DNA from: a virus
IMG/VR virus record: IMGVR_UViG_3300030380_002335
Location: 1 to 36,885 of that record
Length of the DNA: 36,885 nt
Direction: 5' to 3' (one strand)
Of this stretch, positions 1 to 36,885 are shown one piece after another. Below the pieces are notes generated by a model. The model was not told the DNA's origin. It searched no databases and saw only the letters and a program-made list of their open reading frames with translations. Each line of letters starts with the position of its first letter. Position 1 is the first letter of the stretch. The translations under genes were made by a program, and so were the position numbers.

Positions 1-149
1 CCTGTGAGCCTTTCTTTTTCAGAAATTTTTTCATTATAAGGAATTTCATTGTTTAATCTAGCTCTAGTCTCTTTAATCTCTGCTAGTCTTTCAAAATTAG
101 TTTCATTTTGTTGCAAAGCAGAAGATTGGTGTGGTAGTGTAAATTTCAT
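1..149 (-). CDS. Partial hypothetical protein (N-terminal 49 residues)
   Basis: An open frame starts at ATG 149-147 and runs off the low-coordinate edge without a stop. It begins MKFTLPHQSSALQQNE and continues as a charged, Glu/Lys/Arg-rich, probably helical stretch. Its ATG shares one base with the TAA stop of the upstream basic-protein gene (TAATG), the junction type used repeatedly in this genome, which supports it as real. No function can be assigned from this fragment. Confidence 0.6.
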   Translation of the reverse strand, partial: MKFTLPHQSSALQQNETNFERLAEIKETRARLNNEIPYNEKISEKERLT

Positions 150-430
150 TATTTTTTTTCTTTATGTTTATTACAGAAATTTCTAGCAGCTTCTTTGCTA
201 CCAAAACCCCATTTCTTTAATGCCATTTTTAATTTAGTTGGCTCTCCTTTATCGTTTTTTAAAGCTCCAGCCATACCAGCAAATCTACAAGCAAACGATA
301 CTCGGCGTTTACCTGTACCAGATGTTTGGCGATCACCTAGTGTTTTACCTGTTTCTTTCTTATAATCAGATCTCATTTTTCTATTAGATCTTTCATAAGC
401 TTTTTCTGTTATTTTTATTGGTGAATTCAT
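149..430 (-). CDS. Small basic protein of unknown function
   Basis: This 93-residue protein is strongly basic (Lys/Arg-rich, many single Lys and KK pairs). Two recognisable stretches are SFACRFAGMAG near residues 45-55 and KKWGFGSKEAARNF near residues 72-85. From memory, the pairing of a FAGM motif with a WGFGSKEAA motif recurs in small proteins of uncultured marine phages, but I know no proven role. It lies one base after the stop of the M15 peptidase gene and joins the next gene by a TAATG overlap, so it belongs to the same transcript as the lysis genes. Basic composition would suit a nucleic-acid-binding or packaged protein, but that is only inference. Confidence 0.8.
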   Translation of the reverse strand: MNSPIKITEKAYERSNRKMRSDYKKETGKTLGDRQTSGTGKRRVSFACRFAGMAGALKNDKGEPTKLKMALKKWGFGSKEAARNFCNKHKEKK

Positions 431-431
431 A

Positions 432-785
432 TTAATATGTCCAAATTACGTTTTGTGATTTATCTTTATCTACATCTACATGTATAAATGTATTAGCCAC
501 TCCTAGTCGTTTAAAACCTACTTCTAACAATGCTTTTGTCATTTCAAACCTATCTCTAGAACTAGAACAAGCTATATCAGCGGCTAATCCTTTTAAATGG
601 GACGAAAGCTCAACACCTCCAACTTTTTTATTATGATCTTTAGTTCTAAAACCGCTATTTATACGCATTGGCTTACCATATATTTTACGAGCAGCATCAA
701 GCATATGTAGTATTTCTTTATTCATATTAGACCCGCTACCCGGTTTATCAGGTGAATCAAATTCTTTTATTTTAAAGTATTTCAC
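432..785 (-). CDS. M15-family peptidase (probable endolysin)
   Basis: This 117-residue protein matches the compact zinc-dependent D-Ala-D-Ala peptidase type (M15_3) that cuts the peptide cross-links of peptidoglycan. Visible signature: INSGFRT at residues 42-48, then SSHLKGLAADIA, which supplies H63 and D70 (H-x6-D), and IHVDVD, which supplies H102 and D104. These are the expected zinc ligands and catalytic-site residues, and the length is normal for a single-domain phage enzyme with no wall-binding domain. No signal peptide is seen, so a holin is needed for export. The start codon is GTG at 785-783, overlapping the TGA stop of the small membrane-protein gene upstream (GTGA), which implies coupled translation. 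The fold call is firm; the lytic role is inferred from the neighbour and phage context. Confidence 0.88.
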   Translation of the reverse strand: MKYFKIKEFDSPDKPGSGSNMNKEILHMLDAARKIYGKPMRINSGFRTKDHNKKVGGVELSSHLKGLAADIACSSSRDRFEMTKALLEVGFKRLGVANTFIHVDVDKDKSQNVIWTY

Positions 786-943
786 TTTTTATCATTTTGT
801 TTTACCTCTCTCCATTTAGCTATAGTGTAACCTATAGTAACTAATAAAAGTATTATTTTTAAACCATCTTCTATATGAGTAAATGTTGTTACGCCTAATG
901 TACCTGCATTCATTGCGTATAATCTAATATCTGCTATATTCAT
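782..943 (-). CDS. Small one-TM membrane protein, candidate holin
   Basis: This 53-residue ORF fills the gap before the endolysin. The first 27 residues (MNIADIRLYAMNAGT...) are mildly polar. A hydrophobic helix covers about residues 28-43 (LKIILLLVTIGYTIAK), and the tail WREVKQNDKK is positively charged, suggesting a cytoplasmic C-terminus. Its TGA stop overlaps the GTG start of the M15 peptidase. A tiny single-TM protein translationally coupled to an endolysin is the standard position for a holin. It could also be a pinholin or a spanin subunit; it has no lipobox Cys. A second holin-like gene lies at 34050-34511, so which one triggers lysis is open. Confidence 0.7.
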   Translation of the reverse strand: MNIADIRLYAMNAGTLGVTTFTHIEDGLKIILLLVTIGYTIAKWREVKQNDKK

Positions 944-944
944 T

Positions 945-1349
945 TTATTCTCCGCAGGGTTTACCTGTTTTTACGTTAATCCAATTTTCATTTTCAAACC
1001 AATCACGTAATGTAGCGCCTTTTTTACGAGCACCTTTTACGTTTGATTTACTTGATCTTTTATATTTACCTTTAGAAGCAGCGGATTCTTTAGCAGCAAT
1101 TACTTTAGCTTTTTCTTCAGCACTCATATTATCTACTTTAGATTTAGGTAAACAAACCTTACGAGTTCCACCACCTTTTTGCTTCTGTAAAGGAGTTTCA
1201 CGCATTTTTTCAGCATGAGATACACCTACTTTATTACCATTACCTCTACCGGATACAGCAGCGGTTCTATTACGCATTTTATTCCAAGGCTTTGAGTGCA
1301 TTACAGTTGCAGCACAGTGCTGGAAAGGAGTTCCTTGTTCGTATGCCAT
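945..1349 (-). CDS. Basic protein with DWF/KTGKPCG C-terminal motif (DUF5872-like)
   Basis: This 134-residue protein is rich in Lys, Arg, Gly and Ser. The central part is a low-complexity basic linker (EEKAKVIAAKESAASKGKYK and following). The C-terminus reads LRDWFENENWINVKTGKPCG, resembling small phage and giant-virus proteins grouped under DUF5872, recalled from memory. Cys residues at 12, 46 and near the end might bind metal, but no clean zinc-finger spacing is seen. It starts at ATG 1349-1347, overlapping by one base the stop of the preceding gene (TAATG), and ends two bases before the holin candidate. The function of this family is unknown; abundance of positive charge suggests binding to DNA or to the virion interior. 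Confidence 0.75.
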   Translation of the reverse strand: MAYEQGTPFQHCAATVMHSKPWNKMRNRTAAVSGRGNGNKVGVSHAEKMRETPLQKQKGGGTRKVCLPKSKVDNMSAEEKAKVIAAKESAASKGKYKRSSKSNVKGARKKGATLRDWFENENWINVKTGKPCGE

Positions 1350-1591
1350 TATTTCTTATCTAATTTTCGCATTGCAGCATTTCTAGCACACTTCATTTTT
1401 TTAGCGTAACTAGGATTGCGTTTGCGGTTAAACACTATTTGTTGATTTAAACTACCAACAATCTTCTTTTTATTACCTTTTCTGCTTTTAATAAGCCAAT
1501 CAGCCAAAGCACTACAGCTAAGCTCTTTAAACTTACCTTCAGCATCAGGAGCGTCAGAGTCTTTCCACTCAGGTCTTTTTTCTTTTGCCAT
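1349..1591 (-). CDS. Small basic protein, unknown function
   Basis: This 80-residue protein begins acidic (PEWKDSDAPDAEGKF) and turns strongly basic. Key stretches are CSALADWLIKSRKG near residues 26-39, then QQIVFNRKRNPSYAKKMKCA near residues 49-68. From memory, the ADWLIKSR and FNRKRNP motifs recur in clusters of tiny proteins in uncultured marine phages. It shares an (A/L)xW(L/F)I segment and a Cys-Ala/Lys-rich helix with the 59-residue protein just upstream, in the opposite order. It overlaps that gene by 23 bases and the following gene by one base. No enzymatic motif is visible. Confidence 0.78.
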   Translation of the reverse strand: MAKEKRPEWKDSDAPDAEGKFKELSCSALADWLIKSRKGNKKKIVGSLNQQIVFNRKRNPSYAKKMKCARNAAMRKLDKK

Positions 1592-1748
1592 TACAGTCTT
1601 GCATGTTTATAAACCAGTTAGCTAATTGCTTGTCACGGCCAGTAGCTTCTTTTCTAGCTTTTAATTTTTTAACTTTAGCGCAAGTAACATCGCCTCCGTA
1701 TAATTTATTAATACGAGCTTTTAAAACTCCGCGATATGCTTTTGCCAT
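1569..1748 (-). CDS. Small basic protein (59 aa), unknown function
   Basis: A 59-residue frame runs from ATG 1748-1746 to TGA 1571-1569. It starts MAKAYRGVLKARINKLYGGD and continues with TCAKVKKLKARKEATGRDK and LANWFINMQDC; roughly one residue in three is Lys or Arg. It starts inside the stop codon of the previous gene (TAATG) and fills what would otherwise be a 150-base hole in a gap-free operon. Its ANWFI/Cys-Lys pattern resembles the 80-residue neighbour. The function is unknown. Confidence 0.75.
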   Translation of the reverse strand: MAKAYRGVLKARINKLYGGDVTCAKVKKLKARKEATGRDKQLANWFINMQDCNGKRKKT

Positions 1749-1993
1749 TACTTTTTCTTTTTACCACCTCCATAGTTTCCAGGTCCACCAGCTTTAGTAC
1801 ATCTTACACCCCATCCAGAAGCGTAAGCGCTAGGCCAAACTTTAAATTTTCTTTTTGCCGCAGCTTTACAAGCTGAACTTATTTTACCATAAAGTGGTGA
1901 TCCTTCCATTTCAACAGGATTTAGTTTGCCAGCCGTTTCAGTTTTATTTGGCGGCGATGGCGCTGGTCTTTCTTTAAATTTTTTATTTGGCAT
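1748..1993 (-). CDS. Small basic protein with VWPSAYASG motif (DUF5872-like)
   Basis: I place the start at the ATG at 1993-1991, giving 81 residues beginning MPNKKFKERPAPSPPNK. An in-frame ATG at 2020 would add nine residues overlapping the end of the giant gene more deeply and is less likely. After a Pro-rich N-terminus comes CKAAAKRKFKVWPSAYASG followed by WGVRC and a Gly/Lys tail. The CKAA...VWPSAYASG...C pattern is typical, from memory, of the small DUF5872-type proteins of phages and large DNA viruses. Its start overlaps the giant gene's stop by 11 bases and it ends in a TAATG junction. The role is unknown. Confidence 0.78.
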   Translation of the reverse strand: MPNKKFKERPAPSPPNKTETAGKLNPVEMEGSPLYGKISSACKAAAKRKFKVWPSAYASGWGVRCTKAGGPGNYGGGKKKK

Positions 1994-4900
1994 CTTTTTT
2001 ATTTTTATTTTGTAACTCAATTATTTTATTTACTCTATCCTTCTCGTATTTTAAGGATTTTATTTCTTTTTTAGTTAAACCAAGATCCAATAAAGTTTCT
2101 ACTTGTTGAGATTTAGTAGTTTCTTTCATCATGTTTTCTACTTTTAACTCAGCTTCCATTTCAGGTGTTATAACAACTTTTTCTTCTACACCATAATAAG
2201 GTAGTCCTACGTCCCAAGTACTCCAACCTAAAGATAAAGCTACTTTTTGCCAAGCAGCAGTTTGATCACTCATTATATTTCTTATAGCATTTATTTTTTG
2301 AACAGCCTCGTCAGCTGGTAAATTTGTCAATGCAGATATAACTTGAGCTACTGCTAAATAAGCAGGGTTATCAATATCTATACCTTGTTCTTTCATTTCT
2401 TTCATGTTCCATGAAAAACTTCTAGCACCACTGTTTAGTTTTCTTAGTTTAGCTTGGATAGGTGGAGATATTGAAAATAAAGCGTCAACAGCTTCTTCGT
2501 ATTCAGGTGTTTTTTTGCCAGCTTGTTCAGCTATTTCCATTAAAGTATTTTTTAATGTAACTACCAAAGCTCCTTGTATACCAAAACCTCTAACTTGAGA
2601 ATCAAACATACCGTTTAAAGTTCTGTTTATTCTTTGTTGTCTTTTTGCTTGATCTTTTTCATCAGCTTCATCACCATCAAATAATAAAAATTGAACACCT
2701 TGTTGAAGCGAGTTAAATATTAAATTTTGTATACCACCATAATAAACTATCTTAGATATATTTTGCTTCCAATCACCTCTACCGTTTATAAGATCTTGTA
2801 TAGCTCTTTTTTGTATTCTCGCGTACTGCATTTGAGTATTACCAAAAGATAATATTAAACGACCAGCTGCAGATCTTTGTTGATCACTTATTTTAGCTGC
2901 ATTACTAGACTGTTGACTTGTTTCAGATGTTTCTCTAAAATCTTCAAAAGCCTGTTGTTCTGCTGTTTTTTGATCAAAACCTTCTTTTAAATAACTATTA
3001 ACTCTGTTTCTATAAAAAGTAGCTCCACCTGTTGCAATAGCAAAACTATCAGCGTATCTAGTAAATACAAAACCTTTGTTTAGCGCTAAAGCAATAAACC
3101 TTTGAATCTTGTTACCGCTTTTATCTGCTGCTAAATCAGCTATTTCTGATTCTGTAATGTTTATTTTTAAACCTTCTCTTCTTGTTGTTAAGTAAGGTGA
3201 ATTTAATAAGAACATAACATCTGACCAGTACTGAGGTTGGTTTGCAAATGCTTTACCTGCTTGATAAGGATTATTATCTTTCCAATTAATAAAGTTAACA
3301 TTAGAAATTAACTGCAATAAAGCTGATCTAGTGTTAAGAAACATTACAACACCAACAGAATTATTTATCCAATCGTACCATTTTCTTGTTATTGAATCTT
3401 GGTTTACAGCTCTGTTGCTTCCTCTTTTCATTGCTTCTAATGAATTTTTTAAAGCAGTAACATAAGAAGTTCCAAAAGCAGCTTCAATTTTATTTAAATT
3501 TTTATCACTAAATATAATATCTACATTTTCTTGCCATTGAGTTAAATATTTTTGTCTATTAACTTTGTTTATGTTAGCTATTATATCTGTGCTTATTGTA
3601 CCAGCAACCCAACCGTCGCTAGTTCCAGGTCCTGGATAAGGATCTCCTTTTTGTATTGTAATTAATTCATCAGAAAAAACTTTTAAATCTGGGTCAGCTT
3701 TTACAAAATCGCTTAGTCTTTTTAAATCTCTTTTAGATAAACCAGGAACTGTCATACCTTGCTTGTCCCATATATAAGCTCTAATTGCATGCTCATAAGT
3801 AAATTTACCTATACCTGTTTCTTTTTTGAGGCTTTTAGGTATATTAGGGAAAGCGGCTTTTAATGCATTAAAATCATTTGAAGCAGATATTTTAGATGAT
3901 TCAATCTCTATTTCAGCTCTATTATAAGGATCTAATAAATTGTCTTTAAAAAAAGCCATTTGCGCATCACCAACTTTTCCTTTGCCTAGCATTTGATATA
4001 ACAACCCTGTAAAGTCTTCTGCAGACGGTGGTATATAAAAATTATACCTACCTTTGCTAGCACCTATTGTTTTTGCTTTAGCAGAAGAGTACTCTTTATA
4101 AGACTCTATACCTGTTTTCTTTTCTATAATATCATTTATTATTACATCAAATAATTTTTGCTTGCTTCTTAAAGCTATATGAGATCTTCCTTTCACATCT
4201 AATACGTCGTAAACAGCTTGAACAGCTTGAACGTTTAATATAGCATCATCGGCAAAATAAAAATCATTATATCCTTCAGCGGCTTTGCTTACAATCCAAT
4301 TAGCTTTTGCTTGCGGTGATCCATTGGCTAAACCTACTATGTTGTCAAATTTAAGAGTTATACCTTCTGATTTTAACCATTCAAATATAGCGGTACCTGC
4401 TTCAGGAGCTCTAGCAGTTAATATATAAACATTGTCATTTCCAAATTTGTTTACTGCTTTTTTAAGTTTATCAAACAGTGGTCCTCTTCTTCCTTGTACA
4501 ACTTTATTAAATTCACTAAAATCAAACTTAGCACCTATTTCTTCTAAGTTAGAGTGCTCTAAAGCAAACTCAGTAGCATTTATTTTTCTTATATCTCCAT
4601 TAGGCATTTCTACAATAACACTGCTATTTGTTATAGCTACAGTATCGTCAAAATCAAGAACAGATATGCCTTTTACTGGTGCATTAGGATCTCTTGCAAC
4701 ATTTACAGCTTTTTGATAATCTTCTAAAACTTTTATTTTATCAGCAACAGTTTGGCTACGCATTACTTTTTTACCAAAAGTATTATCTATATTTGCTGCG
4801 GCTTTTATTTTTAAAGGCAGTACTTTAGTTTTAAATGCTTTAAATTCTGCTTTAGCTTGTTGCAGTGTTATTTCACCTGTTAGTACTTGTGTAATAAGTT

Positions 4901-7900
4901 CATTAGCTTTTTGCCCAGCAATATCAATACCAACTTTAGACTTTATATTTAATTTACCTACAAAAAACTCACCTACTGTCATTTTAGGTTTAATAAGCTT
5001 ATAAGCAAAAGGATTAGCTGTGTTATTAGTGCTGTATCTTATCCAAGAAGCTAGACCATCTGGTAAAAAATCTAATTTACCTTGCTCTATTAAAGGTATA
5101 ACAAGATCATAAAAAGACTTAGGCATAGACTCATTTAAGCCAAGTGCTTTTAAAGCTTGGTCTGGACCAAACCTTAGCGCTATTTGAGAATAAGAAGCTC
5201 TTACAATTTTCATCTCAGATTTAACTTGACCTTTTATAGCAGCATCTAATAATTGCTTAGCAATTTGATTAGCAGGCATCATGTGCTCTTCTGCAATTTT
5301 AGTGACATCTATTTTACCAGTTATAGGATCTATAGCATAACCAATAACAGGTGCTAAATATCTTATAGGGTGGTTTTGATCAGCAGCGCTATCAGCTATA
5401 AATCTAGCAAAATCTGGAGCCGCGTCTTCATTATTTTTTATATAATCTTGTATTGCTAAAAATAGTTTTTCGATTTCATCAAATTTCTTTTTTATTAAAC
5501 CAGGATCATCTATAAATCTTTCTATAGCTCTAGGATTTAATATACCGCCTTTAGTACTGTATTTTACCCTACCTATAGCACCTTTTTTTATTTCGGTAGA
5601 CATAGCGGCTTGAAATTTTGCCTTTGTATTAAAAGTTAAACTAAATCCACCAGTCATTCCTCTTTGAATATACTCGCCTAGATCAGAGTTTAATTTAATA
5701 AAATCATCTATAGTATTAACAAACTTTATACCTTCTGCAGTAGTTAAATCAAATTCTTTTTTAGGAACTCCTTTAGAGTTTAAAATATCGGTTGCACGCT
5801 TACCAAGCAAAGGTAGTTCCACTGGATATTTACCTTTTATCCAATCTCTTGTAACTTCTTGTTCTTGTTTTCTTTTAGCTTGCGCTTTTTGTCTAGCGCC
5901 TTCTGCCTCTGTTTTGGCGCCTTCTGCTACTTGTTGGTCAATAGCTAGTTCAATACCTTTTAAAACTTGAAGTCTAGCTAGTAATTCCATTATGTTTTTT
6001 GCAGCTTGTGCTGGGCCTGATCTAGCGTCTTTTATATTACCAGCAGGATCCAGACCAAATACAGAATAAAAATAAGGCAAATTCAATTTACTTGGATCTA
6101 GTCTGTATTGTATTTGATTATTTACTTTTAAAGGTTTACCATCTGCTTTTTTTAATTGTATGTAAAAAGCATCTAACAGTTTTTGACCAAGCCTTCTACC
6201 TTCACCACCCACCTCAATAGGTTTACCATTTTTGTTTTTTATGGTAATTATATCAGCATTACCTTTTATTTGTTTTAACATAGTTAACAAAGATGGACCG
6301 TTGTTTTTTATAAACATTTGTATAGGTGTAACGTCGCCTTTACGTAAATTATCGTTTGGCTCTAATATACGTGACACTGGTATACCTAATTGATCTGCTA
6401 TTTGCTGTGCTGCAACTTCTGCAAAAGGTTTTAAATCTTTTAAAGTTATTTTATCTAAATCTATATTACCTAACTCTATTTCAGATTTAACTATGTCAAC
6501 TATAGATTTAATATCAGGGTTTTTCATAACCTTAAAAGGATCAACATCTATTGTCGTTGTTGCCGGCGAGTCTGATGTTTCAATTTCTGTAATGCCTTCT
6601 GATACTGTATCTAGTTCACTTGTATTAAAAACTACATCACCAAGATCTTTTGCTCTTTCAAATATTATATCAGCTCTATTACCTAGCCTACCTAAGTAAG
6701 TTGTTACTTCAAACTTAGGATTATAACCTTCTCCCTCTTCAAATAATGGTGTTGTTTTACCAGACCAAGACGCAATATCACCACCTATTATAAGCTCAAT
6801 AATAGCTTGTTTTATTCCATTTTCATCTATTCCTTTTACGCCTCTTCTTTCATAACCTATTTTACCTTTTATAAAACCAAAATTAGCTTCAACAATTGCT
6901 TCAGCAGCGGCATATTGTTCATCTCTTTGTTCTTGGTTTAAAGGTTTTGTTCTAACTATAGTAACTAAATCTTTGTTAGTTAAAATTCCTTCTTTAAAAC
7001 TATCAAACAGTTTAACACCTCTAGGCGTTAGTTTAGATCTTTTGCCACTTGGAGCTGTAATAACAACTTCTTCGTTTGTAAATCCTTCTCCCTGCCAAAC
7101 ATCACTGTCAACTATTTTGTTTAAAGCATCAACTGATAATTCTTTATTATTCCAAGCGTCAGCTAAAGTTTGAAAAAACTGTAGAGCTCCATTTGGACCA
7201 GAAAAATTCATGTTAAATGTAGAATCGGTGTTAGCTTTTACAGAATTATTAACACCATAACCTAACAGATTCCAAAAATTAAAATTATTAGCTTTTTTAA
7301 TATTTATTCTTTTAGCTGATAGTTCTTCTAAAAATGCTATTATAACCTCATCTGCTTTAGTTGTATCAGCTTTTGTAGTTATTCTTACGTAAGCATTAGG
7401 GTTGTTGTCTGCTAAATAGTTTAGTATTGATTCAGCAACAGGTATAAACGCATTAGAGTTAGTTCCTAGCGCTTCAGAGAATATAACATGATTAAGTTCA
7501 TGAAAAGTAGTTTCACTAGCCTGATTAGCAATAGAGTTTTGCTGCGATACAACAACATCGTAAACTAATTTAGTTTCGCCTTTAGCATTGGTTTGAGTAC
7601 TAACAAACGTAGTACCATTCATTGTGCCATCTTCTATACCTTCTATAAATTCATCTAGCTCTGCTTTTGCTTCTTCTGCTGTTAAATTATTTTTAGGATC
7701 ATTAACCCTTAAATCTAACATTTTTTTGTATCTAGCTATAGCTTGTTTGTTTGTTCTACCTAAAGAAAAATTTATATTTAAACCTTTTTGTTTTAAAGAT
7801 TTTAATAAATCTATACCCTTGTCTATGTTGTTTTTAAACTTTTCTTCTATATGAATTTGCTCAGATTCTTCATATATTTGATTATCGTTAGGATTATCTA

Positions 7901-10900
7901 TTCCTTTTCTCTGTAAGTTAGATACAGCTAAAGCATTTATTCTTTTTCTTTCATCTTTAGGAAGTAAATTAAATGTTTTAGTAAAAGCCTGTGTAAATAC
8001 ATCTCTAGCGCCAACTAGTTGATTAAATTCAACTCTTAAAGGTTCTATTAAGCTTTGTTTTGTTTCAAAATCGTATGCAGGGTTATTTCTTATTTCACTA
8101 GCTTTGTTTTGTAAATCAGCTATTCTGCTCATGGCTTTTGCGTATATAACAAAACCATCTACATCCATTTCTTTTATTTTATTGTTCAACTCTAATAAAA
8201 TATTCTCATTAGATTTAACTAAATCTAATTGAGTTTGTTTCATTTGTTGAACTTGCTCTGCCGTTAAGCTGCTTTTTACAACTTTTTCTTTATATCTATT
8301 GTCGTAAAGAGATTTTTCTATTTGATTATATTCATCTATATTACCTCTAAATTGATCATTTATTTTAGGAGAAGATAAAGAGTTGTATATTCCACCCGCA
8401 AGAGTAGGAGTAACATACACTATATGAGAAAAAAGTAAAGTATTAAAAGCGGCTTCATTAAAACCAGCTAATAAAGGTTTGCCATCTAATCCGTTTTGTA
8501 CAGTTAATGTTATTCCTAATTCACCTGTAGCATCTAAGCCAATTAATCTAGCGTATTCTGGTAAACCTTCTAGTCTTCTAGCACTCCAAGCTTCTATTCC
8601 TTTTTCTAGCTGTTCACCTCCACGCGTATTTTTCCATCTGGTTTTTAAATTTTTAAATAATTTAAATTCTGGTATAGTACCGGCTACTTCAGCTAAACTA
8701 TAACCAGTCATTGTAAGGTTCATTGTTTGAAAATCGTATGGTCTACCACCGTTTAGCATTTCGTTATATCTTTCACCTGCATACATACCACCTGTTGTAG
8801 CAGAGGCAGCGGTTATACCAGCATAAGGATTACCTGTTACATAAGTAGTACCTATCATGGTGGCATAAAAAGGAACTAATTCAAGTCCATAATTAAGAAT
8901 ATATTCCGAAAAGTTTCTAATACTAGAAAAAGCATTTGAGAACTCAGGCGCTTTTACATATCGCTCTTTACGTTTTTTTCTATACTCTATAACATCGCTT
9001 TGAACTTCAAGAAGTCTTTGTTGTTGCATTTTTAAACTCGCAGACTTGTCTGGAGTTGAACCTAATTCTATAAAAGCTAGTAATTGTTGAAGCCCACCTA
9101 AAGCGTAGCTAATACTGTTTATAGTCAAGTCTCCTGGTTTTCCTAATCCGCCAAAGTATTTTTCCATTTGGCTGTAATTTCTTTTTAACCATTCGATCTC
9201 ATATGCATCATCTTTATACTCTTGTCCTTTTTTAATATAATTGCTGTAATCCATTTGAACATCTCTTACAGCATATTTTAAATCTTTTTTAAGCGAATTA
9301 ACTCCTTCTATTCTCTTATTCATGTTTGTTAAAAGAGAATTATACTGCTTAGACAGGTCTGTTACATCAAAACCATTAGCTTGAGCTTCTTTTATTTCCT
9401 CAGCAAGAGAAATTAATTTTTGTTGATCTGAGTTTATAGCGGTAGTATACCTTCTTATATTGTTAGCTGTTGCTCCGTTTTTTATAGAATCAAATCTAAA
9501 TTCAAAATCAAACCTTTCTTCTAACTCTTTCTTGTTGTACACTTCTCCTGTTTTAGGATCTGTATAGCTTTTAGGTAATTCACCGCTGTATAGTATTTCG
9601 TTTTCTCTAGTTCTTTTTAAAACAAACTCAAATATAGATTCTCTTTCTTCATTAGATAAGTCTTCTAAATAATCTTTTTTAAGTTGATCATTAGCGCTAT
9701 ATATTTTTTCACCTTTTATTAATTGTCTAGCTAAACCTTCAATCTCACTTTTTGTTATAGTAGTTTTATTTCCTTGCTCTTTTCTTTCGTTTTCTAAAAT
9801 TTGCCTTGCTCTATCTAATTGAGACTCGTAAGGTTGATAAACCGTATTAGGCATGTTGGCAGGAGTTCTCATGTTCATTTTCATGTCCATACCACTTCCA
9901 GCGGCAAAACCAACATCAGGAGATACCTTGGGTTCAAAGCTTATGTTATTTACAAAGTTGTCTATTTCAACTTCTTTTTGAGGACTTATAGTAGTTAGGT
10001 TTACAAAATTATCATACTTCTCTTCTATAGATCCTTCGTAACTACTTGGTAAAACAATAACCTCAGATTGTTGTTGTCTATGAAGGTCTAAATACTCTGA
10101 TACACTTTTTATTTTTTCAAAACCTTTATCGTTGTTTCTTATTTTATTATCTATTTCTTGATAAGTGTATATATTCCCGTTTATCTTATATCTATTTTTG
10201 TTTTCAACAATTAAAGGTATATCAATTTTTATATTTTCAGAACCCATTACTAGGCCTTCATCTTCTTCTTCAGTTTTTATTTCTTGTATTTCAGGTATTT
10301 CAATATCGTATTCATCTATATTAAAATCAGGATTACCTACTCCAAGTATTTGAGCTATTGTTGCTGTTCTAAGAGGATCATTTTCAGCACTAGACCATTC
10401 CGACGAACCTATAGGTTTAGAATAAAAAACAGGGTCTCCGTCAGCACCGTAGGTTAACTTATACGCGCCAGCTCCTATATTATATGTTTTATTGTTTTCT
10501 GGTAAATTTAGTTGTCTGGCTAAGTTTCTGGTTTCTTCACTACCAAAAGCTTCTAAATCAAATATAACTTCACCATCTCTTGACGTGAACAGTGAAGCCG
10601 AAGAAGTATTTACCGGCTGTGATTCCGTATCTTTTTTGTCTGACTCCACAACAGGAATCGCATTCGCAGAGTCTTTTTCTTTTTTTGTTGCTTCGTTTGC
10701 TTTCTTAGCTGATTCTTTAGTTTCGTCGCTAAATGATTCAGGGTTTAATTCACCACTTCCATCTGTTTTAAATTTAGATGGTTTTTCTTTTTCTTTCTCT
10801 AAAGATTCATTGGCTTTTTTCCACTCTAAAACCTTGGCTTTAATCTCATCTTTAGTTAAACCCTGTCCTTGAAGTGAAGCAACATATGCTTGAAGTTCGT

Positions 10901-10904
10901 TCAT
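1983..10904 (-). CDS. Giant polyvalent virion/ejected protein (zincin, HAD, LPD38-like)
   Basis: At 2973 residues this is by far the largest protein of the window. It begins MNELQAYVASLQGQGLTKDE, then has an acidic low-complexity region. About residues 665-715 are hydrophobic and Gly/Thr-rich (a possible membrane segment). FHELNH at about 1134-1139 gives a zincin HExxH motif (H1135, E1136, H1139), with E1186 or E1193-1194 as possible third ligands. About 1325-1415 has weak sigma-region-2-like features. A HAD phosphatase-like domain shows LDFDDT (D2084, D2086), LTAR (T2163) and FADD (D2219, D2220). The end, about 2510-2915 (NTRSALLQ, DSFAIATGGATFYRNRV), resembles LPD38 of phage polyvalent proteins. 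It follows two probable internal proteins, the position of T7 gp16. I infer an injected multi-effector or ejection protein; activity of each domain is unproven. Confidence 0.85.
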   Translation of the reverse strand: MNELQAYVASLQGQGLTKDEIKAKVLEWKKANESLEKEKEKPSKFKTDGSGELNPESFSDETKESAKKANEATKKEKDSANAIPVVESDKKDTESQPVNTSSASLFTSRDGEVIFDLEAFGSEETRNLARQLNLPENNKTYNIGAGAYKLTYGADGDPVFYSKPIGSSEWSSAENDPLRTATIAQILGVGNPDFNIDEYDIEIPEIQEIKTEEEDEGLVMGSENIKIDIPLIVENKNRYKINGNIYTYQEIDNKIRNNDKGFEKIKSVSEYLDLHRQQQSEVIVLPSSYEGSIEEKYDNFVNLTTISPQKEVEIDNFVNNISFEPKVSPDVGFAAGSGMDMKMNMRTPANMPNTVYQPYESQLDRARQILENERKEQGNKTTITKSEIEGLARQLIKGEKIYSANDQLKKDYLEDLSNEERESIFEFVLKRTRENEILYSGELPKSYTDPKTGEVYNKKELEERFDFEFRFDSIKNGATANNIRRYTTAINSDQQKLISLAEEIKEAQANGFDVTDLSKQYNSLLTNMNKRIEGVNSLKKDLKYAVRDVQMDYSNYIKKGQEYKDDAYEIEWLKRNYSQMEKYFGGLGKPGDLTINSISYALGGLQQLLAFIELGSTPDKSASLKMQQQRLLEVQSDVIEYRKKRKERYVKAPEFSNAFSSIRNFSEYILNYGLELVPFYATMIGTTYVTGNPYAGITAASATTGGMYAGERYNEMLNGGRPYDFQTMNLTMTGYSLAEVAGTIPEFKLFKNLKTRWKNTRGGEQLEKGIEAWSARRLEGLPEYARLIGLDATGELGITLTVQNGLDGKPLLAGFNEAAFNTLLFSHIVYVTPTLAGGIYNSLSSPKINDQFRGNIDEYNQIEKSLYDNRYKEKVVKSSLTAEQVQQMKQTQLDLVKSNENILLELNNKIKEMDVDGFVIYAKAMSRIADLQNKASEIRNNPAYDFETKQSLIEPLRVEFNQLVGARDVFTQAFTKTFNLLPKDERKRINALAVSNLQRKGIDNPNDNQIYEESEQIHIEEKFKNNIDKGIDLLKSLKQKGLNINFSLGRTNKQAIARYKKMLDLRVNDPKNNLTAEEAKAELDEFIEGIEDGTMNGTTFVSTQTNAKGETKLVYDVVVSQQNSIANQASETTFHELNHVIFSEALGTNSNAFIPVAESILNYLADNNPNAYVRITTKADTTKADEVIIAFLEELSAKRINIKKANNFNFWNLLGYGVNNSVKANTDSTFNMNFSGPNGALQFFQTLADAWNNKELSVDALNKIVDSDVWQGEGFTNEEVVITAPSGKRSKLTPRGVKLFDSFKEGILTNKDLVTIVRTKPLNQEQRDEQYAAAEAIVEANFGFIKGKIGYERRGVKGIDENGIKQAIIELIIGGDIASWSGKTTPLFEEGEGYNPKFEVTTYLGRLGNRADIIFERAKDLGDVVFNTSELDTVSEGITEIETSDSPATTTIDVDPFKVMKNPDIKSIVDIVKSEIELGNIDLDKITLKDLKPFAEVAAQQIADQLGIPVSRILEPNDNLRKGDVTPIQMFIKNNGPSLLTMLKQIKGNADIITIKNKNGKPIEVGGEGRRLGQKLLDAFYIQLKKADGKPLKVNNQIQYRLDPSKLNLPYFYSVFGLDPAGNIKDARSGPAQAAKNIMELLARLQVLKGIELAIDQQVAEGAKTEAEGARQKAQAKRKQEQEVTRDWIKGKYPVELPLLGKRATDILNSKGVPKKEFDLTTAEGIKFVNTIDDFIKLNSDLGEYIQRGMTGGFSLTFNTKAKFQAAMSTEIKKGAIGRVKYSTKGGILNPRAIERFIDDPGLIKKKFDEIEKLFLAIQDYIKNNEDAAPDFARFIADSAADQNHPIRYLAPVIGYAIDPITGKIDVTKIAEEHMMPANQIAKQLLDAAIKGQVKSEMKIVRASYSQIALRFGPDQALKALGLNESMPKSFYDLVIPLIEQGKLDFLPDGLASWIRYSTNNTANPFAYKLIKPKMTVGEFFVGKLNIKSKVGIDIAGQKANELITQVLTGEITLQQAKAEFKAFKTKVLPLKIKAAANIDNTFGKKVMRSQTVADKIKVLEDYQKAVNVARDPNAPVKGISVLDFDDTVAITNSSVIVEMPNGDIRKINATEFALEHSNLEEIGAKFDFSEFNKVVQGRRGPLFDKLKKAVNKFGNDNVYILTARAPEAGTAIFEWLKSEGITLKFDNIVGLANGSPQAKANWIVSKAAEGYNDFYFADDAILNVQAVQAVYDVLDVKGRSHIALRSKQKLFDVIINDIIEKKTGIESYKEYSSAKAKTIGASKGRYNFYIPPSAEDFTGLLYQMLGKGKVGDAQMAFFKDNLLDPYNRAEIEIESSKISASNDFNALKAAFPNIPKSLKKETGIGKFTYEHAIRAYIWDKQGMTVPGLSKRDLKRLSDFVKADPDLKVFSDELITIQKGDPYPGPGTSDGWVAGTISTDIIANINKVNRQKYLTQWQENVDIIFSDKNLNKIEAAFGTSYVTALKNSLEAMKRGSNRAVNQDSITRKWYDWINNSVGVVMFLNTRSALLQLISNVNFINWKDNNPYQAGKAFANQPQYWSDVMFLLNSPYLTTRREGLKINITESEIADLAADKSGNKIQRFIALALNKGFVFTRYADSFAIATGGATFYRNRVNSYLKEGFDQKTAEQQAFEDFRETSETSQQSSNAAKISDQQRSAAGRLILSFGNTQMQYARIQKRAIQDLINGRGDWKQNISKIVYYGGIQNLIFNSLQQGVQFLLFDGDEADEKDQAKRQQRINRTLNGMFDSQVRGFGIQGALVVTLKNTLMEIAEQAGKKTPEYEEAVDALFSISPPIQAKLRKLNSGARSFSWNMKEMKEQGIDIDNPAYLAVAQVISALTNLPADEAVQKINAIRNIMSDQTAAWQKVALSLGWSTWDVGLPYYGVEEKVVITPEMEAELKVENMMKETTKSQQVETLLDLGLTKKEIKSLKYEKDRVNKIIELQNKNKKDAK

Positions 10905-10909
10905 TTAAT

Positions 10910-12013
10910 TTAGTTTAATTCGTTATCGTCTAAAAATTTTTGTGCTTTAGCTTTTTTGTCTTCTTCTAAATCAAATACAGCTGCGTCTGCTTCTACAACT
11001 GGAGGTTGATTTTCTGTAAATTGTTTTAAATAATTATTTAAGAAATAATCTTTATACTTTTCTTCAAATAATATTTTATTTTCTTGTGATAAAGGTAAAA
11101 CTTCACTATAGTTCCATGATTCACTACCTGCATTTGCGTTTTGAACCATTTGATCGTCTTCTTGCACGCTAGATCCTTTAGCTATATACACGTTCCAAGC
11201 AGCTACAGCATCTTGTTCTGAGCTAAGCAAACCAGCTACTTCAGCATTTATAAAAGGATTTGTTTTTTTCATGATTTTATCTAAATCAAATTTTAAAACA
11301 TTTCTACCTTTTCCGTTGCCTAATTCTATAACTTTGTAATCATAACCACCTTCTTCGTTTTTTAATATAAACTCTTCAGATATTTTGGCATTTGGAAGTA
11401 ATTCACCTGTTTCTTTATTTATCATTTCTGCAGCAAAAACACCAACTTCCGTTAATAGCCTCATCATGTCTTTGTTTATGTCTGGAGTAGAAACCACTAA
11501 AGAACTATCAGAATCTAATATAGATTGTAGTGTAGCGCTATTTATAGCAAAATCTTTTTTAAATGCTGGCCCAGTAAATACTATTTCTTGGCTACCATCT
11601 TCTAGTAAATACAAGTTAACATCATATCCATCGGTTTTAGAAAATCCAGGTTTTTTTGTTAAAACACAATTAGCGACTAAAAAAACATAATCATTGTTAA
11701 CGTCGTAGTTTTTTTCCTCAGTAGTACTTAATTCACCTGTTAAATTAGCCATAAAATCTAGACTTATTTGAGGTGCAGCCATCATGCGATTTAAATATTT
11801 AGTTTCAAGCGTACAGTTTTCATCTTCGCATTTATTATTCTGTATAGCTAATTTAAGTTTAGCATATGTTCTACCTGTATCTTGATAAGCTTTATCAAAT
11901 AAACCAAAATTAACATCTATAGGTTTTGCCATGTACTCCTTATTATAAGCCATTGCATCACTTTGAAGCATTTGCTTTATACTAAGGTTTATTAATGTAT
12001 TGTTATCTTCCAT
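10910..12013 (-). CDS. Probable internal virion protein, unknown fold
   Basis: This 367-residue acidic protein (MEDNNTLINLSIKQMLQSDA...) has no catalytic motif I recognise. It has CEDENC near residue 65, an alternating middle part that looks like mixed alpha/beta, and a charged C-terminus ending KAKAQKFLDDNELN. It sits between the gp14-like internal protein and the 2973-residue giant, with 5-10 base gaps on each side. In T7-like phages the equivalent slot encodes gp15, the middle ejection protein, but this protein is about half the length of gp15 and I see no sequence likeness. Virion location is therefore an inference from order only. Confidence 0.7.
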   Translation of the reverse strand: MEDNNTLINLSIKQMLQSDAMAYNKEYMAKPIDVNFGLFDKAYQDTGRTYAKLKLAIQNNKCEDENCTLETKYLNRMMAAPQISLDFMANLTGELSTTEEKNYDVNNDYVFLVANCVLTKKPGFSKTDGYDVNLYLLEDGSQEIVFTGPAFKKDFAINSATLQSILDSDSSLVVSTPDINKDMMRLLTEVGVFAAEMINKETGELLPNAKISEEFILKNEEGGYDYKVIELGNGKGRNVLKFDLDKIMKKTNPFINAEVAGLLSSEQDAVAAWNVYIAKGSSVQEDDQMVQNANAGSESWNYSEVLPLSQENKILFEEKYKDYFLNNYLKQFTENQPPVVEADAAVFDLEEDKKAKAQKFLDDNELN

Positions 12014-12023
12014 TTCTGTTTTT

Positions 12024-12680
12024 TTATGATAAAGCTGAACTAGCTATATTAGTTAAACCACCTACCATACCTGTTATAGCAGCTGTGCTATCAGCGCCAG
12101 CTTGAGCTTCTGCGGCTGCAGCTCCAGATAACTGTGCTGAAACTCTATCTAGCTGTTGTTGCTCTCTTCTTTCTCTTTGATTAAACATAAATTGTTGACC
12201 TGCTACATCGGCTTGTTGTAGTCTAGCTTGCTCTGCTCTTAACTGTTGTTGACGAGTTGCCTCTCCTTGAGCTCTAGCTTTTTCGTTAGAAGCCTCTTGT
12301 TGTTCAATGCTAGCTGCTACACCTTTTTTACTTCTTAACGCAGCTTGAGCTAATGCTGTAGCTCCTCCAGCTGACGAACCTGTAGCTCTAAGAGTATCTA
12401 ATGTAGACGCTAAAGCTATATCTGCTTCTTCTATTTGTATTTCAGCGGCTTTAGTTGCTACACCAAGATTAGCAAAAGGATTTGAAATCAAACTAGATAA
12501 ATCTTGTATTCCTTCATATGGATTTATTATCTCTTGTCTATTAGCTTCTAAAGAAGCTAATTTACCTTCTAACATTTGTCTTTTACGACGCGCTTCTCTT
12601 TCTTTTTTCTTAGCTGCACTAGAGCCAAATATACCAGCGCCAATGTTCAAAACAGCGCCGCCTACGGCTATATAACTCAT
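12024..12680 (-). CDS. T7 gp14-like internal virion (ejection) protein
   Basis: This 218-residue protein starts with a Gly/Ala-rich hydrophobic stretch, YIAVGGAVLNIGAGIFGSSA, then a basic segment (KKKEREARRKRQ). A long Ala/Gln/Glu/Arg-rich helical region follows, about residues 30-190, with many QQ and EQQ pairs, and the end is another Gly/Ala hydrophobic stretch (ITGMVGGLTNIASSALS). This architecture and length match the gp14 class of podovirus internal proteins (T7 gp14 is about 196 residues), which leave the capsid and form the outer-membrane part of the DNA ejection channel. Its ATG overlaps the cupin gene's stop (ATGA). The two genes that follow would be the larger ejection partners. Confidence 0.65.
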   Translation of the reverse strand: MSYIAVGGAVLNIGAGIFGSSAAKKKEREARRKRQMLEGKLASLEANRQEIINPYEGIQDLSSLISNPFANLGVATKAAEIQIEEADIALASTLDTLRATGSSAGGATALAQAALRSKKGVAASIEQQEASNEKARAQGEATRQQQLRAEQARLQQADVAGQQFMFNQRERREQQQLDRVSAQLSGAAAAEAQAGADSTAAITGMVGGLTNIASSALS

Positions 12681-13138
12681 ATTTTTTCTATTTTTTGTTT
12701 ATCTTCTAGTTGTAAATAATATTCATCATAAGTATTAACAACATTGTTTTTTTCTAATTTTTTAATGTCTTTTTCATTAGTGGGATTAGAAAACACGTTT
12801 GTAAAAACACAATCTTCAAGAGCGTATACAGCTCTTTTTATACCCGGTTTAGATATTATAGTTCTTGGTGCTTCTATTGTTTGTCTACCATTCTCCTCAT
12901 CTACTATTACCATTTTACCTTTTAATAAAAAACTAACATGCTGATGTAAATGTATCTTTCCTATTGCAAAAATCCCTTTAGGTATTTCTATTTGTCTTAT
13001 ATGCATACCATCTGCAAACGTATTTGTTACAGGGCAATTGTCAGTGTCATTAAAAAACACAGTGCCATCAGGTAAATCTTTTAAGCTTTCTTCAAAACTA
13101 ACAATATTACTTCTTAGTTCCTTAGTAATTTTATTCAT
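12677..13138 (-). CDS. Small cupin-domain protein
   Basis: This 153-residue protein contains a single cupin-like beta barrel at about residues 45-120. Motif 1 reads GKIHLHQHVSFLLKG, with H63, H65 and H67 as possible metal ligands and the usual downstream Gly. A motif-2-like turn, ISKPGIKRAVYALEDC, lies near residues 95-110, but the second-motif His is missing. Cupins bind metals and small molecules or serve as structural barrels. A gene between tail and internal proteins suggests a virion-associated or assembly role and not metabolism. It overlaps the next gene by four bases (ATGA). The leader is TTAAATTAAATTAAATG, lacking any Shine-Dalgarno motif. Confidence 0.75.
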   Translation of the reverse strand: MNKITKELRSNIVSFEESLKDLPDGTVFFNDTDNCPVTNTFADGMHIRQIEIPKGIFAIGKIHLHQHVSFLLKGKMVIVDEENGRQTIEAPRTIISKPGIKRAVYALEDCVFTNVFSNPTNEKDIKKLEKNNVVNTYDEYYLQLEDKQKIEKI

Positions 13139-13148
13139 TTAATTTAAT

Positions 13149-15074
13149 TTAATAACCGTTGTTCCCAATATACTCACTTGACACAGAGAATAAAGTTTTT
13201 TCTCCACCGTAGTCAGTTGTAGAATCTGTGCTTAATTTTACTACAGAGTAAAATCCTTTTATACCCGTCATTTGATCTCCAAAGTGAACTTCTGCAGGTG
13301 TAGCAGTGCTATTGTTTATTAAATTAGCACAGTATTTGTTTTCTTTTCTATAAAACCCTGAATATAACCTATCAAAACCTGGATTTTGAGTTCCAAAAAC
13401 AGTTAGGTAATCAGATTGTGATACATAAGTAGAAAAGAATAAATTAGAATTTATTAAAATGTTAACTGGTAAACTTAAAACTAGATCGCCAGATGTAGCG
13501 TTAAAAGAAACTACAGTAGTTCCAACAGGTATGCCGTCACCACTTACTTGACCACCTGTTGCTATAGTGCCTACTCTATTTATTAAATTAACATTAGTTG
13601 TAGTTGATGGCGCGCTAGCATTGGCGGTAGCTTCGACTAAAACATATTCTCCTTCGCCATAACTATTTATTTGAGCAGTTGTGTCATTTGATGTTATCCA
13701 ACTACCATCTACTGCTTTTGTAACACCTGTAGAGTCAGATGTAAACGAAGAACACTCCCAACCATTACTTCCTTCATAACTAATAGTTTTAAAAGTTTTA
13801 GAAGAAGTTACATTAGGATTAAAAACAAATGTTATATTACTATCATTATCTATTCCATAAAAGTTACCTCTATTAACATCATAAGAATAATGTCTGTATA
13901 TACCAAGCGTGCCTCCAAAAAAGAACTTAATATCATTTGTATAAGTTCTTGGCGGTAATATAGTAACCACGCTAGTCGCTGGATCAAAAGCAGAAACAGT
14001 TCCAAGTTCTATAAAATTACCTGGAGCATTACACGGTACAGCAACACAGCCTTCAACAGTAGAACCAGGTACTATTTCGCCGTTTATTGTACTAGGTATT
14101 AACTGAAAATCTGATTGTGGTTGAGGCGCGGAAGCGTTTCCTGTAGTAGTAGCTATACCAGTGGCACCTATAGTTTTAACTGAATAAAAGTTATTTCTTA
14201 AACTAAACATTTGATCTGGTTCGTAAGAATAAAAACTCACCCAACCTTGCGCTCTTTCGTCAAAACTTAAAGTATTGTAATAATTTCCACCGTCATCTTG
14301 AAGAGACACTACATATTCATTACTATATATATCGTAAGCACCTATTACTTTACCTTGACTCCAAGCATTGTTTACTAAGTTTAAATTATCTCTAAAATAG
14401 TCTTTCATACCATACGCAGATATTTCTTCTATTCCAGAACCAGACAATCTACATATAACATTATTATTAGCGTCTGCAAAGTATTTTCTTGTTCCGTAAA
14501 CAGCAAAGCTTTCAGGATTTCTTGATATACCATATTTACCCGCGTAAGGCTGTATAACACCTATAACTAAATTACTAGCAGTAACTGTCCCACCGCCCTC
14601 AGCAGCATATATAGCATCTTTGTCAATTAAAGCTCTACTTACTTTTAACTCTTGAAATATATTTAAATTAGTATCTTCTGCATATAGTTTTTGAATACTA
14701 CCATTTGCTGGATCTGTAGCTTTTGTTATATCTTCACCTACTGAAAAAACATTAGTTTGATTAATACCTGTTCTAGAGTTAAATATTCCAGAGTATATTA
14801 AAGCGTTAAACCTTCTAGTTCCTTTTGGTTCTTCTTCTACTATATAAGCTTTTGCTCCAAAATCAACAGTAGTATTATTAAAACCACCTCTAATTCTGGA
14901 CTCTTCAATAGCCCAAGTATCTGGACCTCCAGTCGTAGCTGGTGCTAAAACAGGATAACCTCCTAAATCTTTAGGTATACCAAAAGAACCATTCCAAACA
15001 GGTCTGTTTGTCTTGTTTACTTTTTTTAGTATAAATGTATTGAAGTATTTTACTTCTATTATTGCACCTGCCAT
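13149..15074 (-). CDS. Tail-tip/muzzle-type structural protein
   Basis: This 641-residue protein is almost entirely beta-rich, with repeated Gly, Asn, Tyr and Thr turns. Stretches such as NPESFAVYGTRKYFADANNN, EISAYGMKDYFRDN, YDIYSNEYVVSLQDD and LSFDERAQGWVSFYSYEPD (about residues 185-290) are spaced like blades of a beta-propeller. YEGSNGWEC near residue 430 is a motif I recall from large tail proteins of uncultured marine and crAss-like podoviruses. A GTxIATGGxVSGDGIPVGT module near 485-545 recurs in the 1832-residue upstream protein. Position after the ring proteins and before the ejection proteins fits the tail nozzle or muzzle. It could be the second half of a muzzle that is one protein in relatives. 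Confidence 0.68.
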   Translation of the reverse strand: MAGAIIEVKYFNTFILKKVNKTNRPVWNGSFGIPKDLGGYPVLAPATTGGPDTWAIEESRIRGGFNNTTVDFGAKAYIVEEEPKGTRRFNALIYSGIFNSRTGINQTNVFSVGEDITKATDPANGSIQKLYAEDTNLNIFQELKVSRALIDKDAIYAAEGGGTVTASNLVIGVIQPYAGKYGISRNPESFAVYGTRKYFADANNNVICRLSGSGIEEISAYGMKDYFRDNLNLVNNAWSQGKVIGAYDIYSNEYVVSLQDDGGNYYNTLSFDERAQGWVSFYSYEPDQMFSLRNNFYSVKTIGATGIATTTGNASAPQPQSDFQLIPSTINGEIVPGSTVEGCVAVPCNAPGNFIELGTVSAFDPATSVVTILPPRTYTNDIKFFFGGTLGIYRHYSYDVNRGNFYGIDNDSNITFVFNPNVTSSKTFKTISYEGSNGWECSSFTSDSTGVTKAVDGSWITSNDTTAQINSYGEGEYVLVEATANASAPSTTTNVNLINRVGTIATGGQVSGDGIPVGTTVVSFNATSGDLVLSLPVNILINSNLFFSTYVSQSDYLTVFGTQNPGFDRLYSGFYRKENKYCANLINNSTATPAEVHFGDQMTGIKGFYSVVKLSTDSTTDYGGEKTLFSVSSEYIGNNGY

Positions 15075-15108
15075 ATTTAATTATTACTTATTTTTTAAAT
15101 AAATTACT

Positions 15109-18100
15109 TTAAGTTAATTCAAACTCTAAATTACTATAATTTTGAACTTCACCTTCAATACCTGCATATGTAATTTGAGCTAAATAATTCTCTCCAAGAC
15201 CCCATAAAGGAGAAGCGTTACATATAATGTCAGCAGGAAGAGTGTGGTTTAATTCTGTTCTATTAATTAGAAACTGTACTGTTTGAGAGCAAGGCTCTAG
15301 TTGTCCACCATAGCAATACCATGCACTTCCAGGTCCAGCCCAAGGAGAGTAATTTAAAGTTCTTTGTAATTGATCTAAATCTGTATTAAAATACCAAGGA
15401 CTACCATAATATCCATTTGATGAATTATTCCACCAATCAGCCCAATCTCTATATTGTTGTACAACTCCGCCATAAAAATAAATTTTATCACCTACTTGAG
15501 GCGTGTAATTAACTCTTTCTGTATCACCATTTGCACCGCTACCTTGTAGTGTCATACCAGTTAAATTACCCATAAAATTAATTTCACCACCAGTTCCAGA
15601 AGAATTTGGAGTACATTTCCAAGTGCACATAGCATTGTTATTAACACCGTTACTAATAGGTATGGGATATGATTTATATGTAGGTGGTGGTAAATGTGGC
15701 GTTCCTGTTTCAGTTTGCGGAACAACTTGAAATCTTTGCAAAGGAATAGGGAAATTACCAGAATCCATTGTTATACTCATTGATGTTCTTCCATCGTCAC
15801 TAAAACTTCCTGTAAAAGGATTTGGTAATAATTCATCAACACCATCAAGATCTATAGCTGTTATAGTTGCTTCTCCATAAACCATTATAAACGCTGTTCC
15901 AGTACTTGTTCCAGCTGTACCAAACTCTATCATATTAGGTGATGTGGTTTGAATAACCTTATTACCAAAACTATCAGGATTATCAAATGGTATTATTATT
16001 GGCGGTGAATCTAAAGGTAAAGAAGAATCTACACCATATCTATTAGTTAAAGATTCACTAAATCTGGTAAAAGGTCTAGGACCTTGAAGATTACCGTTTG
16101 GAGTTTGATCTGGAAAATCATCATTAAAAAAACCACCTGCATAAGCAAAATAACCAAATTGTGATGGTAATAAACCAGGTATACCACCCGCGCTTGTATC
16201 TATTAAAGTATAAGGAAATCCGCAGGGACGAGACTGAGTATTAAATGCTAATGAATTAGAAGAGTCAGATCTAAAATTTGTATTAACATATGTTTCACCT
16301 TGAGTAAAAGGTCCTTCACCTATGTCATATAAACCACCTGGTACAGCTACATTATAGTAATTTCCTGGATAATACATAGTTTGTTCGCAGCTTATAACTT
16401 TGTTTTTAATTATATCAGTAGGTAAATCTAAAGACATGTCTACCTCTATAATTATATCTTGAAAATCACCGGCGTCTTGAACTCTTATTATAACATAATA
16501 TGTTAAAGCTTGTAAAGATGGATTATCAGATTTAAAGTTAATTAATACTCCACTAGGAGTTAATCCAAATATAGGTTCACCATCTAATAAAGCATCAGGT
16601 GCGTCTTCAGCAAAAGAACCTATTTTTTGTCTATATAAGAAAGGCGATGGCGGTGTAAAATTAGTATAACCAACGTAGGATTTATCTAGTTGATCTAAAG
16701 CTGTATTATTAGCTCCGTTTACGCTTTGAACATCAAGTATATTCTGTTCGTTTCTTTTGGCTTCACATAAAATTATGTTAGGTGAAACTGGAATTGCTGG
16801 AAATGTTAATGGGGATCCAGCTATTACAGAATCAATTTGCGTAACAGTTGTAAAATAAGGGGCAACATTTCTTAAAGAAGCTGTTTCTGTTATTTCAGTG
16901 ACTTGACCTTCTACAACGGCGTTAAACTTAAATGTAAAATTTCTTAAAGGGTTTGTTTGCTCACCAGCCACATCATACATGTAAAATATATTATCGTAAA
17001 AATTTACAGTTGTATCTGTGTTATCTGTTGTTCTTATTTGCCAAGGGCCAACACCTGTTGTTCCAGGACTAGTATCTCTTAATATAAAATAATTAGGACC
17101 TGCTGTAGGTGTACTAACAAAACCAGTGTATACAGATTCACCAAGACCATTTTCTACATCTATTAAAAACAATCCATCACCATTAGCAATCATTGCTGGA
17201 GTTAAAACTATATCAGCCCCAAAGTCATTAACTAAATTAAAAGGTGCAGCTAATATATCTGACTGTGCCACAAGACCTTCATTAAATGTATCATCATTCC
17301 AACCACCTATGTTGGCGGCAGCAGGTTCACTTTGATTATTTATTATAGTACTATTTAAATCTGATATTTTACCACTAGTAGATGTTTCCCAAAAAATATC
17401 TAATAAACTTTCCACAGGTTCAGTTTCATATATAGCTAAATATTGTAATCCAGGTTTTGCTAATACAAATGGAGGTCCTGTAGTAGGGTTTATCGAAGGA
17501 ACAAATGTTAAGTCTACACCAGCGTCAATAGCGATGTCAAAAAAGCTTGATAATCTTTTTATAACTAAAATTCCAGGTGTGCCAGGAGTAAAACTATCAA
17601 CGTAAACGCCTTCAGGTAAGTCTCCGCCAAAAACTAAATCACCTGGGTTTATGGTTCCAACAACTTCATTTAAATCTATTGAAGAACTTGGAGTAGATGC
17701 TGGAATATCCGTAGCTACTTTTGCCGCTGCCGGAGCGTAATTAGTTTGTGAGGTTTGACCTATTTGTTTATCTGTACTTATTCTAGCTATTAAAGGACTT
17801 GAATCTAAAGCATAAAACTGTGGAAAAAAGTTTGGTTGTAGCGGTTTTGTTGGATTATAATCAAATAAATCAATAACAGTTGATATTGTCGAAACAGTAT
17901 CAGAATTAGTATCAGGGTAGTATTGAGTGGTTGAAGAACCTGGATTTGTATCAATTATTACTGTAGGAGTGTTTTCTACTCTACCAAACAATTGTACAGA
18001 ACTTCTAAATTGTTTTTGTTCTGGTCCAACCTCCGTTAAATCTCTAGGTACTTTATTAATGTTGTCGTTTATTAACACAGTGTGAGATGTGTTGCCTATT

Positions 18101-20607
18101 TCTAACAATTCATCTTCAGGATACCCAGCCATTATACCAGGTAAATAAACATTATAATACTCTTGCTCTGTTTGTTTTACTACTACTTTATATGAGTACC
18201 AACCTAAAGGATTATAATTAACACTAGTTATGTCGCCATTGTAAACATTAGATGTTATTGGTTCGTTAACTAGTAATTTTATAGAATTACCTTTCCATTC
18301 ATCTTTGTCTACGCCTTCATCTATGTAAGGTGAATATAATGTCGAACCTATGTAAGAAATACCATTAACAGTTAATTCTTGTTTACTATTTGTTAGTATT
18401 ACACTTGACTGTCTTCCATATCTATCTGACAAAACAAAACCTACTTGATAGTTTCTATTTGTTTTAACAGAGTGATTAGGATATTCTACAACGCTAGTAG
18501 CGTTTTCAGTAGTACCACCCGGTTCAAATATAAAAATTATAACTCCAGCGGGTAAAATAACATTTTGATCTAAAGTTATATTTCCAATAAAACTAGGTGC
18601 TCCTGCTTGACCATTATTGTCTGTAGATGTAACTATTGTTCCATCAGGTATATTTACTCCATAAGTAGAAGATGTTATAACCATACCAGCAAAAAGACCG
18701 TCTGGTGGATCTACTAGTTTAGTAAACTCTATTTGTATAGTATCTCCAGCTGAAAAAGCACCACCTGCAAACGCAGGAAGAGTAGCAGCTTCAAATGTTC
18801 TAACGGAAAAATCAGACTTTTCAGTAATAGCTACATTGTAATTTATAAAATCAGGTGGATCAATTTTATTTACAAAATTACCATACATTACTCTATTGCC
18901 AGCTACTTCTTGAGCTAGCGCTTTTACTGGAACTTTATCATAAACTCTTATTAGTTCAGATTCAGGTATTGTTTTAGTAGGTTTAGAAGATTTATAATTA
19001 TAATCAAAGTAATTTAAATCACCCACTATTAAAACTTGAGCATCTTGTAGTCCAGGACTAGTAACGTCTTTATCTAAAACTATTTCACCTGCTACCTGAT
19101 TGTTTGGATCATTTGGTGTAAAACTAACTAACGTTGTTACATCTGGAATATTGTTACCAGTTACAATATCACCTACATTTAATTTACCTTTAATATTTTC
19201 TACTGCAATAGGTGTTCCAGCAGCTATTATGCCAGGTGGTGAAGGTTGATCACCTTTTACTAAACAAGCTCCTGAGCTTTCTGTTACGTCTTGCACTGGA
19301 ATAGTTTCTACACACTTTACAGTTAGTCCATCAGACTCTTTGTAAAGTATATCTATAGACTTAAGCTTTAAAGCTTCCTGCATGTCATAACTAGTAAAAG
19401 GAAGTGGTATTCTAAGATTTATATCGTTTACTTTGTTTTCTACAAAATAAACAACAGTACTTCTATAGGCTTCTTCTTGATCATCTACATCTTGTACACC
19501 TTCTTTTTTAACATACAAAAAATAACCATCTTGTTTAGGTATAAAAGCTATTTGAGTAAATGGAGCAAATATAGAATAAGTATTATCTTGGTATTTAAAT
19601 CTATAGCTAAATCTTACAAATTTACTTTCTAAATAATCTTTATCACCAGAAAAAGTCGCATTGTAATAAGGATTAGGATTAATTATAATTTGATATACCT
19701 CTGTACCACCTGGAATATTCGGAAAAACTCCACCAGTTATTGTTATAGTCCACTCGTTTAAAGCAGCGTCATATGTTGGTGGATTAGCTGGATCTAAAGT
19801 AGCACCTGTAATTGGAACTATATCACCGCCAGCTGAGGTTATATAGCCTATAGTTGCCGTTGTACCGTAAACACCGTTAGGATTTATTATGTCACCTATA
19901 ACAGAACCAGCGTCTAAAGTTATACTAGCAGCAGAAACATAAGCGCCAGTTTTTCTACCTAGCCCACCATTTGGTAAAAACTTACTGCTAACATCTTTCA
20001 TTGTGGTCTCAAAATTACCAGGATCTAATAAGCTTTCTTGATACAACTCCATGCATTGGTAAGGGTTGTATTTAGCAACAGATACTTGGTCTTCTGTTTG
20101 ATAGTATGTAGGGAATATGCTTCCAATTGAAGAGTCAGGATTAGCCAAAGAAACATCTATGACTCTAGGTTGATTTCTATTGTCTGTCCAAAATAATAAA
20201 GTTTCTAATATATTAACACCTGTTATTATGTTTAATTTAGAAAAATTTAAAAATGCACCTCTTACTAATACAGTTGAAACCTCTGTTAAAGTATTGTATG
20301 ATAATATAAAATGATCAGCATTTGGATCATATGTTGGCAAAGAATTGTTTGTAAAAAACAAATACACCGTGCTATTTATTTCATCTGGAAAATTTCCTAT
20401 ACATTTTAAACCACCCGAAGCAAGCAAGTTGTTAATGTCTAATATTTCAACATTACCAAGAGTGTTTTCTAAATTACCTACTTGAGCACCTTCAGATTTA
20501 CTTACTTGTACATTTTGGGCGTCTCTATATTCACCATTAGGCAATATACGAGCGTCCAAGTCTTTGTTCATCTTGGACTTTATAAAAGTGTTTTGAACTT
20601 TAGCCAT
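15109..20607 (-). CDS. Giant tail stabilisation/muzzle protein
   Basis: This 1832-residue protein starts MAKVQNTFIKSKMNKDLDAR, then LPNGEYRDAQNVQVSKSEGA and a LGNVE segment. From memory this N-terminus is typical of the tail stabilisation (P22 gp10-like) or muzzle proteins of crAss-like and marine podoviruses and would dock onto the neck. The rest is beta-rich. A module of the form GDxVxGxxxPxGTxVxSF...LDxxV recurs at about residues 463-530, 616-695 and 970-1033. The C-terminal 150 residues are unusually rich in Trp and Tyr (DWADWWNNSSNGYYGSPWYF), which could mean a carbohydrate- or receptor-facing tip. No signal peptide, protease or lyase motif was recognised. The gene starts six bases after the preceding gene. 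Confidence 0.75.
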   Translation of the reverse strand: MAKVQNTFIKSKMNKDLDARILPNGEYRDAQNVQVSKSEGAQVGNLENTLGNVEILDINNLLASGGLKCIGNFPDEINSTVYLFFTNNSLPTYDPNADHFILSYNTLTEVSTVLVRGAFLNFSKLNIITGVNILETLLFWTDNRNQPRVIDVSLANPDSSIGSIFPTYYQTEDQVSVAKYNPYQCMELYQESLLDPGNFETTMKDVSSKFLPNGGLGRKTGAYVSAASITLDAGSVIGDIINPNGVYGTTATIGYITSAGGDIVPITGATLDPANPPTYDAALNEWTITITGGVFPNIPGGTEVYQIIINPNPYYNATFSGDKDYLESKFVRFSYRFKYQDNTYSIFAPFTQIAFIPKQDGYFLYVKKEGVQDVDDQEEAYRSTVVYFVENKVNDINLRIPLPFTSYDMQEALKLKSIDILYKESDGLTVKCVETIPVQDVTESSGACLVKGDQPSPPGIIAAGTPIAVENIKGKLNVGDIVTGNNIPDVTTLVSFTPNDPNNQVAGEIVLDKDVTSPGLQDAQVLIVGDLNYFDYNYKSSKPTKTIPESELIRVYDKVPVKALAQEVAGNRVMYGNFVNKIDPPDFINYNVAITEKSDFSVRTFEAATLPAFAGGAFSAGDTIQIEFTKLVDPPDGLFAGMVITSSTYGVNIPDGTIVTSTDNNGQAGAPSFIGNITLDQNVILPAGVIIFIFEPGGTTENATSVVEYPNHSVKTNRNYQVGFVLSDRYGRQSSVILTNSKQELTVNGISYIGSTLYSPYIDEGVDKDEWKGNSIKLLVNEPITSNVYNGDITSVNYNPLGWYSYKVVVKQTEQEYYNVYLPGIMAGYPEDELLEIGNTSHTVLINDNINKVPRDLTEVGPEQKQFRSSVQLFGRVENTPTVIIDTNPGSSTTQYYPDTNSDTVSTISTVIDLFDYNPTKPLQPNFFPQFYALDSSPLIARISTDKQIGQTSQTNYAPAAAKVATDIPASTPSSSIDLNEVVGTINPGDLVFGGDLPEGVYVDSFTPGTPGILVIKRLSSFFDIAIDAGVDLTFVPSINPTTGPPFVLAKPGLQYLAIYETEPVESLLDIFWETSTSGKISDLNSTIINNQSEPAAANIGGWNDDTFNEGLVAQSDILAAPFNLVNDFGADIVLTPAMIANGDGLFLIDVENGLGESVYTGFVSTPTAGPNYFILRDTSPGTTGVGPWQIRTTDNTDTTVNFYDNIFYMYDVAGEQTNPLRNFTFKFNAVVEGQVTEITETASLRNVAPYFTTVTQIDSVIAGSPLTFPAIPVSPNIILCEAKRNEQNILDVQSVNGANNTALDQLDKSYVGYTNFTPPSPFLYRQKIGSFAEDAPDALLDGEPIFGLTPSGVLINFKSDNPSLQALTYYVIIRVQDAGDFQDIIIEVDMSLDLPTDIIKNKVISCEQTMYYPGNYYNVAVPGGLYDIGEGPFTQGETYVNTNFRSDSSNSLAFNTQSRPCGFPYTLIDTSAGGIPGLLPSQFGYFAYAGGFFNDDFPDQTPNGNLQGPRPFTRFSESLTNRYGVDSSLPLDSPPIIIPFDNPDSFGNKVIQTTSPNMIEFGTAGTSTGTAFIMVYGEATITAIDLDGVDELLPNPFTGSFSDDGRTSMSITMDSGNFPIPLQRFQVVPQTETGTPHLPPPTYKSYPIPISNGVNNNAMCTWKCTPNSSGTGGEINFMGNLTGMTLQGSGANGDTERVNYTPQVGDKIYFYGGVVQQYRDWADWWNNSSNGYYGSPWYFNTDLDQLQRTLNYSPWAGPGSAWYCYGGQLEPCSQTVQFLINRTELNHTLPADIICNASPLWGLGENYLAQITYAGIEGEVQNYSNLEFELT

Positions 20608-20613
20608 TAAATT

Positions 20614-21852
20614 TTAGTGTTTTATCCATTTAGATTTACCTCTCATTACTTGAACAAATTCGTTTAGTTTAATGTTAGATAATCTTATTTTAGCATTTCT
20701 TAAAGCAGCGCTTTTATCTTTTCTATATCTTTGTACTACATATTCTTGTACACCAGCCCTTGTAGATAACAAATAGTAAGATATACTTCTATACATAGCT
20801 TCTTCAGCCATTTTAGGAATCTTAGTGTCTAAGTCATAGGCTAGACCGTCAGATATATATTCTAATACAATTAATTTGTTTACTAAATTACTAGAAAATG
20901 TAAACTTACCTTCTCTTTCATCTATACCAAACCAACCATTTGATTGTGCATACTTAGGATCTAAACCATATAGCCTGCCCCAATTAAAAGGGCCGTTCAT
21001 TCCATAATTTTCCCAAGCGTAACCAAAGTTATCCCAGTTTTCATACCACTGGCCGTTTATTAATTTAACGTCTGCATTTTTCCATCTTTCTTTCGTAATA
21101 GAAGTTCCCTCCGTGTCATTACCTAAACTATCTTGTATTGGAACACCAGAGTCATCTTGCAAAAGCTTGTAATAAGGGTCTGTTGTTAAGTTGTTTGTGG
21201 GATATAAAGGTCTTTTAACTCCAAAAGCATCAATGTAACACAAGCTGACGTAGTTAACATAGTCTTGAGGCATTATAATAGACAAAGAATCAGGTATTGT
21301 AAGCTCAGATGATTTTATACTTTTTAAAGTATCATAACTAAATTCTTGTAAAGATCTTTTAGCAAAAAATAATACATCAGATTTTTTAGCTGTTTGTATT
21401 AATTTACCGTCACCGACATATCCTACCATGTAGTTATTTATAACATCGTGTAGTGTTACATATTGATAAGATCCATAATTATTTTCAACTGTTTGACCAA
21501 AAGCTTTTTCGTTAGCTGTTTGACCATATTTACCACCATCTAAAGATTTTAACTGAACAACTATAAAAGCATTTGCACCAGGAGGTGCTACTAATTTTAT
21601 AACATTATTTGTTACAATCATTTCCGTTACCCATTCTGACCAAGACCCTGCTATACCAGTTGGACTTGTATAAACTTTAAAGTTATTTAAAACATATTCA
21701 GAATTATTAGGGTCCCAACTATTTGTGTTACCTAAAATTAGATCTGTATCAAATGTTGTTGTAAATTCTTGATTAGCATCATTAGCTGCATTACCTTTAA
21801 ATCCTTGTGATCCAGCGTAATATTGTTGATTTGTTTCTGTTACTAAACTCAT
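20614..21852 (-). CDS. Ring/neck adaptor protein (crAss-like/marine podovirus type)
   Basis: This 412-residue protein has an N-terminal beta-rich part (residues 1-115; GAxAFIVVQLKSLD end) and a mixed middle part with KSDVLFFAKRSLQEFSYDTL near residues 158-177, then ELTIPDSLSIIMPQDYVNYV near 184-203. This paired motif is, as I recall, characteristic of neck ring proteins of crAss-like and related phages, which sit under the portal and accept the tail. The C-terminal helical segment (about 345-412) is basic. It directly follows the 252-residue gene with a four-base gap and precedes the giant muzzle gene, as expected for head-tail connectors. The exact ring number cannot be assigned. Confidence 0.72.
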   Translation of the reverse strand: MSLVTETNQQYYAGSQGFKGNAANDANQEFTTTFDTDLILGNTNSWDPNNSEYVLNNFKVYTSPTGIAGSWSEWVTEMIVTNNVIKLVAPPGANAFIVVQLKSLDGGKYGQTANEKAFGQTVENNYGSYQYVTLHDVINNYMVGYVGDGKLIQTAKKSDVLFFAKRSLQEFSYDTLKSIKSSELTIPDSLSIIMPQDYVNYVSLCYIDAFGVKRPLYPTNNLTTDPYYKLLQDDSGVPIQDSLGNDTEGTSITKERWKNADVKLINGQWYENWDNFGYAWENYGMNGPFNWGRLYGLDPKYAQSNGWFGIDEREGKFTFSSNLVNKLIVLEYISDGLAYDLDTKIPKMAEEAMYRSISYYLLSTRAGVQEYVVQRYRKDKSAALRNAKIRLSNIKLNEFVQVMRGKSKWIKH

Positions 21853-21856
21853 TTAT

Positions 21857-22615
21857 TTAAGATTTTAAATTTGCTTCAACAGATTTTGATTCTTGTTCAG
21901 CTGTTTGTATTATTGTTGGGTCTTTTATTATTATACCACAATATTTTAATATATTTGTTATAATATTTGTTTGCTCTGAAGTATCTAGTTCAAAATTAGT
22001 AGATGAACCTCCTTGAAAAATATATTGACCTTGAGGACCTACAGTAAAACCCCATCGTGGTCTTTTTGGTTGTTTAAGGCAGTTTATTTTTAAAATATCC
22101 GGTATAGGATCTACTTTAATAAGAAGAGATCCAATAGGAACAGAAAGACTAGTATTAGAAGTAACATGTGTGACAGTGCAAATAGGAAATTTTTTAGTAG
22201 GCGCTGTTAATTTTGATCTAATTATTTTATCATAATCTTTTTTACTAGCCAACTGTGTTATAGAATCAAATTGTGGTTGCCCTTTATATGTAGATATTAT
22301 TTCACCAAGTTTATATATTTCACTAGACCCATACCAGCCTTCAGCTGTTGAATCATAAGCAAATTCAATAACACTTTCAAAAGGGTATAATTTATAAGAT
22401 ATGTCCTTAAACATGTCAAAAAACTCTGTATCATTTTGAGTGTTGTTTTGATTTACTCTATTAACTTGATTACCATCAGGAAAGTATGATTGGAAGATTT
22501 CGTCTTGTACTTGTGTTGCTAAACTGTTAAATTCAGCTGGAGTAATATAACCTCTTTGTTCTTTGTTTATAATATACAAGACTGTTTGATATACCGTGTT
22601 TATATTTACTGCCAT
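21857..22615 (-). CDS. Head-tail connector / ring protein
   Basis: This 252-residue protein begins with a helical segment (INTVYQTVLYIINKEQRGYI, then TPAEFNSLATQVQDEIFQSY). The KEQRGYITPAEFN motif is one I associate with small connector proteins of uncultured marine podoviruses. The second half is beta-rich (SVPIGSLLIKVDPIPDILKI; PKRPRWGF) and ends in a helix. Size, fold pattern and position between a head protein and the next ring protein match the class of T7 gp11-like tail tubular or adaptor proteins. It lies just downstream of a strong intrinsic terminator, so its expression depends on read-through or on a promoter I cannot see. The leader is AAATAAATAAATGG, with no Shine-Dalgarno motif. 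Confidence 0.68.
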   Translation of the reverse strand: MAVNINTVYQTVLYIINKEQRGYITPAEFNSLATQVQDEIFQSYFPDGNQVNRVNQNNTQNDTEFFDMFKDISYKLYPFESVIEFAYDSTAEGWYGSSEIYKLGEIISTYKGQPQFDSITQLASKKDYDKIIRSKLTAPTKKFPICTVTHVTSNTSLSVPIGSLLIKVDPIPDILKINCLKQPKRPRWGFTVGPQGQYIFQGGSSTNFELDTSEQTNIITNILKYCGIIIKDPTIIQTAEQESKSVEANLKS

Positions 22616-22636
22616 TTATTTATTTTTTTAAATACT

Positions 22637-22658
22637 AAAAAGGCGGCCGAAACCGCCT
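22637..22658 (-). terminator. Intrinsic terminator after the 273-residue head-protein gene
   Basis: Read on the minus strand, AGGCGG and CCGCCT form a perfect six-pair, GC-only-core stem around a TTTCGG loop (22658-22641), followed at once by a run of five T. It starts 22 bases after the stop of the 273-residue gene in AT-rich DNA. It would stop or reduce transcription into the tail genes. Confidence 0.75.
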
Positions 22659-22679
22659 ATATATTAGTATCACTTGTTT

Positions 22680-23501
22680 TTATAGTTTTTTATCTATAGA
22701 TCGATAAATTTCTACACCTTCATCTGTTTTCAAAAAAGCAGCAAAGGCTGAGTATGGATTTTCATCAAAAGGCACGTTCATTAATTTTCTACCTGTTGAT
22801 CCCCAAGTAAATGTTCTTTGATCTCCAGAAAGCTTTATTATGTTAGCTTCTGTAGCTTTAATAGCAAAGTTTCTAAGTTGAACATTTTCATCACTAGCTA
22901 ATTCAATAAACAATTGTGGATTATGTCTAGCGAATAAAAGTAAATCTCTTTTTAGTTCTTTAGAATCTAAGTCATTTACTTTTGAACCTAATTCAACTCT
23001 AAGAATAGCTTCAGCTACATCTAAATCCATAGATCTAGCAGCATTCATAGCGTCTATTTGCATATCTAAAACATTTAACTCGTCTTTAGCTACTTCTACT
23101 GAATTAAACTCATCGTATATTCTACCTTTTAACGGATGATATAATGATAAAAGTTTTTGCAAGTTTTGCTTTGATTCAGGTACTACTAGTTTACCATTTT
23201 TAAATGTGATATGACCCATAGTACATTCACCTTTTTGCTCATCAACTAAAGGTGAATCTTGATTAGTAGCATATCTTAGCTCTCTTTGTTTACCAGTAGA
23301 TCTATCAAAATATAATAAAGAATGTTTTTTTGTATGTTTACCAGGTATTGTATGTGTTAAAGGTGTTTTGTTTCCTTTTAAAAAATAAATTCTTTGTTTT
23401 ATTTCCCACTCTGGTTTTGTTTGTTTTTTTGGTGCAGTTTTTACTGCTACCTCTTGAGGTGCAACCTCAATTGTTTCTTCTGCTTTAGCTTTTTTAGCCA
23501 T
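22680..23501 (-). CDS. Head-associated protein of unknown function
   Basis: This 273-residue protein has a basic, Ala/Pro/Lys-rich N-terminus (residues 1-30: AKKAKAEET..., VKTAPKKQTKPEWE). Then comes a beta-rich domain (IYFLKGNKTPLTHTIPGKHT; ELRYATNQDSPLVDEQKG; HITFKNGKLVVPESK) to about residue 115, and a mostly helical second half. It lies immediately after the major capsid gene and is bracketed by two GC-rich hairpins. This suggests it is made at a dose separate from the tail genes, as expected for a head decoration, vertex or completion protein. No catalytic motif was recognised; the function is inferred from position alone. Confidence 0.75.
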   Translation of the reverse strand: MAKKAKAEETIEVAPQEVAVKTAPKKQTKPEWEIKQRIYFLKGNKTPLTHTIPGKHTKKHSLLYFDRSTGKQRELRYATNQDSPLVDEQKGECTMGHITFKNGKLVVPESKQNLQKLLSLYHPLKGRIYDEFNSVEVAKDELNVLDMQIDAMNAARSMDLDVAEAILRVELGSKVNDLDSKELKRDLLLFARHNPQLFIELASDENVQLRNFAIKATEANIIKLSGDQRTFTWGSTGRKLMNVPFDENPYSAFAAFLKTDEGVEIYRSIDKKL

Positions 23502-23527
23502 AATATAATAAAATTAAATAAGTTAAA

Positions 23528-23555
23528 GGTATATGGGCGCCGAAGCGCCCTTACC
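23528..23555 (-). terminator. UUCG-tetraloop hairpin after the major capsid gene
   Basis: On the minus strand GGGCGC-TTCG-GCGCCC is a perfect six-pair stem closed by the very stable UUCG tetraloop. An outer GGTA/TACC pairing extends it. Only a weak T-tract follows (TTTAACTTATTTAATTTT), so it may be a leaky terminator or an RNA 3'-end stabiliser. It starts 11 bases after the capsid stop codon. Confidence 0.7.
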
Positions 23556-23565
23556 TTATGAATAA

Positions 23566-25053
23566 TTATACTCCTTTGAATAATACAAAGTTGTTAGCAG
23601 CTTGTGTTACTAAACATCTTTCTGATAGGAAGTTAACTTCCATAGCATCTAGAGTTGAAGTAAACGCACCACCAGCAGAACCAGTCAACCAAGACTTCAT
23701 TCTTCTGTCGTCAGATTGTGAAGCTCTGTAACGAACATGTAAGAAAGGTCTACGGATGTTAGTTCCTAAGATTTGATCGTAAACTGTAGAAGTTCCAGCA
23801 GGTACTAATACTCCTTCAATTGAATTTACTCCGTCGATAGCACCTCTTGTAGAAGCATCGTTTAAGTATTTCCAATCAGTTTTGTAAAAGTCATAAGAAC
23901 CTCTTCTGAATCCAGAGAATCCAAGGTTAAGAGCCATTTCTTCTGAATTTTCAAATAAACCGAAAGCAGTACCACCAGCAAATCCGCCAGAGATATTAGC
24001 TAACATATCGTCAAAATCAAGAGAAGTTTGTCTTTGTAAGAAAAGCATGTTTTCTTCAATAGCACCTTGAGTATCTAAGTTTTTCAAAATGTCATCAAAA
24101 TCGTCAATACCAGCAGCAGCAGTAAATCCAGACTGTACATTACCTCTTGAAGTAATAGCAGCGAATAAACCTTCTGATCCTGGGTTAACACCAGCTGTAG
24201 CAGCAACTTGATTATATTCTGCTTCAACCATAGACATTTCTAGGTAATCTTCAAAACGTAGTCTTGTTTCAGACTCAGCTTTTAAGTACCATAAATATCC
24301 AGATGTTCCGTCTTCAGTTGCAACTTCAACCCATCCAATTTGTGCCATATCAGAACCATTAACTACGTATTGGCTTCTTAATATTAGCGGTGAATTAGAG
24401 TATTGTGTAAAGCTTGGTTCTACAGATATTCTTTTTTGGTTTTGTCCACCAGCAGCAAAAGCACCATCAGTACTTTGTCCTTTTTGGTAATCAGAACCGT
24501 AAACAAATATCTTTAACCCTGTAGTAGTTAATCCTAATGCAGGAGCTACACCAAATAAAGCAACGTCACTAAAAGGCTGTACGTTAATTACTTGTGCACC
24601 TAAAGCTGAACCAGCATAAGCACCAGAGTCAGTTACAATACCTTTTGATTCTAGTCCTGTAGCAGGGTCAAGAATTACAATAGTATCGTTAATAGAAATT
24701 ACATTTGTTACGCCAGCTGCTAAAGTTAAATCAGCAGTTGTACCAGCAGCGTTACCACCAGCTACACCGTCATAAGCAATGTGTAATCTATTTTGCTCAG
24801 ACCAAATTACTTGATCAGATGTCATTGGCATTTCAGCGCCAACCATTCTTAAAAATCCAGATAATGTACGATTTCCATAGCGCTCTACTTCTTGCTCGTA
24901 AACTTCTGGTAAGTACTGTTGTGCAAACGAATCACCGCCGTCACCAGGTCCAGCAGGACCACCAGCACCATTGTTAAATTGTAGATAGTTACTATTCAAT
25001 AACTCTTTTTGTTGAGATGGAATAATACTACCAAATTGAGGAATTAAACTCAT
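23566..25053 (-). CDS. Major capsid protein (HK97-fold, inferred)
   Basis: This 495-residue protein follows the scaffold gene and has the length and composition expected of a crAss-like or marine podovirus capsid protein: rich in Ala, Gly, Asp and aromatic residues, with no TM segment. The N-terminal arm (MSLIPQFGSIIPSQQKELLN, then a GAGGPAGPGDGGD linker) precedes PEVYEQEVERYGNRTLSGFL at about residues 49-68, a likely long helix. The C-terminus contains FLHVRYRASQSDDRRMKSWL, consistent with an axial-domain strand and loop. Codon use is visibly richer in G/C than the neighbours, as expected for the most highly translated gene. A stable hairpin sits right after it. Identity rests on order (terminase-portal-scaffold-capsid), size and composition, not on an alignment. 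Confidence 0.82.
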   Translation of the reverse strand: MSLIPQFGSIIPSQQKELLNSNYLQFNNGAGGPAGPGDGGDSFAQQYLPEVYEQEVERYGNRTLSGFLRMVGAEMPMTSDQVIWSEQNRLHIAYDGVAGGNAAGTTADLTLAAGVTNVISINDTIVILDPATGLESKGIVTDSGAYAGSALGAQVINVQPFSDVALFGVAPALGLTTTGLKIFVYGSDYQKGQSTDGAFAAGGQNQKRISVEPSFTQYSNSPLILRSQYVVNGSDMAQIGWVEVATEDGTSGYLWYLKAESETRLRFEDYLEMSMVEAEYNQVAATAGVNPGSEGLFAAITSRGNVQSGFTAAAGIDDFDDILKNLDTQGAIEENMLFLQRQTSLDFDDMLANISGGFAGGTAFGLFENSEEMALNLGFSGFRRGSYDFYKTDWKYLNDASTRGAIDGVNSIEGVLVPAGTSTVYDQILGTNIRRPFLHVRYRASQSDDRRMKSWLTGSAGGAFTSTLDAMEVNFLSERCLVTQAANNFVLFKGV

Positions 25054-25069
25054 GATTAATAGTTTTTAA

Positions 25070-26287
25070 TTAGTTAAATTTTCTTGTTTTTATTTTAAGT
25101 TTTGTAGAATCAGCACCACTTATAGATTTAACTTTTAGACCATTTAGATACACTTCGCCCTGTGTAGAGCGTGCTTTAGAGTCGCTTAAATTTTTAGATT
25201 TATTAACAACTTCTTTTACTGCATCTGCTTTGCCTTGTTCGTAAAAATGAGTAGCAATTTTATCTACATTTTCAGCAGCATAAATAGCTTTATGATAACC
25301 ATGAGTATCGCTAACATTACCTTCTTTGTCAAGGAACTTCCCCACTAAGTTATTTATGTTGGATTGTTTTTCGGCTACTGCTTCAGTATTTTGAATATTA
25401 TACTTAAACCTTTTATCACCAACTTTTATATCGAAACCTTCGAAATTATTGGTAAATAAGTTTTTAGTATTTTTTCTAAAATCATTATACTGTTGCGTTG
25501 CAATTTCTTGCTGCTTGTTGTATCGGTTGAAAAAGTCCATAGCTTTTTGTTGTTCTTGAGTTACGCCCGGTCTCAACTTGATTTCGTCGTAATATTTATT
25601 TTTCAAGTCTTCTAAATAGCTTTTTGCTTTTGCAACTTCTTCTTTGTACGCAATTTTTTTCTTGCGTATATCTTTTGGTTCATCAAGATCTTCATCAAAT
25701 GAAAAATCTTCTAACAAAAGATCAATATCTTCACCTTCTAAATAAGGTTTGTTTTTCTTATAATATTCTTTTAATAACGCTTTATCATCAACTTTAGAAT
25801 AATCAGCGTTTAAACGAGAGTAATCTTCTATAGTACCACCAGTTTCTTTCATGAAGTTAACAAGCTTTTCTATGTTTTCAGGTAAATCTACAGTTGGTTT
25901 TTCAACTGCTTCAACTTCTTGCTTTGCTTCTTTTTCTAATTCTGGTTTTTCTTCTTCAGTTACTTCTTTGATCGGAGAAAACCCTTCAGTAGTCTCGTCG
26001 GACTCTTGTACAGGTTCTCCCACCTTTGCGCTATCTCCGGATGGTTTTTCCACAGATACCTCCTTTGTTTCTCCGATTTGAATGGCATCTTCTTTTTCTT
26101 CTTGTTTTGGAATTACTACTTTTTTAACCTCAGGCTCTAATTCAACCAAAGGTTCTTTTGGATTAATATTAACCTTAGTAACTGACTCTTCTTGTTTTTT
26201 GTTTAATTGTTTAGGTTTAGTTTTTTTACCTTTTAAACTAAACTCACCTTCCTGTTTAACAGGTTCATTTGTTTTTACTTCTGACAT
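25070..26287 (-). CDS. Scaffolding protein (capsid assembly)
   Basis: This 405-residue protein is highly charged and low in aromatic residues over its first 150 residues, which are Glu/Lys/Val/Pro repeats (EEEKPELEKEAKQEVEAVEK) likely to be disordered. The middle is helical, with an acidic stretch (EGEDIDLLLEDFSFDEDLDE, about residues 182-201) and a coiled-coil-like segment (KKKIAYKEEVAKAKSYLEDL). The C-terminus is basic (TKLKIKTRKFN), as in scaffolds that dock on the capsid protein through a positive tail. It lies between portal and major capsid genes, the normal scaffold slot. No Ser-His-Asp protease triad was recognised, so it does not look like a scaffold-protease fusion. Confidence 0.78.
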   Translation of the reverse strand: MSEVKTNEPVKQEGEFSLKGKKTKPKQLNKKQEESVTKVNINPKEPLVELEPEVKKVVIPKQEEKEDAIQIGETKEVSVEKPSGDSAKVGEPVQESDETTEGFSPIKEVTEEEKPELEKEAKQEVEAVEKPTVDLPENIEKLVNFMKETGGTIEDYSRLNADYSKVDDKALLKEYYKKNKPYLEGEDIDLLLEDFSFDEDLDEPKDIRKKKIAYKEEVAKAKSYLEDLKNKYYDEIKLRPGVTQEQQKAMDFFNRYNKQQEIATQQYNDFRKNTKNLFTNNFEGFDIKVGDKRFKYNIQNTEAVAEKQSNINNLVGKFLDKEGNVSDTHGYHKAIYAAENVDKIATHFYEQGKADAVKEVVNKSKNLSDSKARSTQGEVYLNGLKVKSISGADSTKLKIKTRKFN

Positions 26288-26320
26288 AATATAATATAAT
26301 TAAATAATTAATAATACAGT

Positions 26321-28711
26321 TTAATTAACTGTTGGAAAAGCTTGCAATGTGTTTTCATTTTCAAAATTAATAGGCCCTGTTTCGTTTTTTCTTTGGCTTA
26401 TCATTTCACTTTGCTGTGTTGCTTGTATTTTAGTTCTTTTATCTTTTCTATCTTCTATTTTCTGCTCTTTTTCTTGCATTGCTTGAACATCCATTTGCTT
26501 CAGTTGCATATCGTAATTAAATTGAGCCTGAAGCTTTTGTTGTTCTATCTGAGCAGCTATTTGCATTCTTTCAATTTCAAATTGACTTTTAGCTTTTTCA
26601 TATTGAACATTAGCTCCTGAAATAGCTTCTTGTTTTTGAACTTCAGCCATAGCGGTTTTTTCAGCTGTTTCAGCTTGTGCTTGAGCTTGTGCTTGTATAT
26701 TAGCTTGTTGATTAGCTTGATCGCGTTCTTGCTTTTTCTTGCGTTTAATCTTTAACATTTGATTTGCAAGTTTAAGATTTTTTATTTGTCTTAAATCTAT
26801 TGCGTCTTCTAAATCAATACCACTAGTTTTTAAAGCAACCTGTATGTTTTCTTCTAGTTTAGCTTCTTCTTCTTCATCTGGTTCTAGTTCTAAATAAATA
26901 CCAAAATCATGAAGATTTAAATTGTTTATTTCTTGAAGAGTTCTAACATTAAAAGTAGATATAGAATTTTCTAATGATGACTTTGTCAACGGAAATTGCA
27001 AAGCATCGGCTATTTTTAAAGATATATTTTCTGCTAATTTTAATGTTAAATACAAACTAGACTGCTTAATGTGTCTTGTAGCTACATTAGATGCATTTGC
27101 TGCTAACTTCTGTAAACCTACTAAGGTTGTTTTATCTGGTGTACTACCATCTCTAGCTTCATTTAAACCGGTTACATCGCGTATCATCTGCAAGTAATAT
27201 TGGTAAGTTTGAATTAAACTAGCTATTTTAGCATTGCCACCGCTACTTTGTAATTCTTGAATAGGAACTTTACCTTGATTAAACTCACCATCTTGTGTAT
27301 AACTTCTACCAACAATACTACCAGTTTGGAAATACATATTTAAAGCTTCAGCTGGATTATAATTAGTACCGTTACCAAGATCTACTTCAGCAAGTCCGTC
27401 CATATCTAAATAAACACCATCTGGTACCATACGAGATAATACCTGTTGTAGCTTTAAATGAGTAAGCTGTATCATATCTGCAAAACCAATACACTTACTA
27501 ACTAGTGACTCTATTCTTCCTTTGTATATTCTAGGCGCACAAATAGCATAATTCATTTCTACTTTCGTAGTATCAGCATAAGGTCTTGACATGTTTTCTG
27601 CAAGTTCCCACTTTAACATAGTATCAGTTCCTAAAACTTTTGCTCCACTATATAAAACTTCAATAGATCTAGAAACTCTTTCAAAGTTTTCATTTTCAGG
27701 TGGATTAAAATTATCATCTTTTTCAATAGCTTTTAATAAGCCTTGATCTGTTTGTTTTATTTTAAACACTTGATCATGATACGTCTTGTAGTCAAAATAT
27801 AAAACTTGAACTGTATTTTCATCATAATCACCCCATCCAGTTATATAAGATCTATTACCAGGCATTGCCTGTATTCTTTTTAGCTCTGTATCAGTTATAT
27901 GAGGAAACTCTTTTTTAAGCTCTGGTATTGTTATTGCTTTTAATTCACCTACATAATATATGTCTTCAAAATTAGGATCTTCTGTATATGAATAAACCAT
28001 GTAAGCAGGATCAACATAATCTACAGTAACACCATTTGATGTATTAAAATTAGTTTTAGCTGCAGCAATACCACAAACAGCTAAGTCCATGTTTAACCTT
28101 CTTCTTGTAAGATCATATTTGTTTTGAGCAAAAACAGATGATATAGCTTCTTCTTCTGCTATTTCTATAGACTGCTTATAGCTTAACTGCATATGTAACT
28201 CTAGTTGCTCTTTGTCTTCTGGTATTATATCTTTGTTTGGAGATTGATATAAATCTATACCTAGTTTTTGTTTTAAAGAATCTAAATATTCTTTAGCAAC
28301 CATATCTTCTTGCAATTTAGAAGCATATTGAGTTCGTTTTTTAACAGACTCTGGATCTTGAGCATATGCTTTTATATCGTAACTTTTAGAAGATATTCCA
28401 TTTACTACAATATCTACAAATTTAGATAAAATAGGTACAGGCTTCCAGTCTAAATTAAGATAAGACAAATCACCGTTTATAGATAACTCATCTTTATATT
28501 TTTGTATACTTTGCTCTCCTCTAGCATATCTACGTAACTCATGGAAGTTATTCCAATTAGTTAAATATCTATTACCATTAGTTCTACCTTGACTAAACCA
28601 CTCTTGTTCTATTGCTTGAGCAACTTGAGATCCATACTCCATACTAGATTTCTCAGCAGTGCTTACTACTTGGCTTGGAAATGGACTGTTAGTATTAGTA
28701 TATATATTCAT
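26321..28711 (-). CDS. Portal protein
   Basis: At 796 residues it has the size of the large portals of crAss-like and related podoviruses. It forms the dodecameric ring at one capsid vertex through which DNA is packed and ejected. The core (about residues 40-620) is mixed alpha/beta. A conserved-looking helix region IRDVTGLNEARDGSTPDKTT near residues 508-527 resembles the tunnel-loop helix region of such portals. The C-terminus from about 655 is a long Gln/Ala/Glu/Lys coiled coil (QAQAQAQAETAEKTAMAEVQ and onwards), likely the barrel or crown inside the capsid. The gene directly follows the large terminase with no gap and precedes the scaffold. The assignment is from order, size and the barrel-like C-terminus. 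Confidence 0.85.
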   Translation of the reverse strand: MNIYTNTNSPFPSQVVSTAEKSSMEYGSQVAQAIEQEWFSQGRTNGNRYLTNWNNFHELRRYARGEQSIQKYKDELSINGDLSYLNLDWKPVPILSKFVDIVVNGISSKSYDIKAYAQDPESVKKRTQYASKLQEDMVAKEYLDSLKQKLGIDLYQSPNKDIIPEDKEQLELHMQLSYKQSIEIAEEEAISSVFAQNKYDLTRRRLNMDLAVCGIAAAKTNFNTSNGVTVDYVDPAYMVYSYTEDPNFEDIYYVGELKAITIPELKKEFPHITDTELKRIQAMPGNRSYITGWGDYDENTVQVLYFDYKTYHDQVFKIKQTDQGLLKAIEKDDNFNPPENENFERVSRSIEVLYSGAKVLGTDTMLKWELAENMSRPYADTTKVEMNYAICAPRIYKGRIESLVSKCIGFADMIQLTHLKLQQVLSRMVPDGVYLDMDGLAEVDLGNGTNYNPAEALNMYFQTGSIVGRSYTQDGEFNQGKVPIQELQSSGGNAKIASLIQTYQYYLQMIRDVTGLNEARDGSTPDKTTLVGLQKLAANASNVATRHIKQSSLYLTLKLAENISLKIADALQFPLTKSSLENSISTFNVRTLQEINNLNLHDFGIYLELEPDEEEEAKLEENIQVALKTSGIDLEDAIDLRQIKNLKLANQMLKIKRKKKQERDQANQQANIQAQAQAQAETAEKTAMAEVQKQEAISGANVQYEKAKSQFEIERMQIAAQIEQQKLQAQFNYDMQLKQMDVQAMQEKEQKIEDRKDKRTKIQATQQSEMISQRKNETGPINFENENTLQAFPTVN

Positions 28712-30931
28712 TTAACTTATAATTTTTGAAGTAATTCCTTTATTGTTGTATTTTTTAAAACCTAAATCTACAGATTTTATTTCTCTTTTAGCTTGTGGCA
28801 TGTATCTACTTTTGTTACACGCCATGAGAGCTAAACCACTACTAATAGAGGCATCATGTTTTGTTCTGTTATTTATATTAAAAGTAGCCCAATCTTCTAG
28901 TGTTCGCTGAAAATACATATCTCCATAACCAGTTTCTTTTAAACCTACAAAGTGTTCTATATATGTTTCTATAGCTGCAGCGTGAGCTTGTTTTATATCT
29001 TCACTTGAGTTAGGTATTCCACCTATTTCTCTTTCTGTTACAGATAATTTATTTCTTTTTTTATCTGGTCTATTCATAGCAAAGCCTCTATATCCTCTAC
29101 GTTTAAAATGATATAAAAGTCTAGGCTTATTGTTTTCAACTAATATTGGCATGCCATAAAAAACACAGGCCATAAGTACGTCTTCAAAGAAAGTTTCAGC
29201 TGTTTGAGGTCTAGCTATATATTCTAAAAAGAAATGATTAGGTGGTACGTCTAGCATACTAAACTTACTTAACCCATGTAATGATCCTTTAGATCCTCTA
29301 CCGTCAACAGTTCCAGATATATCGTAAGGGTCACATCCAAATGCTCCTAAATGTTCGTTGCCAGGATAGTTTACACCATTTTTAATATATCTAACATTTT
29401 GAAGCTCAACAGGTGGCACCCAAGTTATTTTAAATCTACCGTTTTTATTAGGCATAAATATAACTCTAGTATCTTGTTTAGCATTTTCCCATTGAAAATT
29501 ACCAGTTGTTACAGCTAATTCGTTTTTAGAGTCTTCATTAAAATCTATTTGTTGATATATCTTAGTTAGATTAAATAAAGATTCTTTTGATTCATCTCTG
29601 AAAGCATGTTTTTCAGTACGAGGAAACTGTCTATAAAATTCGTTTAAACCGTCTTGATCATTTTTAAGACCTTCAACTTCATTATTCCAATACTCTATTA
29701 CACCTATTTTTATTTTATCCCCATGCGGTCCATCAATAGGTTTTTTTGGTGTGTCGAAGACAGGTATGCCATAAGAATCAATGTATCCTTCGTAGTTCCA
29801 TTCCATAGGTATGAACAAAGAATATAATCCGCTGCGAGTCTGTCCATTGCTGTTTCTTTGCGTAACATCTGAGTCATCATAAAGTTTTTTAAAGTTTCTA
29901 CCACCTTTGTCTAAAGCGTTAGAAGTTGAACCCATCATGCATTTACCTATAACTCTACTACCTAGCCTTAACGTTGTTTTCGTGACCCTCCAGTTGTTGA
30001 GGATGTTATTCGGTTTTTCCCATTTACCACTTTCGTCGTGAACGAGAAGCTTGAGTTTCTCACCGTCGTAGGAGTTGTCACCTGTATTTTTCCAATCGAT
30101 GGTTGTGTCAAGACCTTCGAGCTCCTGTTCCAAGGTTTCGTCGTTAGACGCGGTAAGTTTTCTTCTTGTGAATTTACTTGCTGGTACTCTATAGGCAAGC
30201 TCGGTTTTTGGACGGTCCATTCCGTCCTGGGTCGGTTTGAAAAAGAAGGGGTAATTAACCGATATGGGTACCACCTTATCTGTGAACATCTTCTTAGCAT
30301 CAGGACCGGACTTTGATAATATACCATACCTACTGTCGCTTGATATGGTTGCCAGGTTAACCACCTCTCCTGACGCCATAAAGGAAAACCCAGACCGTCT
30401 ATTCTTAAGGTAGCACATTCCATAGGATCGTGAATCTGCTTTGCAAGCTTCCCAGAAAATGTAGAATAATCTATTTGACTCCCTAAAGTCTGGTGCCCCA
30501 ACATCAATTTTGGACCACTGCAAGTACATGTAATGAGTACCAGTAAGGTAAGTAGCCACATCCTTATTATAGAACCAAAAGCCTTCTTCTCGTCGAGTAA
30601 ATTCTTGATCGATGTAATCATACCATTTTTCTTTGAAATCTTGAGGGTATTGTTTCCAATCAAATGTAGATTTAATTCTACTTAAAGCTTTTGGATACTC
30701 AAATTGATTCCATTTGTTATTTTGAAATTTATGTATTTTCTCTTTTTCCGGTAAGGCTATTTTTAGGTTTTGTATTTCATATACTTCACCTATTTTACCA
30801 GTTTTACTTATAACAACAATATCGTGATCATCATTATATCCATACTCCCATTTTTTATACCTATTCATTCTTTTTAGAACTTTAGGTTTAATATGGTCTT
30901 TTAATACTTTATATAAAAACTGTTGATACAT
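28712..30931 (-). CDS. terL: Terminase large subunit
   Basis: This 739-residue motor packs DNA into the prohead using ATP and cuts the concatemer. The ATPase domain shows LKNRRSGFSFMASGEV (R178-S183), an atypical Walker A without the Lys of GKT/S, as in several phage terminases, and LLVHDESGKW with D299-E300 as Walker B and catalytic Glu. The RNase-H-like nuclease shows GAFGCDPYD (D534), PILVENNK (E599) and KHDASISS (D693), the three expected acidic metal ligands. The start overlaps the previous gene as TAATG. Between about 29700 and 30600 the gene is clearly richer in GC and uses different synonymous codons from the rest of the genome, covering the ATPase centre; see the separate entry. Reading frame and motifs are intact. 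Confidence 0.92.
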   Translation of the reverse strand: MYQQFLYKVLKDHIKPKVLKRMNRYKKWEYGYNDDHDIVVISKTGKIGEVYEIQNLKIALPEKEKIHKFQNNKWNQFEYPKALSRIKSTFDWKQYPQDFKEKWYDYIDQEFTRREEGFWFYNKDVATYLTGTHYMYLQWSKIDVGAPDFRESNRLFYIFWEACKADSRSYGMCYLKNRRSGFSFMASGEVVNLATISSDSRYGILSKSGPDAKKMFTDKVVPISVNYPFFFKPTQDGMDRPKTELAYRVPASKFTRRKLTASNDETLEQELEGLDTTIDWKNTGDNSYDGEKLKLLVHDESGKWEKPNNILNNWRVTKTTLRLGSRVIGKCMMGSTSNALDKGGRNFKKLYDDSDVTQRNSNGQTRSGLYSLFIPMEWNYEGYIDSYGIPVFDTPKKPIDGPHGDKIKIGVIEYWNNEVEGLKNDQDGLNEFYRQFPRTEKHAFRDESKESLFNLTKIYQQIDFNEDSKNELAVTTGNFQWENAKQDTRVIFMPNKNGRFKITWVPPVELQNVRYIKNGVNYPGNEHLGAFGCDPYDISGTVDGRGSKGSLHGLSKFSMLDVPPNHFFLEYIARPQTAETFFEDVLMACVFYGMPILVENNKPRLLYHFKRRGYRGFAMNRPDKKRNKLSVTEREIGGIPNSSEDIKQAHAAAIETYIEHFVGLKETGYGDMYFQRTLEDWATFNINNRTKHDASISSGLALMACNKSRYMPQAKREIKSVDLGFKKYNNKGITSKIIS
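29700..30600. other. GC-rich, codon-shifted patch inside terL
   Basis: Within the AT-rich terL gene, lines around 30001-30540 hold roughly 45-53% G+C by hand count, against about 30-35% in flanking genes. Codons ending in C or G (CTC, AAG, GTC, ACC, GAC) replace the usual A/T-ending ones. Stop codons are so depleted that two other frames also read open (for example 29968-30663 on the same strand). The protein motifs continue without interruption, so this is a compositional change and not another gene. Confidence 0.7.
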
Positions 30932-31206
30932 TATTTAGATCTTCCTTCAGCAAAACCTTTAAATTGAAGCTTTTTACTAGAATCTTTAGGTTTTTCGTTT
31001 AACATATCTTCTTCTTCTTGAACTCTGTTTAGTATCTCAAAAGCATCAAATATAGCTAGTTTTTTTGTTGCTGCAGCATTTTTTAATCTGTCAGCTGCTA
31101 AATCATCGTCTGATTCAACTATAGGTTCTTTAGCTACCTTTATTAATTCTTCAACAGCTATTCGCCCAGCCTGGATTATATTCTTCTTCGTTTCCTTCGT
31201 GCTCAT
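30931..31206 (-). CDS. Small helical protein before terL (small-terminase candidate)
   Basis: This 91-residue protein (MSTKETKKNIIQAGRIAVEE...) is predicted helical throughout. It has an amphipathic segment (RIAVEELIKVAKEP), an acidic turn (VESDDDL), a helix ADRLKNAAATKKLAIFDAFE and a basic tail (KGFAEGRSK). The immediate upstream position, with a TAATG junction into terL, is the usual place of the small terminase subunit. It is shorter than most TerS proteins and I see no clear helix-turn-helix, so this is a positional suggestion. Its first 56 bases overlap the end of the GroES-like gene in another frame. Internal ATGs would remove most of the protein, so I keep this start. Confidence 0.72.
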   Translation of the reverse strand: MSTKETKKNIIQAGRIAVEELIKVAKEPIVESDDDLAADRLKNAAATKKLAIFDAFEILNRVQEEEDMLNEKPKDSSKKLQFKGFAEGRSK

Positions 31207-31756
31207 ATTTAATTACAATATCATTAGATTTAATACAATATAAACGCTGTTTTTCAATTAAAAATTCCCATTCTCTATTTGGAGTAAAACCAACCACGTC
31301 TCCTGGGTTTATTTCAAGCGCTTTTAAGGACCTATTGCCGTATTTTAATATACCAACAAGCCTTTTTTCTTTATCAGCCGTTATATCTTGTGTATCTTTT
31401 ATAGGAGCTACAAAACACCTATCATTAAACGAGTGATAACCTTTTTTATTTTTATATAAATATATTTGATCAACTGCACAGAAATAATAATTATCTTTAA
31501 ACCAAGACCTGCTTTTTTTCTTTTCTCCTCTTATATCATAAAATGTTCTAAAAACATTTTGATGTATAACTATTAAATCACCTTTATTTATGGGTGTTTG
31601 AAAAGCGGCAGGTGTTTCTATTACTTTAGCAATTCTATTTACAAACTTCCAATTTTCAATTTTAGTGTTTACAATTAGATCTTTGTCTTCAACTTTTATT
31701 GTGTTATTGTACTCTTCACCGAAAGGTTCTACAATAAAATCATATAAACTCTTCAT
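31151..31756 (-). CDS. GroES-like co-chaperonin candidate
   Basis: This 201-residue protein reads like two GroES-type beta barrels. The first (about residues 28-72) contains WKFVNRIAKVIETP and INKGDLIVIHQN, comparable to the GroES strands that carry K-x-GD-x-V. The second (about 132-186) contains ILKYGNRSL, INPGDVVGFTPNREWEFLI and RLYCIKSNDIVIKYE, closely resembling the GroES C-terminal pattern where a Tyr/Leu strand and an ND-I-V strand close the barrel. Phage co-chaperonins such as T4 gp31 adapt host GroEL for capsid-protein folding; a gene next to terL and upstream of the capsid gene would suit that. It is twice the usual GroES length and lacks an obvious mobile loop, so a GroES-derived structural protein is also possible. 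Confidence 0.55.
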   Translation of the reverse strand: MKSLYDFIVEPFGEEYNNTIKVEDKDLIVNTKIENWKFVNRIAKVIETPAAFQTPINKGDLIVIHQNVFRTFYDIRGEKKKSRSWFKDNYYFCAVDQIYLYKNKKGYHSFNDRCFVAPIKDTQDITADKEKRLVGILKYGNRSLKALEINPGDVVGFTPNREWEFLIEKQRLYCIKSNDIVIKYEHEGNEEEYNPGWANSC

Positions 31757-31983
31757 TAGTATTCTAAATCATACTCAACTGATATAGCCATATTAGAATT
31801 AAATTTTTTCCAAGGCAATATCTCGTTGTTTTTCTTTATGTGAATATTATAAGAGTTGTCAGATTCGTTTAAAAGAATATGTGATATTTCATGACCACCA
31901 TAAACTTGTTGTCCTACAGAATAATGCATAGCATCGTTTTTATAGTCAGAACCAATACTAATTTTTCTAATATTATTCTGCAT
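31756..31983 (-). CDS. Conserved small pre-terminase protein, unknown function
   Basis: This 75-residue protein (MQNNIRKISIGSDYKNDAMH...) looks like a small all-beta domain with strands near IRKISIG, YSVGQQVYGGHEISHILL, NIHIKKN and ISVEYDL. The pattern IRKISIG...AMHY..GQxVYG is one I recall from genes just before terL in uncultured marine phages, with no known function. Its stop overlaps the next start as TAATG, and its own start overlaps the preceding coiled-coil gene by 11 bases. No catalytic residues stand out. Confidence 0.72.
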   Translation of the reverse strand: MQNNIRKISIGSDYKNDAMHYSVGQQVYGGHEISHILLNESDNSYNIHIKKNNEILPWKKFNSNMAISVEYDLEY

Positions 31984-32209
31984 CTTTTTTTATTTCTGTA
32001 TAACTACCGTCTTTTAGATCAATATTTATTGCACCATATTGATTTTCTAAATCTGATTTAGTTTTTTCTATTTCTTTGCTAAGAACTTCAACTTGACTAG
32101 CTACCTCTTGTTTTTGTATTTCTAATATACCTATTTTTGTTAAAAAATTTGAAAGTTTGTTTTGTTGATCCTTAACTTCTTTAAGTTGTTCTTCAGTAAT
32201 TTTTTTCAT
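31973..32209 (-). CDS. Small coiled-coil protein
   Basis: This 78-residue protein is mostly a single coiled coil. Heptad-like Leu/Ile/Val spacing runs through EEQLKEVKDQQNKLSNFLTK and VASQVEVLSKEIEKTKSDLE, separated by GILEIQKQE. It ends in a short beta-like tail (YGAINIDLKDGSYTEI). This prefoldin-like shape is seen in small assembly or terminase-associated proteins of marine phages. A role as small terminase or scaffold helper is conceivable but unproven. It overlaps the next gene by 11 bases. The leader is TTAAATTAAATTAAATG, the same A/T repeat that precedes the cupin gene. Confidence 0.72.
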   Translation of the reverse strand: MKKITEEQLKEVKDQQNKLSNFLTKIGILEIQKQEVASQVEVLSKEIEKTKSDLENQYGAINIDLKDGSYTEIKKDAE

Positions 32210-32242
32210 TTAATTTAATTTAATTGTTTTATAACTCTATAG

Positions 32243-33355
32243 TCACACTTGTTTTAAAGCTTTTACTTCTTGCTTTAATTCTTTTACCATTTTATAAAGT
32301 TCTTGAACAGCTGATATATTTAGCATTGATAAAGCATCATAGTCTACTGTTTGATAGTCATTAACTTCTTTACCATACACAACTACTTTATCGTTTTTGA
32401 TTGAATCAACAGTTACGCTGTTTTCGTTTACATCAAGAACTTCTACTATTTCGTGTTGGTTATTTGGATATATAAGTTTTATTTTATCTCCAACAACACA
32501 GTCAATATTTAAATCTATTATACCGTTTTTTATTTCTCCTTGTTTAAGAATACTAGGAATAACATCAGTTCCTTGTTTTACAGCTATAGGGTAATGCTTT
32601 TTAACTTGCTGAGCTATTACTTTCTTTTCTTTATCACCTTTTATTGGATCAATATATTTATAGTCAGATATTTCTATTTTAGCTAGCACTTCTAAGTCTT
32701 TTTTAGAATCACTTACTTTTATATCTTTTTTAATTCTTTCATCAGAGAAGATATGAATACCAGAGCCCATAAATCTACCAGCAGCATGCACGCTTATAGC
32801 AAACAAACCTGTTCCTGCAAAATTTAAAAAAGGTCCTCCAGAACCAGTGAATAAAAAATAATCAAACGGTGAGCCATCGTAATCAACAAACGAATCTATT
32901 TCAATAGCTCCTTTAGTGTTAGCAGCTCCACCTAAACCAATACCTATAGTTGGTCCACTAGAACTTGAGCCACCAGTTAAATTAAAAGTAAATTCATTTG
33001 AGCTGTTTACTGTGTTTGCGCCGTTTCCGAACGGTATTTGTCCGCTACTAACAGAACCTGTTATAATATTAGCTGGAACAGTAGGAATAGTTGGAAAAGT
33101 CTGTAAAGCACCAGTTCCGTCTATATAGTCTGTTACAGCTCCTGCGCCGGTTACAGTAAGAGTTCCTGCGCTTGTTATTGGAGAGTTTGCTACACTAAAT
33201 GCAGCTGGCATTGCTAGCCCTACGCTAGTAACACCTCCTGAATTTAAATCTGAAGGACTAATTCTTACGTTATTTCCGCCAGCATAACCTACTATGAAAT
33301 CTACTGCTGCAGGGTTTGATTCAGCTGTAAATTGTGAAAATTTAATATCTGCCAT
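32243..33355 (-). CDS. Tail fibre/spike with S74 intramolecular chaperone
   Basis: This 370-residue receptor-binding-type protein has an N-terminal part (MADIKFSQFTAESNP..., about residues 1-60) likely to attach to the tail. A Gly/Ser/Thr-rich beta-helical shaft runs to about residue 200. The C-terminal peptidase S74 chaperone starts at SDERIKKDI: S204 and K209 form the expected Ser-Lys dyad that cuts the chaperone off after trimer folding. An SH3-like insertion (CVVGDKIKLIYPNN...) lies inside it, and the end is VDYDALSMLNISAVQELYKM followed by a trimeric coiled coil. The mature fibre would be only about 200 residues, which is short. It precedes the terminase cluster rather than the tail genes. 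Confidence 0.88.
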   Translation of the reverse strand: MADIKFSQFTAESNPAAVDFIVGYAGGNNVRISPSDLNSGGVTSVGLAMPAAFSVANSPITSAGTLTVTGAGAVTDYIDGTGALQTFPTIPTVPANIITGSVSSGQIPFGNGANTVNSSNEFTFNLTGGSSSSGPTIGIGLGGAANTKGAIEIDSFVDYDGSPFDYFLFTGSGGPFLNFAGTGLFAISVHAAGRFMGSGIHIFSDERIKKDIKVSDSKKDLEVLAKIEISDYKYIDPIKGDKEKKVIAQQVKKHYPIAVKQGTDVIPSILKQGEIKNGIIDLNIDCVVGDKIKLIYPNNQHEIVEVLDVNENSVTVDSIKNDKVVVYGKEVNDYQTVDYDALSMLNISAVQELYKMVKELKQEVKALKQV

Positions 33356-33366
33356 TTTTATTTATT

Positions 33367-33519
33367 TTATTCTCTGACCATAAGGTCTAAATTGTTTTCT
33401 GTTAACATTCTATCAGTTCCGTTTTCTAGTATAATAAAATTAGTTATAGGCGCTGACCCTGCTCCTGGAGCGTTTGGTATCGCTAATATAGCGTTTGCGT
33501 TTCCTAATATAGTTGGCAT
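33367..33519 (-). CDS. Tiny protein with tandem ENG-type motif (50 aa)
   Basis: A frame runs from ATG 33519-33517 to TAA 33369-33367. It starts MPTILGNANAILAIPNAPGA and ends with FIILENG, RMLTENN and LMVRE, a tandem L-x2-ENG-type repeat that I recall from short phage tail or tape proteins (repeats like LLxENGDxLLxENG). It fills the gap between the spike-base-like gene and the fibre gene, starting two bases after the previous stop. A small structural or fibre-accessory role is possible; nothing more can be said. Confidence 0.65.
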   Translation of the reverse strand: MPTILGNANAILAIPNAPGAGSAPITNFIILENGTDRMLTENNLDLMVRE

Positions 33520-33520
33520 G

Positions 33521-34042
33521 TTATTCTAATGCTAAAATGTCCGAAGCAGTAGTGTCTGTATTAAACACTCTTATTACTTGCAAGGGAACATATGAATTAT
33601 TACCTACATTTTTTAGTATCACAGGATCTTCACTTGAAGCTGGTATTACTTTTATATTACCACCTGTTCCTACAAATAAACTAAAACCTTCGTTTCCTTG
33701 TTTATTATTTATTACGCCTCCATTACCTCTATATATATCATAAGCAGCGCCACCTCCTGTTAATCCAGGTGCTGATAAAGTAAGTTTAATATTACTATCA
33801 ACTGATTCTACTTGAGCTATAGTACCTGTGCTTGGTTCATATACTACATCACCTGCAGCTACTTTATTAGAATACCCTGTTCCAGCTGGATTTGTTTGTC
33901 CATCTACAAATGTTGCACCCGCGTCATCTAATGTTGTTCCAGCGCCTGTATTAGTTCCACTTATATAACTTCCAGGCTCAGGAATATTTATAGCATCGTT
34001 AGGAATAACGTCTACTGCTTTTGTTGGTTGATTACTTGCCAT
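33521..34042 (-). CDS. Spike-base/decoration-like structural protein
   Basis: This 173-residue beta-rich protein has two parts. The first, about residues 24-112, is a Gly/Thr-rich module with VAAGDVVYEPSTGTIAQVES and LTLSAPGLTGGGAAYDIYRG. The second, about 120-173, reads GFSLFVGTGGNIKVIPASSE, then VGNNSYVPLQVIRVFNTDTT and ends SDILALE. The second part matches the pattern VGTxGxLxVxxxxG...PlxVxrVxatgTtAxxIxAl, known to me from phage spike-base and decoration proteins. It lies directly before the tiny ENG protein and the tail fibre, so attachment of the fibre or spike is a reasonable inference. Head decoration cannot be excluded. Confidence 0.65.
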   Translation of the reverse strand: MASNQPTKAVDVIPNDAINIPEPGSYISGTNTGAGTTLDDAGATFVDGQTNPAGTGYSNKVAAGDVVYEPSTGTIAQVESVDSNIKLTLSAPGLTGGGAAYDIYRGNGGVINNKQGNEGFSLFVGTGGNIKVIPASSEDPVILKNVGNNSYVPLQVIRVFNTDTTASDILALE

Positions 34043-34049
34043 TATTTTA

Positions 34050-34511
34050 TTATTTGTTTGTTTTAAATAAGTTTGTTGCTTTTTCTGTTGTGCGTCCGCC
34101 GAAATAGGCTAAGACCACGGACATCATTACTTTCTCAAAAGTATCATTCCATAACTCGTTTATATGAAAATTTAAACTTGGAATACTATCTAATATACCA
34201 GCTAAAGAAAATATACATATACACCATACTAATACCATTGGGCGTACATTTTTAGACAGCCATGAGTCAGATAAACTGTCAGATTGCCAACGATTTGTTA
34301 TAGCCTCTATTTCTTTATTTTGTTGTTCGTATATTAATTGTTGTAATTTTATTTTGTGCTCAGTAGATATATCTGATTTAGTTATTTCTTCTATAGCTTC
34401 TCTTGGTGATATAACGCCTTCTAAAACTTTACCAAGATTTGGATTTATAACTGTTGCGGCGCCTAGTAATATCTTACCTATTGTAGTATCTTTGAATTTT
34501 TTTTTAGGCAT
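34050..34511 (-). CDS. GTA-type holin-like membrane protein
   Basis: This 153-residue protein starts MPKKKFKDTTIGKILLGAAT, has an amphipathic, charged helical middle (about residues 35-80), then SKNVRPMVLVWCICIFSLAG (TM about 91-111) and a second hydrophobic helix near 124-139 (FEKVMMSVVLAYFGGRTTEK). The lysine-rich DTxIGKxLLG start, the RPM before the first TM and the YFGGRTxEKA end match the GTA_holin_3TM pattern from memory. The N-terminal LLGAATVI segment may be the third hydrophobic piece. It would form membrane lesions releasing the endolysin, yet it lies 33 kb from the M15 peptidase in this window. The neighbouring small zincin may be its partner instead. Confidence 0.62.
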   Translation of the reverse strand: MPKKKFKDTTIGKILLGAATVINPNLGKVLEGVISPREAIEEITKSDISTEHKIKLQQLIYEQQNKEIEAITNRWQSDSLSDSWLSKNVRPMVLVWCICIFSLAGILDSIPSLNFHINELWNDTFEKVMMSVVLAYFGGRTTEKATNLFKTNK

Positions 34512-34717
34512 TAGTCTATTTTTTTCTCAATAACATACTTTGCTCCTGGAAAAATATAATCATAACCAGGATACATTACTTTAGTATAACCTCTATTGTC
34601 TATTCCTAGTACTTTAAAATTAACACCTTTCATTGTTATTTTATTTCCTTGTATTATGTTTTGATGCTTGTCTACATCAGGACTATCACTTAGATATCCT
34701 TTTTCTGAAAAATTCAT
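34511..34717 (-). CDS. Small beta-rich protein, unknown function
   Basis: This 68-residue protein (MNFSEKGYLSDSPDVDKHQN...) looks all-beta: IIQGNKITMKGVNFKVLGID followed by GYTKVMYPGYDYIFPGAKYV. The repeating short strands with Gly turns suggest an SH3-like or small barrel fold. From memory, proteins with SPDV...NIIxGxxITM...VxGxDNxGY occur beside small zincins in marine phages. It shares TAATG junctions with both neighbours, so production is probably tied to the zincin upstream and the holin-like gene downstream. No function is known. Confidence 0.72.
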   Translation of the reverse strand: MNFSEKGYLSDSPDVDKHQNIIQGNKITMKGVNFKVLGIDNRGYTKVMYPGYDYIFPGAKYVIEKKID

Positions 34718-35025
34718 TATGCGTTTCTATAAGCCTCGTCTTCCCAAGGCAGGGTTTTTGCGCCTTCATTCATTTCAGCTCTTGAGTATTTTTTACCTTT
34801 CCAATAAACATAGTTATCGTCATAATCAAGATCACCTCTTTTCATTTGATCTATATGAACCATTTCGTGGTCTATAACGTCTTGAAGTCTTGACGGGCAA
34901 ACATTTTTATTTATAATGATTGTTCCGTTGTTATTGGCTTTACCCATTACGTCGTCTTCCATATCTACATGATATACTGGAGTATTATCTATTTTATATG
35001 GTGGATTGTTTAATTTAAAAGCCAT
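34717..35025 (-). CDS. Small zincin-type metallopeptidase
   Basis: This 102-residue protein carries HEMVHIDQ with H53, E54 and H57, the zinc-binding and catalytic HExxH motif, in a predicted helix after a beta part (TIIINKNVCPSRLQDVID). E97 in LPWEDEAYRNA is a plausible third, gluzincin-type ligand. At about 100 residues it is a minimal catalytic domain with no signal peptide. The substrate is unknown: cell-wall remodelling, host-protein cleavage or virion maturation would all fit. It is the second HExxH protein in the window (the other is inside the giant). It sits between a 51-residue gene and a TAATG-linked small beta protein, upstream of the holin-like gene. Confidence 0.8.
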   Translation of the reverse strand: MAFKLNNPPYKIDNTPVYHVDMEDDVMGKANNNGTIIINKNVCPSRLQDVIDHEMVHIDQMKRGDLDYDDNYVYWKGKKYSRAEMNEGAKTLPWEDEAYRNA

Positions 35026-35030
35026 TTATT

Positions 35031-35186
35031 TTATTTTTTATATGGAAACATTTTGTTTAAAGCTCCTTTTCTGGCTTCACAACCGCAAGGGATGTTTAGT
35101 CCCCTGCTCATTGTGTCTACCATTTTTTTGATACCAGTAGCTTTAGTAAACTTTTCTATACTGTCTCCTAAACCTCTTGATTCCAT
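35031..35186 (-). CDS. Small CxC-motif protein (51 aa), unknown function
   Basis: A frame runs from ATG 35186-35184 to TAA 35033-35031. It begins MESRGLGDSIEKFTKATGIK, continues KMVDTMSRGLN, then IPCGCEARKGALNKMFPYKK. I recognise this arrangement (GLGDxIEKxTKATGIKxxVD...IPCGCxxRKxxLNxxFPY) as a recurrent tiny protein of many phages, usually near tail or adhesion genes; its role is not known to me. The CxC pair could bind metal or form a disulphide. It fills the only gene gap in this stretch. Confidence 0.78.
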   Translation of the reverse strand: MESRGLGDSIEKFTKATGIKKMVDTMSRGLNIPCGCEARKGALNKMFPYKK

Positions 35187-35188
35187 AA

Positions 35189-35545
35189 TTACGCAGAAAA
35201 TACGCAGCTTGCAAACTTAGTGTAAACCGCTGGTTGAGTAATTACAATACGTCCTTGCTCTCCTGCTTGTGGAGCTGGTACCTGCTCAGTAGTTAAAGGT
35301 GGTACAACTGTTGATACCATTCCTCCTGGATTAGCTACAATAGCCTTGTTAAAAGACTCGATCATTGCGTCTACTCCTCCCACTGGATCAGCTACTACAA
35401 CAGTCCAAGTACTTGTACCGTTAGCTAATGTGATTACTAGTGTAGTGTCTCCTGCTGCTGAAGTTGCTGCTATTCCAGCAATCTCTGCGATTGGAATTAA
35501 TGATTGTGGCTGTGATACAGCCTCTACTTTGATAAATTTTGCCAT
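35189..35545 (-). CDS. Small Ala/Val-rich structural protein, unknown function
   Basis: I place the start at ATG 35545-35543 (MAKFIKVEAVSQPQSLIPIA), giving 118 residues. An in-frame ATG at 35635 would add 30 residues that only translate a hexamer repeat (NTNTNTNTN) and a Lys-rich leader. The protein is beta-rich and very hydrophobic without being a membrane protein: AGIAATSAAGDTTLVITLAN, STWTVVVADPVGGVDAM, then a helix (IESFNKAIVANPGG) and QGRIVITQPAVYTKF. The MAKFIK... start with a later GDTTLVITxAxG...A(M)xxxFxxAI pattern resembles small virion proteins of marine phages that are probably head or tail decorations. The true N-terminus depends on which start is used. Confidence 0.68.
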   Translation of the reverse strand: MAKFIKVEAVSQPQSLIPIAEIAGIAATSAAGDTTLVITLANGTSTWTVVVADPVGGVDAMIESFNKAIVANPGGMVSTVVPPLTTEQVPAPQAGEQGRIVITQPAVYTKFASCVFSA

Positions 35546-35549
35546 TTTG

Positions 35550-35579
35550 TTAGTGTTAGTGTTAGTGTTAGTGTTAGTG
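35550..35579 (-). repeat. (AACACT)5 hexanucleotide repeat in the leader of the next gene
   Basis: Five perfect copies of a 6-bp unit (TTAGTG on the plus strand) end five bases before the ATG at 35545. On the coding strand the leader reads AACACT repeated, then AACAAAATG. In frame with an upstream ATG at 35635 it would encode Asn-Thr repeats. It is the only microsatellite of this size seen in the window. Confidence 0.85.
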
Positions 35580-35652
35580 TTAATTATTGGCTGAGGTTTT
35601 TTTGTCTTCGCTGGAATTTTGTCCTTCGTTTTCATACAGTCCTCTCTCTGTT

Positions 35653-36225
35653 TTATCCTTGATTAAGTATGTCGTCAATAGCGGCGTTTTTCTTTTTAAG
35701 ACTCTTATTGTAAGCGTCAACTTTAGCATTGTATGCTTTGTTTACGCTCATTATAGAGTCACGTGATTTATTGTACGCGTTAACATTCTTTTCCTCAATA
35801 GCGTTAGCTTTGTCAACCTGTTCTTGAGTGTTAAATTGTAAGTCTTTAATTTTATTTCTAAAACCTTCTACTTTACTTTTTCTGTCTTTAATTACGTCAT
35901 CTTGAGTTTGACCTTTTTCGTTTATTAAACTCTTTGGATCTGGTCTTTCTTGATTTAAAGGTGACATTCTAGAAGATTGTGCATGCTTAGACAACCAAGA
36001 AGCATGTTTAGCTACTGGATTATCCATCATTAAATTTTTTCTTTCTTGTTTTACTGACTCTCCCATTCTCTTACCATAATGATGGTTTTGAGCTGGTGAA
36101 TGTCCCATTTCATTTGGGCTGTGTCCCATTTTATTTGGGCTGTGTCCCATTTCATTTGGTGAGTGACCCATTTTAGTTGGTGAGTGACCCATTTGAGGTC
36201 CTCCTTTTTTTTCTCCGTAAGGCAT
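35653..36225 (-). CDS. Protein with MGHSPxx heptapeptide repeats
   Basis: I choose ATG 36225-36223 (MPYGEKKGGPQ), giving 190 residues. The longer frame to 36297 overlaps the upstream gene by 44 bases. Residues 12-46 are five tandem seven-residue units MGHSP followed by TK, NE, NK, NE or AQ, then NHHYGKRMGES. After this Met/His/Pro-rich head come helical charged segments (KDRKSKVEGFRNKIKDLQFN; KANAIEEKNVNAYNKSRDS), likely a coiled coil, ending KKKNAAIDDILNQG. Similar MGHSPAE repeats occur, as I recall, in small proteins of uncultured marine phages. The His-rich repeats could bind metal, but that is inference. A virion-internal or assembly role is possible. Confidence 0.75.
   Translation of the reverse strand: MPYGEKKGGPQMGHSPTKMGHSPNEMGHSPNKMGHSPNEMGHSPAQNHHYGKRMGESVKQERKNLMMDNPVAKHASWLSKHAQSSRMSPLNQERPDPKSLINEKGQTQDDVIKDRKSKVEGFRNKIKDLQFNTQEQVDKANAIEEKNVNAYNKSRDSIMSVNKAYNAKVDAYNKSLKKKNAAIDDILNQG
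36088..36192 (-). repeat. Five tandem 21-bp repeats coding MGHSPxx
   Basis: Five contiguous 21-bp units, with Met codons ending at 36192, 36171, 36150, 36129 and 36108, encode MGHSP plus two variable residues. Some units are near-identical at DNA level and others have diverged synonymously (TGAGTGACCCAT versus GCTGTGTCCCAT on the plus strand). This indicates expansion by slippage or recombination followed by drift. In-frame copy-number change would be tolerated. Confidence 0.9.
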
Positions 36226-36253
36226 AATATTAGTTTTTATTTGTTTTTTAATT

Positions 36254-36634
36254 TTAAAAGCAGTGTTTTGTAACAGGTGAACCGTCAACTTTTTCATTTA
36301 TATATACTAGTTTTCCTTTTCCATGAGGATGCTCGTGAGCTTGTTTTCTACCGCTAGATCCTGCTGGATGTGTAGCTGGTGAACCGTGATGTTTTTTATC
36401 ATATTTCATATCTCCAGCTAGCTTTGAAATATGCTTTTCATCAGCTGTCATATTTTCGTCATTATGACCGTGTTTTGCATCATATAAAACATCTCGCTTT
36501 AAGTAATCTATATGCGCAGCATCATCTCTTTCAGATGCTTTATAATTACCAGCTGTTACTCTAGTATGAGCGTGGTCTTTTGAAAACTTAGAGTTTCCAG
36601 TATATTCTCCGTAATATCCTTTTTTATGTATCAT
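36254..36634 (-). CDS. His-rich small protein, unknown function
   Basis: This 126-residue protein contains 14 His residues (11%), spread over the whole length, with clusters HAHT, KHGH, KKHHGS, and HEHPHGKG. The middle (AAHIDYLKRDVLYDAKHGHN, ADEKHISKLAGDMKYDKK) is probably helical, and the ends are Gly/Lys-rich. No signal peptide, TM or catalytic motif is seen. A metal-binding or metal-buffering role is plausible from composition; the adjacent repeat protein is also His-rich and the two may work together. It starts with ATG 36634-36632 and lies ten bases after the preceding gene. Confidence 0.72.
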   Translation of the reverse strand: MIHKKGYYGEYTGNSKFSKDHAHTRVTAGNYKASERDDAAHIDYLKRDVLYDAKHGHNDENMTADEKHISKLAGDMKYDKKHHGSPATHPAGSSGRKQAHEHPHGKGKLVYINEKVDGSPVTKHCF

Positions 36635-36643
36635 ATTATTATT

Positions 36644-36885
36644 TTAAGTACATTTTCCGTTTGCGTAAGTTCCGCCTGCTTTTAAACATTCTTCTAGTTC
36701 TGAACTTGTATTAGTAATTCTATCTTTAGCATCCTTTATTTTTGCCTCAACATTTTTAATTCTCTTATCTCTTCCAGGAGTTTTCTTTCTATCACTCATT
36801 CTGTCTACTCTTCTTTGTAATCTATCAGCCTCTTTTTCTGGATCATTTCTAGCATCTATAACTTTTGCAGTATTTGATGATATAT
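36644..36885 (-). CDS. Partial coiled-coil protein with Cys-containing C-terminus
   Basis: The last 79 residues of a gene that enters from the high-coordinate edge are visible, ending at TAA 36646-36644. They are almost purely charged and helical (KEADRLQRRVDRMSDRKK; KRIKNVEAKIKDAKDRITNT), likely a coiled coil. A short tail ELEECLKAGGTYANGKCT has two Cys 14 residues apart that could form a hairpin disulphide. The function is unknown; the full gene is outside the window. Confidence 0.65.
   Translation of the reverse strand, partial: ISSNTAKVIDARNDPEKEADRLQRRVDRMSDRKKTPGRDKRIKNVEAKIKDAKDRITNTSSELEECLKAGGTYANGKCT

Follow-up and report, generated by a model that had tools for sequence, protein, structure and literature searches.

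One described system resembling the leader analyzed here is the operator of phage T4 gene 32, in which a pseudoknot of ~28 nt precedes more than 40 nt of RNA that is less structured and carries UUAAA/UAAA repeats up to the ribosome site, as described in PMC535899. That pseudoknot is placed 67 nt upstream of the start in a 2010 review, which also states that the T4-type operator may be the only case (PMC3014915). At the standby site of tisB, a pseudoknot and a single-stranded region are described as recruiting the 30S subunit through S1 (PMC7708055). ACA motifs are reported to enhance initiation, and they also occur in the loops of pseudoknots selected for S1 binding (PMC3879156). Ribosome profiling in F. 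johnsoniae identified positions −3, −6, −12, and −13 as raising translation (PMC6847099), and flavobacterial ribosomes are described as largely ignoring the Shine-Dalgarno (SD) sequence (PMC6847099; PMC9976891).

The leader described here shares features with each of these systems. As in gene 32 of T4 and RB69, whose pseudoknot is comparable in size and in distance from the start, unstructured short repeats lead from the pseudoknot to the ribosome site; however, gp32 is a single-stranded-DNA-binding protein and its operator has UUAAA repeats, whereas the repeats here are AACA and the encoded protein has no known relative (PMC535899; PMC3014915). Like tisB, it has an H-type pseudoknot beside a single-stranded region upstream of the start, the proposed landing place of 30S and S1; the E. 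coli site, as described, lies ~100 nt upstream of a sequestered ribosome-binding site in a toxin mRNA (PMC7708055), whereas here the repeat ladder reaches the ATG directly, with no SD before it. As in yifK and dppA, several loosely spaced ACA motifs lie upstream of the start, although those motifs are reported to act with an SD in enterobacteria and these form a 6-nt ladder behind a pseudoknot (PMC3879156). The Kozak-like signal of F. johnsoniae has the same adenines at −3, −6, −12, and −13 and the same low structure; it is described as a single-site preference of host genes, in contrast to a periodic ladder ~40 nt long behind a pseudoknot (PMC6847099). In the literature searched, and with no wider claim, we found no description of this leader. 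The leader may bear on how Bacteroidota ribosomes find starts without SD pairing. It is small, occurs naturally, and has been retained by a large group of uncultured phages while its protein diverged; a series of natural variants in ladder unit, length, and stem-2 sequence is built in.

The hexamer array and its position

The window (the whole 36,885-nt stretch of viral DNA analyzed) contains an exact (AACACT)5 array on the minus strand, whose end is 6 nt from the ATG of a 118-aa gene; together with the partial unit AACA, the array stops 2 nt short of that ATG. Tandem Repeats Finder reported a period of 6, 5.8 copies, and 100% matches. A search with the 30-mer at up to three mismatches gave three matches, all overlapping the array, and none in 100 dinucleotide-preserving shuffles. 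The five-copy hexamer reported in the earlier note at 35550-35579 is therefore real, being this same array in a shifted register.

Read along the minus strand, the upstream stop codon (last base 35653) is followed by one base, ACAG, AGAGAGGA, CTGT, a 39-nt stretch, CCTC, AGCCAATAATT, the array, AACAAA, and the ATG at 35545 (Table 1). The 45-nt stretches upstream of start codons were compared for 30 ORFs taken as genes, one of them with its start placed two bases off. Only the ORF behind the array had 0 G, 13 C, and 6 ACA in that stretch; the next best had three ACA.

Table 1. Features of the leader and the flanking genes in the window, with the pseudoknot elements as predicted
Feature	Position	Strand	Basis
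(AACACT)5 array	35552..35581 (35548-35582 with partial units)	-	Exact-match search and Tandem Repeats Finder
Gene served by the leader, 118-aa uncharacterized phage protein (MAKFIKV...NPGG)	35189..35545	-	ORF, relatives, AlphaFold2 model
Upstream gene, 214 aa, MGHSP repeats; stop codon borders pseudoknot	35653..36297	-	ORF, relatives
Stem 1, 5' strand ACAG	35648..35651	-	Sequence, pattern match; one base from upstream stop
Stem 2, 5' strand GAGG, in stem-1 loop	35641..35644	-	Loop/tail complementarity, pair counting
Stem 1, 3' strand CTGT	35636..35639	-	Sequence, pattern match
Loop 3, 39 nt, holds far-upstream ATG	35597..35635	-	Sequence and relatives
Stem 2, 3' strand CCTC	35593..35596	-	Sequence, loop/tail complementarity
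Spacer to start codon, A/C-rich, G-free from 35590 downwards	35546..35592	-	Base counts and relatives

Conservation and predicted fold of the leader

Related loci were collected from IMG/VR. A protein search yielded 31 loci, and a profile search added the best 80 of at least 107 matches, on contigs partly overlapping the 31; among the matches listed, these protein-found loci collapsed to 89 distinct contexts. In 85 of the 89, again among the matches listed, a conserved leader was present, consisting of ACAG, a short loop, CTGT, a complementary tail, and then the start. Of the four contexts without it, two are contig ends (L010 and L100); the others precede the second gene of a tandem paralogue pair (L035) and the family's most diverged member (L111). 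A larger set, in which the protein-found loci were joined by loci found with a leader pattern (at least 120 stretches), had the leader in 156 of 161 contexts, L212 being an additional contig end; the pattern biases this set toward AGG/CCT. When the 5' arm was required in the pattern, the family gene came next in 114 of 115 contexts of the fetched loci, and the exception was a contig end. Perfect arrays of at least four AACACT units occurred 77 times in the viral collection; the first stem and the family gene accompanied 64 of them, and the other 13 had neither. We conclude that the array very probably belongs to a conserved pseudoknot leader, which, judged from sequence, is common to many uncultured phages related to flavobacterial phages.

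Conservation of the leader was compared with that of its surroundings in the 682 of 1500 sampled pairs whose proteins were less than 35% identical, with leaders picked by the stem-1 pattern. The pseudoknot region kept a median nucleotide identity of 85% and the spacer 72%, vs. 52% for the coding sequence and 52% for the upstream sequence; the protein median in these pairs was ~31%.

The predicted fold is an H-type pseudoknot of ~26 nt, in which stem 1 is ACAG/CTGT and its loop covaries with a segment further downstream. Loop 3, usually A-rich, measured 5 nt in 123 of the 156 contexts of the larger set and in 53 of the 85 protein-found ones, the window lineage having the longer, 39-nt form. Thirty-six cores were taken from the protein-found loci, and the L111 core was dropped because it has no CTGT. 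All 35 remaining distinct cores had a Watson-Crick stem of 3–5 bp between loop and tail. The mean length of this stem was 3.54 bp vs. 2.88 bp for permuted tails (SD 0.10, largest 3.29), and none of 5000 permutations reached the observed value; a bare 3-bp threshold is weak, as permuted sets reached it in 25.7 of 35 cores on average. Stem 2 varied on both sides, as GAGG/CCTC, TAGG/CCTA, AAGG/CCTT, TAGA/TCTA, and GAGA/TCTC, and the cores also contained GGG/CCC, GAGT/ACTC, and TGGG/CCCA. In nine distinct rows with identical loop lengths, all 36 cells were paired and 7 cells were changed on both sides, values not matched in any of 500 shuffles; both sides had changed in two of the four pairs, and pairing was lost when the partner was slid. 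In this counting, which ignores kinship, two of five measures fell within the shuffles (pairs changed on both sides, 207/500; further pair types, 223/500). Stem 2 fell out of register between the loop-length classes in a MAFFT alignment of mixed cores, and this alignment was excluded from the counts. By sequence comparison, then, an H-type pseudoknot lies upstream of the start, as seen in the 35 cores and the nine-row pair counts.

Stem 1 was invariant in these cores, so its pairing is without covariation support, and it could be a sequence-specific protein site instead of a paired stem. Alone it is weak, with −1.6 kcal/mol at 37° and −4.1 kcal/mol at 15°. The plain minimum free energy (MFE) fold of the window leader contained the GAGG/CCTC stem and lacked stem 1; in it the GCCA after stem 2 paired with TGGC at the start codon, which would thus be hidden. 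Sequestration of the start by the GCC after stem 2 was rejected, since among 175 distinct leaders chosen for combining the stem-1 pattern with the family gene there was no excess (87 leaders vs. a permuted mean of 82.8, largest 89, in 1000 permutations).

Other identities for the fold were also rejected. An RNA fold was preferred over a dimer operator acting at the DNA level on an ACAG-N-CTGT palindrome, because the distance between the arms varied from 6 to 8 nt in the listed cores and the loop covaried with the downstream segment. Against a frameshift or readthrough pseudoknot, the knot usually begins within a few bases of the stop; in the window the upstream stop is 107 nt from the MAKF start, so the reading frames differ. 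No known Rfam family was indicated: 4227 covariance models gave no match up to E 1 in window positions 34800-36885 or in 11 loci, a weak test for a 26-nt pseudoknot.

Behind the pseudoknot, the spacer of the 85 protein-found leaders was 33–52 nt long (mode 42) and contained 60.5% A, 25.8% C, 13.3% T, and 0.4% G, with no G past its first four bases in 73 of the 85. Of the 389 gaps between AACA starts in these leaders, 283 were of 6 nt, as were 510 of 717 in the larger set, where the starts peaked at about −6/−7, −12/−13, −18 to −20, −24 to −26, −30 to −32, and −36 to −38. The repeat unit was replaceable (AACACT, AACATT, AACATA, AACAAA, and 5- or 7-nt forms), with length and G-poverty kept. AACACT was wholly absent from 84 of the 175 leaders. 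Four of the 175, with 0–2 AACA, still had the knot and a G-poor spacer, and the hexamers are therefore dispensable. Adenine was present before the ATG at −3 in all 85 protein-found leaders, at −6 in 64, at −7 in 74, at −12 in 67, and at −13 in 78; the window leader has A at −3, −6, and −12 and T at −13. The MFE was zero from leader base 27 to the ATG in 174 of 175 leaders; together with the 0.4% G, this predicts a single-stranded landing region next to the pseudoknot. The distance from ACAG to ATG was 56–77 nt in 173 of the 175 (median 65 nt), the outliers being one of 83 nt and the window lineage at 106 nt.

L062 and L063 were identical at 297 of their first 300 coding bases, had stem 2 as AAGG/CCTT and GGG/CCC, respectively, and differed in leader and upstream sequence. 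This difference suggests, as the simplest reading of the sequences, a recombination with its junction in the conserved leader. Positions 2249-2995 of L035 encode two tandem family paralogues; the ATG of the second is preceded by no pseudoknot, just by a short AACACTAACA stretch.

Possible functions of the leader

We put at roughly 0.55 the probability that the leader as a whole, ribosome-proximal ladder plus pseudoknot, is an SD-independent enhancer of translation initiation; this estimate draws on sequence comparison and on analogy with the systems described above. The leader would probably be used to load ribosomes that are blind to the usual start signal. For the mechanism itself we consider the chances to be about even. 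It would be that of a cis-acting SD-independent initiation enhancer or standby site inside a polycistronic mRNA: bS1 on the 30S subunit would bind both pseudoknot and repeated ACA motifs, with the unstructured ladder handing the subunit on to the start codon. Adenines at −3, −6, and −12/−13, supplied by the last units, would match the Kozak-like signal of flavobacterial ribosomes. Whole-unit slippage would be a by-product, shifting the length by six and leaving the phase of the ladder unchanged. The S1 and ACA precedents are enterobacterial, which counts against this reading. If the enhancer reading is true, the leader would be a transferable high-expression leader for flavobacteria.

More tentatively, the leader may be a phage counterpart of an internal ribosome entry element, in which the pseudoknot and the AACA ladder would capture the 30S subunit independently of the upstream gene; the 6-nt period of the ladder would then repeat the A−6/A−12 register of SD-blind Bacteroidota ribosomes. 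Action of a phage bS21 on SD-like loops was rejected: 11 records searched gave no bS21 match, and some stem-2 variants, TTAGA for example, do not resemble an SD.

In 34 chosen records (15.6–69.4 kb), all with the phrog_6681 terminase family, the leader pattern occurred once per record in 27, and the other seven had the gene and not that exact pattern. The leader serves one gene family, which is also compatible with a gene-specific regulator. The candidate of this kind is an autogenous operator like that of T4 gene 32, where the encoded protein (or another phage protein) would nucleate on the pseudoknot, spread over the ladder and the start, and, when in excess, repress its own production. In favor of it are the single gene family found behind the leader and the layout, which is of the gene 32 type: a ~26-nt pseudoknot followed by unstructured, repeat-bearing RNA to the ribosome site, at a median of 65 nt from ACAG to ATG. 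However, a pseudoknot ~85% identical where the protein is ~31% identical suggests a better conserved partner than the encoded protein itself, e.g., the ribosome. The structural searches with the 118-aa protein, which gave no significant PDB match (see below), indicated no nucleic-acid-binding fold, a result that excludes nothing. Because of this difference in conservation, and because the start context suits the ribosome, we prefer the enhancer and regard the operator, its main rival, as unlikely. If the leader were a repressor site instead, it would be the second viral example of the gene 32 design.

An mRNA processing or stability element is less probable still. Here the pseudoknot after the stop would guard the upstream 3' end or the processed downstream 5' end, and the spacer would simply be an unstructured leader. 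The 5' border of the leader is sharp and close to the upstream stop, with a gap of exactly one base between stop and ACAG in 54 of 146 contexts that have an upstream ORF of at least 50 codons, and no conserved block was seen further upstream of the pseudoknot across the compared contexts. The Bacteroidota promoter consensus is a −33/−7 element pair; this pattern was found in 0 of 165 upstream stretches vs. a shuffled mean of 0.42. These results fit a processing element, which nevertheless leaves the 6-nt AACA periodicity, the adenines at −3, −6, −12, and −13, and the tight distance to the ATG unexplained.

The earlier note proposed that slippage of the array could tune translation by six-base changes in leader length. 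Such changes were found: among 126 pairs with proteins at least 90% identical and differing leaders, 68 were of equal length, 37 differed by 1 nt, 14 by 6 nt (e.g., L177/L223), and 7 by 2–5 nt. The whole-unit copy number therefore changes among close relatives. As a contingency locus, in which hexamer copy number would tune translation among virions, the array is nevertheless improbable. Its exactness and the 6-nt differences speak for slippage, but five copies was the mode in the 64 leader arrays of at least four perfect units (45 with five, 16 with four, and 3 with six; shorter arrays fell outside that search), spacer lengths were clustered, and AACACT was missing from the 84 leaders noted above. 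A second contig overlapping the window, 99.96% identical over 8290 aligned bases with 3 mismatches and no gaps, also had five copies. In these comparisons six-base steps appear over evolutionary time, yet leader length is held. An expression role for the hexamer array is plausible. The six-base steps proposed in the earlier note are thus real, whereas the array is no stand-alone device; it is rather the unstructured half of the conserved pseudoknot leader.

Homologues favor the start at 35545 and thereby bear out the placement of the array in an untranslated leader. On sequence grounds 35545 is most likely the start, because among the 85 protein-found leaders only those of this virus and L078 have an in-frame upstream ATG (and again only these two among the 156 of the larger set), and because in L003 and L004 a TAA overlaps the first stem at its end and the frame before MAKF contains no ATG. 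Translation from the ATG at 35635, in the long loop 3 of the window lineage, which would give a 148-aa protein with the array as an (Asn-Thr)n linker, is very improbable: that frame is open and an SD-like GAGAGG precedes the ATG, but SD sequences are described as largely ignored by flavobacterial ribosomes (PMC6847099; PMC9976891), the upstream ATG is as rare as stated, and (AACACT)n is stop-free in two of three frames by composition alone.

The served gene, its neighbors, and the carriers

The AlphaFold2 model of the 118-aa protein had a pLDDT of 91.4. Comparison of the model with PDB structures gave no significant match (best E 0.24), and the VIA fold search gave Z of at most 5.0, with many PH-like rows. 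In a profile search of PDB sequences the best match was 6f8e_A, a PH domain, with E 0.01 (E 0.33 with a smaller profile). These results are a weak hint of a PH-like fold, from which we draw no function. BFVD gave three matches with E ≤ 0.001, all nameless; no consistent PHROGs family was found among 111 members, and three family members had no Pfam match. The gene lies upstream of holin-, tail-fiber-, terminase-, and portal-like genes, and a virion role for its product is a guess.

The upstream gene contains a 21/42-bp tandem repeat (window 36101-36194) that encodes its MGHSP-type heptapeptide repeats, and 122 of 143 upstream ORFs of related loci fell in one BLAST cluster with the low-complexity filter off. 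Elsewhere in the window, a 2973-aa ORF (1983-10904) had no significant Pfam match. On the minus strand at 26316-26332, where the portal gene ends and ahead of the next gene, there is another ACAG...CTGT palindrome (ACAGTTAATTAAACTGT), followed by an AT-rich stretch.

Of the 87 annotated relatives of the window terminase, 86 carry names of Flavobacterium, Cellulophaga, Tenacibaculum, or Maribacter phages. A window protein of 1832 aa matched the crAss muzzle family. From the terminase relatives only, the host would be flavobacterial. Searches for the same gene or leader in isolated phages recovered neither: tblastn with five family proteins returned no match in the phage collection, and with the leader DNA the only matches were short and weak (E 3 to 9). 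A profile search, run without a positive control, did not find the family gene in five annotated records whose terminase is related.

Two of these five, the isolated flavobacterial phages phi38:1 (71427-71448, L238) and Gundel_1 (44611-44632, L239), both without the family gene, each contained a loose stem-1 pattern once. Three small contigs from metagenome-assembled genomes, labeled Aliivibrio (L232), Sphingobacteriales (L233), and Bacteroidetes (L234), bore the leader and the gene, with six AACACT copies in L234; they are probably phage contigs binned with bacteria.
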